A stretch of 64,000 nucleotides of DNA, taken from contig JANQQU010000033.1 in the NCBI GenBank assembly GCA_028284905.1, forward strand, positions 62,001 through 126,000, written 5' to 3'. The position numbers were made by a program, and so were the translations under genes. Source of the DNA: Calditrichia bacterium (GTDB taxonomy: Bacteria > Calditrichota > Calditrichia > RBG-13-44-9 > J075). Shown one piece after another: positions 1 through 64,000 of this stretch (position 1 is its first letter; each line of letters opens with the position of its first letter). The notes below the pieces were generated by a model that saw only the letters and a program-made list of their open reading frames with translations, did no database searches and was not told the origin of the DNA.

Positions 1-528
1 ATCAATATCGCGGCCCCACTGCATCGTCAGGGTTTTTCCCATGGGATTTTCGCCGGGGAAATACTTTTCAGCCAACGATTCGGTAATCACAATGGCATAA
101 GGCTCAACCAGGGCGGTTTCCCGGTCACCTTGCAGCAATTCCCAGGAAAATACTTCGAAAACAGCGGCATCCGCATAAATAAAATGTCCGCGCTGATATT
201 GATGATTGCCATCCAGATAATCGGTATCAGAAGCCCAGATGCGAATTGAGCGCAGCACTTCCGGAAAATCGGTTTCCAGTGCCGGCCCCATCGGATGCGG
301 CGTCACCGGATAAACACCGACAATTTCGTTAAAATTGATATCTCGCTCTACGCGATAGATATTTTCCGCATTTTCATGATAACGATCGTAGCTTAGTTCG
401 TGCTGAACAAATAACAGAATCAGCACGCAGCAGGCCATCCCAATGGCCAGGCCCAAAATGTTGATGAGTGAATAACCTTTGTGTTTGAAAATGTTTCGCA
501 GGGCAATTTTAAGGTAACTTTGAAACAT
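1..528 (-). CDS. FtsX/MacB-type ABC transporter permease, 5' part only
   Basis: The window holds the first 176 codons; the gene continues past position 1. The protein starts MFQSYLKIALRNIFKHKGYS, the usual opening of MacB_PCD/FtsX-family permeases, followed by one transmembrane helix at about residues 21-41. After it comes the start of a periplasmic domain (HELSYDRYHENAENIYRVER), typical of the large Bacteroidetes-type permeases that work with an ABC ATPase in export of peptides, lipoproteins or antimicrobials. The start codon at 526-528 follows a strong AAGGAGG Shine-Dalgarno site about 5 nt away. The substrate cannot be told. The family call is from recognised sequence character, and the missing C-terminal transmembrane helices lie outside the window. 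Confidence 0.88.
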   Translation of the reverse strand, partial: MFQSYLKIALRNIFKHKGYSLINILGLAIGMACCVLILLFVQHELSYDRYHENAENIYRVERDINFNEIVGVYPVTPHPMGPALETDFPEVLRSIRIWASDTDYLDGNHQYQRGHFIYADAAVFEVFSWELLQGDRETALVEPYAIVITESLAEKYFPGENPMGKTLTMQWGRDID

Positions 529-974
529 GACCCCTCCTTGAAATTAGGTAGTAAACGTTTTTCCCCCAATATGGTAGTCGCGGAATTGATTCCGGCGATA
601 TGACCTAATATTTCGCGGAAAACCGGAAAAGGTTTCATCTTCAGCGAAAGACTTTCTAACGATTGCGGATTCAGTTGCTTTTTTTCGGATCAGGCGCCAA
701 GGATCATTAATGCAACCGACAAAAACAATGCGTCCAAATTTACCGGAAGAAGACGCTCAAATCGCCTTTTTTCGCCCGAAAAAAGCCCAGAATTCCCCTT
801 GCTATTTATTGAAAAAATAGTACATTAAACCCTTATTGATGGGGCGTTACCACCTGCTGGTAACTTATGGAGAGAATTGGGTAGGGAGATGCCGTGCATC
901 GCGGGCTGCAACGCGCATTCTTCTGACATATTGCGGAGCGGACATTCGAACGCTACTACTATCGGGAACGACGC
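529..974. other. Intergenic region between divergent permease and EAL genes
   Basis: About 446 bp without a convincing gene. It must hold the promoter of the leftward permease and whatever drives the rightward EAL gene. The stretch from about 926 to 974 stays open in the EAL frame and encodes a plausible continuation of the EAL linker, so the downstream gene may once have been longer. No repeat, tRNA or terminator was recognised. Confidence 0.4.
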
Positions 975-1775
975 ATGGTTTCATTTATCGAAAGCAGGCT
1001 GCGGGATCTGGTTCACCAGGACGCCTATGGCCGGCAATTTAGCCTCAAATACCAACCCATTGTTCATCAGACAGACGACGGTACTGCAAAAATCATCGGC
1101 ATGGAAGCATTGCTCCGTTGGAATTCTCCGGAAATTGGCGCTGTTTCCCCGGAAACATTTATACCAATTGCCGAGAGCTGCAATCTGATTGTACCGATCG
1201 GAGAATGGGTTTTCTTACAGGCCATTCAGGATTTTAAGATCCTTCAGCAGCAAACCGACCAACCTTTGTTTATTTCTGTTAATCTTTCCGCGCGGCAACT
1301 TAACCGGGCCAATTTTGCCCGACAAGTAAACCGGATAGTTCGCCGGGCGGCGGTGGATCCGCGGCAAATTCAGCTGGAGTTAACGGAAACCGTTTGCCTG
1401 GAGTATCATCAGGATGTGCTTCAGAATATCGGTATTTTGCGCTCATTGGGTATTCGGCTGGCAATCGACGACTTCGGCAGCGGTCATGCCTCGATGGCTT
1501 ATCTGGAGCATTTTCCGGCGAAAACCCTTAAGCTGGATAAATCCTATGTGCAGGGAATGGACAAGATTCCGGAGAATCGCGACTTTATCGATAATACGCT
1601 CGAATTAGCGAAGAACCTCCATAAGGATATCATCATCGAAGGCGTGGAAACGGCGGAGCAACTACAGACGCTCTTTAATAGTACCTGCGATAAATTTCAG
1701 GGGTATTATTTTTCCCGGCCGGTATCTCTGCTGCAGCTGGCAGCTTTATTGCGCCAACGGAAATGGTCTTCCTGA
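975..1775 (+). CDS. EAL-domain cyclic-di-GMP phosphodiesterase
   Basis: 266 aa, essentially one EAL domain that should hydrolyse c-di-GMP to pGpG in the cytoplasm. The catalytic set is complete: EALLRW (Glu44), SVNLSA (Asn103), ELTET (about residue 135), IDDFGSG (Asp165/Asp166), LKLDKS (Lys187), EGVET (Glu222, Glu225) and FQGYYFSRP (Gln242). An active enzyme is therefore expected. There is no GGDEF, PAS or receiver domain. The ATG has no clear Shine-Dalgarno site, and the 16 codons upstream (to a TGA at 924-926) read FERYYYRERR, which resembles the GGDEF-EAL linker. The gene may be the 3' part of a longer GGDEF-EAL gene that lost its front, or it may start at a non-ATG codon. Confidence 0.88.
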   Translation: MVSFIESRLRDLVHQDAYGRQFSLKYQPIVHQTDDGTAKIIGMEALLRWNSPEIGAVSPETFIPIAESCNLIVPIGEWVFLQAIQDFKILQQQTDQPLFISVNLSARQLNRANFARQVNRIVRRAAVDPRQIQLELTETVCLEYHQDVLQNIGILRSLGIRLAIDDFGSGHASMAYLEHFPAKTLKLDKSYVQGMDKIPENRDFIDNTLELAKNLHKDIIIEGVETAEQLQTLFNSTCDKFQGYYFSRPVSLLQLAALLRQRKWSS

Positions 1776-1783
1776 GAACCGTT

Positions 1784-2818
1784 TCAGGAATATCTCGCAG
1801 ATGCTTCCAGAATATCCGATCCTTCATCCGTAAATACCGCCCCATTCAGGTTTGCCCGGCTCAAATCCGTACCGCTAAGGTTTGCGCCGGTTAAGTCGGC
1901 CTGAATCAGGTTTGCGCGATTAAAGCGACTGTTTCTCAGGTTCGCGCCCTTCAGTAAGCTTCTCACCAGGTTGGCGCCACGCAGGTCTGTGTCGGCCAGG
2001 TTGGCACCGGATAGATTGGCTTCATGGAGATCCAGGTCGGAAAGCGCTAATCCCCCCAGATCGCTGCCGCTGAGGTTGCAGCGAATCAATATTGCCCCGG
2101 CCAGATTGGCGTCGTTCAGGCGGGCGCCGGAAAGGTCTGCCTCGACCAATGCTGCATCGCGCAGGTCGGCATTCAGCAGGGAAGCACCACTAATAATTGC
2201 GCCATTAAGTCGTGCTTGCTGCAATAAGGCCCCATCCAAATTCGCTCCACGCAAATTCGCCCGATTAAAAATCGCCGCGGTTAAATTGGCCCCGTTTAGA
2301 TTGACATTCTGCAGGTTGGCCCGATTAAATTTACTGCGATTCAATCGCCGCCCACTAAGATCGATGCTGCTGAGGTCGATGCCCCGAAAATCCACATCAC
2401 GTAAATTTTCGCTTTCGTGAACGACGCACTGCTTCAATGTCTCGCGCATATCATCATTAAATTCTGCATAAGCAACCGGAAAATCGGTATTCCCCTTCCG
2501 CGCTTCCCAGAATGCATGTACTGTAAAATACAGCAGGCACGACTGTGTAATGAAATCATACCCGCCAGCAGCATCAATTTTCAGGAAAGGGCAGTTTTCA
2601 CCAGGATTCGTGTTTACCAATTGCTGGTGGATTGTTAATTCACCGGGCTGAACCGACCGTTTTTCCCGGAAACAAAAACTAGCAAGTTGCTGGAGAAAAG
2701 CGCGTTTCTCATCCGCTGAGAGTCCTGCTTCACCGGTATCATCCAGCCATTGTTGATATGATTGTAAAAATGCATCGTCGCCCGCGAAGGCCTGGGGAGA
2801 TTGAGGGAATTTTTGCAT
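1784..2818 (-). CDS. Pentapeptide-repeat protein with unique N-terminal domain
   Basis: 344 aa. Residues 1 to about 125 form a non-repetitive domain with no signal peptide and no recognised family. From about residue 130 to 335 the protein is a run of A(N/D)LXX pentapeptides (for example NRANL, NGANL, RGANL, SGANL), which fold as a right-handed quadrilateral beta-helix. Known pentapeptide proteins include DNA mimics that protect gyrase, but most have no known role and the N-terminal domain gives no clue here. The gene converges with the EAL gene, with only 8 bp between the stops, and has about 270 bp of upstream DNA. Cytoplasmic location is inferred from the absence of export signals. Confidence 0.85.
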   Translation of the reverse strand: MQKFPQSPQAFAGDDAFLQSYQQWLDDTGEAGLSADEKRAFLQQLASFCFREKRSVQPGELTIHQQLVNTNPGENCPFLKIDAAGGYDFITQSCLLYFTVHAFWEARKGNTDFPVAYAEFNDDMRETLKQCVVHESENLRDVDFRGIDLSSIDLSGRRLNRSKFNRANLQNVNLNGANLTAAIFNRANLRGANLDGALLQQARLNGAIISGASLLNADLRDAALVEADLSGARLNDANLAGAILIRCNLSGSDLGGLALSDLDLHEANLSGANLADTDLRGANLVRSLLKGANLRNSRFNRANLIQADLTGANLSGTDLSRANLNGAVFTDEGSDILEASARYS

Positions 2819-3091
2819 TGTATCGGCCCGGTTCGTTAAAAAGCAATAACTTCCTGTCCGATATTTGGTCGTCCTTGAAAATCAATGTATGATATTAAAA
2901 TATCTAAATCAGCGAAAACTTCCAAAATTTTTACCAGCCATAGATTCTTAGCGGCATATTCCCGAAGTGAGAATCACACCTGCTGCATCCGCAAACGATA
3001 TAGAATACGCTTTGAAAAAAGCCATCACAACCGTTAGCTTGGTTCAGGGATCAGCAGCTTTCAACTAATTTTACAGAGAAAGGAAATTAGC

Positions 3092-3847
3092 ATGAAAGAT
3101 TTTCAGGAGAAGGGGTATTACCTCGCCAAAAACATTTTCAGCAAAAACGATATCCGGGAATTGGAAAGCGAATTCGACAGGATAGTCGGGCAATTAAATA
3201 ATTCCGGAGAAGATATTGACGCCACCTGGGTGGGGAACGCCGTCAGGGAAATTGCGGATAACGGGGATAAGATTTTTCATACGCACAACGTTCATAAATA
3301 TTCCGCAAAATGGCTTGGCGCGATGCAAAATCCCCGGTTTTTGGAATGTGCAACGGCCATCCTCGGCGACGATGTGATACTCCATCACAACAAGCTCTTT
3401 CAAAAGCCAGCGGAACAAGGCTCGCCATTCCCTATGCATCAGGATTGGTCTTATTTCCCAACTATCAAAGATACGATGATTGCTGCCATTATTCATGTCT
3501 CCGATGCAACGGATGAGATGGGTTGCCTGCGCGTTTACGAAGGCAGCCATAAACTCGGCCGACAACTGGGCACGGATGGCCAGAGTGCCACGGTGGCGCA
3601 AATATTGGCAAACTATCCCATCGAGAAAGCGAAAATTGTCGAAGCTTCCGCCGGAGACGTGCTATTTTTCCATTACTTTACCCTGCACGGTTCGATGCCA
3701 AATCGTTCTGATAAAATCAGGAAAACAGTGCTGATACAAATGCATGCCGGCAATGACCGGATAGAGGATGGCATTGATCATCCGTATGAAGGCCTGGCAT
3801 TGAGTGGATGGAATTATTTTAGCACGCGCAACAGTGTAAATGCCTAG
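3092..3847 (+). CDS. PhyH-family Fe(II)/2-oxoglutarate dioxygenase
   Basis: 251 aa, the usual size of phytanoyl-CoA dioxygenase (PhyH) family enzymes. The Fe(II) ligands are visible as MHQDW (His116, Asp118) and LHGS (His199), and Arg210 in KIRKTV is placed to bind 2-oxoglutarate. Such enzymes hydroxylate small molecules, lipids or antibiotic precursors; the substrate is not predictable. An AGAAAGGA Shine-Dalgarno site precedes the ATG. The gene stands alone: the neighbour upstream is divergent, and downstream lies an inverted-repeat element followed by a converging kinase operon. Confidence 0.85.
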   Translation: MKDFQEKGYYLAKNIFSKNDIRELESEFDRIVGQLNNSGEDIDATWVGNAVREIADNGDKIFHTHNVHKYSAKWLGAMQNPRFLECATAILGDDVILHHNKLFQKPAEQGSPFPMHQDWSYFPTIKDTMIAAIIHVSDATDEMGCLRVYEGSHKLGRQLGTDGQSATVAQILANYPIEKAKIVEASAGDVLFFHYFTLHGSMPNRSDKIRKTVLIQMHAGNDRIEDGIDHPYEGLALSGWNYFSTRNSVNA

Positions 3848-3880
3848 GAAAAATTTTTAAATGAAAGCAGAATTGGGATA

Positions 3881-3964
3881 TTAGCCACTGATATACACCG
3901 ATTTTCACTGATTTTTTCATCGTTCTGCTTTTATCCGTGCAAATTTGTGTTTATCCGCGGCTAA
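3881..3964. repeat. 84-bp inverted-repeat element with TTAGCC...GGCTAA ends
   Basis: The ends are TTAGCC and GGCTAA. The left arm (about 3883-3916) and the reverse complement of the right arm (about 3930-3962) match with scattered substitutions; both carry the pattern GATANACAC-NNATTT-NCACNGAT. It lies between converging genes, so as RNA it would form a long hairpin. It resembles the common intergenic palindromes built on 'cacggattaacacggat'. No transposase or target duplication was seen. Confidence 0.6.
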
Positions 3965-4085
3965 AAATTAATTTTTTTAAGGTGTTTTTGTAACATGTAA
4001 ACTTGTGTATAAACCCTAGCCCTTTGGGGCAGTGATGCGCAGGTAACATTACGATCTAAACATTCAAAATTTTTAGTGGGCAAGT

Positions 4086-5927
4086 TTATACTGCTTCATC
4101 CGAAGCAATTTCGCTGATAATCGGTTCGGCTTCCCGATTATGATGATTGGAAAGGGTAAAATAAAACTGGGTGCCTTCCCCCAATTTTGAATGGCACCAG
4201 ATTCTGCCGCCATGGCGCCGCACCAGGGTTTTTACATAGGCCAACCCCATTCCTTCGCCGGGCACATTCTGCTGACCGGCGCGGCTGAATGGCTCAAATA
4301 CTTTCGACATATCTTCCAGGGATATTCCCCGGCCATTATCGCTGATGCAATACATTACTTCGTAATCTCTCTGTTCGCCGCTAATCTTAATCTGCGGGCG
4401 GCGGCCTTCTTCCCGGTAATTAATCGCGTTAACGAGAATATTCCCGATCATTTGCTCCAATGAGGTTGGGTCCGCAGTAACATTTGGCAGGTCGCCAATG
4501 ACGATTTCGATATTATGGGAATCAATTTGATGGGCCAGGCTATCGAGGATTTTCTGCAAAAGCTCGCGCACATTAATCTGTTCAAAGCGCAATTCCCGGC
4601 GTCCCAGGCGGGAAAGTTTTAGCACAGCATCAATCAAAGAGCCCATACGGCTGGCCGAGGAATCAATAAATTGCAATGATTCGGGAATATCTTCTGTCAG
4701 GATATTGCGGATTTCCTGAATGGCCGGATCCTCATCATCGGACAGACGCTCAGTGAGCATTTCACTTAATTCTCCTACAGAATGTCGCAATTCCCCGGCA
4801 AACCCCTTGATATTTACCAACGGCGCCCGTAAGTCGTGGGAAACGATATAGGCAAAGCGTTTCACCTCTTCATTGGCCCGCATTAAATCTTCAGTGCGTT
4901 CGTTCACCCACATTTCCAATTTTTCATGCGCGGCATTCGCAGCGGTTTCCACCTTCTTTCGTTCGGTAATATCCCGTACGATGGTAATGATGCCCATTTC
5001 GCTGCTTTCCTGCTGAACGAGCATATCCACCCTTTCGCCGATAAACATCCGGTTATCGGAACTGAGGCAATTGATTTCAAATGGCTTGGTTTGCACATCA
5101 CCGTTGCGGGATGGCGTTGGTAAAATCACTTCGGATTCTTCGAACAACATCGAGCGGTTACGGCCCATTACTTTTTCCGGTTGATAGCCAAACAATTTAC
5201 TGAAGGCCGGATTAACCATGATGATTTCATAATTCATATCGGTAAAAACGACGGCGTCGGGGATTGATTTAAACATCGCCCGGAACTCAGCAGTAATTTG
5301 ATGAAGGGCTGCTTCCACACGCTTGCGCTTTTCAATGTCTTTTTGGAAGATATAAAGAATGGCGGCGACCAAAATAGCCAGCAGACAAGAGACCAAAATG
5401 AGAATATTTAACGACTGCCATTCGCTGGTTAACGTAGTGGAAAGCGTGTTGATTTTATCCCGGCAGCCATCGATCTCCCGCTTGACCATATCGGCGGCGT
5501 GGGTCATTTCCTCATGAAAAACGATGTCCAAACGACGATTTTCGCGCAGGGATGAATCCCCCTGCTGCATCACTAAAAAGCGATCGGACATTCGCTGTAC
5601 AGAGAAATCGATTGCGGTTAGTACCGAGTCTATTTCTTCCACGGATTCATGGGAAAAGGACCGTATTTGGTCGAGGGTTTGCTGATATTCATTCCAGGTT
5701 TGCTGCCAGCTTTCCGGACCGGGGAGCGGATCCTGATAGATCATATCCCCGAAGCCCCGAATATTTTTTTCCAGAAGAATCAGATCATTAACGATTAAAA
5801 GGTGAGTCTTCAGCGTTTCCTGGTGTGCCGTAACATTCCGGATCAGAGTGATACTCCAGACAATAAAAACAAGTGCGCAGCCAGCAATCAGCGCCGACCA
5901 AAATGGGGATGTCCAGTATCTTTTCAT
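4086..5927 (-). CDS. Membrane PAS-domain sensor histidine kinase
   Basis: 613 aa. A transmembrane helix at about residues 11-31 is followed by a helical periplasmic region of about 140 aa (CHASE3-like in size and character), a second helix at about 173-193, a PAS domain at about 210-330, a coiled coil, HisKA with the phospho-acceptor in VSHDLRAPL (His364), and an HATPase domain with N box (GNILVNAINY), DNGRGI and GEGMGLAYV. All catalytic boxes are intact. Its start overlaps the stop of the upstream receiver-kinase gene by 4 nt, implying translational coupling. It is the last gene of a three-gene two-component operon. No DNA-binding output is encoded here, so the system probably signals by protein-protein phosphotransfer. 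Confidence 0.92.
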   Translation of the reverse strand: MKRYWTSPFWSALIAGCALVFIVWSITLIRNVTAHQETLKTHLLIVNDLILLEKNIRGFGDMIYQDPLPGPESWQQTWNEYQQTLDQIRSFSHESVEEIDSVLTAIDFSVQRMSDRFLVMQQGDSSLRENRRLDIVFHEEMTHAADMVKREIDGCRDKINTLSTTLTSEWQSLNILILVSCLLAILVAAILYIFQKDIEKRKRVEAALHQITAEFRAMFKSIPDAVVFTDMNYEIIMVNPAFSKLFGYQPEKVMGRNRSMLFEESEVILPTPSRNGDVQTKPFEINCLSSDNRMFIGERVDMLVQQESSEMGIITIVRDITERKKVETAANAAHEKLEMWVNERTEDLMRANEEVKRFAYIVSHDLRAPLVNIKGFAGELRHSVGELSEMLTERLSDDEDPAIQEIRNILTEDIPESLQFIDSSASRMGSLIDAVLKLSRLGRRELRFEQINVRELLQKILDSLAHQIDSHNIEIVIGDLPNVTADPTSLEQMIGNILVNAINYREEGRRPQIKISGEQRDYEVMYCISDNGRGISLEDMSKVFEPFSRAGQQNVPGEGMGLAYVKTLVRRHGGRIWCHSKLGEGTQFYFTLSNHHNREAEPIISEIASDEAV

Positions 5928-7060
5928 GAAATATGTTTCACCCTGTCCGGTATCGTGAAGTAAAATGTAGCGCCTTCACCATAGCGGGATTTAACCCAAA
6001 TTTCGCCGCGATGATTTTCCACAATTTTCTTGCAGATCGCCAGTCCCAGCCCATCGCCGGTGAATTCCTTGCTGTGTAAGCGCTGGAAAATAGCAAAGAT
6101 CTTTTCACCATAGCGAGGATCGATACCGATACCATTGTCCTGCACACTAAATTGCCAGGCATTTTCCTGCTTTTCCGCGCGGATATGCACTTGTGGCTTG
6201 CGATCACGACAATATTTGATGGCATTATCGATGAGGTTTTGGAAGAGGCGGTTTAATTGCCGTTCATTGCCGCGAATAGTTGGCAGCGCTTCGTAGGTAA
6301 CTTTGGCGCAGCGTTTATCGATAGTCGCTTTTAGGTCCTTAACGACATTATCGACCAGGGCACCGCTGTCGATATCCTTCAGCTTAATCCCCTTAAACTT
6401 CACCCGGGAATATTCCAACAATCCCTCAATGAGGCGCTCCATCCGCTGGGTGCCCTCAATGATGTAACCGAGGAATTCATTGCCCTGTTCATCCAGATCT
6501 TCTCCGTAAGTTTCTTCGATATACTTGGCAAATCCCTGAATGGTATGCAAAGGCTCTTTCAAATCATGCGAAACGACATAAGCAAATTGCTGCAGTTCTT
6601 TATTGCTCCGCTCCAGTTCCTGGGCATATTTTTTTAACTCCTGCTGCATCCGGCGTTTTTCCGCTTCCATACGGTATCGTTTTACCGATTCTTCAATAAC
6701 GATTGGCAACAGGCGAAAATACCGGCCGTCGATATCTTTCTGGATATAATCGTAAGCGCCTTTTTTCATCGACTCAACGGCAATCTCTTCATTACCGGCG
6801 CCGGTCAGCATGATTACCGCCGGGCGAGGCTCGTTGGTCATTAGTTCTTCCAGCACCTGCAAGCCATTCAACTCCGGCATCTGGTAGTCGACCAGCAGCA
6901 TATCGAAAGGACCTTCTTCGCTAAACATCCGTAGCCCTTCCCGACCATTGGGGGCAATGGAAATGAGGTATCCCTTTTTGGCCATGCGCTTTTCAAAAAG
7001 ACGCACCAGGCCGGGATCATCTTCCATGTAAAGGATTCGAATCGGGGTGCCGTTTTCCAT
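5924..7060 (-). CDS. Receiver domain-histidine kinase hybrid
   Basis: About 378 aa from the preferred start. Residues 1-120 form a CheY-like receiver with acidic pocket YMEDDP, phospho-acceptor Asp58 (LLVDYQMPELNG), Thr86 and Lys108. A coiled coil follows, then HisKA with VSHDLKEPL (His165) and HATPase with DNGIGI and GDGLGLAI. There is no transmembrane helix, so it is cytoplasmic. This receiver-first layout is like bacteriophytochrome-associated and chemotaxis-like accessory kinases. I chose the ATG at 7060 because AAGGA lies 8 nt upstream; a longer reading frame to 7138 runs through the preceding gene. It sits between an Rcp1-like receiver and a membrane kinase in one operon. Confidence 0.9.
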   Translation of the reverse strand: MENGTPIRILYMEDDPGLVRLFEKRMAKKGYLISIAPNGREGLRMFSEEGPFDMLLVDYQMPELNGLQVLEELMTNEPRPAVIMLTGAGNEEIAVESMKKGAYDYIQKDIDGRYFRLLPIVIEESVKRYRMEAEKRRMQQELKKYAQELERSNKELQQFAYVVSHDLKEPLHTIQGFAKYIEETYGEDLDEQGNEFLGYIIEGTQRMERLIEGLLEYSRVKFKGIKLKDIDSGALVDNVVKDLKATIDKRCAKVTYEALPTIRGNERQLNRLFQNLIDNAIKYCRDRKPQVHIRAEKQENAWQFSVQDNGIGIDPRYGEKIFAIFQRLHSKEFTGDGLGLAICKKIVENHRGEIWVKSRYGEGATFYFTIPDRVKHIS

Positions 7061-7061
7061 A

Positions 7062-7499
7062 TTAATCATCCTTTTCCGGTACTTTAACAATGGAAAGAAA
7101 AAGGCCGAGTTTACGAATAGCTTCGCAGAACTCATCATATTCTACCGGTTTGGTGATATAGACATTGCAACCCAGTTCATAACATTTTGAAATCTCGTGC
7201 GGCTCCTCCGTCGTCGTGAGAATAACCACGGGAATATGCTTGGTGCGTGCATCGGATTTCATCTGCTTTAAGACCTGGTAGCCGCTCATAACCGGCAAAT
7301 TTAAATCCAGTAACACCAGCGAAGGCATCGGCTGTTGAAAATCCCGTTGAAAAAAGTAATCAAGGATTTGTTGACCATCGGAAAACTTGATGATTTCGTT
7401 AAAGATTTTCGCTCTGCGTAAATTCTTTTCAATCAAACGGGCGTGCCCGGCATTATCTTCCACCAACAAGATGGTAATGACCTTATTTCCCGGCATCAT
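7062..7499 (-). CDS. Single-domain response regulator (Rcp1-like)
   Basis: About 145 aa from the double ATG at 7499/7496. It is a lone receiver with VEDNAGHARLIEKNL, phospho-acceptor Asp65 (LLDLNLPVMSG), switch Thr (VILTTTEEP) and Lys117 (YITKPVE). The spacing and insert match the Rcp1/phytochrome-partner group, whose members accept phosphate from kinases and have no output domain. The frame stays open to 7652, so starts at 7529, 7565 or 7652 are possible, but the added residues are not conserved in style and none has a well-placed Shine-Dalgarno site. It is the first gene of the operon; its stop abuts the next gene's start. Confidence 0.85.
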   Translation of the reverse strand: MMPGNKVITILLVEDNAGHARLIEKNLRRAKIFNEIIKFSDGQQILDYFFQRDFQQPMPSLVLLDLNLPVMSGYQVLKQMKSDARTKHIPVVILTTTEEPHEISKCYELGCNVYITKPVEYDEFCEAIRKLGLFLSIVKVPEKDD

Positions 7500-7923
7500 A
7501 ATACTGGATTTCTCATGTTCTGTAAACATCTTCGATTCACTGATTAATATGGGTTTATTTCTCATTCTCCGGAGAGGCAGGCGTATTTCCCGAATATATT
7601 GGCTTTCGGCAGATGAAAACTGGCAAAAGCGAGGTCCATATACCTTCTTCATCCTCTCGCGAAGGTGCTCCTCTTAACCATATTATTTACACCTTTCTGA
7701 AAGAGAAAATCGAAAAGTAAATCACAAATCTGGTTTCAAAAATTTAGAATGTCATTTTTCGTTGTCAGCACGATCATCGCTTAACGAATCGTCACCACAA
7801 ATCACTTTGAAATTCGCCGGGAAGAGACCATATTATTTATTCTATTAATTTCTCGCAGAAAAGGTTCCTGAAGGGCATTAACTGCAATAAAAACAACAAC
7901 TTTATATCAACAGAAATGACACT
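7500..7923. other. Intergenic region between divergent two-component operon and exonuclease gene
   Basis: If the receiver starts near 7499, about 420 bp are non-coding. They should hold divergent promoters for the leftward two-component operon and the rightward exonuclease gene. I see no clear palindromic operator, repeat or RNA gene. The possible longer N-terminus of the receiver (to 7652) covers part of it. Confidence 0.35.
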
Positions 7924-8676
7924 ATGAAAATTCTCTCATGGAATGTTAACGGCATCCGCGCCGCACAAAAAAAAGGGTTTGCGGATTTTATGACGGAAAG
8001 TAACCCGGACATCATATGCCTTCAGGAAACCAAGGCACGTCCGGAGCAAGTAGAACTGGATCTACCCGAATATCACCAATACTGGAATTCCGCAGAGAAA
8101 AAGGGTTACTCTGGCACTGCTATTTTCAGCAAAGAAAAACCCTTGTCCGTGAAAAATGATATGGACATTCCTGAGCACGATACCGAAGGCCGGGTGATCG
8201 CTGCCGAGTATAGCGACTATTACCTGGTGACAGTTTACACACCGAATGCGAAACGCGGCTTGCTCCGGCTCGATTATCGCAGCGAATCCTGGGATCCGGA
8301 TTTTCTGGCTTATATGAAAGAGCTGGAGAAGCATAAACCGGTAATCTTTTGTGGGGATCTGAACGTCGCCCATACGGAAATCGACCTTGCCAATCCAAAA
8401 TCCAATCGCAAAAATGCCGGCTTTACCGATGAGGAACGGGCAGGATTTGATAATATTCTCGCGGCGGGATTTATCGACACTTTCCGGGAATTTGAAAGCG
8501 GCGGTGGTCACTATACCTGGTGGAGCTACATGGGCGGCGCCCGGGCCCGGAACGTGGGCTGGCGGATCGATTATTTTTGCATTTCCCCGGCATTAAGACC
8601 GCGCTTGCAATCGGCATTTATCCTGCCTGATGTGATGGGATCGGATCATTGTCCGGTGGGGATTGTTTTGGATTAA
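7924..8676 (+). CDS. xthA: Exodeoxyribonuclease III / AP endonuclease
   Basis: 250 aa, normal length for the ExoA/XthA branch of the EEP nuclease family. It cleaves the DNA backbone 5' to abasic sites and has 3'-5' exonuclease activity in base excision repair. Landmarks are SWNVNGIRA (metal-binding Asn), CLQETKA (Glu), the GYSGTA loop, [20 protein letters not shown] (Asp/Asn), GWRIDYF and the terminal GSDHCPVG with the catalytic Asp-His pair. All catalytic positions are present. The final codons GGATTAA form part of a large inverted repeat shared with the end of the converging alanine racemase gene. Confidence 0.95.
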
Positions 8677-8781
8677 AACCGTTGTTCGTTGTTTATCGTT
8701 GTTGTAGAGAAAATTCATGAATTTTCTCTACAATGAATCGACAAAACCGTATTAACGAAAAACAAACAACGGTTTTAATCC
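8670..8781. repeat. Nested inverted repeat joining the ends of two converging genes
   Basis: The outer arms are a perfect 17-bp inverted repeat (8670-8686 and 8765-8781) that includes both stop codons, so xthA and alr end in the same GGATTAAAACCGTTGTT. The arms continue imperfectly as runs of GTTGTT/CGTT words. A perfect 32-bp palindrome, 8702-8733 (centre AATTCATGAATT), sits inside. The whole would fold as a long hairpin in RNA from either strand and probably serves as a bidirectional terminator. Confidence 0.8.
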
Positions 8782-9944
8782 ACAATTATACGGGTAATTT
8801 CATTGTTTAACCGGGCGGTGACCTCGTAATTGATGGTACCGCTCATCGCCGCCAGTTGATCGATGGTAATTTCTTCTTCCCCCTGTTTGCCAATCAATAC
8901 TGCCTCATCTTCCAATGCCACATCAGGGATATCGGTAATATCAACCATAATCAGATTCATACAAACTCTGCCGCGTAACGGGGCGCGCTTTCCTTTGATC
9001 AAGACATAACTCTGGTTGGAAAGCATGCGGTCGTAGCCGTCCGAGTATCCGATTGGTAGTATGGCAATGCGGCTGTCCCGGGTGGTTTTATACGTGCGGC
9101 CATAGCCGATGGTATTATCTGCCGGAACTGTCTTAATCTGACTGATCCGCGCTTTCCAGGTTAATACCGGCTGCAAAGTTTCGGAGATTTTTTCACCGAA
9201 TTTTTCCTTGTAGGAAACCATTGTTTCCCGGGAAGGCCAGAGGCCATATTGCCCGATGCCGAGGCGCACCATGTCAAAGTGAGTTTCCGGGAAAAGCATT
9301 GCCGCTGCGGTAGAGGCTGCGTGTTTTTTCAGAATCGGAAATCCATTGCTTTGTATCAGGCGGACCAGCTGATTAAAACAATAGCGCTGGTAATCGGCGT
9401 AATCATGATTGGTGGTATCTTCGATGTTCGCGAAATGCGTATAAACCGCTTCCAGCAGAATGCGCGGGGTGTGTTTCAACTCTTTTAAAAACCATTCCAG
9501 CTCTTCCTGGGCAATACCCTGGCGAAATGTGCCGGTTTCCAGCTTAAGATGAATTCGCGCCAGTTTATACAGGGAAGCAGTAATTTCATGAAGACGCAGC
9601 AAAGTTTCCCGGTTGTATACCACCAGGCGAAAATTTTCTTCGACTGCTTCTTCCAGGCGGCCAATGGGTACATGTCCCATAATGAGGATGTTCTGATTAA
9701 ACCCCGCACGGCGTAAGCGCAAGGCTTCTCCCAGGGAATGCACACAGAAGGAATCGACCTGATTTTTCATCGCCAGGCGGGCGATCGACTGCCAACCATG
9801 ACCATAGCCGTTGGCTTTTATCACCACGGAAAATTCCGGGCGGGCCCCAATAATTTTGCGAAAAAAACGAATGTTGTTGGCGTAGGCGCTTTCGGAAAGC
9901 TCTATCCAGGTATTGTTCAGATATTTATGTTCAATATTCGTCAT
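8775..9944 (-). CDS. alr: Alanine racemase
   Basis: 389 aa, full length. This PLP enzyme interconverts L- and D-alanine for peptidoglycan. The PLP lysine is in VIKANGYGHG (Lys43). The catalytic tyrosine of the second subunit face is in IGYGRTY, followed by ILPIGYSDGYDR and the CMNLIMVD strand. The N-terminal TIM barrel and C-terminal beta domain are both complete. It is preceded 18 nt upstream by the barrel-like gene on the same strand, so the two are probably co-transcribed. No other cell-wall gene is adjacent. The 3' end lies inside the inverted repeat 8670-8781. Confidence 0.95.
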   Translation of the reverse strand: MTNIEHKYLNNTWIELSESAYANNIRFFRKIIGARPEFSVVIKANGYGHGWQSIARLAMKNQVDSFCVHSLGEALRLRRAGFNQNILIMGHVPIGRLEEAVEENFRLVVYNRETLLRLHEITASLYKLARIHLKLETGTFRQGIAQEELEWFLKELKHTPRILLEAVYTHFANIEDTTNHDYADYQRYCFNQLVRLIQSNGFPILKKHAASTAAAMLFPETHFDMVRLGIGQYGLWPSRETMVSYKEKFGEKISETLQPVLTWKARISQIKTVPADNTIGYGRTYKTTRDSRIAILPIGYSDGYDRMLSNQSYVLIKGKRAPLRGRVCMNLIMVDITDIPDVALEDEAVLIGKQGEEEITIDQLAAMSGTINYEVTARLNNEITRIIVD

Positions 9945-9962
9945 TAGAACTTCAACAACTCA

Positions 9963-11765
9963 CTAATTATACAATTTCCAGTCGATGCCAAAACGAAAAA
10001 TCAGTAGCCCTTCCAGCGTGTCATTAATAATGAAATAATCTTCCGAGAGCAGATTTTCCCAAAAGAAGAACAGGGTTGCATCCCGGAAATTCAGTTGCAC
10101 CCGTCCATCCAGTAAATTGTAGCGGCCATTTTCACCACCGTCCGGCGCATAATAGTTTAGCAGCCGGCTATAATTAACCGTTTGAAAATCGCCGATATAA
10201 TGCCAATTAATAATACCATCAATACTGATAGCATTATTAAAGAGGCTAAATGTGGTCATTGCAGATAAATTATTGTTGATTTGGGGCGCAAAAGTGGAAT
10301 TGTATTTATCGTTAAATGTAAAATCTTCCCGAATGCGGAAATGCCACAGTTTGAATCCAGTTTGTACCCGCACCCCCGGGTTTTCGTAAGTGGTTTTTTC
10401 CCACTCCCAGAGGCTCCCCCCGGTATTCAGCACAGGATAATCATTTGACTGCAAAAAGAAAGGTTCGATTTGCAGCCAGGTCGCAGATTTTTTCCCGAAG
10501 CGTAAAATACCGCGTACACCACTTTCCGAAATCATATTTCTCTGCCAGTAGGGCGCTCGCGTGGAGTCAAATATAATCGTTCGCCACAGCATCGGCACCG
10601 GGCGATTTTTCCGAAAGGCCGCTGCACCAATCTGAACGCCATCATGCACTTTCTTTTCCAAAGAAGCACTGAAGTGCGCTGCCCCATCCTGCTCGTTATG
10701 CAAGGCATAGCCAGCAGCCAGGGAATATTGCCAGTCACCCTTTTCTCGTTCCAGAAAAGCACTGGCTTTGCCATAAACCTCGCTGCGGCGAAACCAGATA
10801 CGGGTCGGCTTATTACGGGCATAGTTGCTGAAAATTTTCAGACCAGCCTGACTATTACCAAATTTCCGGTAATAGCGGGCATCCAGATCCACGGTGAGGT
10901 AACGATTTTTTCGCGCTTCATCATTGCTGCTCCAGCTTAGGTCTGCTATGCTACGAAAAGCCGGCACAATCACTAACGAGTCCTTTTCACCGAGTTTTCC
11001 CTGCAGGGTGAACCAGGCAGTATTGCCACTCAATTTGAATTTATCCCGAACGCCAGTACTTAATTCCGGTTGACTTAATGAAAATTCCGGGAGCATACGA
11101 TAGCGCTGCCGCACGTGCCAGAAGAACAGGTCCGTATGCCAGCGTTTACTCCATTCGCGATGATACTGAAAGCGATAGGTGTTTACTTTCGTACTGCTAA
11201 AATTGCTCTCCTGGGAGCCATCAGTCAAATAGTTAGTTCCGGAAAGGCGGAAGTAGTCGGTTTTATTTAAACGGCGGCTAAATGAGATATCCACAAAGGA
11301 AAGGTTGATAACATAATCCTGGGAAAAAACGATACGGGTCAGGGGTTTTTTGGTTGCCGGGGCCAGTGGGGCAATATAATCGGTATTACTGCCGAGCGAA
11401 TGCCAACGATCGCCGGACTGATAATAAGGCAACCATTGCGCATTCCAAAATCCATTAAAGGGATCATAGAGAATTTTGCCTCCATACTCAATTTCCCGGA
11501 ACCCCGCTGGCATTCCCCGGTATGCATTGGTAGTCAGGCGACCCCGTTGCAGCAAGGAAAGCGGGAGGAGATCCGAGCGATAAAAGGATAGCTCTTCTTC
11601 AGTCAATATGCCATCGATGCTTATTTCTGCAGATTTATTTACTGGTTTCTTTTTAGCGGGTTTTATCGATGGTGCAGTACCCGTTGTATCTTCAACGGTC
11701 GTTTGCCCCCAGATTGATAATGGGAAGATTAATACGAATAAGATCAGTAAAGAAAAACGTTTCAT
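9963..11765 (-). CDS. Probable outer-membrane beta-barrel protein (putative porin-like)
   Basis: About 600 aa from the ATG at 11765, which gives a clean signal peptide (MKRFSLLILFVLIFPLSIWG-Q). The frame is open upstream to 11888, but that extension spoils the signal. After a Lys/Pro-rich linker and a short N-terminal domain, the remaining 450 or so residues are alternating aromatic/polar strands with many Trp and Tyr and short turns, ending FRFGIDWKLYN. This is the pattern of a large outer-membrane beta-barrel like the Bacteroidetes 'putative porin' families. The substrate is unknown. It is probably co-transcribed with alr, 18 nt downstream. Confidence 0.7.
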   Translation of the reverse strand: MKRFSLLILFVLIFPLSIWGQTTVEDTTGTAPSIKPAKKKPVNKSAEISIDGILTEEELSFYRSDLLPLSLLQRGRLTTNAYRGMPAGFREIEYGGKILYDPFNGFWNAQWLPYYQSGDRWHSLGSNTDYIAPLAPATKKPLTRIVFSQDYVINLSFVDISFSRRLNKTDYFRLSGTNYLTDGSQESNFSSTKVNTYRFQYHREWSKRWHTDLFFWHVRQRYRMLPEFSLSQPELSTGVRDKFKLSGNTAWFTLQGKLGEKDSLVIVPAFRSIADLSWSSNDEARKNRYLTVDLDARYYRKFGNSQAGLKIFSNYARNKPTRIWFRRSEVYGKASAFLEREKGDWQYSLAAGYALHNEQDGAAHFSASLEKKVHDGVQIGAAAFRKNRPVPMLWRTIIFDSTRAPYWQRNMISESGVRGILRFGKKSATWLQIEPFFLQSNDYPVLNTGGSLWEWEKTTYENPGVRVQTGFKLWHFRIREDFTFNDKYNSTFAPQINNNLSAMTTFSLFNNAISIDGIINWHYIGDFQTVNYSRLLNYYAPDGGENGRYNLLDGRVQLNFRDATLFFFWENLLSEDYFIINDTLEGLLIFRFGIDWKLYN

Positions 11766-12050
11766 AGAGAAATAGCGTCTAAAAGAAGTAGAAGGTTTAA
11801 ACGACAATAGTTGCTTGAAAATTAGCCTTGCACAATAATTTATCAGCAGGAAAATGAATATACACCAAAGCAATGGCGATGAAAACAATAATTTCAGACA
11901 TCGCTGCCGCTGCAGAAATGAAAAAATCGGTTGGAATGACCGGTCAGCGGTTTTAGTATAATGCGCGGATAGCGATACGATTAAGTATTCCAGGACATAT
12001 CCTATACTTGTTTATGTTGATATCGTAAGCGTTGTTCCCGGGGAGATTTT

Positions 12051-14909
12051 ATGAGAAATTTTATTCGATTATTGCATATTCTGAACCCTGACAATTGGCA
12101 CTTGTCATTGCGAGGAGTGCAGCGACGAAGCAATCTGAGCCAAGCGGGAATGAGATTGCTTCGCCGAACAAAAAATATTCGGCTCGCAATGACCAGACCG
12201 AAACATATATTATCCTTTACTAAAATCCGTAATAGTCGTCTTTTTATTATTCTATTTATCTGCTACCTTGGCACCTCTCTGTCCGCCCAGGAAAGCGAAA
12301 AAAAAACAGCAACAGACTCGCTGTCGACTGCCAGCCAAAGTGACTCCACCCAAAAAACATTTGCCAAGAAAAAGAAGAAGAAATCCGGAAAAGACTTTGA
12401 AGATCTCATCGAAGATTTTGAGATCATTGAAGGCCTCTTCACCTTTTACCGGGATGCCGACGAAAACAAGGTTTATATGGAAATTCTCCCGGCCCAGCTG
12501 GGAAAGGTATTTCTCTGCAATATTACCCGGGAATCCGCCGAAGGGGCCATATTTGACGGTGGCGCCATGCTCCAGCAATTTCCCTTCTTCTTTAAAAAAG
12601 TCGGCAAAAAGATTCATTTTCTTGAAGAGAACCTGCGCATCCGGGCGGCGGAAGGCGCGGCGATCAACAAGGCAATTGCACGGGATATTTCCAATTCCCT
12701 AAAAGGGGTGGCAAAAATTGCCAGCTTGCCGCATGAGGAACGAGGCAGCTTCCTCATCGATATCAATGAGTTGTTTGCGAAAGATTTTGGCAACGTCAAC
12801 CTATTGACCGGCCGCTCAAAAATGTCCTTTTCTCTGGACAAAAGTGGCAGCTACATCTCCCGGCTAAAATCCTTTCCGAAAAACAGCGAACTGGAAATGA
12901 CCCTACACTTTAAAAGCAGCAAACCACAGTCGCTCCTGTATACTTTGGCGGATTCCCGCAGCATGATCCATCGTTACCGCTTCAGTCTTTCCGAAATTCC
13001 GGAAAGCAATTATCAGCCGCGGCAGGCGGATAGCCGCATCGGGCATTTCACCACGATCTACCAGGACTATACCAGCACTCTGAGTGAAGATCCTTACCAG
13101 CGCTACATAAATCGCTGGCATCTGGAAAAATCCGAGCCGCAGTTTGCTGTTTCGCCACCAAGACAACCAATCGTTTATTGGATCGAGAATACCGTTCCCC
13201 GGGAATACCGGGCAGCGATTCGGGAGGGCGTGCTTAGCTGGAACAGCACTTTCGAGAAAATCGGTTTCCGGGATGCGCTGGTTGTTCGGGAAATGCCTGA
13301 TGATGCCGACTGGGACCCGGCGGACATCCGCTACAACACTATTCGCTGGATTGTCAAACCGGGCGATGCGTATGCCGTGGGGCCATTTCGCGCCAATCCC
13401 TACACCGGCCAAATTTATGATGCCGATATTCGCATCAGCGCGGACGTACTTCGTTTTCAGGCCCTTTCTTTTTCGCAATTTGTCGAGCCATCCGCCTGGC
13501 AAAGTGGGCGCTTTCCCATACCGCTTTTTCCGGAGATAACTGCGGATTCTCTCCCGATTCATGCACACTCTCAATGCCAGTATAGCCGGGGCATGCAGCA
13601 GCAAATGGCCTTTGCCCAGAGCATCCTGCAGTCGCAGCCCAATATGGCTATCGACAGCCCGCGTTTTCAGCAATTTATTCGCCAGGCATTGGTGAACCTG
13701 GTCGCCCATGAAGTGGGACATACGCTCGGATTACGGCACAATTTTAAAGGCAGCACCGCCTATTCACTGCAAAAAATGCAGGATGAAAATTTCGTTCGTG
13801 AAAATGGCCTCACCGGATCCTTAATGGACTACACAGCAGTGAATATCGCCCCGGATAATCGGGATGGCAGCGCCCGCTTCCAAACTCGCCCCGGCGCTTA
13901 CGATCAATGGGCGATCGAGTACGCCTATCGTCCTTATGATGCGCGCGGCAATGAGAGCGAAACCGAAATGCTGCGAAAGGTTGCCCGTCGCGCCGCAGAA
14001 AAGCCCTTACAGTACGGCACGGACGAAGATGCTTTTGGCGCTTCCACCAAAGCCGTTGATCCGCACAGCAATCTTTGGGATCTCGGGGACGATCCCCTCG
14101 AATTTTATCGCCTGCGCCTCCAGCTTACCCGCGATCTCTGGAAAAATCTCGAAAAAAATTTCCGGAAAGAGGGTGGTGATTATAAAAAATTACGCCAGGT
14201 ATTTAACGTTGGCGTCGCGGAATATTTTATGGCGGGGCAGATCGTCAGCCGCTACATCGGTGGCCTTCATCATTACCGGGATCTTATGGGAGATCCCGAC
14301 GGGCGTCCACCATTCGAAGTAATCCCTGCCGACAAACAACGAGAAGCACTGCAATTTTTAATCAGTCACTTTTTCCAGGAAGAATCCTTCCAGTTTTCTG
14401 CGGAGATGCTCAACAGGCTTGGCGTAGAGCGGGAGATGGATTTCATCAACTCCGTAAATCGTATTGACCGGCTGGATTATCCCATCCATGGGATCGTTCA
14501 GGTGCTGCAGGCGACCACCCTATTTCGCCTTTTCCACCACCGGGCGATGGTGCGTATGCAGGATAATGAAATCCGTTTCGAAAAAGGCGCTCCGTTTACC
14601 ATTGCGGAATTACTTGCGGCGGTTCGTCAGGCGATCTGGACAGAAATTCAACAGGGGAAGAATGCCAGCAGTTTCCGGCGGGAGCTGCAGCGAATTCATC
14701 TTTATGTATTGGATGATCTGCTCGTGCGGAAAACCAATTTTTACCCGCGGGATGCCGTCACCATGGCGCGGGACGATTTACGAGTCATCAAAGAGATGAT
14801 TGAAGCGCAGGGCGATCTCAGCCAATTTGACGCGTATACTGCTGCACATTTGCGGGAAACCCTTGCGAAAGTCAGCGCAACTTTGGACGCACAAATTATC
14901 CGGCGTTAA
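12051..14909 (+). CDS. Zinc-dependent metzincin-type metalloprotease (DUF5117/DUF5118-like)
   Basis: 952 aa from an ATG with a GGGGAG Shine-Dalgarno site 5 nt upstream. The catalytic site HEVGHTLGLRHNFKGS starts at His553 (HExxHxxGxxH), and SLMDY about 38 residues later looks like the Met-turn. The length and the domain before the active site match the exported zinc metalloproteases annotated with DUF5117/DUF5118. A hydrophobic stretch FIILFICYLGTSLSAQ at about residues 66-81 is the export signal. The codons before it (12104-12193) are a palindromic repeat element that reads through in frame. Translation could instead begin at the ATG at 12189, which lies inside the repeat. The substrate is unknown; a periplasmic or surface location is inferred. 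Confidence 0.88.
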   Translation: MRNFIRLLHILNPDNWHLSLRGVQRRSNLSQAGMRLLRRTKNIRLAMTRPKHILSFTKIRNSRLFIILFICYLGTSLSAQESEKKTATDSLSTASQSDSTQKTFAKKKKKKSGKDFEDLIEDFEIIEGLFTFYRDADENKVYMEILPAQLGKVFLCNITRESAEGAIFDGGAMLQQFPFFFKKVGKKIHFLEENLRIRAAEGAAINKAIARDISNSLKGVAKIASLPHEERGSFLIDINELFAKDFGNVNLLTGRSKMSFSLDKSGSYISRLKSFPKNSELEMTLHFKSSKPQSLLYTLADSRSMIHRYRFSLSEIPESNYQPRQADSRIGHFTTIYQDYTSTLSEDPYQRYINRWHLEKSEPQFAVSPPRQPIVYWIENTVPREYRAAIREGVLSWNSTFEKIGFRDALVVREMPDDADWDPADIRYNTIRWIVKPGDAYAVGPFRANPYTGQIYDADIRISADVLRFQALSFSQFVEPSAWQSGRFPIPLFPEITADSLPIHAHSQCQYSRGMQQQMAFAQSILQSQPNMAIDSPRFQQFIRQALVNLVAHEVGHTLGLRHNFKGSTAYSLQKMQDENFVRENGLTGSLMDYTAVNIAPDNRDGSARFQTRPGAYDQWAIEYAYRPYDARGNESETEMLRKVARRAAEKPLQYGTDEDAFGASTKAVDPHSNLWDLGDDPLEFYRLRLQLTRDLWKNLEKNFRKEGGDYKKLRQVFNVGVAEYFMAGQIVSRYIGGLHHYRDLMGDPDGRPPFEVIPADKQREALQFLISHFFQEESFQFSAEMLNRLGVEREMDFINSVNRIDRLDYPIHGIVQVLQATTLFRLFHHRAMVRMQDNEIRFEKGAPFTIAELLAAVRQAIWTEIQQGKNASSFRRELQRIHLYVLDDLLVRKTNFYPRDAVTMARDDLRVIKEMIEAQGDLSQFDAYTAAHLRETLAKVSATLDAQIIRR
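12104..12193. repeat. 90-bp palindromic repeat inside the metalloprotease 5' coding region
   Basis: The outer arms are GTCATTGCGAG (12104-12114) and CTCGCAATGAC (12183-12193), a perfect 11-bp inverted repeat. The inner arms are CGAAGCAATCT and AGATTGCTTCG. This matches the widespread bacterial intergenic palindrome whose translation reads 'CHCEERSDEAI'. Here it is 30 codons long and leaves the reading frame open. No target-site duplication is obvious. Confidence 0.8.
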
Positions 14910-14975
14910 AAAATTTTCGGGTACAGAATTGCCGGATTTATTGATAATAATTAAGTACAGTCAGAAAAATAACCA

Positions 14976-15024
14976 GCCCGCAAGGGCGATATAAAATAGC
15001 GCGGGACGTCAGTCCGGCGCGGGT
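14976..15024 (+). repeat. REP-like element in the leader of the prenyl synthase gene
   Basis: GC-rich segment with GCCCGCAAGGGCGATA, then a short hairpin around GGGACGTCAGTCC and a second GCGCGGG block. It resembles the REP-type intergenic elements (with GACGTCAGTCC cores) seen in many genomes. No transposase lies nearby. It ends 35 bp before the start codon at 15060. Confidence 0.45.
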
Positions 15025-15059
15025 AACAGTAGCAGAGACAGACAAGAGAAGGACCGGAA

Positions 15060-16040
15060 ATGAAAGGCGCACTCAAACAGATATTTTTTGACCCATTCCA
15101 GGAAGAATTTAAAAACTTCGATGTACATTTTAACCAGGTGATGTCCTCGGACATCAAGCTGGTCGATCAAATCGCCAAATATATTGTCAAGCACAAGGGG
15201 AAGCAGTTCCGCCCGGCGCTGGTGCTGGTTTCCGCACGCACACTCGGTGCAGCAACGAACAATACCTATACCATTGCAGCAGTCGTCGAGCTGCTCCACA
15301 CCGCCACCCTGGTGCATGACGATGTATTGGATGATTCCGATCTTCGTCGCGGCGTACGCACTATCCACAAAATCTGGAAAAACAAAGCCTCAATTCTGAT
15401 GGGTGATTACCTGCTCTCCAAATCACTGATCGCTGCAACGGAGACCGGCAGCATCGAAGTGATGAACATTGTTGCCACTGTCGCCAAGCGCCTCATTAAA
15501 GGTGCGATGTTCGAAGTTCAGAAAGCGCGCAGCCTGGATGTCAGCATCGACGATTATTTTCGCATGATTGCCGACAAGACGGCCTCATTGATTTCCGCCT
15601 GCTGCGAATTGGGCGCTATCAGCGTTAACTCGAGCAAAGAAGAGCAAATTGCGCTGCGGGATTTTGGGGAAAATCTTGGCCTCGCTTTTCAGATCAAGGA
15701 CGACCTGCTTGATTACCAGGGTTCCAGTGGTATTCTCGGCAAGCCGGCACTGGCCGATCTTGAGGACAAGAAGATTACCCTGCCGTTGCTGTATGCCTTC
15801 CAGGAAGCCAGCGATAAGGAACAAAAAAGCATTTACAAAATCGTTAAGAACGGCACAACCCGAAAAAATATCGGCCTTATTCTGGACTTTGTAAATCGTT
15901 ACCAGGGTCTGGAGAAAGCGACGCAAAAAGCCCAGGACATTAAAGACGAGGCGATCTCCGCCCTTAATATTCTGCCCGACACACCGGCAAAGGAATCTCT
16001 CACTGCCCTGGCAGATTTTGTGGTCAATCGCAACAAATAG
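15060..16040 (+). CDS. ispB: Long-chain polyprenyl diphosphate synthase
   Basis: 326 aa, normal for trans-isoprenyl diphosphate synthases of the octaprenyl/heptaprenyl type, which condense IPP onto FPP to make the side chain of quinones. The first Asp-rich motif is DDVLDDSDLRRG (about residue 87) and the second is KDDLLDYQG (about residue 213); also visible are GKQFRP (substrate binding) and LMGDYLLSKS. The residues before the first Asp motif (ELLHTATLVH) are small, which fits long-chain products. GAAGGA precedes the ATG by 6 nt. Product chain length cannot be read from the sequence, so the gene symbol is by family. Confidence 0.9.
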   Translation: MKGALKQIFFDPFQEEFKNFDVHFNQVMSSDIKLVDQIAKYIVKHKGKQFRPALVLVSARTLGAATNNTYTIAAVVELLHTATLVHDDVLDDSDLRRGVRTIHKIWKNKASILMGDYLLSKSLIAATETGSIEVMNIVATVAKRLIKGAMFEVQKARSLDVSIDDYFRMIADKTASLISACCELGAISVNSSKEEQIALRDFGENLGLAFQIKDDLLDYQGSSGILGKPALADLEDKKITLPLLYAFQEASDKEQKSIYKIVKNGTTRKNIGLILDFVNRYQGLEKATQKAQDIKDEAISALNILPDTPAKESLTALADFVVNRNK

Positions 16041-16069
16041 TTCGAATGTATATGGCAGGTTTTTATTGC

Positions 16070-16103
16070 CCGCCCCGAAGGGGCTCCTTTGGAGTGGGCA
16101 TTA
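16070..16103. repeat. Compact three-way palindrome (TGCCC...GGGCA)
   Basis: Outer TGCCC/GGGCA arms enclose two small hairpins, GCCCCGAAGGGGC and TCCTTTGGA. It lies between the prenyl synthase and apbE genes and lacks a T-run, so a repeat element or processing/attenuation hairpin is likelier than a simple terminator. Confidence 0.5.
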
Positions 16104-16131
16104 GAATCTTCCAAGAAATAAGGTCTTCAAT

Positions 16132-17148
16132 ATGCCCCGATATTTTTATGTTATCCTGCTCACCTTGCTGTGCGGCTGTCTTCTGAATTGCAATTCTACA
16201 TCCGGTACACCCGTCTCCAAAACAGATTTCCTCATGGGCACATACATTAGCATCACCAGCTATGATGATCAATTACCGCCGGGAAAGATCAGTGAGGGGA
16301 TCGACAGCGCCTTTCAATACATTCGCTCAATTGAGCGCCTTGCCAGTCCTTATGACAATAATTCGCTAATCTGGCAATTGAATAATGCGCGTCAGGATGA
16401 GCGCAGGCAAAAACTGTCTGGTGATTTGCTAACACTTGCCCGGGAAGCGCTAAAAATTGCCGCGGACAGCGAGGGGCATTTCGATTATACACTTTGGCCG
16501 GTTTTCCGTTTATGGGGTTTTGATACCGACAGTGCCAGCGTTCCGGCGCCGGAAAAAATCAGTCATGAATTACAATTTGTCGATTATCAGCAAGTTTCCT
16601 TACAGGGAGATTCACTCTATCTTCCCGCCGGGATGATGGTCGATTTCAGCGGCATTGCCAAGGGATATGCGGTAGAAGCGGCCCGCGCGATTCTCAAACG
16701 TTATGGCATGAAAAACTTTATCATCGACGCCGGTGGCAATCTTGGTATTGAGTGGCATCAGGAACGTACTATTGCCGTGCAGATTCGTCATCCCCGAAAA
16801 GCGGAAGCTTTCTGGGGATCTTTTCCGATCAAGACCAGCTGTGGTATTGCCACTTCCGGGGATTATCATTTTTATTTTCTAGAAGCAGGAAAGCGATATC
16901 ACCATATTCTTCACCCGGAAACCGGATATCCGGTGGAAGGTGTTGTCGGAACCACTATCGTCGCTCCCAATGCGATCCTCGCCGATGGCTATTCAACCGC
17001 GGTTTTTGCCATGGGGCAATCTGCCGGGGAACAATTCATCCATTCCCGCCCCATGCTGGAAGGATTGATGATTACTGAAAAAAACGATACACTGAACACC
17101 TGGGTTTCTCCGGGGTTGGCGCAGTTTTTCGAAGCAGGCGAAGAATAA
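16132..17148 (+). CDS. apbE: FAD:protein FMN transferase (ApbE), lipoprotein
   Basis: 338 aa. It attaches FMN covalently to Ser/Thr of periplasmic or membrane flavoproteins such as NqrC/RnfG, using FAD. The N-terminus (MPRYFYVILLTLLCGCLLNC) is a lipoprotein signal with candidate acylated Cys in LLCGC or LLNC. ApbE landmarks are TDFLMGTYISI, VDFSGIAKGYAVE, IDAGGNLG, CGIATSGDY, HHILHPETGYPV and the metal-binding NAILADGYSTAVFAMG near the C-terminus. The full domain is present. No client flavoprotein is encoded in the window. Confidence 0.94.
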   Translation: MPRYFYVILLTLLCGCLLNCNSTSGTPVSKTDFLMGTYISITSYDDQLPPGKISEGIDSAFQYIRSIERLASPYDNNSLIWQLNNARQDERRQKLSGDLLTLAREALKIAADSEGHFDYTLWPVFRLWGFDTDSASVPAPEKISHELQFVDYQQVSLQGDSLYLPAGMMVDFSGIAKGYAVEAARAILKRYGMKNFIIDAGGNLGIEWHQERTIAVQIRHPRKAEAFWGSFPIKTSCGIATSGDYHFYFLEAGKRYHHILHPETGYPVEGVVGTTIVAPNAILADGYSTAVFAMGQSAGEQFIHSRPMLEGLMITEKNDTLNTWVSPGLAQFFEAGEE

Positions 17149-17167
17149 TAGATCTTATAGATCACTT

Positions 17168-17306
17168 CCATTCATCCTGAGCTTCTCGAAGGGTGAAAAA
17201 GCTAAGTATAAATTTTGTGAATTAAAACTTGCTCCAATTTGAATTTTGAATTTATCAGGGCGATTCTTGCTATAAATTCATCCTTCGACAAGCTCAGGAT
17301 GAATGA
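17168..17306. repeat. Inverted-repeat element, TTCATCCTGAGCTT-type ends
   Basis: The left end 17171-17197 and the right end 17277-17303 are 27-bp inverted copies differing at two positions (core TTCGACAAGCTCAGGATGAA). The ~80 bp between them is AT-rich. A shorter relative lies at 63140-63191. It sits between apbE and the ridA-like gene and looks like a small non-autonomous mobile or fold-back element. Confidence 0.7.
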
Positions 17307-17397
17307 TGGCTAACCGTATTATTTTCAGACAATTCTTATACTCTCTCATCAAATCATTTAATCTTTAAACATTCACAGGCGAACGAAAGAAGGAGCC

Positions 17398-17805
17398 ATG
17401 GCAAAATCCTATCACAATCCCCCGGAATTATTTGACAGCACCCAATTCGGCTTCTCCCAAATTGTTTCCGTACCGGCTACCGGTCGAATTGTTTATATTT
17501 CCGGGCAGGTTGCCTGGGATAACGGGGAAACGATCATTGGTCCCGGGGATTTTCCTTTACAAATAACGCAGACGTTTCGCAATCTTGCAACTGCAATGGC
17601 AACTGCCGGCGGTCAGCTCTCCGACATCGTTTCCATGCGCATCTATTTCCTGGAACAGAAGGCTGATGAACTGTCCCACATCAGCGCAGCATTAAAAGAG
17701 CACTTTCCGGTGAATCAAGCACCGGCAACAACCTGGATTGGTGTTCGCGCTTTGGCAGACCCCGCATTTATGATAGAAATCGAAGCAACGGCCGTTATTG
17801 TATAA
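17398..17805 (+). CDS. RidA/YjgF-family protein
   Basis: 135 aa, the usual size of Rid-family trimeric enzymes, which hydrolyse reactive enamine/imine intermediates formed by PLP enzymes. Features are FSQIVSVP, VYISGQVAWD, the ATAMATAGG helix and the C-terminal PAFMIEIEATAVI strand. The canonical RidA catalytic Arg (about residue 105 in E. coli, in a PxRS-type motif) is not in its usual context here (WIGVRALADPAFMIE keeps one Arg), so it may belong to a Rid subgroup other than RidA. An AAGGAG site lies 3-4 nt before the ATG. It is a single-gene unit. Confidence 0.88.
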   Translation: MAKSYHNPPELFDSTQFGFSQIVSVPATGRIVYISGQVAWDNGETIIGPGDFPLQITQTFRNLATAMATAGGQLSDIVSMRIYFLEQKADELSHISAALKEHFPVNQAPATTWIGVRALADPAFMIEIEATAVIV

Positions 17806-17931
17806 CCAATGTCTGGTTTTACAGCAATGATCCGTTGTAAAGATGAATGACATTGTCTATATTATGCACTCCCGCGCCTCTGTGCCGGCTGTTGAGAGAA
17901 ACTATTCATTAAAACCAGACTATTGCCGCTC

Positions 17932-20154
17932 ATGATCTTCCGTTATTTATTTTGCCTTATCATCACCATTAGCACATTTTTACCTGCCCAGGATTATCTT
18001 TGGCCCACCGACGCCAGCGAACTGATGACCAGCAGCTTTTGTGAATTTCGACCCCGGCACTACCATGCCGCGATCGACATCAAAACCTGGAACCAGACCG
18101 GTTTCAAAATTTTTGCGATTGAAGATGGTTATGTGTACCGGATTCGCGTTGCCGCCACCGGCTATGGCAAAGCTATTTACCTGAAATTGAAAGATGGCAA
18201 CTTTGTTGTTTACGCCCACCTGGATGGCTTTACGCCGGAGCTGGAGAGTTACACCGATTCACTCCGCCTGAAGGCCCGCAGGAATATCCTCGATAATTAT
18301 CCCGGGGTGGAACGTTTTCCGGTAAAAAAAGGGCAGCATATCGGCTATACCGGGGAGACCGGCATTGGCGTCCCGCATCTCCATTTCGAAATACGCGACA
18401 AGCACCATCGCCCAATGAATCCGCTAAAGTATTATAAACATATTATTAAAGATACCACTGCGCCCCGGCCTCGTTATCTCGCGGTAGTTCCCCAGGGCCC
18501 GAAGTCTTTTGTTAACTATAAGCCGGATACTTTAATTACCGCGGTCGCCCAGCAGACCCGGGTAAAAGTAAAACCGATTTATCTTACCGGGAAGGCTTAC
18601 CTGGCCATGCGTATTTTTGATATGGCTGATGGCAATACCAATCGCTTCGATATGTATCGCGGTGAGATGTTTATTAACGATTCACTGGTTTACCAGGTGC
18701 AGTACGATCGCTTCAGTTACGATGAAACCCGTTTGCTGGAAATTGACAAAAACTTCTCCCTCTGGCGAAAGGGATATCGCTATTACCACAACTTTTACCG
18801 CCATCCGGCCAACAGTTTGCCCTTTTATAAAAAGACGCCGAAAAACGGCGGATTATTGTCCGGTAAATCTTTGAAGGAAAGCAGAAACACGGTTCGCATC
18901 ATCGCCTATGATTTTTATGAAAATAAGTGCGAAGTGGAAATTCCCATTATTTACTACCGGAAACTACTCCCCCGGGTGCAGAATGTGAAAAAATCTGCGG
19001 CTTCATTAACTTTCGATGTGCGCTCACCGTTGCCGCTGGAGAATTTCCAAGTCAACCGGGTCACCTACAATCCGGTGCGCCGGGTGCCGCTGAAGAACTT
19101 TCAGCTGACTTCCCTGGAAAATGAAGTGCTCAGTTCGTATCACTACTATCGTCTGACCATTCCCCGCCGGGCGCCCAGTCGGCAGGCGGCATTTTCTTTT
19201 AGTGCGCAGGCTGAAGGAAACGTCCCGACCCTTCCCGTATACGTTTTTGCCGACACACTTGCCGCACCGGCACAAAACAGCCAGTGGAACATCAAATTTT
19301 TTGGTGATTGGGCAACTGCGGCTGCGAATGGCTATCCGGTCAAACCGGTGACGAATCAAAAAGCGCCGGCTTATTTCTATCAATACGAACCGGATCGCTC
19401 CTTTATTGCCATTCAACGGGACAATATCGCTGGTTTAAAAACAGTTTACGGGGATGCATACGACCGGCGCTTACAGCAAGAGATGCATCGCTGGACGCAA
19501 GTGATTCCCGGTAAGGAACGAACTGCCTACTCGGAAGACAGATTCCTCCAGATACGCTTTCCCAGCAATGCCGTTTACGATACAACCTACGTCTCCATTA
19601 GCAAGGTCGCACCGTCGATTCCGCTCCGTAAACAATATCGCTACCTGAGTGCAGAATATGTTACTGAACCATTTGATCAACCGATGAATTACGGTGCGAA
19701 CATATCCATCACACTGCCGGATTCAATCGCTGCGAAAAAAGGGATTGGTGCTTATTATCGAAAACTGAACGGTTCCTGGCGGTTTCTCCCGACTAAACGG
19801 AATGGTAATACTTTAAGTACTCGTATTACCAGCCTGGAAAAATTTGCTATTATTCAGGATACAATTCCTCCTACAATCCGCCCATTGAACCTACGCAAAT
19901 TTAATCAATCCCGGGCAAAAAATCTCCCGCTGCGCTTTTCAGTCGGTGATGGCATGTCCGGTATCTATCGGGAAACACAGTTTCGGGTGGAAGTAGACGG
20001 CCGCTGGACGCTCTACGAATATGATCCGGAAGAGAAATTCCTGATAGTTCATCGAAAGAACATCCCCTCCGGAAAACATAATCTGCAGGTTTACATTACC
20101 GATAACGCCGGTAATCGTACCGTGAAACGATATGAGGTTACAAACCTGCGCTAA
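17932..20154 (+). CDS. Exported M23 (LytM) metallopeptidase with long C-terminal extension
   Basis: About 740 aa. The ATG at 17932 gives a signal peptide (MIFRYLFCLIITISTFLPAQ). Residues about 25-175 are an M23 peptidase: HYHAAIDIK (zinc His and Asp), GYGKAIYLKL, VVYAHL, IGYTGETGIGVPHLHFEIR (zinc HxH). The catalytic residues are intact, so it could cut peptidoglycan cross-bridges. The remaining ~560 residues are beta-rich, probably several Ig-like domains (for example IYRETQFRVEVDGRW...NIPSGKHNLQVYITDNAGN near the end). The family with this extension is common in this superphylum; its function is untested. A strong terminator follows at 20166. Confidence 0.9.
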   Translation: MIFRYLFCLIITISTFLPAQDYLWPTDASELMTSSFCEFRPRHYHAAIDIKTWNQTGFKIFAIEDGYVYRIRVAATGYGKAIYLKLKDGNFVVYAHLDGFTPELESYTDSLRLKARRNILDNYPGVERFPVKKGQHIGYTGETGIGVPHLHFEIRDKHHRPMNPLKYYKHIIKDTTAPRPRYLAVVPQGPKSFVNYKPDTLITAVAQQTRVKVKPIYLTGKAYLAMRIFDMADGNTNRFDMYRGEMFINDSLVYQVQYDRFSYDETRLLEIDKNFSLWRKGYRYYHNFYRHPANSLPFYKKTPKNGGLLSGKSLKESRNTVRIIAYDFYENKCEVEIPIIYYRKLLPRVQNVKKSAASLTFDVRSPLPLENFQVNRVTYNPVRRVPLKNFQLTSLENEVLSSYHYYRLTIPRRAPSRQAAFSFSAQAEGNVPTLPVYVFADTLAAPAQNSQWNIKFFGDWATAAANGYPVKPVTNQKAPAYFYQYEPDRSFIAIQRDNIAGLKTVYGDAYDRRLQQEMHRWTQVIPGKERTAYSEDRFLQIRFPSNAVYDTTYVSISKVAPSIPLRKQYRYLSAEYVTEPFDQPMNYGANISITLPDSIAAKKGIGAYYRKLNGSWRFLPTKRNGNTLSTRITSLEKFAIIQDTIPPTIRPLNLRKFNQSRAKNLPLRFSVGDGMSGIYRETQFRVEVDGRWTLYEYDPEEKFLIVHRKNIPSGKHNLQVYITDNAGNRTVKRYEVTNLR

Positions 20155-20165
20155 TTTCTTGAAGT

Positions 20166-20196
20166 AAAAGTGGCCGTTGACAGTGCCACTTTTATT
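20166..20196 (+). terminator. Intrinsic terminator after the M23 peptidase gene
   Basis: Perfect 9-bp stem AAAAGTGGC (20166-20174) / GCCACTTTT (20185-20193), 10-nt loop, ending in a short T-rich tract. Confidence 0.75.
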
Positions 20197-20242
20197 CCTA
20201 CCAAATGTACAACCCTTTGGGGCTACTGCTACAATCTTCACA

Positions 20243-22279
20243 TTAGGGATTCAAATACTTCGCCAGCCAGCCATGTACAGTTTTCCACCAAAGGCGGGCA
20301 TTCTGCGGCTTACGCACAAAGTGATCTTCATCCGGGAAGAATAACAGACGGGAATCAACACCCTTTACCTGGAGAGCGGTAAACAGCTGGAGCCCCTGGG
20401 TGTAAGGTACTCGATAATCATGTTCTCCGTGGATCACCAGCATCGGCGTATCAAAGTGATCCGCATAATTCGCGGGATTCCAGACCTGGTATACACTGCC
20501 TTCTTCCCAGGGCTTTCCGTTGAATTCCCACATCGGGAACCAGAGCTCTTCCGTAGCGCCAAACATACTTACCTGCTCATACACCCCATCGTGAGATACA
20601 AGCACTTTAAACAGCTTGTCATTATTATGCCCGGCAATCCAGTTGATCATAAATCCACCGTAAGAAGCACCGGCGGCACCAACGCGTTCCCGATCGATAA
20701 AATCGAAATTATCCAGCGCCCATTGGGTACCAATACGAATATCCTGGAAAGGGGCGCCTCCCCAGTCTTTACTAACCGCATCACAGAATTTTTGCCCATA
20801 TCCACGGCTGCCGTGGAAATTAACCATAATGACCACATATCCCGGTGCAGCAAAAAGTTCAGAATTCCAACGGAAATGGAAATCATCGGAAAATGCCCCC
20901 TGCGGACCGCCATGGATCAGATGGATCATCGGATATTTTTTGCTTGGGTCAAAGTTCGGCGGCTTGATCATCAGCAGATGAACGGAATCGCCAAATGCGC
21001 CGACAAACCAGTAATCTTCTACCGGATTCATTTCCAGGGCATTCAGACGTAGCTGGTTGGTAAAAGTGATTTGGGTTAGTGTGGATTTTTTCAGGTCGAA
21101 ATTGAATAACTCATAAGGCATTGTCGCAGACTGAATTTTCAACAGCAGCGATTTACCATCGGGATACAAAGCGAGGCCCCCGATATATTTTTTATCCAGA
21201 ATTAGCCGAGGCGCGCGCTGACCAATTTTTGTTCTGTATAAGCTGCTACGGCCTTCGTTCGCGACATAAAAGTAGATCGTCTTATTGTCGGATGCCCAAA
21301 CAAAATCCGAGACAGAACGGTCCAGCGCCGTAGTCAAATTTTTGACTTCACCATTTTCAGTGTTGTAAACCATCAGGTTTTGCTGATCCGCTTCAAATCC
21401 TTCCCGCGCCATGGACAGGTAAGCGATATATTTCCCATTCGGGGAAAAACGCGGGCCATTGTCGTTACCACGATTTGTGGTTACCTGGCGATGATTCTCA
21501 CCATTGCGGTCCGCTAACCAGAGATCGTTATTCGTGCTGACTGCCACCATCGGATCGGTATTTTGCACAAAGCAAATCTGACTGCCATCGGGAGACCAGG
21601 TATAATCATGTCCGCTCCCCAGGGAAATCGGTGGGCTATCTGTATTGCCCGGCGTAATGCTAACTGCTGCACCACCATTCACAGGCACAGTAACTACCCG
21701 GCTATTTTTGCCTTCTTTCCAGGAATTCCAATGGCGGTACAGCAAGGCATCGATAACCCGCCCGGTAGATTTATCTTCAGCTTTCGCAGCCGCCATTTTC
21801 GCGGATTCTGCCGGTGTTGCAGCTTCCGGATACATATCGGTTACTACGGCAAAATGCTTTCCATCCGGCGACCAGCTGAAATCGTTAACACCGGTAGCGA
21901 CCGATGTTAGCTGACGCGCTTCCCCACCAAATGGATCGATGCCGTAAATTTGTGCGCTGCCATCGCGGCTGGAAATAAAAGCGATCATTTTCCCATCCGG
22001 CGACCAGCGGGCATGGGTATCAGTCTTGGGAAAAGTCGTTAATCTTTTCTGAGTTTTGCCATCTGCGGAGACCAGGTAGATGTCGCTATTACCACTGTTT
22101 TCCTCAACACTGTAACGGGTGATGCTATAAACAATCCAGTTTCCGTCGGGAGAAATTTGCGGATCGCCAACCCGTCCCATTTCAAACATATCTTCGAATG
22201 CCAATGGTCTTTTTTCTGCGAACAGGGACGTCACTAGCAACATCAACATTAATCCCATATGGACCAGACATTTTCTCAT
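20243..22279 (-). CDS. S9-family prolyl oligopeptidase-like peptidase
   Basis: 678 aa with a signal peptide (MRKCLVHMGLMLMLLVTSLF-A). The N-terminal ~400 residues are a TolB/WD40-like propeller with repeated SPDGK-type blades. The C-terminal alpha/beta hydrolase carries the catalytic triad: Ser in GASYGGFMINW (about 538), Asp in HGEHDYRVP (about 620) and His in DEDHFVRKP (about 652). HGGPQGAF and GSRGYG form the oxyanion region. It should act in the periplasm as an acylaminoacyl- or dipeptidyl-type exopeptidase of oligopeptides. It converges with the M23 peptidase gene, and no partner gene is adjacent. Confidence 0.93.
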   Translation of the reverse strand: MRKCLVHMGLMLMLLVTSLFAEKRPLAFEDMFEMGRVGDPQISPDGNWIVYSITRYSVEENSGNSDIYLVSADGKTQKRLTTFPKTDTHARWSPDGKMIAFISSRDGSAQIYGIDPFGGEARQLTSVATGVNDFSWSPDGKHFAVVTDMYPEAATPAESAKMAAAKAEDKSTGRVIDALLYRHWNSWKEGKNSRVVTVPVNGGAAVSITPGNTDSPPISLGSGHDYTWSPDGSQICFVQNTDPMVAVSTNNDLWLADRNGENHRQVTTNRGNDNGPRFSPNGKYIAYLSMAREGFEADQQNLMVYNTENGEVKNLTTALDRSVSDFVWASDNKTIYFYVANEGRSSLYRTKIGQRAPRLILDKKYIGGLALYPDGKSLLLKIQSATMPYELFNFDLKKSTLTQITFTNQLRLNALEMNPVEDYWFVGAFGDSVHLLMIKPPNFDPSKKYPMIHLIHGGPQGAFSDDFHFRWNSELFAAPGYVVIMVNFHGSRGYGQKFCDAVSKDWGGAPFQDIRIGTQWALDNFDFIDRERVGAAGASYGGFMINWIAGHNNDKLFKVLVSHDGVYEQVSMFGATEELWFPMWEFNGKPWEEGSVYQVWNPANYADHFDTPMLVIHGEHDYRVPYTQGLQLFTALQVKGVDSRLLFFPDEDHFVRKPQNARLWWKTVHGWLAKYLNP

Positions 22280-22527
22280 ATTAGCCTCCTGATTATAAAT
22301 TCGAATCGATTTATTAGGTCTATTTCCAGATTATTATTCAGTGGTGGCAGATGGTTTAATTTCCATCATTACCAAATATCTTGAATGACAGGGCAAATTC
22401 AAATAAATAATTATTTTACGATAGCACTTTGATATATTCTCCAAGATTTTTACCTTCATCCCATCACTAGCCGAACTGATTGCAGTCACGAAACCACCTA
22501 ATGTAAAATTGATTAAGGGAGAGCATA

Positions 22528-24096
22528 ATGAAGGGTCGCTTGCAGATATTAGTGCTGATTGTAACAACCCTGTTGATAACTTCCGGTGCAATGCTTGCAG
22601 AAGCAGGTACGGCCGTTGCTGAAGCAGCAGCAAATTGGTCTGCCCCGGCGCCAATGGCCGGTGGAGGCAGCAACCTTGGAGAATCCCTTCCGCTGTGGAG
22701 TATCATTCCATTTATCGGCATTCTTTTATCGATCGCTATTTTTCCTTTAGTGGCAGAAAGTTTTTGGCATCATCATTTCGGCAAAATATCCGCTTTCTGG
22801 GGGTTATTGCTGGCGGTTCCTTTCCTCTTTTCTTACGGCGGCGATGCAGTCTATGAAATCCTCCATGTTTATCTGCTTGAATATATCCCTTTTATCATAT
22901 TGCTCTGGGCGCTTTATACTGTTGCCGGCGGGATTCTTATTAAAGGTGCACCGGTCGGCGTACCGCTGAACAACTTGATTCTGATTTTTATCGGTACCGC
23001 CCTCGCTTCCTGGATCGGGACTACCGGGGCGGCGATGGTGCTTATCCGCCCGTTCATCCAAATGAATAAATACCGCAAGTCGAAAGTTCACCTGATCGTC
23101 TTCTTTATTTTCATGGTAGCGAATATCGGCGGCTCCCTGACACCATTGGGCGATCCTCCGCTCTTTCTCGGCTTTCTGCAGGGCGTCGAGTTTTTCTGGA
23201 CCTTCAATCTCTTCCCCCACATGGTATTTGTCTCGGTGATCGTCCTCTTCATATTTTTCGCTTATGATACCTATATGTATCGGAAAGAGGGATGGCATGA
23301 GAAGCTGCACCTTATCGGTACTCATATTGACTTGCCGGACGACCTGGTAGATGATATGGTTATCGATGAGGACGTGGAAGTCGAAGACGCTGTCACCCAC
23401 AAAAAGGAAATCCAGAAATATCATATGGAAATCAAGGGGATGTTTAACCTGATTTTCCTGCTGGGAGTTATCGGCGGTGTTCTTTTTAGCGGTTACGTAA
23501 GATTAGGCGAAGTAACGGTCTTTGGTGTTCATATGCCGATCGAAGGTATTGTCCGCGATCTCTTCCTGGTGCTCATGGGCCTTCTCTCCCTGAAATTTAC
23601 CCCGATGGATTCGGAAATGCGCCGTGGTAACGACTTCAACTGGTTTCCCATTCAGGAAGTGGCGAAGTTGTTTGCCGGTATTTTTATCACCATTATTCCT
23701 GCCCTGGCGATGTTGCGTGCCGGAACAAATGGCGGATTAAGTTTCATTATCGAGGCGGTTGAAGAACCCTGGCATTATTTCTGGATCACCGGTTCTCTCT
23801 CCAGTTTCCTGGACAATGCCCCGACCTACCTGGTATTCCTGAATACTGCAATGGGTAAATTCGGTCAGGATGTTACCTGGATGATGGGAGACGGTGGCTT
23901 GTATCTCACCGCAATCAGTTGTGGCGCGGTATTCTTCGGTGCGATGACTTACATCGGTAATGCGCCAAACTTTATGGTAAAGTCCATTGCAGAACAGGCT
24001 GACATTAAAATGCCCAGCTTCTTTGGATATATGATCTACTCGGTGGCGATCCTTAGTCTTATTTTCGTTATTGCTACTTTTATTTTCTTCATCTAA
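22528..24096 (+). CDS. CitMHS/NhaD-like ion transporter
   Basis: 522 aa polytopic membrane protein with about 12 hydrophobic helices. The motif MVANIGGSLTPLGDPPLFLG and the second-half SSFLDNAPTYLVF / GAMTYIGNAPNFMVK are the paired re-entrant signature regions of the ion transporter superfamily; the NAP(T/N) pairs match sodium:proton antiporter NhaD and the CitMHS_2 group. Function is therefore either Na+/H+ exchange or carboxylate transport; the sequence does not decide. A charged cytoplasmic loop (about residues 255-305) divides the halves. AGGGAG precedes the ATG by 6-7 nt. The dut gene starts 9 nt after its stop. Confidence 0.87.
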   Translation: MKGRLQILVLIVTTLLITSGAMLAEAGTAVAEAAANWSAPAPMAGGGSNLGESLPLWSIIPFIGILLSIAIFPLVAESFWHHHFGKISAFWGLLLAVPFLFSYGGDAVYEILHVYLLEYIPFIILLWALYTVAGGILIKGAPVGVPLNNLILIFIGTALASWIGTTGAAMVLIRPFIQMNKYRKSKVHLIVFFIFMVANIGGSLTPLGDPPLFLGFLQGVEFFWTFNLFPHMVFVSVIVLFIFFAYDTYMYRKEGWHEKLHLIGTHIDLPDDLVDDMVIDEDVEVEDAVTHKKEIQKYHMEIKGMFNLIFLLGVIGGVLFSGYVRLGEVTVFGVHMPIEGIVRDLFLVLMGLLSLKFTPMDSEMRRGNDFNWFPIQEVAKLFAGIFITIIPALAMLRAGTNGGLSFIIEAVEEPWHYFWITGSLSSFLDNAPTYLVFLNTAMGKFGQDVTWMMGDGGLYLTAISCGAVFFGAMTYIGNAPNFMVKSIAEQADIKMPSFFGYMIYSVAILSLIFVIATFIFFI

Positions 24097-24105
24097 TGAC
24101 AGACA

Positions 24106-24573
24106 ATGAATATTCGAATCTATCGTAAATATAAAGACATTCCACTGCCGGCGCGAAAGACACCGCTTTCCGCCGGACTGGATGTTTACGCCGCTGATAA
24201 AGCGGAATTGATGCCCGGGAAAGTTGCTCTTATTGGTACCGGATTAGTTATTGAATCTCCTCCCGGATATTTCTACAAAGTACATATGCGCAGCGGACTT
24301 GCAGTAAAAAACGGTATTTGCCTGGCGAATGATGTCGGGATTATCGACGAAGATTATTGCGGGCCGGAAGATGAGCTGAAAATTGCGCTGGTGCGTCTCT
24401 ACAATCCTGCCGATCCGAAAAAAGACCAACCCTTTATTATTGAACGCGGTACCCGCATCGCCCAGATTATTTTCGAAAAAAATGCCTTGCCGGAAATTGA
24501 ATGGAAAGAGATGGATGATCCGGGATTTGCCGGGGATACCCGTGGTGGGTTTGGGTCTACTGGGTTGACGTAG
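24106..24573 (+). CDS. dut: dUTP diphosphatase (trimeric dUTPase)
   Basis: 155 aa with the five dUTPase motifs in order: AGLDVYA (1), RSGLAVKNG (2), GIIDEDY (3), RGTRIAQIIF (4) and RGGFGSTG (5). It hydrolyses dUTP to dUMP and PPi, keeping uracil out of DNA and feeding thymidylate synthesis. It follows the transporter by 9 nt without its own Shine-Dalgarno site, suggesting translational coupling. Its last 17 bp overlap the 3' end of the converging CorC-like gene. Confidence 0.95.
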   Translation: MNIRIYRKYKDIPLPARKTPLSAGLDVYAADKAELMPGKVALIGTGLVIESPPGYFYKVHMRSGLAVKNGICLANDVGIIDEDYCGPEDELKIALVRLYNPADPKKDQPFIIERGTRIAQIIFEKNALPEIEWKEMDDPGFAGDTRGGFGSTGLT

Positions 24574-25789
24574 GCAAAGTGATTTTCACCCATTGAATTT
24601 TGCGGCGGGTGGCGCTGGTGACGGTCATTATAATCTCGTTGTAATCGATTTGTTCTTCGCGGCGGGGAATGTAGCCGAGATGACCGAGGATAAAACCGGC
24701 AAGCGTTTCGTAGTCCCCCTCAGGAATATACTCATCACCAAGGGTTTCGTTTAACTTATCGATTTCGATGCGGGCATTAACGCGATAGGTATTCTCATCG
24801 ATCTGGCGGATCATTACTTCCTGTTCATCGTGCTCATCCTCAATTTCTCCAAACAGCTCCTCTACCAGGTCTTCGGTGGTAATCAAACCGGCGGTGCCGC
24901 CATATTCATCGATAACAATGGCGATTGAGGTATTGGTTTCCCGGAATTCCCGGAGCAGATCCGAGCAGCGTTTGGTTTCCGGGACAAAGGTCACCGGCTG
25001 GATCATCTCCGAGAAAGAGGCCGGCTCCAGAAACAACTCTTTCAGGAAAGCGATACCGATAATATTATCCAATGTATCACTGAAAACCGGAATCTTGGTA
25101 AATCCATGCTTTTTGAAAACCTTCTTAATTGCATCGATAGTATCGCTTTCCGGCACTGCAATAATTTCGGTGCGCGGGACCATAGCGTCTCGCACCCACA
25201 ACTCCCTCAGATTGAGCACTCCACTGACGTACTCCCCTTCCACCGGCGCACTTTCGCTCACAGCCGACTTGCTTTGATTAAGTAAAATCTCCACATCGGT
25301 ACTAGAGAAAAAGGTTTTCAGTTCCTCTTTACGATGCCCCAGCAAAGAAAGCAGAAATTCGGAAATTTTACTGATGAAAATTGTCGGCAGGTAAAAGGCG
25401 CTCTGAAAAAATCTGAGTGGGTAGACGATAATTTTAATTAAATCGTTCGCGAGGCTATGAAAAATCGTTTTGGGAACAATTTCTCCCAGCAATAAAGTAA
25501 TCGCGGTGATGATCGCAATTGTTGTATAGGAGGTAAAGTATTGATTGAGGAAGATCGTGGCGAATGTCCCAAAGGCAACGTTAGAAATGTTATTGCCGAT
25601 CAATGTTGTATAGAGGAATTTTTCCGGCTCTTTCAGAAAAGGGAGTAGTACCGAGATAAACCGTTTACGCGGCTTTTCCCGCCGCCAAACTTCAATAAAA
25701 ACATTATTGACGGAAACGAATGCAGTTTCGGTGCCGGAGAAAAAAAAGGAAAGCAGTAATGAAGTAATAATTATAGTTAAATCAAACAT
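24557..25789 (-). CDS. CNNM/CorC (HlyC)-family transmembrane CBS protein
   Basis: 410 aa. Residues about 1-180 are a DUF21 (CNNM) membrane domain with three or more helices (start MFDLTIIITSLLLSFFFSG). Residues about 200-320 hold a CBS pair (VRDAMVPRTEI marks the first), and the C-terminal ~80 residues are the CorC_HlyC domain (VIDEYGGTAGLITTEDLVEE is the conserved linker). Family members take part in magnesium efflux or homeostasis; the old hemolysin label is not informative. It stands alone and converges with dut, overlapping by 17 bp. Confidence 0.93.
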   Translation of the reverse strand: MFDLTIIITSLLLSFFFSGTETAFVSVNNVFIEVWRREKPRKRFISVLLPFLKEPEKFLYTTLIGNNISNVAFGTFATIFLNQYFTSYTTIAIITAITLLLGEIVPKTIFHSLANDLIKIIVYPLRFFQSAFYLPTIFISKISEFLLSLLGHRKEELKTFFSSTDVEILLNQSKSAVSESAPVEGEYVSGVLNLRELWVRDAMVPRTEIIAVPESDTIDAIKKVFKKHGFTKIPVFSDTLDNIIGIAFLKELFLEPASFSEMIQPVTFVPETKRCSDLLREFRETNTSIAIVIDEYGGTAGLITTEDLVEELFGEIEDEHDEQEVMIRQIDENTYRVNARIEIDKLNETLGDEYIPEGDYETLAGFILGHLGYIPRREEQIDYNEIIMTVTSATRRKIQWVKITLPTSTQ

Positions 25790-25941
25790 AACCCACGTCT
25801 ATATCTCTTAGCCAACCCATTCAAGCCTGTAAAGCTAGGGGTAATTGAGCAAAAAAGCAATTGCGATTCCACCTTTTCCCGGAAACCAAAATTATGCGAC
25901 TTTTTCCCGAAATTACATCTTCAGATCAGATACCCAAAAAG

Positions 25942-25980
25942 TAAAGCGGGTAAATTCACGTAGGAATTTTACCCGCTTTA
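25942..25980 (-). terminator. Hairpin, second terminator of the HEAT operon
   Basis: Perfect 13-bp stem TAAAGCGGGTAAA / TTTACCCGCTTTA (25942-25954 and 25968-25980). Read leftward, it is followed by ACTTTTT, a usable U-tract. Confidence 0.65.
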
Positions 25981-26000
25981 GGAGGTTACAACTAAAAAAC

Positions 26001-26053
26001 GCTGGCGTTAGGGCCCACTGCAAAATCCGCCAGCAATATTTTGCAGTTTTTTT
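26001..26053. terminator. Overlapping hairpins acting as a bidirectional terminator
   Basis: GCTGGCG (26001-26007) pairs with CGCCAGC (26028-26034) and, read leftward, is followed by GTTTTTT. ACTGCAAAAT (26017-26026) pairs with ATTTTGCAGT (26038-26047) and, read rightward, runs into seven T. The two stems overlap and exclude each other. Confidence 0.65.
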
Positions 26054-26217
26054 CTCTACTAATCCAAATTAGTAAAAAATTCTGCAACTGCAAACAAATC
26101 TTCCCAATCCGGATATTTTCATAACTAATGTTATGCGTGCATAAAATATTTAATACGATAGCAATTATGAAAATTTATTCTCGCCCGCTAAACATTTAAG
26201 TTAGCGCGTAACATAAA

Positions 26218-27015
26218 TTAATAAGTATCGAGAATATTCTCGATAATGTCTACCGCCCGGGGATCGCCACTTTTTCCAAGCAATTGCAGCGCTTTCTTAC
26301 GAACGCCAATATGGTAATCTTTACCGGCGGCCCGACCGAGAATGTCCAACGTACGGTCATTATCGAGGTAATAGCGCAGCATCCGAACTGCTTCGTAACG
26401 CATCGCGGTGCTTTTGTCGTTGCGAATAACATCTTCCAATGCATCCAGCGCTGCGGTTTCATCATTACTGCGGCGAATCATCGAACGGAGTGCCTGCAGG
26501 CGCATCTCTTCCTTTTCGGAAAGATCGCGGTAAAAACGACTATGCCCATCTTGGTAGTCGAAGTCAAAATTAAAACCGTCGATGTTGATTTCCGGGAGGT
26601 CAATGTCGAGCGACGGCAGATCGATATCCAGCATTGGCAGGTCGATATCGATGGCCGGGAGGTCGATATTAATATTAGGAATATGAATATTGAGATCTTC
26701 CAAATCAGCCAAATCCATTTCCAGTCCTTCTAACTCTTCCAGACCAGCCAGTTGTATTTCCAGATCTTGCAGCAACCGATCTTCATCAAACTGAAAATCA
26801 AGGTCATCGAGATTATTCAACTGAATTTCCAGGTCCTCGAGCATATCTTCCAGACCTTCCAGATTCACTTCGATGTCATCCGGCAGGTCATGGTCGTCGA
26901 TAATAATTCTCGAATATTTTTTCTTTTTTTTGCCTTCCGGGTCTGCACTAAATGCCGGCACAGCCAACGCGCCCAAAAAACAAATAGCTAATAATAACGT
27001 TATCATTTGTTTCAT
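26218..27015 (-). CDS. Exported acidic HEAT-repeat protein with IDLP heptad repeats
   Basis: 265 aa: signal peptide (MKQMITLLLAICFLGALAVP-AFSA), a Lys-rich patch, then an acidic Leu-rich stretch (about 45-110). Five 7-residue units of the form x[IL][ND]IDLP follow at residues 114-148 (NINIDLP, AIDIDLP, MLDIDLP, SLDIDLP, EINIDGF). A C-terminal HEAT domain of about three repeats occupies 165-265 (RMLRYYLDNDRTLDILGRAA, then VRKKALQLLGKSGDPRAVDI). HEAT repeats bind proteins; the heptad region could form a beta-solenoid-like or extended acidic surface. It is the last gene of the sigma/anti-sigma operon and is followed by tandem terminators. Function unknown; envelope location inferred from the signal. 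Confidence 0.82.
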   Translation of the reverse strand: MKQMITLLLAICFLGALAVPAFSADPEGKKKKKYSRIIIDDHDLPDDIEVNLEGLEDMLEDLEIQLNNLDDLDFQFDEDRLLQDLEIQLAGLEELEGLEMDLADLEDLNIHIPNINIDLPAIDIDLPMLDIDLPSLDIDLPEINIDGFNFDFDYQDGHSRFYRDLSEKEEMRLQALRSMIRRSNDETAALDALEDVIRNDKSTAMRYEAVRMLRYYLDNDRTLDILGRAAGKDYHIGVRKKALQLLGKSGDPRAVDIIENILDTY

Positions 27016-27188
27016 TGCGGAATCCTCCGATAAGTACTTTCTAAGAATATTTCAAACAGTCTATTTTAAGCTAGTTTTGATCTTGAGAGTTACCTCTCGC
27101 TACGGTGGTGCTAATTGCGGAAATTTAAGATACGGCAGCAGTACGATAAGGTTACACCCGATCGCAACGCTGCCAACATTTTTCCAAC

Positions 27189-28745
27189 CTATTCCGCACC
27201 GGCAATTTCGATAAGCGCATCAATTGCGCGTGGATCTTCCGCTTCGCCAAGCAACATAATCGCCCGCTTCCGGATGCTGCGGTCCTGATGGGTTTTCCCA
27301 ATTTCAATCAATTTTGGAATGCCGGCATTATCATCCATTTCCAACAACATATTGAGCGCATTTAATTTCAGCTTGCGGTCGTCGCTGTCTTTAATGGTTT
27401 CTTCCAGCACTGCAACGGCTTTATCTGCCGCTAAATGGGCGAGCACCTCCACCGCTGTTTCCTTAATCTCCGGGTTGGGATGGGTGCGAATGACGCTGGT
27501 CAGGGTAGACAGCGGATCCCCGATTTCCTGGGAAACCATTAGTTCGATCGCTTCTTCCTGCACATCTTCATCGCGGTCATTAAACGCGGTGTGCTTGAGA
27601 ATCCCCGGCAAATCGCTGCGTTTGTATGATGCTAATGCGTCAAGGGCTTCTTCCCGCACATCCGGGCGGCGATGATTTTCCAGAATGGCCTTCAAGGTTG
27701 CATAGGAAGCATCGTCTTTGCGATAAGCGATTGCGCTAACCGCCTCTTCCTGCACATCGACTTTCGGATCTTCGAACACAACTTTCTTCAATGTTGTCAG
27801 GGATTTTTCCCCGGGATAGTGAGCCAGCGCTTCCACGGCACTCTCGCGAATATCAACATCACGGCTCTCCGTTGCAAAAGAGATGAGGGCAGTTTCTGCT
27901 GTCGGCAGCTCAGATTGCCCCAATGCCTCCACGGCTTCTTCCCGCACATCCGGGGAACGATCTTCCCGGGCGGTGCGCACCAGAATTTTCACTGCTCGTA
28001 CGTCCTGCTGCCAGCCGAGCCATTCTGCCGCTTCCTCCCGCACGTCAGCGGTTTCGTCGCTTTTTAAGACTTCATCCAGAAAGGGAATTACCTCGGAGGC
28101 GTTATCATGCATACCGATAATGGAGATCAGTTGCTCCCGCTGGCGTTTTTTCCGGGCATCCGCATACATGCGTTTAAACACCGGCAGACTGGCGGACTGC
28201 TCCACATGCCCTACCCAGTAAACCACTTGTCGGTCAAAATCGAACGGCAGGGCCATACTGACGATGGCAATATTGTGCGCATCGCCGAGGCGTTTGCTTT
28301 TCCCCCGGTACTGAAACATCAGGGCAATTTCCTGCGGTACTTTTTTCCTGGTCGCTCGAAGTCCCTTCGCTTCCTGCAGGGCATTTTCTGCGGCCATGCG
28401 CAGTTGCTCTGCTTCCGAAACTCCCGACGATGCATCCGGCTGCTTCTTTAAGATAAGCGATAGCGAGGGCTGATCGCTCTCGTGATGGCCATGCATATAG
28501 GCAAAAATATCCCCATTACTCCAGATAAATTCATCCACACCCATATCGCGGGTAATGCTGGTGGCAATCCAGAATTCCCGGTTTGGCGATGTTTTTTCAG
28601 CATCCTGCAACGCCCACTGCCACTTTTCCGCAAAGGCTGTATTCGCATCCGGTACCGTTTTGATAGTCTGCTGAGAGAATAGACTGCCAGAAAGGAAAAT
28701 CAGTAAAATCGTTATTAAGTAAAGGTATAAAGATTGAGATTTCAT
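27189..28745 (-). CDS. Exported HEAT-repeat protein
   Basis: 518 aa from the ATG at 28745, which has GGAG 7 nt upstream and gives a signal peptide (MKSQSLYLYLITILLIFLSG). The frame extends to 28859, but that adds an unlikely leader. Residues about 25-200 form a non-repetitive domain. From about 210 to the C-terminus there are about ten HEAT/PBS-lyase-type repeats of about 31 residues with the recurring helix DVREEAVEAL. These alpha-solenoids are binding scaffolds. It is the fourth gene of the sigma operon, 149 bp after the TPR-HEAT gene; a small CCCC-TA-GGGG hairpin lies in that gap. Confidence 0.85.
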   Translation of the reverse strand: MKSQSLYLYLITILLIFLSGSLFSQQTIKTVPDANTAFAEKWQWALQDAEKTSPNREFWIATSITRDMGVDEFIWSNGDIFAYMHGHHESDQPSLSLILKKQPDASSGVSEAEQLRMAAENALQEAKGLRATRKKVPQEIALMFQYRGKSKRLGDAHNIAIVSMALPFDFDRQVVYWVGHVEQSASLPVFKRMYADARKKRQREQLISIIGMHDNASEVIPFLDEVLKSDETADVREEAAEWLGWQQDVRAVKILVRTAREDRSPDVREEAVEALGQSELPTAETALISFATESRDVDIRESAVEALAHYPGEKSLTTLKKVVFEDPKVDVQEEAVSAIAYRKDDASYATLKAILENHRRPDVREEALDALASYKRSDLPGILKHTAFNDRDEDVQEEAIELMVSQEIGDPLSTLTSVIRTHPNPEIKETAVEVLAHLAADKAVAVLEETIKDSDDRKLKLNALNMLLEMDDNAGIPKLIEIGKTHQDRSIRKRAIMLLGEAEDPRAIDALIEIAGAE

Positions 28746-28894
28746 CTTATACTCCGTTTTTGTTTGTAAGACTGTCAGCCAAGAAGTTTGTTTTTTCCAG
28801 TGACAGCTTAGCAAGCAACTGCCCGCTATCGGCTGTTCACCCCTATGGGGCCACTGCAACTCATCCGTCAGAATTTTTATCCCGGCTGAACGGC

Positions 28895-30457
28895 CTAGTT
28901 AGATCCATCTTGTAAAATTTCCATTAATGCTTCCTGAGCCGAGGGAGAACCTATTTCGCCCAGGGCGCTGATTGCCGCTTTCCGGACCGGCAGACTGTCG
29001 TCGTTAGCAATAACATCTTTCAGCACGGCGATTGCCTTATCGCTCTCGGTTTCCCCCAGGGCATATACTGCCGCTTTTCGCAAAGTGGCATCTTTTTCTT
29101 TCTTCAGAATTGATGCTAATGCATTAACCGCCGCATCATTTTCAAAATCGCCGATTTTATACAACGCAGCCTTGCGGACCTTTGCAGATTTCGTCTGTTC
29201 CATAATTTCCAGAATGGCATCGACGTCCTCGACTTCATCCACATAGGCATAAAAGGCGGTTTGGGAGATGCTCTCATTGGCATGGGAGATGGCAATATTG
29301 CGAAGGAAGTTCAGCGATTCCCGATCATCGGCATCACCGATCGCATGCAATGCGGCTTTACCCACTTCCGGATTATCCGTGTTGCTGAAAATTTCCCGAA
29401 GCATCTTTCCGGCAGTCGGGCCGTCGACATCGGCAATGGCATAGAGGGCAGCCTTCCGTAACGAGACTTCACTATCGTTGAGTGCCACCTCTTTCAGCAC
29501 CTCCAGGGCATCTTCTTCCTGATGATTTGCCAGTGCATAAAGCGATGCTTTCCGCACTTCGGTTTTTGCAGAACTTTTCAACAAGGCCCGCAGCGCTTCA
29601 CTAGCTGCCGCCTGATCCATATCGCCGAGCGCATATACTGCTGCTTTCGCCAGCTCGCTGTTTTCTCCCATGCTCGCTTCCCGCAGTACCTGAACCAAAT
29701 TGGGATGGTCGTTGTTGCTCATAGCATACAATGCTGCTTTTCGGACCGATATTTCGTTATCGGAATTAAGGATTTCCACCAGGGCATCGCCCACATCATT
29801 TTCGTCGTGATCGCCGAGGGCATATACTGCTTTCTTGCGGATATCTTTGGACTCATCCGTTTTTGCAATCTCCAGCAGCATCGGGACGACAGCTTCATTT
29901 TCGAACTCACCAAGGACATAAACAGCCTTACCGCGAATTTTTTCGTTCTCCGCATTCTTATAGATGGCATGCACGGAGTTCAATGCTTTTTCGCCGCCAA
30001 TGTTCGCAATGGCATATAAGGTTGCCAGGGTCAGCTCTTCGTTGTCACTATCCCGAATCGCTTTAATCATCGGGCGATATTGATCCTTACCACTACGCAC
30101 CAATTGCTCGCCAATCCGCACCATGTTGGAACGGGCATGATCCGCATATTTGCTGGAGCGATGGTCGGATACGAACTCTTCATAACATTTAAAACTTGCT
30201 TCCAGATCACGCCCCTTCTTCTCCTCGGCATAGCAACGCCAGTAGCGGGCATCATCTCTCCAGGAACTTCGGGGATGGTTTTGCAGCAGCGCATCGAACT
30301 TGCTGACCGCTTCATCCCACTTTTCATCCAGCACCAGGTTATAAGCCTCCTGATAAATGGTGTAGGCTTCATCCTGATTGTCATTGTCCGCAAGGGCGCA
30401 GCTTAACAGCGCCATCAGAAGCAACATCGTTATCGCATTATTGATTATCTTAAACAT
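28895..30457 (-). CDS. Exported TPR plus HEAT-repeat protein
   Basis: 520 aa with an N-terminal export signal (MFKIINNAITMLLLMALLSC). It could be cleaved after ALA (residues 21-23) or lipidated at Cys20 (LLSC). Residues about 28-120 hold two TPR-like units of the BamD/YbgF kind (YQEAYNLVLDEKWDEAVSKF and ASFKCYEEFV). From about 125 to 515 there are about 12 HEAT repeats of 31 residues with the recurring phrase VRKAALYALG. The DNA is correspondingly repetitive. It follows the anti-sigma gene by 49 bp. A role as periplasmic scaffold controlled by the adjacent ECF sigma factor is inference. Confidence 0.86.
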   Translation of the reverse strand: MFKIINNAITMLLLMALLSCALADNDNQDEAYTIYQEAYNLVLDEKWDEAVSKFDALLQNHPRSSWRDDARYWRCYAEEKKGRDLEASFKCYEEFVSDHRSSKYADHARSNMVRIGEQLVRSGKDQYRPMIKAIRDSDNEELTLATLYAIANIGGEKALNSVHAIYKNAENEKIRGKAVYVLGEFENEAVVPMLLEIAKTDESKDIRKKAVYALGDHDENDVGDALVEILNSDNEISVRKAALYAMSNNDHPNLVQVLREASMGENSELAKAAVYALGDMDQAAASEALRALLKSSAKTEVRKASLYALANHQEEDALEVLKEVALNDSEVSLRKAALYAIADVDGPTAGKMLREIFSNTDNPEVGKAALHAIGDADDRESLNFLRNIAISHANESISQTAFYAYVDEVEDVDAILEIMEQTKSAKVRKAALYKIGDFENDAAVNALASILKKEKDATLRKAAVYALGETESDKAIAVLKDVIANDDSLPVRKAAISALGEIGSPSAQEALMEILQDGSN

Positions 30458-30506
30458 GTCTGCACTCCTTAGAATTCTTTCTTTTCAATCTTTTCTGCCG
30501 GTCGCC

Positions 30507-31310
30507 TTAAATTCGTGGCGCGCCGGATTTTCCTATGTCCTTTTTCTCCGGATTGCCCTGGTTAATTTCTTCCAGGTTGATCTTCAGGAGAATCCCCCGC
30601 CGGTCTACGCCGTGCCGGATCATCTCAATTGCGGAGAGATCTTCTTCGGCTTCCAGACTGGCAATTTGCAGCAGAATAATTTCCAGATCGGATACTAATT
30701 TCCGCAGCCGCTGCTGTCGTGGCTCTTTCAAGGCTTCCTTCAGATAGACGGCTTCCCGAACCAGGTTCCGGGAGGCTTTCTGATAGCCACTGAAATCCAG
30801 GCCATCCTGCGTGGCTTCATCTTCATCGATGGTTACTACTCCCAGGAGTAAAACCTTCGACTTTTCCAGATAGTTGAAAGTGCGGTCCTGCACCGCTGCG
30901 GCCTGTATCAGATCATTCTCTTTTTCAGGCGAAGTCAGGTTTCCCGGGATAAACAGATTTCTTCCCAGGAAGATACCAACGACCAGAATCGCTGCAGCTG
31001 CTACCACCCGGTAGCCCCACTGCCAAATCGGAGAGACCGGCATTTTATGAACATTTTTTGCGGTGTTGCCATTGCTCTCCGGCAGCTTTTCGGCAAGGCG
31101 ATCCCAGTAGCCTTCCCAGAACTCCGCCGAAGGCGCGGCTTGTTCCCGCTCATCCATGATCCGCAATGTTCCCTGCAGCCGCTTAAATTCCGCCTTACAA
31201 TCCGAACAGGATGCAAGATGCGCATCGAACCAGCGTTGATCCGCTGCAGTCAGCTCATTGTAAAGCGCGTCTACAAATAATGATTCACTTTTCCGGCAAT
31301 TTTCGTTCAT
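30507..31310 (-). CDS. Zinc-finger transmembrane anti-sigma factor
   Basis: 267 aa. Residues 1-50 carry an anti-sigma zinc finger of the zf-HC2 type (FDAHLASCSDCKAEF, His plus CxxC). A single transmembrane helix lies at about 100-118 (VVAAAAILVVGIFLG), leaving a ~150-residue periplasmic domain rich in helices. The arrangement fits an anti-sigma factor that holds its ECF sigma at the membrane until an envelope signal is sensed. It lies 21 nt downstream of the sigma gene on the same strand, the usual order for such pairs. Confidence 0.88.
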   Translation of the reverse strand: MNENCRKSESLFVDALYNELTAADQRWFDAHLASCSDCKAEFKRLQGTLRIMDEREQAAPSAEFWEGYWDRLAEKLPESNGNTAKNVHKMPVSPIWQWGYRVVAAAAILVVGIFLGRNLFIPGNLTSPEKENDLIQAAAVQDRTFNYLEKSKVLLLGVVTIDEDEATQDGLDFSGYQKASRNLVREAVYLKEALKEPRQQRLRKLVSDLEIILLQIASLEAEEDLSAIEMIRHGVDRRGILLKINLEEINQGNPEKKDIGKSGAPRI

Positions 31311-31331
31311 GGTATCATTCCTGTACTGTTT

Positions 31332-31904
31332 TTAAATATCGGCCTGATAAAACGCCAATTCTTTTTGCAGTCGCCGAATCGCCCGAAATAAAAGAGCTTT
31401 CACGGTGCCTTCGGCAATATCGAGTACCGCGCCAATTTCCTTCAGGGGCATTTCCTGGTAATGCCGCAGCACGAACACCGACCGTTCCCGGGCAGAAAGC
31501 AAATTCAACGCATTCTGAATATGAGTTTGAATACCGGCAGCTTCTACCTGTTTATCGGGCGATGTCTTTTGGGAATCCGGGGCTTTAATTTCCTGAATAT
31601 CCCGCGATGCTTCCTCATTGTTGATCGACACTGTACTCACCTGTTTCTTTCGTTTGCTATCGATATGGCAGTTAACGGTAATTCGATATAGCCAGGAGCT
31701 AAACTTGGCATCTCCGCGGAATTTCCCGATAAAACGCAGGGCACGGATGAAGACCTCCTGGGAAAGATCTTCTGCATCAAAATGGTTGCCGGAGAGGTCC
31801 AGCGCGAGGTAGTAGATCATCTGCTTGTATCTCTCTACCAGCGTGCGAAACGCTTCCATGTTCCCATTTTGTGCCTGTGCAACAAGTGCCTTATCTTCGA
31901 TCAC
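31332..31904 (-). CDS. ECF-type RNA polymerase sigma factor
   Basis: 190 aa. Region 2 has AEDLSQEVFIRAL and FSSWLYRITVNCHID. A linker of about 45 residues is rich in Gln and Ser. Region 4 has LSARERSVFVLRHYQEMPLKEIGAVLDIAEGTV (split here for reading: ARERSVFVLRHYQ, then EIGAVLDIAEGTVKALL). This is the ECF (group 4) layout with no region 1 or 3. It should direct RNA polymerase to a regulon that very likely includes its own operon. It is the first gene of a five-gene leftward unit: sigma, anti-sigma and three HEAT proteins. Confidence 0.92.
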   Translation of the reverse strand: MIEDKALVAQAQNGNMEAFRTLVERYKQMIYYLALDLSGNHFDAEDLSQEVFIRALRFIGKFRGDAKFSSWLYRITVNCHIDSKRKKQVSTVSINNEEASRDIQEIKAPDSQKTSPDKQVEAAGIQTHIQNALNLLSARERSVFVLRHYQEMPLKEIGAVLDIAEGTVKALLFRAIRRLQKELAFYQADI

Positions 31905-32072
31905 CGTCTCTGCCTTTTCACTTTATTTGATGAGTATGACGGGGCGCTTTTTGGAAAGGTTTACAATAGAAGTATATAATTTTTGAAATTCTTTTTTGCA
32001 GAGCTGCCGGTCAGCAGCATGTAACTATTGTACTAAGGTGACATCTAAAATGAAACCAAAATTGAGGCTGGC

Positions 32073-32483
32073 ATGAAACAGTTAAATGAAAACATCCCCC
32101 ACATCCTGAAAGCACATAAACGTATTGCAGTTGTTGGTCTGTCGGACCGCGCTTTCCGCCCCAGTTACGGCGTTGCCCGTTTGATGAATATGGAAGGCTA
32201 TACAGTGATTCCGGTAAATCCGAATGTCGAGAGCGTTTTTGGCATCCCCGCTTATGACCATTTGCTGGATATTCCCGGAGAAATTGACCTGGTAAATATT
32301 TTTCGCCGCCCGGAACACGTTCCCGAGATTGTCGACGCAGCCATCAAGAAAAACGTTCACTCTATCTGGATGCAGCTTGGCGTTATCCATCCCGAGGCAG
32401 CCGAAAAAGCCCTGAAGGCCGGTATTGATGTAGTGATGGATCGGTGTTGGGCGGTTGAGTATCCGAAATACATGTATGAGTAA
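32073..32483 (+). CDS. CoA-binding domain protein (YccU-like)
   Basis: 136 aa, a single Rossmann-type CoA_binding_2 domain (IAVVGLSDRAFRPSYGVARL, then YTVIPVNPNVESVFGIPAY and the C-terminal GIDVVMDRCWAVEY). The E. coli relative YccU/HcsA-type protein binds CoA, but the physiological role is unsettled. The length is normal for the family. It is a single-gene unit transcribed away from the sigma gene. Confidence 0.9.
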   Translation: MKQLNENIPHILKAHKRIAVVGLSDRAFRPSYGVARLMNMEGYTVIPVNPNVESVFGIPAYDHLLDIPGEIDLVNIFRRPEHVPEIVDAAIKKNVHSIWMQLGVIHPEAAEKALKAGIDVVMDRCWAVEYPKYMYE

Positions 32484-32805
32484 TATTTTTTGACGGTTAA
32501 TTTCTGGGAAAGCGCCGGATAAAGTGGCCGGCATGTAGTATGGAGAATATGGTTCCGCTTCGCTGATGGTTGGGGATTTTTAGAGTGACGCAAAAAGTTT
32601 TACCCAGGTAACCATGAATTGGTGCGTTGGCGCTTGGGGAGAATATGGTTCCGCTTCGCTAATGGTTGAAAAACACTTGCCAACGGCCAACCATCAACGA
32701 ACGCAGTGAGTGCAACAATTAGCGATCCCGGCCGTCCGGGAGAGCGGAGCCATATTGCACCCAACATTACTAAAAATCTAAATCGGAATTTGTCTCAGAT
32801 AAGCA
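32484..32805. repeat. Intergenic cluster of direct and inverted repeat copies
   Basis: A 31-bp unit beginning GGAGAATATGGTTCCGCTTC occurs at 32542-32572 and 32638-32668, differing at one position. An imperfect inverted relative (AATATGGCTCCGCTC read leftward) ends near 32756 and carries an inserted GC-rich hairpin (CCGGCCGTCCGGG). No gene is credible. The segment lies between the CoA-binding gene and the converging TonB receptor gene. Confidence 0.6.
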
Positions 32806-35082
32806 TTAATACTCAATCCCAAGCGTCAGGTAGTATCTTCTTTCCCGCAGAATCAATCCTTCCAGATCAAAATCATCATCCAGCGCATTTCGTAAGCTGG
32901 CGTTAAAAATCAGTTTCACTCGGTCGATTTCAAATGATTTACTGAAATGGATATCCAAATTGGAGATTTTCGGAATTTTCGTTTCCCGAAATTCCCCATC
33001 AGTGGTACGGATTTGGGCAATCTGCTCACCTTCCTGGTAAGCATGGAGATGCAGCGCGTAGCCGTACTGGTTCAGGCGCATGTTAATGGTATATTTCCGG
33101 TCATGCTTAAACGGGAAGGTCGGCTGGTCGGAAAAAATATAGCGGGATGCGCCGACGTCCATGGTCATTTTTTTCTGGAACAGGTAGAGCGACTGTTTCG
33201 CTTCGAAGCCGGTGAGAGTTGCTTCGCTGACATTATCATAAACCGGGATTGGGGTACCGGGGAGATAATAGCTGCGAAACTTGTTTTGATAGGAATTGCG
33301 GAAAATATTTCCGGATAATTCCCAGCCATAAATATCGCTGCGCCCGACCTGATGCAGCAAGTTTAGCCCCATCTCAACGCTACGATTTTTCTCCGCTTCC
33401 AGGCTTGGTACTTCTACCGCCGAGGAAAGCAGCTCCCGGGTGCTGATTTGCTGAAGCAAAGTAGGAAATTTCACATTACTGCCGACATTCAAAAACCCTT
33501 TAAATGCAAAGCGGCCGTTATTTCCGGAGAAATGAGTGGACAATTTCACCATGCTTTCCCGCCAGGCATTCTCAATCGGTGTATAGCCGAATTCATCATT
33601 GCTCTCATTAAGCGCAGCGGGGTTATCCTGCTTGTCGTCAACCATATCATAACGAACGCTAAGATCAAAATTCACCCGCTGCAGAAAGCTGCTGCGCGGT
33701 GGAATCTTCACCTTGGCAATTGAAACAAAGCCATGATTTTGACGGGTTATATCCGAAGACTGAAAGATATTTTGGCTGGAGTTCAGGTATGAACGATCAT
33801 CCTGAAAATCCAATCGGGCATTTTTGAACTGGTATCCCAGCAACACCTGAAAATATTCCATATCAATGGACTTGTTAGCGTTAAAATGCCAGGAAGAGTT
33901 GTCGATATTTCGGGTAAGATACCCATCTTCGCTATCGAGATTAAAGAAGCGCAGATACTGATCTTCTTCCTGCCATTGATACGCTCCGGAAATATTCAAC
34001 TGATCCACACCAAAGAGCTCCCCGACAAAACGGGTGGAAACCATTTGGTTAAAATTGGAAAGCGTTTCTTCATCACGCTCGTTGAAATAATCGACCATAG
34101 AACGATTATACATCACCCCGACTGTACTCGTGGGCACACCCGCGGTCGTTTCGGAGAGATTATAAGCGAGACTGGCAGTTTGATGCTCCGAATCGTTTTT
34201 CAGCACTTCGATGACCTCTTCGCCACTCTGTGCCAATTCCCGCTCGGCTTCTCCTTTTTTAACACTGTAACCGGCGTGCATCCGACCAATATCCTTAAAG
34301 AGGTGCAGGCCCCAGTTATTAGTGTTATAGGCGCCGATTTGCTGTTGAAAGCGAAAGTTGTAATCCTGCTGAAAACGGGGAATCACATTGACAACGCCGG
34401 AAAATCCTTCCGAGCCGTACAGTGTTGTGTTACTGCCCTTGATTACTTCCAGGCGCTCGATTTCGGCCAGGTTAATCAGGGAGATATCGAAGATGTTATC
34501 CAGATTGCTGTTCATTTTTATGCCATTGTAGAGCACAATGACTTCATCCGGACTGCCACCACGAATAGAAACCGTTTTTTTGCCGCTAATCTCTTCATCG
34601 ACCTGAATACTATGATCGGTACGCAGCAGATCGCCGGCATCGATATAGCCGTGCAGGTCGAAAATGCGTGCATCAAGCACAGATACAGATTGCGGTAAGT
34701 CTTTATGGATTTCCAGTTGGGATTCGATCGATTCCGTTTGCACTACCGGGATAGAAATAACCCGTTCCTGCATGTTAATATTGTTTGTGGATAGCACTTC
34801 TTCGATCATCAGGTAGAGGGTATCGTAGGCAACATGTTGGAACATCACCATCATTGCCGGCTCCGGCCGCACCACGCGCATACTAAACCGACCAGCAGCA
34901 TTGGAAACGGTGCCGATGCCTAAATCTTTGATATAAATATTTACATTGGGGATTTCGCGGTGGGTGTTGGCATCACGAACTTTGCCGTTAATGACAAGCT
35001 CCTGAGCGGAAATGGAAAAGGCGATGGACAACAGGAGCGTTATCCATATAAATCTTAAGCATCTGATGCTGCTAGCGCTCAT
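32806..35082 (-). CDS. TonB-dependent outer-membrane receptor with carboxypeptidase-like N-domain
   Basis: About 758 aa from the ATG at 35082, which gives signal peptide IWITLLLSIAFSISAQ; the frame also opens at 35106. Residues about 20-105 are a CarbopepD_reg_2-like beta-sandwich (INGKVRDANTHREIPNVNIY). A plug follows (VSVLDARIFDLHGYIDAGDL, then VSIRGGSPDEVIVLYNGIKM and VIKGSNTTLYGSEGFSGVVNV), then a beta-barrel to the C-terminal LTLGIEY. It would take up a ligand using TonB energy. The ligand is unknown. No SusD-like gene is adjacent, and no B12-type riboswitch was recognised upstream. Confidence 0.92.
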   Translation of the reverse strand: MSASSIRCLRFIWITLLLSIAFSISAQELVINGKVRDANTHREIPNVNIYIKDLGIGTVSNAAGRFSMRVVRPEPAMMVMFQHVAYDTLYLMIEEVLSTNNINMQERVISIPVVQTESIESQLEIHKDLPQSVSVLDARIFDLHGYIDAGDLLRTDHSIQVDEEISGKKTVSIRGGSPDEVIVLYNGIKMNSNLDNIFDISLINLAEIERLEVIKGSNTTLYGSEGFSGVVNVIPRFQQDYNFRFQQQIGAYNTNNWGLHLFKDIGRMHAGYSVKKGEAERELAQSGEEVIEVLKNDSEHQTASLAYNLSETTAGVPTSTVGVMYNRSMVDYFNERDEETLSNFNQMVSTRFVGELFGVDQLNISGAYQWQEEDQYLRFFNLDSEDGYLTRNIDNSSWHFNANKSIDMEYFQVLLGYQFKNARLDFQDDRSYLNSSQNIFQSSDITRQNHGFVSIAKVKIPPRSSFLQRVNFDLSVRYDMVDDKQDNPAALNESNDEFGYTPIENAWRESMVKLSTHFSGNNGRFAFKGFLNVGSNVKFPTLLQQISTRELLSSAVEVPSLEAEKNRSVEMGLNLLHQVGRSDIYGWELSGNIFRNSYQNKFRSYYLPGTPIPVYDNVSEATLTGFEAKQSLYLFQKKMTMDVGASRYIFSDQPTFPFKHDRKYTINMRLNQYGYALHLHAYQEGEQIAQIRTTDGEFRETKIPKISNLDIHFSKSFEIDRVKLIFNASLRNALDDDFDLEGLILRERRYYLTLGIEY

Positions 35083-35290
35083 TTTCCCACATCCTTTTCT
35101 CTGCATCTTCTCAACTACTTAACACTGTTTCAAATTAAAAACACCCTAATATGTTGTTTTAATTGAAACTTGATAAAAATATGAGACAAAAACGGTACCA
35201 AATCTTTTTGTCTTAATTGATAAGGCTATAAAAAACAGTTAGTTGATTTTTAAAAAAAAGTTGTGAGCTAATCGACAGGTATCTCATTTT

Positions 35291-35323
35291 TCCTAAAAAT
35301 GGGAAAAAAATTTCCCACTAGGA
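35291..35323 (-). terminator. Terminator-like hairpin downstream of selC
   Basis: Stem TGGGAAA/TTTCCCA (35300-35306 and 35311-35317) inside a TCCTA/TAGGA outer pair. Read leftward, away from the tRNA, it is followed by a run of five T. It ends 34 bp past the tRNA 3' end. Confidence 0.6.
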
Positions 35324-35356
35324 TCATAATTTACAAACAATTGGGTAGGAAAAAAT

Positions 35357-35453
35357 TGGCGGAGGTGCGTGGGAGTCGAACCCACCCGCCCCGGTTTGCC
35401 GGGGCACACGCGGCTTTGAAGGCCGGGGGAGACACCGGTCCCCATCCACCTCC
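35357..35453 (-). tRNA. selC: Selenocysteine tRNA, anticodon UCA
   Basis: 97 nt including encoded CCA (35357-35359). Read leftward: acceptor GGAGGTG...CACCTCC with discriminator G; a long D stem (GGGGA/TCCCC); anticodon stem CGGC/GCCG with loop CTTCAAA, giving UCA; a long variable arm GCCCCGG-CAAA-CCGGGGC; and T arm GTGGG-TTCGACT-CCCAC. The long acceptor-T helix, the large extra arm and the UCA anticodon define tRNA-Sec. The eighth acceptor position looks like a G-G mismatch. This implies the organism reads some UGA codons as selenocysteine; selA, selB and selD are not in the window. Confidence 0.95.
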
Positions 35454-35521
35454 ATCCAAAAAGAACAGATAAATATAAATCTTTGTAATCGATAAAAAGT
35501 ATTAGTGATTACGAAAAAACA

Positions 35522-35555
35522 ACGGCGGATTTGAGTGTAAATTCAAATCCGCCGT
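35522..35555 (-). terminator. Intrinsic terminator of the PGI/PMI gene
   Basis: Perfect 13-bp stem ACGGCGGATTTGA / TCAAATCCGCCGT with an 8-nt loop. Read leftward, it is followed by TGTTTTTTCG. It lies 33 bp after the stop codon and about 70 bp before the selC 5' end, so it separates the two transcripts. Confidence 0.85.
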
Positions 35556-35587
35556 AATAAAATCATATCGAAAAACGAACTAACATA

Positions 35588-36634
35588 CTATGCATTTACT
35601 TCGTTTAGCCGTTGCTTGAGCTGGTCAATACTATCAATCCTAAACGGATCTTTTTCGTTCAGCATCGCCCAGTAATAACTGGCCCAGTCGCCGGCACTAA
35701 TCAGGGAGAAAATCTTTGCCAGGCGGGATTCTCCCTCGGCATATACTTCCCCGAAAAGGACATTGTTTTTCTTAAGAATTTTTTTAGTAATTTCAATACG
35801 CTGCTTTATGCGATCGCCTTCGTCGGAGTCCCGTAAAAAGATCACCCGAAAATGTTTGTTAACCTCGTGCAATCCTTCCCAGCCCATAATTTCATTATGA
35901 TTCAGTTCCGGAAGCACATTACTGAAGGCCATCGATTTGGCATTTTCGCTGAACTGATTCCGCCAGCGTACCGTAACGCCACCCAAATAAGGCACACCGG
36001 AATAGATCACCGGTATCGCATGATAAATGCTTTGGGAAATATTGTTCGCCATATTGTGATGGCGAAAATTTTTCTCCGGACTGTAACGCTCCACCAGATC
36101 GTTTAACACGGTCCCCGTTTCCTTACGATCCGCTGCTTTCGATGAGATCATTCCGATTTTCTCAAAGAAAATTAACAACGGGAAAAAAAGATATCCAAGT
36201 GCCTGGCGTGGCGGCAAGCCGGACTTAATTGCAATGTGAGGAAAATCGTGCATGCGGCACTTACTTTCCACTTCACCGCCAGAAGAAATCCCAATCACAG
36301 TTGCAGAGCGATCGATCGCTTCCTGCATTGCGCTTAGAGTTTCCTCCGTATCTCCGGAATAACTAATTGCAATAAAAAGGGATTTTTCGTTAACAAAAGC
36401 AGGTAGGTGGTAATTGCGGTTCATGTAGGTTGGTACTTTCAACTCGTCAGCAAGGTAGTCCAGTAATAATTCGCCGGCAATTGCTGACCCTCCCATTCCG
36501 GAAAGTACGATGTTGTGAATGTCAGCGGTTTTAACCTTAAACTTCTTTTTCTCCATTAACGTCTCACTGACATTCACTTGCTCCGGCAGTTCATTCAAAT
36601 ACGCAATGAAGTTGGATCGGTCATTGTCGAACAT
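35588..36634 (-). CDS. Bifunctional phosphoglucose/phosphomannose isomerase
   Basis: 348 aa, the size of the short SIS-domain PGI/PMI family first known from archaea, which interconverts glucose-6-P or mannose-6-P with fructose-6-P. Features are LSGMGGSAIAGELL (SIS start), AISYSGDTEETL (sugar-phosphate Ser/Thr loop), GISSGGEV, the proline-rich SGLPPRQALGYLF and the second SIS domain with HNEIMGWEG. It connects glycolysis with mannose-derived nucleotide sugars, and so could feed the polysaccharide cluster downstream in the window. It stands alone. Confidence 0.9.
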   Translation of the reverse strand: MFDNDRSNFIAYLNELPEQVNVSETLMEKKKFKVKTADIHNIVLSGMGGSAIAGELLLDYLADELKVPTYMNRNYHLPAFVNEKSLFIAISYSGDTEETLSAMQEAIDRSATVIGISSGGEVESKCRMHDFPHIAIKSGLPPRQALGYLFFPLLIFFEKIGMISSKAADRKETGTVLNDLVERYSPEKNFRHHNMANNISQSIYHAIPVIYSGVPYLGGVTVRWRNQFSENAKSMAFSNVLPELNHNEIMGWEGLHEVNKHFRVIFLRDSDEGDRIKQRIEITKKILKKNNVLFGEVYAEGESRLAKIFSLISAGDWASYYWAMLNEKDPFRIDSIDQLKQRLNEVNA

Positions 36635-37131
36635 AATCGCCCTCTCTCTCTTTAAGATTGGATGTATAAAGGTGAGTTGTACGCCATCTGCAAAGCAATT
36701 TGCACATCCTGGCGTAAAATATTGTCGGAATGAAAATAGTGTTTACTATTGGATTGGTAGTATGCAACAACAGTTTACCTTTTTAGGTTCTGATAATAAA
36801 TCCGTCACTTACCCTATTTATAATACAACTTATTTGCTCCACTTTCAATAGTTTTATTTGCGTTTTTAGCGGATTTGTAAGAATTCCGCAAACAAAATAA
36901 CCCGTTTGTTTTATTCGGGATTAGCATCGCTCACTGAATGCTCAAAAATTCTAAATTTTCGGCATCTCGGGCAATCTATTATTGAGCATCTATCAGGAAC
37001 TTTTTCCGAAAATAATTTGCCAAAAATGACGCATCGAAAAGATTATTTTTTTGTATACCTAATGCCGGAAAACACTTTACATTAATAAAATATGCACCAA
37101 ATAGAAATCCTCAACTAACAGGCTCCGTCAT
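36635..37131. other. Intergenic region between divergent PGI/PMI and helicase genes
   Basis: About 500 bp, AT-rich, which must hold divergent promoters. Around 36863-36924 there are short GC-poor imperfect repeats (for example CGTTTGTTTTATTCGGG beside CGCAAACAAAATAACCC). I see no gene, tRNA, riboswitch or terminator that I can support. Confidence 0.4.
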
Positions 37132-39774
37132 TTGAAATTAACCGATGAACAACAGGCAATTGTCAATCATACTACCGGCCCCGGGCTGGTTTTTGCCGTT
37201 GCCGGTTCCGGGAAAACCACCAGCATGGTGCACCGGGTCAAGCGTCTTCTCGATAAACGCATTGTTACACCGGATAAAATTCTGACAACCTCCTTTAATA
37301 ACTCAGCCGTTCAGGATATCATTCTTCAGTTGGCGGAAACCGGGGTTGAAAAAGGCGTGCATTGCCGAACGTTGCACGCTATTGGCTTTGCAATTATTCG
37401 GAATGCAGTACAAAGGCGCTATCTATCCCGGGAATGGCTGCAGAGAAATAACCGCGATGCCGAGAGCATCAGTCGCCAGCTAATTTCAAAAACGCTTGTT
37501 CAGTTAGCACTGGAACAAGGCTGCGATGTCAACGAGCTGAATGTCGACCGGGAGGATTTGAAAAACCAGATTTCCGTCTGGAAGGGAAATTTGGTTTACG
37601 CTGACCTGGCAACAGCAAATCTACCCGAAAAAGCAACCGATTTTACCGAACAGGCGGTGCACAAACATGCCCAGTATGTGCTTGCTTATCGCAAATACGA
37701 ACAATTTCGCCAGCAACAAAAGCTGATCACCTTCGATGATATGCTGATGACCGGCTGGGAGCTGCTGCTACGCCATCCGGATATATTAAAAAGCTTTCAA
37801 AGTGCTTACCAAATGGTGATGGTGGATGAGTTCCAGGACGTCAACTTTGCGCAGTATCAACTGATGGATCTGATCACCCAACCACATCGCAACTACATGG
37901 CCATCGGAGATGACGATCAGTGCATTTACGAATGGCGCGGCGCGAATCCGCGCTTTATTCTTGATTTTGAGAAGGTCTACAACGCGCAGGTTTACAAGAT
38001 CAGCGACAATTTTCGCTCGACGGCACAACAGGTTGTGCTTGCCAACCAAGTTATCTCCCGTAATGAAAACCGTTTTCCGAAACAGCTCAGCCTGACGCGC
38101 GGATTTGGCGGCGCAACGAACCTCCACAAAACAAAAGATGATGCGGCAACAGCGACAGCTATCGTGAAGGAAATTCGTCGCCTGTACAAGCAGAAGAAAT
38201 CTCCGGCCGATATGGCGATACTGATTCGCCTCTACTCTCAAACCGCTTACCTGGAGACTGAGCTGATTGCCGCTCGAATTCTGTACCAGATTGTTGGCAG
38301 CAGTCCATTCTATGCCCGGGATGAACTAATTCCGCTCTTTCAATACCTCTCTTTTGCCGCTTTCGAAGCAGAGATTCGCCGCAGTGGTTTTCCCGATGAT
38401 GATGCGCGGATAGAGAAATATCTTGCCATGTTCCGGAATATCATTAATCAACCACGGCGCTATCTAAGCAAGAGCTTTCTCGATAGCGTAGTTGCCAAAT
38501 CCCGTAGTCGAAAGGCTTCTCTACTAGAAACCGTCCTGCTGCAAAAGAAGCAGCTAAAACCCGGTTCCGCAAAAAACGCGCAAGCTTTCGTACAGCTGAT
38601 TAACGAGTTGATCCTTAAACTGAAAAAGCCCGCTCACAAGGTTTTGACCTGGCTGGTTGGGGAAATCGAGTATGCAGAACATCTGCTTAACATTAGCGGC
38701 ATGCAGGAATTGGGCGTTTCCCGGGTACAGAATGTTGATGCCCTGATTGATATGTCCCGCAAACGAGGGAAATGCGAGGAATTTCTCGCCTATATCCGGG
38801 AAATATCCCTCGACGACCTGGCTAAGAAAAGCGACCTGCCCCCTTTAAAAATAATGACCATCTATCGGGCGAAAGGATTGGAGTGGGAGACAGTTTTTCT
38901 TCCCGGCTGCAATAAAGGTTTAATTCCCTGTTTGATGGATGAAAAAGGGGAAGCTGCCGCAAAAGCACTAGAGGCAGAGCGCCGCTTATTTTACGTTGCC
39001 GTTACCCGCGCAAAAAAACAGCTGCATCTCTACACCAGCGAGGACCGGGAACTTTCCCCCTTCCTGGCGGAAATAGATGCAACAACTGTCCTGGGCGACC
39101 TCGAAAAGCTGCAAAAAGCGTTTCAGAACCAGCGGTCATTTTATAAAACCGCCGATGTTATTCATCTCTGCCAATTGGTTGAACGATTTAACCTCGGGCG
39201 TTTTTTAGTCCATTGGAAACGCCATACCCCGGATTTCCGCGATTACGTTCAGGTATTACTGGACGGCTTCTCGAAGGAGCTGACCCGCGCGGATGCCGCC
39301 CAGGAAAAATACCTGGCAGCGCTCAAGGAGTACCGAACGGCTCAAAAACAATTCGATAGCAAATCTGATCAATTCAAGGCAGCATTAATGGAGACAGCAC
39401 TTGTCGTCCGCAAATTCAAAAGCGCCTTGCACACCGCCGGCTCCGGGGAAGAGATACGTTTCGAACGTTTCGAAGACGGCGATGTAATGGTGCTTTCCCG
39501 GCGTGGTGTTATTGGCGTTCTGGAATTAAAAAAGATGAAAGGCTTTGACAGCGACCTCATACTCTGGGAGGATACCCGGGCAACGCTGGCTGCCCCTTTC
39601 TCTTCCGGCAATCTCTACGCGGCCGAGCTGCAAACGTTAACCCTGAACCCGGAGCATCCGCAGATGCTAAAGGGACAGCCATTGCCGCCGGAAAAACCTC
39701 CGAAGAAGTATCAGGATTTGCTATCTCCGGAATTTCGTCGCGGCCTCGCGACATTGCAAAAAATAACCGGCTAA
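37132..39774 (+). CDS. UvrD/Rep-family ATP-dependent DNA helicase
   Basis: 880 aa from a TTG start. Superfamily 1A helicase motifs are complete: Q motif LTDEQQAIV, Walker A AGSGKTTS (Lys28), VDEFQDVN (about 232), GDDDQCIYEWRGA, NFRST, TIYRAKGLEWETVF and ERRLFYVAVTRAKKQL. It should translocate 3'-5' on single-stranded DNA in repair or recombination. The C-terminal ~200 residues after the helicase core are unusual: a helical or coiled-coil stretch, then a small beta-rich unit (EDGDVMVLSRRGVIGVLELK) where UvrD and PcrA carry a Tudor-like RNA polymerase-binding tail. It is longer than typical UvrD (about 720 aa). Confidence 0.9.
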   Translation: MKLTDEQQAIVNHTTGPGLVFAVAGSGKTTSMVHRVKRLLDKRIVTPDKILTTSFNNSAVQDIILQLAETGVEKGVHCRTLHAIGFAIIRNAVQRRYLSREWLQRNNRDAESISRQLISKTLVQLALEQGCDVNELNVDREDLKNQISVWKGNLVYADLATANLPEKATDFTEQAVHKHAQYVLAYRKYEQFRQQQKLITFDDMLMTGWELLLRHPDILKSFQSAYQMVMVDEFQDVNFAQYQLMDLITQPHRNYMAIGDDDQCIYEWRGANPRFILDFEKVYNAQVYKISDNFRSTAQQVVLANQVISRNENRFPKQLSLTRGFGGATNLHKTKDDAATATAIVKEIRRLYKQKKSPADMAILIRLYSQTAYLETELIAARILYQIVGSSPFYARDELIPLFQYLSFAAFEAEIRRSGFPDDDARIEKYLAMFRNIINQPRRYLSKSFLDSVVAKSRSRKASLLETVLLQKKQLKPGSAKNAQAFVQLINELILKLKKPAHKVLTWLVGEIEYAEHLLNISGMQELGVSRVQNVDALIDMSRKRGKCEEFLAYIREISLDDLAKKSDLPPLKIMTIYRAKGLEWETVFLPGCNKGLIPCLMDEKGEAAAKALEAERRLFYVAVTRAKKQLHLYTSEDRELSPFLAEIDATTVLGDLEKLQKAFQNQRSFYKTADVIHLCQLVERFNLGRFLVHWKRHTPDFRDYVQVLLDGFSKELTRADAAQEKYLAALKEYRTAQKQFDSKSDQFKAALMETALVVRKFKSALHTAGSGEEIRFERFEDGDVMVLSRRGVIGVLELKKMKGFDSDLILWEDTRATLAAPFSSGNLYAAELQTLTLNPEHPQMLKGQPLPPEKPPKKYQDLLSPEFRRGLATLQKITG

Positions 39775-39823
39775 ATCTCTAAAAGATAATTGATTAGGCC
39801 ACAACTAAGCATTCGATTTTTTT

Positions 39824-39871
39824 ACTGGTGGCTGGTTACTGGTAAAGACAAGCCAGTAACAAGAAACCAGC
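39824..39871. repeat. CTGGT-word hairpin between converging genes
   Basis: Three ACTGGT/GCTGGT words on the left, two inverted words on the right. The core stem is GTTACTGG (39835-39842) / CCAGTAAC (39853-39860), with an outer GCTGGT/ACCAGC pair. It lies between the helicase stop and the converging barrel gene and could end transcription from both. Confidence 0.5.
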
Positions 39872-39889
39872 AACATAACAGCAAACGTT

Positions 39890-41839
39890 TTAAAAAATCA
39901 GCCGCAGCTGCCCACGAATCTCCTGTTTTCGATTCCCCAGCGTCTCATCCAATCCACTTCCCAGCGTCGCCTCATCAGGATATTCAGATGTTTTATATTT
40001 CACCGCCATTCGCCAGCGTTTTGACGGACGATATTCCACTAACAGAAACCACTTAAATCCGCGCCCATTTAAAAGTGCATTCCGGAAGTTGCCGGGAAGA
40101 TCATTCTCGAATTCATATAATCGCAAGCTATAATCCGGCACGTCGAATTGCGTCCAGCGTGCCTGCAGTGTCAAAAATTTGCCGGGACGATAACGAAGAT
40201 CCTGGTAAATCATAAAGCCATAATTGCGCGGCAAGGCTTCCGCTGCCGCTCCCCAACTGCGTTCAATCCGGTGCCGCAAACGTACTGTGCTGGAAAGGTC
40301 GCTGTCGATCTGCAAACGAATTTGCCGAATTTGTTCCTGCCCGATTGCATAACGATTGCTAACGCTTTCAGAGACTTGCCGGAAGCGGCGGGTAAAGCGT
40401 AGTGTCATCCTGGTTTTAGCCACGCGCTGGCGGATTTGAAATTGCTGATTTCGGCTGGTAAAGGGAAATTCTGTCTCTAATTGCTGCGGCCTGCCGACCT
40501 GGAAAAATGCCGCCAGCTCTGTCTGGCGAAACAAACGCTTTCGAAAGCTAAGTAAATATCCCCGCTCATTCCCGGGAGAGCTGCTCACTTTCCCAAACGC
40601 CCGGCCATGCAACGACCAGTGTTGCGGATGATAGTAATAGAAGAGAATACCATAATCTGTGCTCCCATCCACACTGCGATAGTGAACACTTTGCTGCAAG
40701 GCGGGATATCGGAGCGAATAGAGACTAATTTCCCCCTGCACTGTCAACTGTTTGATGGCAGTATCATAGAAGCCTCCCATATAAACAGCTTTTTTTCCAG
40801 CAGGCTCGCCATCCATCCGCACTGGCCGGGAGTATTGGAAATGAGCAAATTGCCCTCCCAGCTGCGTTTCTCCAAAAGATTGCAGCACCGCAGTAGCAAA
40901 CATGCTTTCTTTTACGACCCGGCGTTTCACCAGCTCACTATTGTTCCGATGATAGCCACTAGTATAAAATGAACGCACGAATGCCAAAGAATCCGTCGAT
41001 AATGTGCCATCCAGTTCATGCAGGGATGCCACAACTGTCCATCGGGTATTCTCCAGCAATCGATACTCCCAAAGCGCGCCCCGAAAAAATGCGGATTCAT
41101 TCGCGGCGCTCTTTCCCTGCCAGCGAAACGGCGTACGCTTGAAAAGTTGCATGCCACCGACCGTTACCGGACTTCCATAAGGACCATTGAATAGCAGCCC
41201 CTGACCGCTGGAGAGATTAAAGTCTCCCAGAAGAATTTTACTTCTCGCTTCTGCCCAGTCGTACTGGATATGAAAGGATCCAAAGTCGTACCAATTCGGC
41301 TCACCGCTGTCTTTTTCCCAGAGTGCCCCAAACTTTAATCGTGGCGTTGGCTGCCAGCGCAAGCGATGATACAAATGATAGGGATTGCCATAACGGCGGG
41401 CATCATCCGCAATTTCGTAACCGGCAATTGTATGCAGCGGACGCCCTAACTGCAGACGATAATCAATGAGCGGCTTCTTTTTCCGCGTCTGAAAACTGAT
41501 ATAAGGCAATATCGTGCTAATTAACTCCTCAGAAACCCCGAGAACTTCCCGGAGATGTTCAGCATCTCGATAAGTGCCTTTCTCTCGACGCTGCTTCACA
41601 ATCTTACGGGCGATTTGGTAATTCAGAAACGGAATCTGCAATAGCATTGCGACATCCGCCCGATTGACATCAACCGGTGTCGATTCCAGATCCTGAAGCC
41701 TTTGTAAATAATCGACTTGAAGTGAGTTTTCAGAAACCAGCCCTTCCAGCAAATTTTCCGGAGAGATGGCCTCCTGAGCGGATAGATTTCCCCCGAGCAG
41801 GCTCCCGCCCAGAGCCAGCATAATAAGTAAACGAATCAT
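39890..41839 (-). CDS. Exported helix-hairpin-helix domain protein with probable beta-barrel
   Basis: About 649 aa (ATG at 41839; 41857 is also possible). A signal peptide (MIRLLIMLALGGSLLGGNLS-A) is followed at about residues 50-110 by ComEA-like helix-hairpin-helix units (VNRADVAMLLQIPFLNYQIA and GTYRDAEHLREVLGVSEEL), which usually bind DNA. The remaining ~500 residues are alternating aromatic beta-strands ending GQLRLIF; a terminal Phe is the mark of an outer-membrane beta-barrel. The HhH domain would face the periplasm. A role in DNA uptake or in holding DNA at the outer membrane is inference. It converges with the helicase gene; relatives are common in this superphylum but uncharacterised. 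Confidence 0.75.
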   Translation of the reverse strand: MIRLLIMLALGGSLLGGNLSAQEAISPENLLEGLVSENSLQVDYLQRLQDLESTPVDVNRADVAMLLQIPFLNYQIARKIVKQRREKGTYRDAEHLREVLGVSEELISTILPYISFQTRKKKPLIDYRLQLGRPLHTIAGYEIADDARRYGNPYHLYHRLRWQPTPRLKFGALWEKDSGEPNWYDFGSFHIQYDWAEARSKILLGDFNLSSGQGLLFNGPYGSPVTVGGMQLFKRTPFRWQGKSAANESAFFRGALWEYRLLENTRWTVVASLHELDGTLSTDSLAFVRSFYTSGYHRNNSELVKRRVVKESMFATAVLQSFGETQLGGQFAHFQYSRPVRMDGEPAGKKAVYMGGFYDTAIKQLTVQGEISLYSLRYPALQQSVHYRSVDGSTDYGILFYYYHPQHWSLHGRAFGKVSSSPGNERGYLLSFRKRLFRQTELAAFFQVGRPQQLETEFPFTSRNQQFQIRQRVAKTRMTLRFTRRFRQVSESVSNRYAIGQEQIRQIRLQIDSDLSSTVRLRHRIERSWGAAAEALPRNYGFMIYQDLRYRPGKFLTLQARWTQFDVPDYSLRLYEFENDLPGNFRNALLNGRGFKWFLLVEYRPSKRWRMAVKYKTSEYPDEATLGSGLDETLGNRKQEIRGQLRLIF

Positions 41840-42012
41840 TCCCCCATTGTCCCCCATGGTGAAATTGATGTTAGATTTTTTCCTTATACGCCGCTAAACC
41901 ATGCGGGTTCATTCAACAATCATAAAAAATCCTTAACACTTTCATATTCCCCCCCGCCGCCTTAACTTTTCAGGCTGAAGTAGAAATCAACGATCTAACA
42001 GGACGATTAGAG

Positions 42013-42465
42013 ATGATGCGGAAAATACATTACGCGATTGCAACAACCTTCGGTGCAGGTTATTCCCCAACGGCTCCCGGCACTGCCGGTACCATCCTGG
42101 CCTGGCTGGCCGCTTACTTCCTTTTTCAGGGCTCCCTTAATATTTTGATTGTCGCAACAATAGTTGCCACAGTCATCGGTACTATTTCTGCCAATTTTGT
42201 AGAGAAGGATGCCGGCATGCACGACCCTTCAATTGTGGTTATTGATGAAGTCGCCGGTATGTGGATGGGCCTCTGGTTGGTCCCTATGGAGTTTATCTGG
42301 TATCTGGTTGCATTCGGACTCTTCCGCCTTTTCGATGTTACCAAACTCTTCCCGATCAATAAATTGCAGGATCTCCCCGGAGGCTGGGGAATTATGCTGG
42401 ACGATATCGGCGCCGGCATTTACACCATGATCGTTATTCAGATCGCCCTTTACATTATCGGTTAA
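42013..42465 (+). CDS. pgpA: Phosphatidylglycerophosphatase A
   Basis: 150 aa integral membrane enzyme that dephosphorylates phosphatidylglycerol phosphate to phosphatidylglycerol. It has the PgpA signatures [14 protein letters not shown] (start), [23 protein letters not shown] and [17 protein letters not shown], with several transmembrane helices between. AGGA lies about 9 nt before the ATG. It begins a rightward run of three genes with the GT2 and GT-C enzymes. Confidence 0.94.
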
Positions 42466-42473
42466 ATTCGGAG

Positions 42474-43175
42474 ATGATTTTGAAGCTTTCAATTGTAATG
42501 CCAGTATACAACGAAGAAAATTTTATCCGAGAAGCAGTACATCGGGTCAAAGAATGCGACATTGGCGAGCTAGAAAAAGAAATCATTGTTGTTGATGATT
42601 TTTCCACCGACGGCACCCGGGAAATCCTGGAAAAGGATATTGCATCTCTGGTGGACAAGGTGATTTATAAAGAAAAGAATGAAGGAAAAGGTGCGACTAT
42701 TCGACGGGGATTTGAACATACCACCGGCGATTTTGTCATTATTCAGGATGCAGATTTGGAGTATGATCCAAACGAATACAAAGACCTGCTCGCTCCAATG
42801 CTTGCCGGAAAAGCCGATGTCGTTTATGGCTCTCGTTTTGCCGGAGGGCAACCCCATCGCGTACTCTTTTTCTGGCATTCGCTCGGCAATAAATTCCTCA
42901 CCCTGCTTTCCAACATGTTTACCAATTTGAACCTTACCGATATGGAATGCTGCTACAAACTTTTCCGGAAAGAGGTATTGGAATCCATTACTCTGGAGCA
43001 AAATCGCTTTGGCATCGAACCGGAGCTGACCGCGAAAGTCGCGAAGGGAAACTGGCGTATCTACGAAGTGGGGATTTCCTATTTCGGCCGCACCTATGCG
43101 GAAGGAAAGAAAATCAATTGGAAAGATGGCGTTCAGGCCATTTGGTGCATATTGAAGTACGGGCTTTTCCGCTAA
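42474..43175 (+). CDS. Family 2 glycosyltransferase (dolichyl-phosphate-mannose synthase-like)
   Basis: 233 aa, a single cytoplasmic GT-A domain: [42 protein letters not shown], the DxD-type [11 protein letters not shown] and VYGSRFAGG. Enzymes of this type move a sugar from a nucleotide donor to a polyprenyl phosphate. It starts 8 nt after pgpA, and the GT-C gene starts 17 nt after it. The pair GT2 plus GT-C suggests a lipid-linked sugar made here is used by the membrane transferase next door. Confidence 0.92.
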
Positions 43176-43192
43176 TTTCGGGGAAATACTTC

Positions 43193-44728
43193 ATGAATCG
43201 CTACCTGAAATACACCCTGCTCATCCTCTTTAACCTGACGGTTTTTCTGCTCCTTTTAAACCTGGGGATGAACAAACCGATCGATCATGATGAACACCAG
43301 TTTATTGCCAGCGCAGCAATGCTGCAGCGGCTGGGATGGCTGCCTTATGTCGATTTTGCCTATTTCCATCAGCCTTACCTGGTATACATTTACGCGGCTT
43401 TATTTCACCTGAGCGATAAACTACTATTTATTACCCGTTTCTTTTCGATCATATGTGCGACAGCTACGCTGGTTATTCTGTTTAGGCAAACCTATAATTT
43501 ACAGCAGGAAAGACCTTTTAGTGAACGCTACCTTCTTGCTGCAGGCAGCGTCATATTGCTTTTGGTAACACCGGTATTTCATCATACGGTTGGGCTGGCC
43601 TGGAACCATGATTTTCCCATGCTGCTAACTTTTCTCGCTTTTCTTTTACAAGCAAAGACCGTAAAAGCTGAACAGCCATCACTTCAAAAAACGTTTCTGA
43701 GTGGTTTGCTATTGGGGATCGCAACCGGTGTGCGGCTTTCATTTGCGCCGCTCTTTGCGCCGTTTTTCTTATTGCCTTTTCTCTATCGCAAGCATTTTTC
43801 CCGTCGCCGACTAATTCAGCTTGCGCTATTCTTTAGCGGTGGATTCTTTCTGGCAATGTTACCGTCACTATATTATTTAGCGACACACACCGATGCGTAC
43901 CTTTTTGGCAATCTCGGTTATCCCGGCCTAAATACGCTTTTCCGGGAATCCCAGGGCTATACCCGCTCGATGGATTTCTTTTCGAAGGCGTTCTATGCAC
44001 TGGAGATGATTGTGCAGCCGGGCAACCTGATTCTAATCATCGGCGCATTCCTCTTTGCTTTAAAACAGCCGCTAATCAGTGCCGCTTACAAAGATCGCCT
44101 TCGCCCGGAGATTGTTTTTATTTTATTGATGATGCCTTTCCTGCTTATGGGTACTTTTGCCGCAACACCGTCTTTTAAGCAATATTTTTATCCGCCAATC
44201 TTTTATTTGCTTGTCGCAATCGTTTATGGCGTCAGCAGCTTTCCGGAAATACAACAACAGCTCAATAAACGCTTACAGCACTTCGCTTTGTTTTTGCTAA
44301 TCGTGATCATTTATACGCTGCCACGCTACACCGATCCTTTTCAGATGCCGAAAGTAAAATACTGGCATGCCAGTCAGGTACATCAAATGGGAGAGGAAAT
44401 CCGGGAATTGATCGGCGAAGATGGGCGGGTATTTACCTTTGCCCCGATTATTCCCCTGGAAGGTGGACTGGAAATCTACCCGGAGTTGATAACCGGGCCG
44501 TTTGCCTGGCGTACCGGGCAATTTCTGGAGGCAGATGAAAGGCAGCGCCATAAGATTGCATTTCCCGATCAGCTGGAAAATTTTTTGGCGAAAAAGCCGC
44601 CCAGTGCAATCTTGCAAGGATATGAGTGGCGACTGGAACCGCCATTAATTGACTATGCAAAAAGGAACAACTATAACTACAGAACTTTGCGGCTGCAAAA
44701 ACGATTGTGGTTGCCTCCGGCCCCTTAA
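43193..44728 (+). CDS. GT-C type membrane glycosyltransferase (PMT/ArnT-like)
   Basis: About 511 aa from ATG 43193; the frame is open much further upstream, but that part overlaps the GT2 gene in another frame. It has about ten hydrophobic helices. The first periplasmic loop carries acidic residues in PIDHDEHQF, the position where GT-C enzymes bind the polyprenyl-phosphate sugar, followed by YFHQPYLVYIYAALF. It should transfer a sugar from a lipid carrier to an unknown acceptor on the periplasmic face. A strong terminator follows at 44757. Confidence 0.82.
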   Translation: MNRYLKYTLLILFNLTVFLLLLNLGMNKPIDHDEHQFIASAAMLQRLGWLPYVDFAYFHQPYLVYIYAALFHLSDKLLFITRFFSIICATATLVILFRQTYNLQQERPFSERYLLAAGSVILLLVTPVFHHTVGLAWNHDFPMLLTFLAFLLQAKTVKAEQPSLQKTFLSGLLLGIATGVRLSFAPLFAPFFLLPFLYRKHFSRRRLIQLALFFSGGFFLAMLPSLYYLATHTDAYLFGNLGYPGLNTLFRESQGYTRSMDFFSKAFYALEMIVQPGNLILIIGAFLFALKQPLISAAYKDRLRPEIVFILLMMPFLLMGTFAATPSFKQYFYPPIFYLLVAIVYGVSSFPEIQQQLNKRLQHFALFLLIVIIYTLPRYTDPFQMPKVKYWHASQVHQMGEEIRELIGEDGRVFTFAPIIPLEGGLEIYPELITGPFAWRTGQFLEADERQRHKIAFPDQLENFLAKKPPSAILQGYEWRLEPPLIDYAKRNNYNYRTLRLQKRLWLPPAP

Positions 44729-44756
44729 GCTTTCCTTTTCAACATTTTAGCATAAA

Positions 44757-44787
44757 AAAAGCCATTCTTGAGACAAGAATGGCTTTT
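44757..44787. terminator. Bidirectional intrinsic terminator
   Basis: Perfect stem AAAAGCCATTCTTG / CAAGAATGGCTTTT with a 3-nt loop, A-run on one side and T-run on the other. It ends both the rightward GT-C gene and the leftward pentapeptide-repeat gene. Confidence 0.88.
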
Positions 44788-44813
44788 CTATATTCAAAAA
44801 AATTTAAATCGAA

Positions 44814-45701
44814 TTACATGACAACCAAACCTTCGGTATTGGCATTTTCCAACTTTTTCAGATTCAGGTTGTTGTGAATCAATACTGCTCTCTGGAGCAA
44901 CGGCATTGTAATTGAACAGCGGGTAAACTTACCGCCAACAATTTGCGCTTCCCGCATTACCGGCTTCATCACCTTGCAGTTTTCGAAATTGGTGTTTCGA
45001 ATAATCGCGGTGGCGAAACGGCAATTTTTCAACAAGCTGGTCTTGAATTCCGTATCATCAAGAATACAGCCGATGTAATTCATTTTTACCAGATCACTCA
45101 TAACAAAATTACAATTATGGAACTGGCTGCCGGAGCACAGTGCATTGTCCAGGTGACTATCGGAAATCGTAACATTGTCGAAATAACTCATCATAAAGCT
45201 GCCATCAGTGATTCTGGCGTCTTTAAATTCGACATTTTTCCAGAATGTATTTTTTAAATCAGCTGATTTGATGTAAAGATTCTCGATACGGCAATTTTTC
45301 ATTTTTAACAGATTGCCTTCGATCATCGACATGTCAACATCCAGAAAGTCTGAACCAACTACGATCGCACTTGCCAGGGTTGCCTGTACCAATTTTGTAT
45401 GATGGAATTTACAATCCTGGAAAAAACTGTGCTTGAAATTAGCATTTGTCAGATTTGTATTGGTAAAATCCACACCTATAAATACAGATCGACTAAAAGA
45501 AGCGCTTCTCAAATCCAAATTACTAAAGTCAAAATCTTCAAAAACGACTTTATCCAAGTTTACCGGCGCAACAGAATGCTCGATATTCCCACGGAGCTTC
45601 TTTAAATAAGCTTTCTTATCCGGAATATGCTGCCAGCAGTAATGTGTAAATGAGATGGGTTTGAAAGGACAACCATCTATCGCGCATTTATGATAAGACA
45701 T
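44814..45701 (-). CDS. Pentapeptide-repeat protein with N-terminal Cys/His site
   Basis: 295 aa with no signal peptide. The first 30 residues hold CAIDGCPF and HYCWQH, a C-x4-C-x10-C-x2-H pattern (Cys6, Cys11, Cys22, His25) that could bind zinc. From about residue 48 to 270 the protein is a degenerate pentapeptide repeat (FSNLD, FTNTN, LTNAN, FENCK and others) predicted to be a beta-helix. The DNA is clearly more AT-rich than its neighbours, as is the 340 bp upstream, suggesting separate ancestry. It is a single-gene unit closed by the shared terminator at 44757. Function unknown. Confidence 0.82.
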   Translation of the reverse strand: MSYHKCAIDGCPFKPISFTHYCWQHIPDKKAYLKKLRGNIEHSVAPVNLDKVVFEDFDFSNLDLRSASFSRSVFIGVDFTNTNLTNANFKHSFFQDCKFHHTKLVQATLASAIVVGSDFLDVDMSMIEGNLLKMKNCRIENLYIKSADLKNTFWKNVEFKDARITDGSFMMSYFDNVTISDSHLDNALCSGSQFHNCNFVMSDLVKMNYIGCILDDTEFKTSLLKNCRFATAIIRNTNFENCKVMKPVMREAQIVGGKFTRCSITMPLLQRAVLIHNNLNLKKLENANTEGLVVM

Positions 45702-46039
45702 ATAATACCTCGTTTAAAAAAATGATAAAATTCCCCAATCTACTATATTTTCAGGCCTTATAATAAAAAAAAAATGTTAATTTTACAACAAAAAAATAAA
45801 AAAGAGGTTTCATACGCTGAAAATGTACTATATATTTTTTGATTTTGTATTTTGTGACTTTTACTACATTATGACCACTTCAGCACTTGCAGTCAATAAA
45901 TAATAAACCTTACCGCTTCTTTTTTCAGCGAATAACCACTGCTTCTTATAAAATTACCCTTAAGCCGTGATTTTTTGAATATTTTTTCATCCCGGCAGAA
46001 ACCTGTACATACCGGGAATTATGCGGAAAATTTTATGAT
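45702..46039. other. AT-rich gene-free region
   Basis: About 340 bp, strongly AT-rich with several A-runs, between the leftward pentapeptide gene and the 3' end of the O-antigen ligase gene. It must contain the promoter for the pentapeptide gene. No repeat, RNA gene or coding region is supported. Confidence 0.4.
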
Positions 46040-47269
46040 TTATTTTTCGGTTGGTTCCGTTGTGGAAAGTTTTCCTGCAGGCAAAAAAGTATACAATAGC
46101 GCAAAAATACCGGCGCTGTTAAAAGCAGTCAGTTGCAAAGTAAAAAGGCTCATCAGGCAATATGCGATCCCCGCCGCCGCCAAACCATTGCTTATAGGAT
46201 CTTCCGCCATTAATCCCCGCAATATTCCCAGTAGGAAAAGAGCATAAATTCCCAACAACAGCAGCACCCCGATAATCCCCTGGTCCATCCAGGCTTGGAG
46301 AATATCAGCTTCCCAACTGCCGATATAATTATTGATCAGGCGGTTACGGCTTTTTAAGCCATGCCCGAACAAAAAATAATCGTAACGGTTATTTTCCAAA
46401 TTCTCCCCGGTAATCCGAAAAACATCCGCGACAATCCGGTTACGATCGCTGGTAAAATTTACCGGTGGCGCCAATTTTTCTGCCGTCACTGAAGCTGGCG
46501 GTTTATAAAAAGGATTAATGCGGCCATCCTTTGCGGTTATAATCAGCAAAACCAATGTCAGCGGCAGCGCCAGAACAATTCCCCATTTCGCGACATCGGC
46601 TTTGGTAAAACGAAGCTGCTTTCGCATATATTTCATAAAAACGAAAATCATCCAGACTGACAAGCCAAGAAAAAGTCCAAGGAATGCGCTGCGGGTATAC
46701 GTCCACCAAAAAGGAATAAACTGCAGATAAAGAATGCCCGCCCACAGCATTGTTTTTGCGCTAGATTTTTGGCGAAGCAGCAAACCACAGGTTAGTGGAA
46801 TCGTGGTAGCAAGCAAGGCGGCCAGTGTAAAATAGCTGCCGAAAAACCCTTTTGTGCGCGGTAATCCCTGTTGATAAAAATATATGCCGGCACAGGAGGC
46901 GAGGGCAGCAAGGGCCAGCAGCAAGGGGAGCCATTTCTCAATTTCCGGGTAGCGATGTTTTCGCTGATAATAGACAATCGGAATTGTGCCTAGCAATACC
47001 AGATGCGGCATCATCTTAGGCAGATACTGAGCATCAAATCCCACCATTCCAAATGCAATCAGGCCGGAGATAAAAAATCCCAGGATCAACTTATTCATGG
47101 TCGACTGCCATAAATCTCTTTGGAGAAACAGCAATGGCAATAGCAACAGAAATAATACCACTGCGCTGACCTGCAGAAAAATATGACTGATGGTCAAACC
47201 AAGTGTGTATCCCCAGATGAGATATTTCGGCCAGGCAGCGTCGCTCCGGAACAATGAATTAATAGGCAT
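46040..47269 (-). CDS. O-antigen ligase/polymerase-like membrane protein
   Basis: 409 aa with about 10-11 hydrophobic helices and a long periplasmic loop (about residues 265-330), the WaaL/Wzy_C layout. FWWTYTRSAFLGLFLGL is the typical segment before the loop, and the FLFGHGLKSRNRL stretch is typical after it. It would ligate or polymerise lipid-linked glycan. Its start overlaps the end of the sugar transferase gene by 11 bp. It is the last gene of the leftward polysaccharide cluster. Confidence 0.85.
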   Translation of the reverse strand: MPINSLFRSDAAWPKYLIWGYTLGLTISHIFLQVSAVVLFLLLLPLLFLQRDLWQSTMNKLILGFFISGLIAFGMVGFDAQYLPKMMPHLVLLGTIPIVYYQRKHRYPEIEKWLPLLLALAALASCAGIYFYQQGLPRTKGFFGSYFTLAALLATTIPLTCGLLLRQKSSAKTMLWAGILYLQFIPFWWTYTRSAFLGLFLGLSVWMIFVFMKYMRKQLRFTKADVAKWGIVLALPLTLVLLIITAKDGRINPFYKPPASVTAEKLAPPVNFTSDRNRIVADVFRITGENLENNRYDYFLFGHGLKSRNRLINNYIGSWEADILQAWMDQGIIGVLLLLGIYALFLLGILRGLMAEDPISNGLAAAGIAYCLMSLFTLQLTAFNSAGIFALLYTFLPAGKLSTTEPTEK

Positions 47270-48671
47270 TTTCCCCCCGAAGAATTTCCAGAAATGTCAT
47301 AATGATAATCTTCAGGTCGAACCAGAGCGACCAGTTCTCAATGTAATAAATGTCATAGCGGGTACGGTCTTCGATGGGAGATTGGCCGCGCATGCCATTT
47401 ACCTGCGCCCAGCCGGTCATCCCGCAGCGGAAGCGATGCCGCTCGATATAATTTGGGATGCTCACCTGAAACTGATCAACAAAATGACGACGTTCCGGTC
47501 GCGGCCCCACCAAGCTCATTTCCCCACGAATAACGTTGATTAGTTGCGGTAGCTCATCCAGACTGCTGCGACGAAGAAATTTGCCTATCGCAGTCACCCG
47601 GGGATCTTCCTTTTTCGCCCATACCGGTCCGGTAGCGGCTTCCGCATCTACCCGCATGGAGCGAAATTTCAACATATTAAATTCATTCCCATCCAGACTG
47701 ATCCGCGGCTGCACATAAAAAACCGGCCCGCGGGAGCTCAGCTTGATTAGTGCACCAATCAGCAGAAAAAGCGGAGACAGTGCCAACATGCCCACTACAG
47801 AAAGTATAATATCGAAGCTGCGCTTGATAAATCCCTGCCAGCCGGAAAGCGCAAACGATTTGAGTTGCAGTAGCGGAATACCGGCGATCTCCAGCACCTG
47901 AAATTTCGGGGTGAGCAGGTCGAGCACATCCGGCACATAAAACAGTTCCAGATTTTTTCCTTCCGCTGCCTGGATCACCGTCAAAATTTCGCTATGATCT
48001 TCAGCGGGGAAAGAGATGACAACAGCATCAAATGCCGGGTCCTCCGCGAATAGCCGACTCATATCTTTCACCGACCCCAAATGCGGTGACGACAGCGCTT
48101 CCAGCGGGGCTTCGGAGATATATCCGGCGATTTCAACATTATAATTTGCATCAGATTGCAGGCGGCGGTAAATACGCTGCAGATTTTCCCGGCTTCCCAC
48201 CAGGCAGACCCGCAAGGCATTGAATCCTTTTCGGAGAAACTTGCGCTTTAGGCGATGAAACACCCACCGTTCTACCAGCAGAAAAACATTCAGGTTCAGG
48301 TAGATTATCATAAATACCAGGCGGGAATAGGAGAAATCCCGGTAAAGAAAGGCGCCACTCATCGCAAAGAGAATTCCCAGGAAAGCAACTTTAAGAATAA
48401 CCGGGAGGTCCTGGGTAAACTTGCTGTAAAATCGGCTGCGATAAGCATAGAACATCCCGAACAACAGCAGCATGACGACGGAGAGAAATCCGGCAAAGAA
48501 AAGATATTCTTCGAAAGCCGGGAGTCCTTTTGTTACCGGAAAGATGTGAGTCAAAGGAGAATAAAAACGGAGGTAATAGGCTGCCAAGACTGCCAGAAAG
48601 ACGGTCAGCACATCAGCAACCATTTTTAGAAATGGCACGAATAAATTGCGTTTATAGAGATTGCTCTGCAT
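47259..48671 (-). CDS. Polyprenyl-phosphate sugar-1-phosphate transferase (WcaJ/WbaP-type)
   Basis: 470 aa. About four N-terminal helices, a CoA/NAD-binding-like middle domain (VCLVGSRENLQRIYRRLQ) and the C-terminal catalytic bacterial sugar transferase domain with KRSFDIILSVVGMLALSPLF, MLKFRSMRVDAE, SSLDELPQLINVIRGEMSLV and GPRPERRHF. It starts glycan assembly by loading the first sugar-1-phosphate onto undecaprenyl phosphate. It lies 17 nt after a GT4 gene and overlaps the ligase gene, so the cluster is one operon. Confidence 0.94.
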   Translation of the reverse strand: MQSNLYKRNLFVPFLKMVADVLTVFLAVLAAYYLRFYSPLTHIFPVTKGLPAFEEYLFFAGFLSVVMLLLFGMFYAYRSRFYSKFTQDLPVILKVAFLGILFAMSGAFLYRDFSYSRLVFMIIYLNLNVFLLVERWVFHRLKRKFLRKGFNALRVCLVGSRENLQRIYRRLQSDANYNVEIAGYISEAPLEALSSPHLGSVKDMSRLFAEDPAFDAVVISFPAEDHSEILTVIQAAEGKNLELFYVPDVLDLLTPKFQVLEIAGIPLLQLKSFALSGWQGFIKRSFDIILSVVGMLALSPLFLLIGALIKLSSRGPVFYVQPRISLDGNEFNMLKFRSMRVDAEAATGPVWAKKEDPRVTAIGKFLRRSSLDELPQLINVIRGEMSLVGPRPERRHFVDQFQVSIPNYIERHRFRCGMTGWAQVNGMRGQSPIEDRTRYDIYYIENWSLWFDLKIIIMTFLEILRGENAY

Positions 48672-48688
48672 TCAACTACATCGCGTTT

Positions 48689-49837
48689 TTATTTTCGATT
48701 ATCGAAATAACTATTCACTTTTTCATTAATGAAGCGATCGATTTCCTGACGGAAGCGGTCGCTGCCAAATTTTGCGGCATGGCTATGAATAAAATCCGCA
48801 TTCCAGCTTAATTCTTCAAACTGTGCGACGGCTTGGGCGAGAGATGCTTCGCTTTGGGCATCAAAGAACACGCCAGTGCAGCGACCTTCGTTTTTACCAT
48901 CGAAACCGATAATCGTTTCCATCGCTCCGCCTTTTCGGTAGGCGATCACCGGTTTCCCACAGCTTTGCGCCTCCACCGGCACAATTCCAAAATCTTCTTC
49001 CCCGGGAAAAATCAAAGCCTTGCAATTTTGCCCAAACTCCTGCAGCTCCTGGTCGGAGACCCAATCGAAAAAGCGGATATGTTTACCGGCATGCGCCTCC
49101 AGCTTTTCCTTTTCCGGGCCACTACCAACAATATACAACGGTTTTTCCAGCTGGTTAAATACCCGCACTGCCAGGTCAACTTTCTTGTATGGCACCAGGG
49201 CGGAGATGATCAGGTAATAATCTTTACTATCCTTACTAACCGGAAAACTGGCAGTGTCCACCGGGGGATAAATAACCGTGGCATCCCGCCGGTAATATTT
49301 TTGAATACGACGGGCGACATGGTGGGAATTCGCAATAAAATAGTCGACCCGATTAGCGCTGGTAACATCCCATTGGCGCAGATAGTTGGCAAAAAAGGGA
49401 ATTATTTTTCGCTGCAGCCAGCCGATCCGGTCGGCACCAAAATACTCTTCATACATATCCCAAACGTAACGCATCGGGGTATGCATGTAGGAAATGTGGA
49501 GTGCATCCGGTGGCGTTCGCACCCCCTTCGCGACACAATGAGAAGTGGAAATGATCAGGTCGTATCCCTTGAAATCCAGCAGTTCAATTGCCGTAGGGAA
49601 CAAGGGCAGGTAGTAGCGGTAGCGCTTCCCTTTTCCCGGTAAATTATCGATAAAAGAGGTAGTTATTTTTCGATTGGTGATTGTCTCGGAAACGGTGCCG
49701 GTGTTATGCAGCAGCGTGAACAAATCCGCTTGCGGATAGCGTTCACAAAGGATTTCCAGCACTTTCTCTCCACCACGCATGCCGGTCAGCCAATCATGTA
49801 CCAGGGCAACTTTCAGGGGATTCGTTTTCATTTCCAA
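48689..49837 (-). CDS. Family 4 glycosyltransferase (mannosyltransferase-like)
   Basis: 382 aa GT-B enzyme: N-terminal VALVHDWLTGMRGGEKVLE (acceptor side) and C-terminal FPGEEDFGIVPVEAQSCGKP with the E-x7-E nucleotide-sugar motif. The start and the PMRYVWDMYEEYFG segment match the WbaZ-like group that often uses GDP-mannose, but the donor cannot be proved. It is the fourth gene of the leftward cluster, 114 bp after the flippase gene; a tandem CGGAATT repeat lies in that gap. Confidence 0.92.
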   Translation of the reverse strand: MEMKTNPLKVALVHDWLTGMRGGEKVLEILCERYPQADLFTLLHNTGTVSETITNRKITTSFIDNLPGKGKRYRYYLPLFPTAIELLDFKGYDLIISTSHCVAKGVRTPPDALHISYMHTPMRYVWDMYEEYFGADRIGWLQRKIIPFFANYLRQWDVTSANRVDYFIANSHHVARRIQKYYRRDATVIYPPVDTASFPVSKDSKDYYLIISALVPYKKVDLAVRVFNQLEKPLYIVGSGPEKEKLEAHAGKHIRFFDWVSDQELQEFGQNCKALIFPGEEDFGIVPVEAQSCGKPVIAYRKGGAMETIIGFDGKNEGRCTGVFFDAQSEASLAQAVAQFEELSWNADFIHSHAAKFGSDRFRQEIDRFINEKVNSYFDNRK

Positions 49838-49926
49838 ATCAATTCCTTTTCCAGTCAGTCGGAAAAAATACGTTATAATTTTTCATGGTCATATTGTTTT
49901 CTCATTTTTCAACACCCTTTAACAAA

Positions 49927-49950
49927 TTCGGAATTCGGAATTCGGAATTG
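49927..49950. repeat. Short tandem repeat (GAATTCG units)
   Basis: Three consecutive 7-bp GGAATTC-type units just after the flippase stop codon. Each contains the palindrome GAATTC. Function unknown. Confidence 0.6.
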
Positions 49951-49951
49951 A

Positions 49952-51238
49952 TTATAGGTTTCGTAGCGCCTGCCAGTCATTGCGTCGAGGGAACAGGAAT
50001 TCGCGAAATGGCAAACCGGTAACACTATGATAAAAATATGCGGTCAATGAGGCTGCAATTATGTAGGATATACTGGAGCTAATTGCCGCGCCACTAATGC
50101 CGTAGCGGGGAATCAGCCATAAATTCAATCCCAGGTTTACGATAAAATTTACTGCGCTGGCGTACAGATCGTATTTCGGCAATCCTCGGGCGGCAAAATC
50201 CGCCGATAGCAATTTTGGCAGCGTAATGGCAATAATCCCTGGCAACAAATAGAGCAGCGGTTTTACTGCCGGATTATATTGCGTCGAGAAAACCAATGGG
50301 ATCAACCAGTGCGCCAACAGCGCCAGCAGGCCAGCACCAACCGCGACAATCAACAAGTTCAAGCGGGCAATCAGGGGCATCTTCTCCTGATTCGCTTCGG
50401 AATAGGCAGCGGCCGGCAACATTACGATGCGTACCGACTTGGTCAGGTAATGCAATCGCTCGGCAATAATAACTGCCACATAATAGTAGGCTACTTCTGT
50501 TTGGGAGAGGAAATAACCGATAAGTAAAAGATCCGCCCGATAGATCAAAAATACGAGCAGATTGGTGACCATTATCTGGCTACCGTAGCAAAAAGTGGCA
50601 AGGCTAATGGTTTTATCCCAGGATAACTTTAGCGGCAAAATGCTTTTCCACCAGATATAAATCCCCGGCAACAGCCAGGAAGTAGCAAAAGTAAACAACG
50701 CTGCCGCTACCGTTAGCGTATTAGTTAGATAGAAACCGAGCAGCAACAAGAAGTAAATCAGCGGACGGAAGAGAATATTCCCATTAAAGCGATTGAACTG
50801 CTGGCGCCCCAACCAGATGTTCCCGCCATACTCATGAAGAATCGCCGCAAACAATAAGTAGATACTCCACCAGAGTCCATCTCCGGCCAATGCAAATTCA
50901 GCGGCACTAAACAACAGCTTGTGTCCATCTGTCAGGATAAATGCGACAATCGCCAGCACACCGATAAGGTAAAGGGCAATTCCGTTGATGATGGTGGTAC
51001 CAAGAAAGCGTTTTTCCGGAAAGCGGCGATTCCCTATATAATAAAGTATGGAGGTTTCCAGACCCATGTTGGTGCATTTGTTGATGATTTCCGGCAGCAG
51101 GAGAATGGTTACCATCACCCCAAAAGCGGCCGGTCCCAGCCAGCGGGCTGCCAGGACGCTATTGGCGACAGTCATCGCAAAAGTCAGCAATTGCACGACA
51201 AAGGTGATACCGATAATATTTCGGAGAGAGGTTGTCAT
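49952..51238 (-). CDS. Wzx-type oligosaccharide flippase
   Basis: 428 aa with about 12-13 hydrophobic helices, of the polysaccharide biosynthesis/MATE-like flippase family (NIIGITFVVQLLTFAMTVAN, VLAARWLGPAAFGVMVTIL). It would move the lipid-linked glycan unit to the periplasmic face. It lies 27 bp after the FkbM gene. Together with the ligase/polymerase and initiating transferase it forms a Wzx-dependent glycan pathway. Confidence 0.92.
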   Translation of the reverse strand: MTTSLRNIIGITFVVQLLTFAMTVANSVLAARWLGPAAFGVMVTILLLPEIINKCTNMGLETSILYYIGNRRFPEKRFLGTTIINGIALYLIGVLAIVAFILTDGHKLLFSAAEFALAGDGLWWSIYLLFAAILHEYGGNIWLGRQQFNRFNGNILFRPLIYFLLLLGFYLTNTLTVAAALFTFATSWLLPGIYIWWKSILPLKLSWDKTISLATFCYGSQIMVTNLLVFLIYRADLLLIGYFLSQTEVAYYYVAVIIAERLHYLTKSVRIVMLPAAAYSEANQEKMPLIARLNLLIVAVGAGLLALLAHWLIPLVFSTQYNPAVKPLLYLLPGIIAITLPKLLSADFAARGLPKYDLYASAVNFIVNLGLNLWLIPRYGISGAAISSSISYIIAASLTAYFYHSVTGLPFREFLFPRRNDWQALRNL

Positions 51239-51265
51239 ATTAATGTGGGACGGCAGGGAGAGATG

Positions 51266-51961
51266 CTAACGGCGGATAAAACAATATTCCTCGCCACTTG
51301 GCGCGGCGTAGAACAAGCGATATCCTTTTTCATTCAAAGCCTTTATTGCGCCGGCGGTCTCCGCCACCGACACTTCCGGGAAACGGTGATGGAATTCCAC
51401 CAGGATCTGCTCGATCTCGAAATCCCCGGCAAGAATATCTTTCAGCACCGAATATTCCGTCCCTTCGATGTCCATCTTCAAAATGTCTATCTTTTTGTGC
51501 CCCAGCGTTGCCATTATCGTCTTCAGGCGCTGCACTGCCACTTCGATTTTCCCATCAGCCGTTACATCCCGCGTTAACATTGTGTGGGATACATAGTCCG
51601 GGTTTTCCGGGGGGAAAAACGAGGTGGTGCCATCATAATCGGCAATGCCGTATTCTTCCAAGCGGAATTGTTCGGGCACTGCCTGATTCTTCACCCAGCG
51701 GATCGAGCGCGGTGTGGGATCAAAGGCATGAATCTCCAGACCATATTTTTCGATCAACGAGAGATCGAAGGTAATATCTTCCCCGATTCCGAAGGAGTAA
51801 ACGACACTATCTGCAGTGATGTTATCCGGACAGATCATCCAACCGCCATAATCGGAGCCATGCATTTCCATATTGCACCGCAGCTGACGGCGGTAGTAAA
51901 GATCTTTTCCGCTGAGAATCCAAAATACGCGCCGGACTTTTCTGAGCACTTTTTTAATCAT
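51266..51961 (-). CDS. FkbM-family methyltransferase
   Basis: 231 aa. It has the SAM-binding FkbM pattern (VYSFGIGEDITFDLSLIEKY as motif I, HAFDPTPRSI for ribose binding, KIDILKMDIEGTEYSVLKD as the motif IV region). Such enzymes O-methylate sugars or secondary metabolites; in this cluster a glycan O-methyl group is likely. Its ATG directly abuts the stop of the upstream GT4 gene. Confidence 0.9.
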   Translation of the reverse strand: MIKKVLRKVRRVFWILSGKDLYYRRQLRCNMEMHGSDYGGWMICPDNITADSVVYSFGIGEDITFDLSLIEKYGLEIHAFDPTPRSIRWVKNQAVPEQFRLEEYGIADYDGTTSFFPPENPDYVSHTMLTRDVTADGKIEVAVQRLKTIMATLGHKKIDILKMDIEGTEYSVLKDILAGDFEIEQILVEFHHRFPEVSVAETAGAIKALNEKGYRLFYAAPSGEEYCFIRR

Positions 51962-53107
51962 TTACTTACCGTCCATATTTAAGACATTCCGAATGATCCG
52001 AAGGGTGGCTTTCGCACAATTTTCCCAGGTGAATTTTTTTGCCCGGGCTTTTCCTTTCTCCCGCAGCGCTGTCTGCAGCTTTTCATCCTGAAGGATTTTC
52101 CGGAGTGCAGCAGCGATATCTGCCGGCTGGTCCGGATCGCAAAACAAGGCGGCATCTCCGCAGCGTTCCTGTAACGAGGGTATCGTCGATGCAATAACCG
52201 GGCAACCACAAGCCATTGCTTCGATCGGTGGCAAGGGAGAGGCTTCATAGAAAGAGGGAAATACCAGGGCAGCAGCGCCGCGATAGAGCTTGATTAATTC
52301 GCGCGTGTCATTAATCTGCCCTTTGAATTCAACCTGATTGACAATATCGGCCGGCACGCCAAATTCATCATTGCGGAAAGATTTACCACCACTACCAGCC
52401 ACAATCAACTTAACCGGCAGCTCTTCCCGCAGCTGAGCGAGTGCCTGCAGGATGCCCTGGGGATTCTTCCGGCGGTTCAAAGCCCCCACATATAATAAGT
52501 ATGGCGCTTCTTTTTTCGCAGCATCCGTCAAAGGCGCCTCGGCTGCTCCCCGAAAACGCTCGCCCAATCCACCGTTCTGGATCGCACTCAATTTATTCTG
52601 CACATTCGGATAATACTTAAGGATCGAGGCTTTCTCCGATTCGGAAACGGTAATAACGGCATCCGCCCGACGAAAGACAGCGGGAATGAGCGTCCGGTAA
52701 ACCGCCCGAAAAGCGACACTGTAGGCAGCGGGAAAATAGAGATAGGAAAGATCGTGGACGGTAGCAACAACCGGCGTTTTTCCACGTAACGAGCTCAGGG
52801 GTGCTGTATTGCCGGGGCAAAACAACAATCCATCGTTTGCCAATCCCGGTAAATTAAGCTGCTCCCAGCCATGCCCCTGTAAATTGCCCGCCCGGCGAAA
52901 ATCAATATGGTTTAGCGGCAACGAATGTAATTCCCCCTTCGCCGGGGTCAGTAACACAAATTTTAAACCGGCCGTCGCAGCATCCTGATTTGCCAGCAAA
53001 TTGTCGACAGCCAGCACCCATTCGTGGGCGTAGCGTTGCACACCGCTTATCGGCTGGGTTAAGAAGCGGCCATTGATGTAAATTGTTTGGGGATTGGCGT
53101 TGTACAA
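51962..53107 (-). CDS. Family 4 glycosyltransferase
   Basis: 381 aa GT-B enzyme: IYINGRFLTQPISGVQRYA at the N-terminus, VHDLSYLYFPAAYS, ADAVITVSESEK, PYLLYVGALNRRKNPQG (start of the nucleotide domain) and FPSFYEASPLPPIEAMACG with the E-x7-E motif. It resembles rhamnosyl- or mannosyltransferases of O-antigen clusters. It is the first gene of the tightly packed leftward operon that runs to the ligase at 46040. Confidence 0.93.
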   Translation of the reverse strand: MYNANPQTIYINGRFLTQPISGVQRYAHEWVLAVDNLLANQDAATAGLKFVLLTPAKGELHSLPLNHIDFRRAGNLQGHGWEQLNLPGLANDGLLFCPGNTAPLSSLRGKTPVVATVHDLSYLYFPAAYSVAFRAVYRTLIPAVFRRADAVITVSESEKASILKYYPNVQNKLSAIQNGGLGERFRGAAEAPLTDAAKKEAPYLLYVGALNRRKNPQGILQALAQLREELPVKLIVAGSGGKSFRNDEFGVPADIVNQVEFKGQINDTRELIKLYRGAAALVFPSFYEASPLPPIEAMACGCPVIASTIPSLQERCGDAALFCDPDQPADIAAALRKILQDEKLQTALREKGKARAKKFTWENCAKATLRIIRNVLNMDGK

Positions 53108-53266
53108 AAAAATCTCATTGTTTTAGTGCAAAGACAAAAGATATTCGGATTCATCAAAGATTGCGTACAACCGAAATCTCAAAGATATGACGCTACCTCG
53201 GAAAGCGCCAGCGAACATTCCCCTGTCGAAATAGCTCGGACATTGCTATGTTACGCCAGCAGGAAA

Positions 53267-54055
53267 TCAACCCTTCAGCTTCGGCAAACGCGCCTTTAAG
53301 GAATTGACTTCAATTCGCGGGTCCAACAAACGCTGATCGTATTCGAAATCATCCGTTTTACGAATTTTCCACTGCTTGCCATGCAATGTGTTCAGGGCAG
53401 AAGCGATTTCGAAGAATGTCCATTTTTCATTTGCGTCGATCATATACAGGCCTGGCGGTTGCTCCTCGGCAATGCCCCAAAGCGCTTCGACGGTATCCGG
53501 CAAAAAGGAACAGGCAGGATACCAGCGGTCACTGGCGTCTACTTCGCCATCCGTTTTCATTTTTTCCGCAAAGAAATCAATCATATTATTCGAGCCGGGA
53601 GCATCACCAATCTGCCATCCCAGGCGCACTACCCGCGCATCGGGATTTTGATAAAAAACCCGCTCTTCCGCCCGGCGCTTTTCGAAGCCGTATCCCTGCG
53701 AAGCATCGGGCACCGCATTCACCGTAAACGGCCCTTTCGCATCGTCGGAAAAAACCATTGCAGTGCTGGTAAAAATAAACTTGATGCTATGTAAACGGGT
53801 GATCCAGGCCAGTTCACTCGCCCATTCATAATTTACCAGCCAGGGTTCGTTATCACGCCCGGTGCTTTCCGAAGCGACGGCAAGATGAAAGACAATATCC
53901 GGGTCCACCGTCGAAATAAAATCTTCCATTGCATAATAATCATCTATAGCCACTTTTTTCCGGTTCCAGGGAATTACCTTCACTTTTTTTTGCTTTAATA
54001 AGGCAACCAATGCACTGCCCACTGTGCCATTTGCCCCGGTAACAACTGCTTTCAT
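53267..54055 (-). CDS. RmlD-like NAD(P)-dependent sugar-nucleotide reductase
   Basis: 262 aa from ATG 54055, which has AGGAGG 10 nt upstream; the frame is open to 54115. N-terminal MKAVVTGANGTVGSALV is a Rossmann dinucleotide site. The overall pattern is that of RmlD/dTDP-4-dehydrorhamnose reductase-like short-chain proteins, but the usual YxxxK is present only in the altered form YGFEKRRAE, so it may be a divergent or non-standard member. It lies upstream of the polysaccharide operon on the same strand with a 160-bp gap. Confidence 0.82.
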   Translation of the reverse strand: MKAVVTGANGTVGSALVALLKQKKVKVIPWNRKKVAIDDYYAMEDFISTVDPDIVFHLAVASESTGRDNEPWLVNYEWASELAWITRLHSIKFIFTSTAMVFSDDAKGPFTVNAVPDASQGYGFEKRRAEERVFYQNPDARVVRLGWQIGDAPGSNNMIDFFAEKMKTDGEVDASDRWYPACSFLPDTVEALWGIAEEQPPGLYMIDANEKWTFFEIASALNTLHGKQWKIRKTDDFEYDQRLLDPRIEVNSLKARLPKLKG

Positions 54056-54271
54056 ATCTCTATAACCTCCTGCATTCAGTAGACTGCCAATATAAGCACT
54101 TTTTCGTTTCCACAAAGGAAAAATAGCGGGAGTTCCCGCTTTAAACCTGCTTGCATTTAATTGTAATTATTACGAACATCGTTTTTAGCGAGGGTGACAT
54201 TCAATAGCCTGGCAAGTGAACTGCACGGATCCTCAGGCGAATATTCAAATACAAAAAGAGCGAGGTATGTG

Positions 54272-55270
54272 ATGAGTGAAAAAATCAAGGTTGTTCAGTA
54301 TGGTATGGGACCGGTCGGCAACAAGATCACCCGCTATCTATTGGAGAGAGATCACCTGGTATTGGTTGGTGCTGTAGATATCGACCCGGCGAAAGTCGGC
54401 AAGGACGTAGCGGAACTAGCGGGATTGCCGGCAATTAACGTTCCGGTCAGCAATAATCCGGAGCAACTTTTCCGGGATGTTCGCCCGGATGTCGTCGTTT
54501 TAACCACCACTTCCGATCTGGAAAAAATTCAGCCGCAAATCGAGCAAATTCTTTCTCATGGCATCAACATCGTTACCACCTGCGAGGAACTGGCTTATCC
54601 CTGGAAAACCAATCCGGATATCGCAGCAGCCATCGACCAGGCGGCAAAATCCAATAATGCGACAGTATTATCGACCGGCGTTAATCCCGGTTTTATGATG
54701 GACTATCTGCCGGTTACCCTAAGTGCCGTTTGCCGGAATCTGCAAACGGTGCGGGTCGATCGGATTCAGAACGCCGGAGAGCGCCGCCTGCCTTTTCAGC
54801 AAAAGGTCGGGGTAGGCATTACCACCGATGAATTTTATCAGCGGGTTGCCGACAAAACACTCCGACATGTGGGACTGACCGAGTCGATCCATATGATCGC
54901 AGACATGCTCGGCTGGGAGCTCAGCAAAACTGAAGATATCGTCGAACCGGTGATTGCCGAAAACCCGGTGAAAACGCCGCACTTTGATATTCCCGCCGGA
55001 CGCGCACTTGGCGTCAACCAGGTCGGGCGCGGCTATGACAACAATGGCAAAGAGATTATCACCCTCACTTTTATCGCGGCGCTCGGCGTGCCGGAATCCC
55101 TGGAGCGCATCGTTTTCGATGGCGACCCGGGCATCGAAATGAAAATTCCCGGCGGGGTCAACGGCGACGTGGCTACCTGCGCGATTAATGTCAATGCGAT
55201 CCCTACCGTCAAGAATGCCGGGCCGGGTTTAAAAACGATGGTTGATATCGCTGCAATTAGCTGTTTTTAA
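54272..55270 (+). CDS. DapB-like NAD(P)-dependent dehydrogenase
   Basis: 332 aa from ATG 54272 (GAGG about 7 nt upstream). The N-terminal Rossmann fold (VVQYGMGPVGNKITRYLLER) is of the dihydrodipicolinate reductase type, but the protein is longer than DapB (about 270 aa) and lacks an obvious DapB catalytic motif. The segment VLSTGVNPGFMMDYLPVTLS and the overall length match the 2,4-diaminopentanoate dehydrogenase-like group of amino-acid fermentation and relatives of unknown substrate. It is a single-gene unit followed by a large hairpin. Confidence 0.82.
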   Translation: MSEKIKVVQYGMGPVGNKITRYLLERDHLVLVGAVDIDPAKVGKDVAELAGLPAINVPVSNNPEQLFRDVRPDVVVLTTTSDLEKIQPQIEQILSHGINIVTTCEELAYPWKTNPDIAAAIDQAAKSNNATVLSTGVNPGFMMDYLPVTLSAVCRNLQTVRVDRIQNAGERRLPFQQKVGVGITTDEFYQRVADKTLRHVGLTESIHMIADMLGWELSKTEDIVEPVIAENPVKTPHFDIPAGRALGVNQVGRGYDNNGKEIITLTFIAALGVPESLERIVFDGDPGIEMKIPGGVNGDVATCAINVNAIPTVKNAGPGLKTMVDIAAISCF

Positions 55271-55280
55271 AATGATTCAA

Positions 55281-55335
55281 ATGAGCAAATGAGCAGATGA
55301 GCATTGTCTCTTTGCTCAATTGCTCATCTGCTCAT
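55281..55335. repeat. ATGAGCA-word hairpin
   Basis: Left arm 55281-55303 has three ATGAGCA words; right arm 55313-55335 is its near-exact inverse (20 of 23 pairs), with a 9-nt loop. It lies 10 bp after the dehydrogenase stop and could terminate transcription, although no T-run follows. Confidence 0.7.
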
Positions 55336-55551
55336 CGACTATTTTCCTGCTGCTATTGGATATTTCCTGAAAATAGTTAACTTACTGAGATAGGTTAACT
55401 TAACGGACCTGCAGTTACTGACCGACACTCATTGCCACCACCGAGTTCCGTTAAAAAACACCATTATGCGGTAAGTGTTTTCCCGACAAAGGCAAATTGG
55501 TTCGGGAGGTTTAATAACCCGGTACATCTAATTAAGAGGAGATTTTTGGCT

Positions 55552-55950
55552 ATGAGCATGATGAAAGAATTTCAAAAGTTTGCCGTTAAAGGCAACGTCA
55601 TGGATATGGCGATCGGTATCATCATTGGCGCAGCATTTGGCAAAATAGTGTCTTCATTTGTTAAAGACGTATTAATGCCCCCGCTTGGCCTGCTGATTGG
55701 CGACGTAGATTTTTCCGATCTCGCTATCACCCTGAAAGAGGCAGCCGGCGATGCCCCGGCGGTATTATTGAAATACGGTGTTTTCATTCAATCCGTATTT
55801 GATTTTGTAATCATTGCTTTTGCAATTTTTATGATGGTTCGCTGGATCAACAATTTGAAGAAAAAGGAAGAAGAAGCACCGGCAGCACCTCCGAAGCCCA
55901 GTGCTCAGGAAGTATTGCTAACAGAAATTCGCGATTTATTGAAGAAGTAG
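55552..55950 (+). CDS. mscL: Large-conductance mechanosensitive channel
   Basis: 132 aa from ATG 55552, with GAGGAG about 11 nt upstream. [20 protein letters not shown] is the MscL N-terminal amphipathic helix and TM1 start. TM1 continues [20 protein letters not shown], and TM2 is [20 protein letters not shown]. The C-terminal bundle ends [13 protein letters not shown]. It opens under membrane tension to release solutes during hypo-osmotic shock. A 13-bp hairpin follows. Confidence 0.96.
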
Positions 55951-55973
55951 TCTTATCAGGAAGTTACGCCAGT

Positions 55974-56004
55974 GAAGCAGTTTTAAAACAATTAAAACTG
56001 CTTC
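55974..56004 (+). terminator. Hairpin after mscL
   Basis: Perfect 13-bp stem GAAGCAGTTTTAA / TTAAAACTGCTTC with a 5-nt loop, 24 bp after the stop. No T-run follows, so termination is likely but not certain. Confidence 0.5.
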
Positions 56005-56207
56005 CGGCTTATTGAATCTCATTTTACCGGATATTCCCTAAAATATTGTTCCATTCATCATCGCCTGACGTTCTGCAGCGATTATGCCGGAAAGTTTAGA
56101 CGGCATTTATGGCATCAGAATGTATAACCTGCGGATTCAGCTTCAGGCGCGATAGTGTTTTTATCAACAATAAAATTAGTCAATTCCCACCTAAACAGGA
56201 GAAAACG

Positions 56208-57899
56208 GTGAAATACATTAGACCTAAAGAAGCTTTTCTGACAATTTTCCTCAGCACCATTCTGTCCTTTACCCCGCTGTTCCCGCAGACCGTGATCAGC
56301 GGCTGGCAAGAGATCGCCACGCTGGCAAGCGGCGACTCGCTTTGGGGCGGCTGGGATATTATTGTTGATCTGGATCTCGACAATGACGGTTTTAAAGAAT
56401 TTATTTTCAGCCGCGATCCGGCCAGTTCCTCATTTTTGGCCAATCGAAATTCCGGGCAAACGGTTTATCACTACGAAAACACCGCCGATAATACTTTTGA
56501 ATTGCGCTGGTCCTTTCAGACGCCGATTCCCAATCAAGCTGGTAATGTCTATTCTGCCATCACTATGGGCGATCTCGATGATGATGGTAAACCAGAACTT
56601 TACTTCGGTACACCACTCGCTGTCTCTGACGATCCTCCGCAACCAAAAGGATTGTATGTTTTCGAATTTGATGGTGGCACTTTTCCAGCGACACCGTCCG
56701 AGCGATGGGGCTTTGGCCGCCCGGAGAACCATACCTTTAAATGCTCCGGGCTGGCAGTTGGCGATGTTGACGGGGACGGCGAACAAGAACTGGTTGTGCA
56801 GTCACGGGGGGATGACGGCCCGCCAGGCAGCGGTGGAGGCAGAACCATGCTGGTGGCAAATTCCGGCGGCATTGACATTGGTATCGGCCTCGGTGCCTTT
56901 CAGGTAGAATTTGAGGAATCGCAAACCCATATCGGCGGGGTGGTTTACGATCCGCGCATAGTTGATTTTGACGGGGATGGCCATGAGGAAATCTGGGTAT
57001 TTACCTGGGATTTCTTTAGTTTGGCGATTTATGAATCATCGAGTCCGAACACTTATCAGCTTCAGGCAGAAATTGATGAAGTTTTCGACCCGGTTGATTA
57101 TGGCCACCGTCGGGGAATGCGTTTTTATGATGCGAATAACGATGGAAATCTGGAGTTTTTTACCGCTGGTATCATGCCCAGCAATGGCGCTAATTCCCAG
57201 GTATTTTATATCGGCAGCACTGCGGATGTCTCCACGCTTACCGCCGGGGACATTATCGGCCTTGGTGGTCTGGGGCTCCCCGCCGACGGCTCAACTGTCG
57301 GTGATATTGATGGGGATAACCTGATGGACTTCCTCTTCACCGCCCGCAATGGCAGCGATGAGGGCACCACGGTACATCGCATGGAATATTCCGGCTCGGG
57401 CAATCTCGCCGATTCCAGCAGTTATGAATGGTCAGTGTTCTATGACAGTGAATTTTCTTTTTCGGATTTACGCAACCTGGCTATCGCAGATCTGGACAAT
57501 GACAACAAAACGGAAGTATATATTACCCGCATGAACACCCTCGCTTCGGAAGACCCGGTGCTCATCGTGCTGGAGCGGGAAGCAGCAACCGCCCTCAACA
57601 GCGACGATACTCCACAGTTATCCGGTTTTGCACTGCATCAAAATTACCCCAACCCCTTTAATCCGACCACTACGATAAGCTATCGGCTTGAACGGACGGA
57701 TAAAGTTTCTCTCGCTATTTATGACATTCTCGGCAATAGAGTTCGCATGCTTGTGAACAGCCGACAGTCTGCGGGCAGCTATCAATTGATTTGGAATGGC
57801 CGCAATGATGCCGGGCAGCTGGTTACCAGCGGTGAATATTTCTATGTGCTGGAAACGGAGAATTTCCGTGAGAGTAAAAAAATGTCGCTCATTCGCTAG
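56208..57899 (+). CDS. Secreted FG-GAP propeller protein with T9SS-type sorting tail
   Basis: 563 aa from a GTG start with AGGAG 7 nt upstream, giving a signal peptide (FLTIFLSTILSFTPLFPQ). Seven calcium-loop units (DLDNDGFKE, DLDDDGKPE, DVDGDGEQE, DFDGDGHEE, DANNDGNLE, DIDGDNLMD, DLDNDNKTE) indicate a seven-bladed FG-GAP/VCBS propeller. The last ~85 residues are a sorting domain (HQNYPNPFNPTTTISYRL, then SAGSYQLIWNGRNDAGQLV and ESKKMSLIR), the type used by the T9SS machinery in this superphylum. It should be exported to the surface. No ligand can be assigned. The gene is a single unit. Confidence 0.9.
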   Translation: MKYIRPKEAFLTIFLSTILSFTPLFPQTVISGWQEIATLASGDSLWGGWDIIVDLDLDNDGFKEFIFSRDPASSSFLANRNSGQTVYHYENTADNTFELRWSFQTPIPNQAGNVYSAITMGDLDDDGKPELYFGTPLAVSDDPPQPKGLYVFEFDGGTFPATPSERWGFGRPENHTFKCSGLAVGDVDGDGEQELVVQSRGDDGPPGSGGGRTMLVANSGGIDIGIGLGAFQVEFEESQTHIGGVVYDPRIVDFDGDGHEEIWVFTWDFFSLAIYESSSPNTYQLQAEIDEVFDPVDYGHRRGMRFYDANNDGNLEFFTAGIMPSNGANSQVFYIGSTADVSTLTAGDIIGLGGLGLPADGSTVGDIDGDNLMDFLFTARNGSDEGTTVHRMEYSGSGNLADSSSYEWSVFYDSEFSFSDLRNLAIADLDNDNKTEVYITRMNTLASEDPVLIVLEREAATALNSDDTPQLSGFALHQNYPNPFNPTTTISYRLERTDKVSLAIYDILGNRVRMLVNSRQSAGSYQLIWNGRNDAGQLVTSGEYFYVLETENFRESKKMSLIR

Positions 57900-58114
57900 T
57901 ATTTTGCCCACCAACATTCGGTAATTTTAGCGCAGATAAAGCATTTACTTCATCTACGCTAAACAGATATACATTTGTTTACCTTTTTTGAAAAAATTGT
58001 TTGCAAATGAAATAATGAAAACCTATATTTAGTGAAACAATGTTCACTAAATATTTGCCGGCAAATACGCAGTAATTTTCATTAATCGTGATGCAAAAAC
58101 GAATGAGGTAAGCA

Positions 58115-58363
58115 ATGGGACAGTACATACACAGCGCCAAGCCGGTGGACGTATTAACCTTTTTTGAAAATGGTAAAATAGATCCGATCAAATTTCGTTG
58201 GAACGGAAAAGTCTACCCGGTAAAGCGCATCAACAAAAAATGGCGGGCAAACGAGGGCTCGCAAAAAGTCTATCATTTTATTGTCGAATCTATCGGTCCG
58301 GACAATTACGAACTTCGCTTCAACAGCAACAAGTTTACATGGCAGCTCGTTCAGGTTGCTTAA
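58115..58363 (+). CDS. Small conserved-looking protein (DUF6504-like)
   Basis: 82 aa, beta-rich, with KFRWNGKVYPVKRINKKWRA, VYHFIVESIGPDNYELRFNS and a terminal FTWQLVQVA. The order of motifs resembles DUF6504-type small proteins that sit near Y-family polymerases, but no polymerase is nearby and the match is only from memory of the pattern. It is intact, has its own start region and a strong terminator 8 bp after the stop, so it is likely real and monocistronic. Confidence 0.7.
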   Translation: MGQYIHSAKPVDVLTFFENGKIDPIKFRWNGKVYPVKRINKKWRANEGSQKVYHFIVESIGPDNYELRFNSNKFTWQLVQVA

Positions 58364-58918
58364 TCTCCCCACACCTTTGAAGGACATCCTTCAAAGGTGT
58401 ATTTTTTTCTACCTACATCATTATATTCCCTGTTATTTCTTTTTAACCGCAAATTCATTCCTTAAGATTGCCCGCGAAAAACGCGAATTACGCTAAAAAT
58501 AATCGTTAAATATCTTTTATCGCATTCTGCATATAAAGGAGCCATCCACCTTTCCGGCTCAGCGTTCCTTCCTTGCCATCTTAATTTCGCATGTTTCGTG
58601 TCTTTCGCGGGCTATCATTATTCTCAGGCGGCATGAGCGGCCAATTCTCGACAATTTTGTTGAATCTTTTGTATTTTGAATACTTTGTTTACGAATAGCA
58701 CTAAATTCGACAATTGTAAACGCACTTTTCAACAACACTGCCAACAAAGTTTACACTATTTTTTTCTCCTTATTTTTTAAAACCCCACAAACAATTGATC
58801 TTAAAGAACTTAAGAGGTGTTCGTTTTGACAGGAACATTTTTGGCAAACGATTTGAAGTATTCTGGCATGTCTGAATGAGGGCAACAAACTTAGAAAACT
58901 ATGAGAAGGAGTGAAGAC
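58364..58918. other. Gene-poor region with an inverted-repeat pair
   Basis: About 555 bp. After the terminator at 58371 there is an imperfect inverted pair, GCCCGCGAAAAACGCGAA (58470-58487) and TTCGTGTCTTTCGCGGGC (58595-58612), 16 of 18 positions matching, of the common 'cgcgaaagacgcgaa' intergenic family. The rest is AT-rich leader for the lipoprotein gene. A 62-codon leftward frame across the repeat is not credible. Confidence 0.5.
58371..58408 (+). terminator. Strong intrinsic terminator
   Basis: Stem ACACCTTTGAAGGA / TCCTTCAAAGGTGT (58371-58384, 58387-58400) followed by ATTTTTTT. It ends the small-protein gene. Confidence 0.9.
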
Positions 58919-59443
58919 ATGAAAGCGTTAACGAAATGGACCTTAAAAATGGCATTACTAATCACCTTACTGGTCGGCAGCAGCTGTACCATTAACGAAA
59001 GTGGACCGGTAGGTCCTCCCGGACCGATCGGCGATCCCGGTAATGCCAATGTTGAAACGATATACTTTTCCTTTAGCTACGCCAGCCAGGATATCCGTGG
59101 CGAGTATAGCGAAGCGGCGATCTACATGCCGGAAATCGACCAGGCGGTTTTAGACAACGGTGTGGTGCTTGCCTACCATGAAAAGTCTCCGGAATTTTTC
59201 CAGGCATTGCCTTACACCGAGTCTTACCCCAGTGGCTACCATTATGGTTTTAACTTCGCTTACCAAATGGAAGAAGCAGTATTCATCTTCGAAAGCGATG
59301 ATGAAGAATGGCAGCCCGGCGCGAACCAGGAATTTGCCGGTAAGATCATCATTATCTACGGACCGTACGCCTTCAATAAACTGTCCGGCGTAGATGTAAA
59401 AGATTACAATGCCGTTAAGAAAGCATTGAAACTGACAGATTAA
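58919..59443 (+). CDS. Small lipoprotein with collagen-like GPPGPIGDPG segment
   Basis: 174 aa from ATG 58919, with AAGGAG 8-9 nt upstream. The lipobox LLVGSSC puts the acylated Cys at residue 23. Then comes a short Gly-Pro-X run (GPVGPPGPIGDPG) like those after lipidation sites in other exported proteins of this superphylum. The mature domain of about 130 residues is acidic and aromatic (PEIDQAVLDNGVVLAYHEKS) with no family I recognise. A GC-rich hairpin follows at 59462. Function unknown; location at the inner or outer membrane is inferred. Confidence 0.78.
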   Translation: MKALTKWTLKMALLITLLVGSSCTINESGPVGPPGPIGDPGNANVETIYFSFSYASQDIRGEYSEAAIYMPEIDQAVLDNGVVLAYHEKSPEFFQALPYTESYPSGYHYGFNFAYQMEEAVFIFESDDEEWQPGANQEFAGKIIIIYGPYAFNKLSGVDVKDYNAVKKALKLTD

Positions 59444-59461
59444 CAATACTCAGAACAACCG

Positions 59462-59489
59462 GCTGCCGGAGAATTCCCACACCGGCAGC
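59462..59489 (+). terminator. GC-rich hairpin after the lipoprotein gene
   Basis: Perfect 8-bp stem GCTGCCGG / CCGGCAGC with a 12-nt loop. No strong T-run follows, so it may terminate or stabilise the mRNA end. Confidence 0.5.
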
Positions 59490-59722
59490 TGATAATAAAG
59501 ATAGATACTCTTGCTAACTCCACCCTACCCTGTAAGGCCCCGGCCTTTGAAGGGACGATTGATCGACTGCCCGCGGTACCATACTTTTAACGGAACGAGT
59601 ACATTTAGATCATTCGTCTTCAAAGACCGGGTCTTGCTTTTTTCACTTGTATTTACTAGCGCAGATGTTACTTTAATTCTATGCTCAGGGACGATTCTTA
59701 CAACAATTATCCAATAAACTTG

Positions 59723-62700
59723 ATGACACTGAAAAAGACAATCTTCTCCTTCTATCTGTTGGCAATGCTTCTCGGGCATTTCCTGCAGGCCCAGGAAGCG
59801 ATATCGCCCGATCTGCAACGCTGGTCAGAGAAGATGTTTTCTCTACCGGAAGAACCCATTTTACCCGACTTTAATGATGCCTACGGCGTCGTCTTCCGCG
59901 ATCTGAACAATGATGGTTTTGCCGATATCTACGTTGTCCGTTTCCGCGATTTGAACCGCCTTTTTATTAACCAGGGATCAGAAAACTTTTTTATGGATCT
60001 CACCATCCAGACCGGCCTGGGCGGCAACCTCATGTCCTATGGGGAAAACAATCTGGAGCTTGGCGCTTCCGCGGTTGATGTCGACAACAATGGCTGGCAA
60101 GATATTATGGTGATCGGCTGGGGGTTAACGACCTATCTTTTTCAGCAAACCGACAATCTCAATTTTGGAACAACCATTCCCCTTGCTGAACAATTCATCC
60201 CGATTGATGGCAATGCCGGCGTTTGGGCGGATATTGACCTGGATGGGCACCTTGACTTGTTTATTACCGACGAGCATTATGAAAACCACCTCTATCACAA
60301 CGATGGTAGTGGTGGTTTTCTCGATGTTACTGCCGATTACGGCTTAACCAGCGTGGAAATAAGCCAGGGAGCAGCATTTGCGGATGTGGACAGCGATGGC
60401 TATCCGGACCTGTATGTTTGTAACTGGTTTACCGGCGATGAATTTTATCGTAATGTTGCCGGGGAAAAATTCGAGAGAATGGCACTACCGATTCGCCACT
60501 TACAAGACTCTCTGAGCAGCAACAGCGTTACCTTCGGGGATGTCGACAACGACGGCGATCTGGATATGCTCGTCTGCGACCGGGAAGGCGCATCGGCAAT
60601 TTATGAGAACCTGACTGCCAGTGAAGGCAGTCATTGGCACTTTGAGAATATCAGTGATACTTCCGGCCTTTCCAACCGCTTCCCGGCTTATGGAAGCGTT
60701 ATTGCAGATTTCGATAATGATGGCTGGCAAGACGTTTTTTTCACCAATCTTGGCCCCAATCAGCTATATCTGAATGATGGCAGCGGGCATTTCCAGCAGG
60801 TTTACCAGGAAGCGATTCCGAAAAATCCCCAGCGTCGTTATTACAGCACCGGTGCGGCAGTCGCAGATTATGACCGCGATGGAGATCTCGATTTGTTTGT
60901 CGCCAATAAAGACACCAGCAGCTTTATCTTTCCGAATCCGACAAACAACCGCGACTTCCTCCGCATCGCTCTGGAAGGGGTTATCAGTAACCGGGATGCG
61001 ATTGGTAGCAAACTCTGGCTTTACGAAAATACCCCGGCCGAGCAGGCCTCCCGTCTGATTGGCTATCGGGAAATTTCCGGGGGCAGCGGTTACCTTTCTG
61101 TTAACGAGCCAATTGCCCATTTTGGGGTTAATACGGAAAGCAGCTACAACCTGAAAGTGAGATTTCCCTCGGGCAATCAGCTTTTCCTCGATGACCTCAC
61201 TGCCGGTCAATTGTACCGGGTTTCCGAGACCGGCGGCACGCGCAAAGCGATTACCCGAGCCCTGCAATCTGCCCGGCGCTTTGTCAGTCAGGAAGATTTT
61301 AACCTGAATGTTTCCCTCTTCATTTTCTGGCTGCTTTCCCTCGCCGGCTTTATCTATTTTTCCCTGCGCCGCTATCAATGGCGAAAAAACCCCGCGATTC
61401 TGCTTTTGGTTAGCCCACTCATTCTTAGCTACCTGATAATGCTTTTAATGAGTGGCCAAAAAGTTTGGTTGATGCTGACCATTCAGATTGCTGCTACTCT
61501 CGGCGTCATACTGCTCATCGGCGGCTTTTTGGAGTATTTCCATCGCATGGAGATGCGCCGGCACGGGCATCGTCAGCTACTCCAGAATTTTTCCGAACAG
61601 CTCATCTTTATCAAAAATAATCAGGAATTATTTGAGCAGATGGCCAGCACCATTCAGCAAGCGATGAACATCCGCTTTTGCAGCGTCATGGAAATTGATG
61701 ATCAGTGGATTATTCCCCGCGCTACCGCCGGAGGTAAAAATTATAAAATGGAAGAAGCGAGTCTTTCCAAAGAACAACGGGCACTTTTTTTAGAGAATAG
61801 CATCATCAAACCGGCAACGCTTCGTTCCGCGCTACCACAACTTTCCCGGAAGCGCCTGCAGCTGGCGATGCCGATTGACCGGCAAGACCGTCTCTTTGCG
61901 CTCCTCTTACTCGGTGAAGGACAGGATGGAAAGCATTTACGGCCAGAAGATATTGGCATCCTGCAAATCTTCGCTAATCAGGCGGCAATCGCTATTGAAA
62001 ACAATCTTTACATCGAAGAAACGAAAAGTTTAATCCAGCGCCTGACCGAGACGGAAATTTCCCAAAAATACATCTCCGAGCTGGAGGATAAAAACCACAC
62101 TTTGGAACAGCTGTACCGGGAATTGCAGGAAACGCAAACCCAGCTTATTCAAAGCGAAAAGCTCGCCGGATTGGGTCAATTAGTCGCTGGTATCGCCCAC
62201 GAATTGAACAATCCGATCAGTTTTGTTTATGCGAATATGAAAGAGCTGCGCCGCTACACCAGCGCGATTACGGAACTTCTCGCCATACTTAACAATATCA
62301 CAGATAGTCCTGATGCGCAGCAAAATTTACGGGAAAAGCTGCTGGCGCTGGACAAAAAATATGATCTGAATTTCATTCAGGAAGACATAGATAATTTGAT
62401 TAATGAATCGCTGGTCGGTAGTGACCGGGTAAAAACTGTTGTGCAAAATCTGCGAAATTTTTCCCGCCTGGACGAAGCAACTTTCAAGGCGGTCGATTTG
62501 CACGAAGGACTGGAATCCACCTTGTTGCTACTGAATAATGAAATGAAAAACCGCATCACGGTTCACAAAGATTATCAAACATTGCCGGATATTTATTGCA
62601 ATCCCGGCAATATTAACCAGGTATTCATGAACCTGCTGCTCAATGCGATTCAAGCAATCGAAGACAAAGGAGATATCTGGGTATCTACCCGCTTTGAAGA

Positions 62701-62971
62701 AGAACAAGCCGTTATTGAAATTCGCGATAATGGAAAGGGGATTCCCGAAGATGTGAAGAGCAAAATATTTGATCCCTTTTTTACCACCAAACCGGTCGGG
62801 AAAGGCACTGGCCTGGGCTTGAGTATTAGCTACAACATTATTCAGAAGCACGGTGGAAAAATTTCTTGCGAAAGCAGCGAAGGAGAAGGCACCCGTTTTA
62901 CCATCCGCCTGCCCCGGCGTGGTGAGAATATACCGGCAGATGAGAAAACGATATTGAAGGCGAATTCATAA
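59723..62971 (+). CDS. FG-GAP propeller / ASPIC-UnbV sensor histidine kinase
   Basis: About 1082 aa. A signal peptide (IFSFYLLAMLLGHFLQ-A) precedes seven calcium-loop propeller units at residues about 50-400 (DLNNDGFAD, DVDNNGWQD, DIDLDGHLD, DVDSDGYPD, DVDNDGDLD, DFDNDGWQD, DYDRDGDLD). An ASPIC/UnbV domain follows at about 410-505 (GSKLWLYEN, GGSGYLSVNEPIAHFGV, VRFPSG), then three transmembrane helices (530-605), a GAF domain (620-760), a coiled coil, HisKA with GIAHELNNP (His826) and HATPase with DNGKGIP and GKGTGLGLS. An external propeller thus appears to drive a cytoplasmic kinase. The start could also be ATG 59681. The NtrC-like regulator 237 bp downstream is the obvious partner. Confidence 0.9.
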   Translation: MTLKKTIFSFYLLAMLLGHFLQAQEAISPDLQRWSEKMFSLPEEPILPDFNDAYGVVFRDLNNDGFADIYVVRFRDLNRLFINQGSENFFMDLTIQTGLGGNLMSYGENNLELGASAVDVDNNGWQDIMVIGWGLTTYLFQQTDNLNFGTTIPLAEQFIPIDGNAGVWADIDLDGHLDLFITDEHYENHLYHNDGSGGFLDVTADYGLTSVEISQGAAFADVDSDGYPDLYVCNWFTGDEFYRNVAGEKFERMALPIRHLQDSLSSNSVTFGDVDNDGDLDMLVCDREGASAIYENLTASEGSHWHFENISDTSGLSNRFPAYGSVIADFDNDGWQDVFFTNLGPNQLYLNDGSGHFQQVYQEAIPKNPQRRYYSTGAAVADYDRDGDLDLFVANKDTSSFIFPNPTNNRDFLRIALEGVISNRDAIGSKLWLYENTPAEQASRLIGYREISGGSGYLSVNEPIAHFGVNTESSYNLKVRFPSGNQLFLDDLTAGQLYRVSETGGTRKAITRALQSARRFVSQEDFNLNVSLFIFWLLSLAGFIYFSLRRYQWRKNPAILLLVSPLILSYLIMLLMSGQKVWLMLTIQIAATLGVILLIGGFLEYFHRMEMRRHGHRQLLQNFSEQLIFIKNNQELFEQMASTIQQAMNIRFCSVMEIDDQWIIPRATAGGKNYKMEEASLSKEQRALFLENSIIKPATLRSALPQLSRKRLQLAMPIDRQDRLFALLLLGEGQDGKHLRPEDIGILQIFANQAAIAIENNLYIEETKSLIQRLTETEISQKYISELEDKNHTLEQLYRELQETQTQLIQSEKLAGLGQLVAGIAHELNNPISFVYANMKELRRYTSAITELLAILNNITDSPDAQQNLREKLLALDKKYDLNFIQEDIDNLINESLVGSDRVKTVVQNLRNFSRLDEATFKAVDLHEGLESTLLLLNNEMKNRITVHKDYQTLPDIYCNPGNINQVFMNLLLNAIQAIEDKGDIWVSTRFEEEQAVIEIRDNGKGIPEDVKSKIFDPFFTTKPVGKGTGLGLSISYNIIQKHGGKISCESSEGEGTRFTIRLPRRGENIPADEKTILKANS

Positions 62972-63139
62972 ATGCTATTTAAATATCGAATGTCCAACGC
63001 CCAATTTTCAATATTGAAGGGAAAAACAGGAACTTCGAACATAAAACAGGAATACACTTCGAAATTTTACATTGAGTATTGAACATTCGACATTCGCCTT
63101 TAATTCTTCAGTTTTATGCTCATATTCAATTTTTGTATC

Positions 63140-63191
63140 CATTCATCCTGAGCCCTTCGATAAACTCAGGATGTACCTGTCGAAGAATGAA
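63140..63191. repeat. Compact copy of the TTCATCCTGAGC repeat
   Basis: Contains TTCATCCTGAGCCCTTCGATAAACTCAGGATG plus a following TCGAAGAATGAA, the same words as the inverted-repeat element at 17168-17306 (given here in parts: ATTCATCCTGAGC, then CTTCGATAAACTCAGGATG). It lies just before the regulator start. Confidence 0.55.
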
Positions 63192-63208
63192 CTTTTGAAA
63201 ACAAACTT

Positions 63209-64000
63209 ATGGAAAAGCCACTACCTATGGAAAATAATCAACGTCCGAAAATACTGGCAGTAGACGACGAACAGTCCAGCCTCAATGCAATCAACCGCAC
63301 CTTACGCCGGGAGTATGAAGTTTTTTTATCGCTGAACGGCCATTCTGCTCTGGAAATCCTCAAACAAGAAAAGATTGACGTCATTCTCAGCGATCAGCGA
63401 ATGCCCGAGATGAGCGGCGTGGAATTTTTCCACAAAGCGCAGAAGCTCCAGCCGGAAGCGATCCGCATTTTAATCACCGGATATACAGATGTGGAAACTG
63501 TTATCGAAGCGATCAACGAAGGACAGGTTTTTCACTACATCAACAAGCCCTGGGAGCCGGATGACCTGCGCATTATCGTCCGCCGTGCGGTGGAAAGGCA
63601 TCAGCTGATTGCCGAGAACAAACGCCTGCTGGATGAACTGGCAGCCGCCAACGAGCGCCTGCAGGCCGAAAACACCTTGCTGCATCAGGCAGTTGAGAAA
63701 CAATATACTTTCGATCATATCATCGGGAAAAGCCGCCGCATGCAGGACGTTTTCAAGCTGATGAAAAAGGTCATTCCTACCGACACAACAGTGTTGATCC
63801 TCGGAGAAACCGGTACCGGAAAAGAATTGATTGCCCGGGCGGTTCATTTTAATGGGCCCCGGCAGGACAAAATGTTCGTCGCGCAAAATTGCGGCGCCCT
63901 GCCGGACACACTGCTGGAAAGTGAACTTTTTGGCCACGTGAAAGGCGCCTTCACCGGTGCAACGACAGACAAGAAAGGCCTTTTTGAACTGGCCGATGGC
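63209..64000 (+). CDS. NtrC-type sigma54-dependent response regulator, 5' part
   Basis: The first 264 codons are in the window; the gene runs past its end. Receiver domain: ILAVDDEQ acidic pocket, phospho-acceptor Asp62 (LSDQRMPEMSG), ITGYTD and INKPWEPDDL. A coiled-coil linker leads to an AAA+ domain with Walker A GETGTGKE (residue 199) and the sigma54-contacting GAFTGA loop (residue 246, in SELFGHVKGAFTGA). It should activate sigma54 promoters when phosphorylated, most likely by the propeller kinase upstream. The DNA-binding C-terminus is outside the window. No Shine-Dalgarno site is obvious; ATG 63227 is an alternative start. Confidence 0.92.
   Translation, partial: MEKPLPMENNQRPKILAVDDEQSSLNAINRTLRREYEVFLSLNGHSALEILKQEKIDVILSDQRMPEMSGVEFFHKAQKLQPEAIRILITGYTDVETVIEAINEGQVFHYINKPWEPDDLRIIVRRAVERHQLIAENKRLLDELAAANERLQAENTLLHQAVEKQYTFDHIIGKSRRMQDVFKLMKKVIPTDTTVLILGETGTGKELIARAVHFNGPRQDKMFVAQNCGALPDTLLESELFGHVKGAFTGATTDKKGLFELADG

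Follow-up and report, generated by a model that had tools for sequence, protein, structure and literature searches.

An operon on the minus strand of the window (the whole 64,000-nucleotide stretch of DNA analysed, which belongs to an 8.55 Mb genome of the phylum Calditrichota) encodes an ECF sigma factor, a membrane anti-sigma factor and three exported HEAT-repeat proteins, and is more than a product of chance: the order of its genes and its promoter have both been kept across phyla. From sequence, structural models and analogy, we think it reasonably probable that the operon encodes an envelope-stress circuit of the SigW/RsiW or RpoE/RseA type, in which the first of the exported proteins (HEAT1), and perhaps the second (HEAT2), would act as periplasmic partner of the anti-sigma factor. 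The evidence comprises the protein architecture, the gene order, the conservation of the promoter, the one-to-one co-occurrence of anti-sigma factor and HEAT1, a C-terminal signature in the anti-sigma factor and the fusion of an anti-sigma factor to HEAT repeats in a paralogous system.

Organization of the operon

Five open reading frames lie on the minus strand between 31904 and 26218, in the order ECF sigma, membrane anti-sigma, HEAT1, HEAT2 and acHEAT. The Pfam and NCBIfam domains (sigma-70 regions 2 and 4, zf-HC2, and HEAT_2 in each of HEAT1, HEAT2 and acHEAT) agree with the genes, order and strand given in the preliminary description. The features are as follows.

31938–31965, minus strand: predicted ECF-type promoter upstream of sigma, TGTAAACC-N16-CGTC; motif kept in related loci
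31332–31904, minus strand: ECF sigma factor, 190 aa, GTG start, SigW-like (Sigma70_r2 1.3e-18, Sigma70_r4 3e-15)
30507–31310, minus strand: membrane anti-sigma factor, 267 aa, RsiW-like (Pfam, PDB match, AlphaFold2)
30507–30554, minus strand: C-terminal periplasmic tail of the anti-sigma factor, candidate docking peptide (conserved terminal Ile/Leu)
28895–30457, minus strand: HEAT1, exported, 520 aa; signal peptide, BamD/YbgF-like TPR domain (about residues 29–127), HEAT solenoid (Pfam/NCBIfam)
27189–28745, minus strand: HEAT2, exported, 518 aa; signal peptide, alpha/beta domain (about 28–180), HEAT solenoid (183–516) (AlphaFold2)
27131–27156, minus strand: predicted second promoter of the same type, upstream of acHEAT, TGTAACC-N15-CGTA
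26218–27015, minus strand: acHEAT, exported, 265 aa; signal peptide, acidic heptad region, C-terminal HEAT_2 (Pfam)
26548–26694, minus strand: seven tandem 7-residue units of acHEAT, [LI][ND]I[HD][IL]Px type (sequence inspection)
25994–26041, minus strand: terminator-like hairpin 1, stems 25994–26007/26028–26041, GCTGGCG...CGCCAGC then GTTTTTT
25942–25980, minus strand: terminator-like hairpin 2, perfect 13-bp stem 25942–25954/25968–25980, then CTTTTT

A run of T follows each hairpin stem on the minus strand; the tandem terminators described earlier both exist, at 25942–26041, outside the interval to which they had been assigned (26218–31904). The description of the genes as one unit holds for the five genes in order and needs amending at acHEAT, which has its own promoter-like site at 27131–27156. 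Separate promoters between the genes had been named as a finding that would count against the unit, and a predicted one was found for acHEAT only; since it is of the same sequence type as that of sigma, the regulatory link is strengthened rather than broken.

The sigma factor and its predicted promoters

The sigma factor contains regions 2 and 4 without regions 1 and 3, the arrangement that defines ECF sigma factors, and scores 124 bits against TIGR02937 (sigma70-ECF; cut-off 42.9). Two NCBIfam SigW models match it at 2.9e-38 and 1.7e-34, with scores of 131.6 and 119.5 bits that lie below their equivalog cut-offs of 209 and 243; judged by these scores, the protein is related to SigW and is not an equivalog. 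The consensus of SigW promoters is TGAAAC-N16-CGTA, and with this as yardstick the predicted promoter looks SigW-like. The Bacillus subtilis SigW/RsiW pair resembles the present one in joining an ECF sigma factor to a zinc-finger, RsiW-like class I anti-sigma factor and, apparently, in promoter logic. It differs in that here the extracytoplasmic half of the anti-sigma factor is a four-helix bundle with a tail, that dedicated exported TPR/HEAT partners are present, and that the regulon is apparently tiny, whereas that of SigW comprises dozens of genes.

The motif TGTAAACC-N15/16-CGTC stands directly 5′ of sigma in loci from Calditrichota and in loci titled KSB1, Bacteroidia and Gemmatimonadota, and of 46 related loci, some of which come without upstream sequence, 27 carry the strict pattern there; Aminicenantes loci carry TGCCAACC variants. 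The acHEAT promoter is present where an intergenic gap exists (the window and equivalent sites in L032, L033 and L096) and absent from L038, where the genes abut. As the same motif occurs 5′ of sigma and separately 5′ of acHEAT, the operon is predicted to be autoregulated and to give more than one transcript.

Strict scans returned two matches in the 8.55 Mb source genome and 12 in 20 other genomes, eight of these being the sigma operon. With matches almost confined to the operon, the regulon of this sigma factor looks very small, and a broad regulon was rejected on the same scans. The only other strict match in the source genome (contig C52, 321664–321690; L144) precedes the gene for an ABC permease of MacB/FtsX type, and one in the related genome G003 (L142) lies upstream of a LolE-type permease. 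Motif sites were also seen upstream of a Toastrack DUF4097 protein in G097 and, in G229 (contig C4; L159), upstream of an exported 214-aa coiled-coil protein with a charged helix repeat of about seven residues (EARDxxE). A looser, intergenic match in the source genome (contig C39, 153181–153206; L153) precedes the gene for an exported fasciclin-type repeat protein, and several further matches sit within coding sequence. As a group, the extra intergenic sites are near chance, not above reversed-pattern controls, and serve as leads only.

The anti-sigma factor and its C-terminal tail

The anti-sigma factor consists of a zf-HC2/RsiW-like cytoplasmic domain (residues 3–75), a transmembrane helix (95–119), a periplasmic four-helix bundle (128–252) and a disordered tail (253–267) that ends in Ile. 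The zf-HC2 match scores 31.4 bits (cut-off 22.2), and RsiW (PDB 5wuq) matches with an E-value of 4.8e-8 and a TM-score of 0.74 on the target. The Hx3Cx2C motif of the class I, zinc-binding anti-sigma domain (ASDI) is present, with H31, C35 and C38 near-invariant. The protein presumably binds and inhibits its cognate sigma factor, as the conserved adjacent gene suggests. In an AlphaFold2 model built with 40 homologues the cytoplasmic domain, transmembrane helix and periplasmic bundle are confident, and the tail has a pLDDT of about 45–55. No Pfam model covers the bundle, and a fold search with it returned no significant match.

Of 45 distinct anti-sigma proteins, roughly 30–50% identical to that of the window, 35 end in Ile or Leu; each of the nine positions before the last has one of these residues in 2–6 of the 45. 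The background among other ORFs at the same loci is 29/261 (11.1%), and the partner proteins show a terminal Ile/Leu in 2/17 (HEAT1) and 0/28 (HEAT2) cases; the nominal binomial p for the enrichment is 4e-25, a value that ignores relatedness. With its variable, disordered sequence and single fixed hydrophobic end residue, the tail looks like a docking peptide, which could be bound by a TPR/HEAT groove or by a PDZ protease. Several Aminicenantes members lack this ending, as do the GWxTD-type paralogues described below, so that, if it is a docking element, it is not a universal one.

The exported HEAT proteins

HEAT1, HEAT2 and acHEAT each begin with a Sec-type signal sequence, recognized by inspection, and score 218.6, 154.4 and 43.8 bits against HEAT_2 (cut-off 27.7). 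The tandem antiparallel helical pairs that define HEAT repeats are present, and form a solenoid in the AlphaFold2 model of HEAT2 (mean pLDDT 89.4). HEAT1 had been described as a TPR and HEAT protein, and its N-terminus is indeed a TPR domain of BamD/YbgF type, in which W73, S102, A108 and G123 are invariant in all 53 HEAT1-type N-termini recovered.

HEAT2 had been called HEAT-only; the solenoid stands, and it is preceded by an N-terminal alpha/beta domain. This domain has no match among Pfam families or PDB sequences, and the matches of a fold search were confined to the HEAT part, the best in the PDB being alphaRep binders. Translation is assigned to the ATG at 28745, which has a Shine-Dalgarno-like GGAG upstream; the ORF reaching to 28859 is a mere upstream TTG extension. 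At 518 aa (27189–28745), HEAT2 is several HEAT repeats longer than most orthologues (about 365–400 aa), and that of L034 in G002 is likewise long.

The acidic heptads and HEAT repeats reported for acHEAT were both recovered: the protein has a strongly acidic N-terminal part (residues 25–165 hold 43 D/E versus 9 K/R), the consecutive units LNIHIPN, INIDLPA, IDIDLPM, LDIDLPS, LDIDLPE, INIDGFN and FDFDYQD, and a C-terminal HEAT_2 domain. A HEAT protein from another phylum (G045; L041, 10654–12879) has an acidic, Pro-rich N-terminal region (MPEIEFEFPEIDFP) that recalls these heptads, and looks like an acHEAT part fused to HEAT1.

Conservation across genomes

The gene-neighbourhood survey proposed in the preliminary description found the order kept in relatives, and not the lack of conservation that would have told against the operon. 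All five genes occur in order in four other genomes, namely the close relatives G003, G005 and G006 and the complete genome CP070758, titled Gemmatimonadota bin29, where HEAT1 is split into two ORFs. The four-gene core, lacking acHEAT, is present in many more genomes, both of other Calditrichota and of records that bear the titles KSB1, Aminicenantes, Acidobacteriota and Bacteroidia HBSIN02; phylum names outside Calditrichota are the titles of MAG records and are not always right. A contig of G006, for example, is titled Deltaproteobacteria yet groups in the window's own family, and the title Gemmatimonadota of CP070758 may be wrong too.

A full-length anti-sigma factor was found in 38 of 82 genomes of the KSB1-type phylum to which G229 belongs, and a HEAT1-type gene adjoins it in all 30 loci of that phylum fetched by the anti-sigma factor alone. 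Forty Calditrichota genomes were searched separately with an anti-sigma profile and with one built solely on the TPR domain of HEAT1. The strong matches to one profile fall on the same 13 places as those to the other, spread over 10 genomes (G000 C9 and C52; G002 C66 and C247; G003 C58 and C69; G005 C1; G006 C532; G016 C13; G018 C334; G019 C163; G021 C6; G032 C56), and neither occurs alone. On this distribution HEAT1 is the obligate partner of the anti-sigma factor, HEAT2 a core companion and acHEAT an optional output in few genomes, a ranking that replaces the earlier picture of three equal HEAT proteins. Each component is of a known kind; the open-licence literature searched yielded no description of sigma and zf-HC2, or of anti-sigma, combined with HEAT, nor of the periplasmic module and C-terminal signature of the anti-sigma factor, all of which are apparently undescribed.

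Paralogous systems

On contig C52 of the source genome (129001–149000, genes 7527–11938; L103), a sigma factor and a related anti-sigma factor are followed by an exported protein with TPR and GWxTD domains and by a CarboxypepD_reg-like protein. Operons of this type, also found in G003, G016, G019 and G002, share with that of the window the sigma factor, a related anti-sigma factor and an adjoining exported TPR (YfiO-like) protein; they differ in that a GWxTD domain replaces the HEAT solenoid on the TPR protein and in that their anti-sigma factors lack the terminal Ile/Leu. This replacement suggests that the conserved pair is the periplasmic module of the anti-sigma factor and the TPR domain.

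On contig C93 (104001–124000, genes 5474–9720; L043), a sigma factor is followed by an anti-sigma factor fused to HEAT and then by two LiaG/LiaX-like proteins. In the fusion (zf-HC2, transmembrane helix, HEAT) the HEAT repeats follow the membrane helix, and homologous sigma/fusion pairs occur in G003, G005 and G006. Together with the co-occurrence above, the fusion argues from sequence that HEAT/TPR solenoids act on the periplasmic side of anti-sigma factors of this family. The Lia/Toastrack proteins (DUF4097, LiaG, LiaX) are envelope-stress modules (PMC11237479), and resemble the present system as envelope-stress solenoids tied to a transcription switch, a coupling also seen in the C93 paralogue with its sigma factor, anti-sigma–HEAT fusion and two LiaG/LiaX-like proteins. 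In the five-gene operon, by contrast, HEAT/TPR solenoids take the partner's place; no DUF4097/LiaG protein was detected there by Pfam, whereas the C93 paralogue has one by LiaG/LiaX similarity.

A proposed circuit and its alternatives

In the favoured reading, the anti-sigma factor would keep the ECF sigma factor at the inner membrane through its RsiW-type zinc-finger domain. The input side would be the periplasmic four-helix bundle and the flexible tail with its terminal Ile/Leu, engaged by exported HEAT1, via its TPR domain, and probably by HEAT2; both genes lie directly 3′ of the anti-sigma gene, as rseB follows rseA. A change in the complex, for instance when stress-exposed envelope proteins titrate the solenoids, would lead to degradation of the anti-sigma factor; regulated proteolysis, the fate of RsiW and RseA, is the likeliest route. 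The freed sigma factor would then transcribe its own operon from TGTAAACC-N15/16-CGTC, yielding more HEAT proteins, and would transcribe acHEAT from the second promoter as an extra output. From complex formation onwards, the steps, with the physical binding, the direction of regulation, the signal and the protease, are what we infer by analogy. RsiW is cut by PrsW and then by RasP (PMC3498285); RseB binds the periplasmic domain of RseA, and cleavage by DegS needs the loss of RseB (PMC8103513). The Escherichia coli RpoE-RseA-RseB-RseC operon is alike in its order of sigma factor, membrane anti-sigma factor and exported gene(s), in its autoregulation and in facing the envelope, but its sequences are unrelated and RseB is neither a HEAT nor a TPR protein; with no RseB-family match among the five operon proteins in Pfam or NCBIfam, the likeness to RseB is one of position only. 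Of the earlier suggestion of a protein-binding or envelope-stress system, what stands is the envelope-stress type of system, a conserved one of sigma factor, anti-sigma factor and HEAT proteins; protein binding we infer.

HEAT1 could instead be a regulated product and not the regulator. It is possible, if rather doubtful, that all three HEAT proteins are outputs only, forming a periplasmic scaffold or holdase-like set, while the anti-sigma factor alone senses stress through its bundle and tail. The sigma-type promoter of acHEAT fits this, as do the weak motif sites 5′ of exported structural proteins (the charged-heptad coiled coil of G229 and the Toastrack DUF4097 protein of G097) and the broad binding ability of TPR/HEAT solenoids, alphaRep binders being the best PDB hits of HEAT2; however, the strict co-occurrence of HEAT1 and anti-sigma factor, GWxTD paralogues included, and the anti-sigma–HEAT fusion both point to direct partnership, for HEAT1 at least. 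DegS-type proteases recognize free C-termini through their PDZ domains. The tail, with a lone hydrophobic residue beyond a variable disordered linker, might accordingly serve as a PDZ ligand, drawing in a DegS/HtrA/Ctp-type protease in cis, with the HEAT proteins shielding the tail until solenoid release exposes it; DegS itself is switched on by misfolded-OMP peptides (PMC8103513). We regard this as a little more doubtful again, as no protease gene lies within the operon and TPR or HEAT grooves are equally able to bind the tail. The operon might, finally, be an accidental or lineage-specific one, in which unrelated HEAT genes happen to follow a sigma/anti-sigma pair of the ordinary kind, in a source genome where HEAT_2 is common (43 matches). 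This is extremely improbable and was rejected, because gene order is kept across several phylum names, the promoter is conserved and co-occurrence is one-to-one.

Implications

The arrangement is common to several bacterial phyla, and Calditrichota is a little-studied one. The favoured circuit would extend the range of ECF/anti-sigma systems by a separate kind of sensing half, and would offer a first way into how the envelope is monitored in the largely uncultured phyla Calditrichota, KSB1 and Aminicenantes. Which surface reads the signal is sharply predicted by the Ile/Leu ending of the anti-sigma factor, taken with its obligate TPR/HEAT partner. More tentatively, the operon may represent an apparently undescribed class of envelope-stress pathway, spread over several phyla, whose sensors are exported TPR/HEAT solenoids that grip the C-terminal Ile/Leu peptide of the anti-sigma factor and release it on meeting damaged envelope proteins; if that is true, a single binding surface would read ligand and switch alike.
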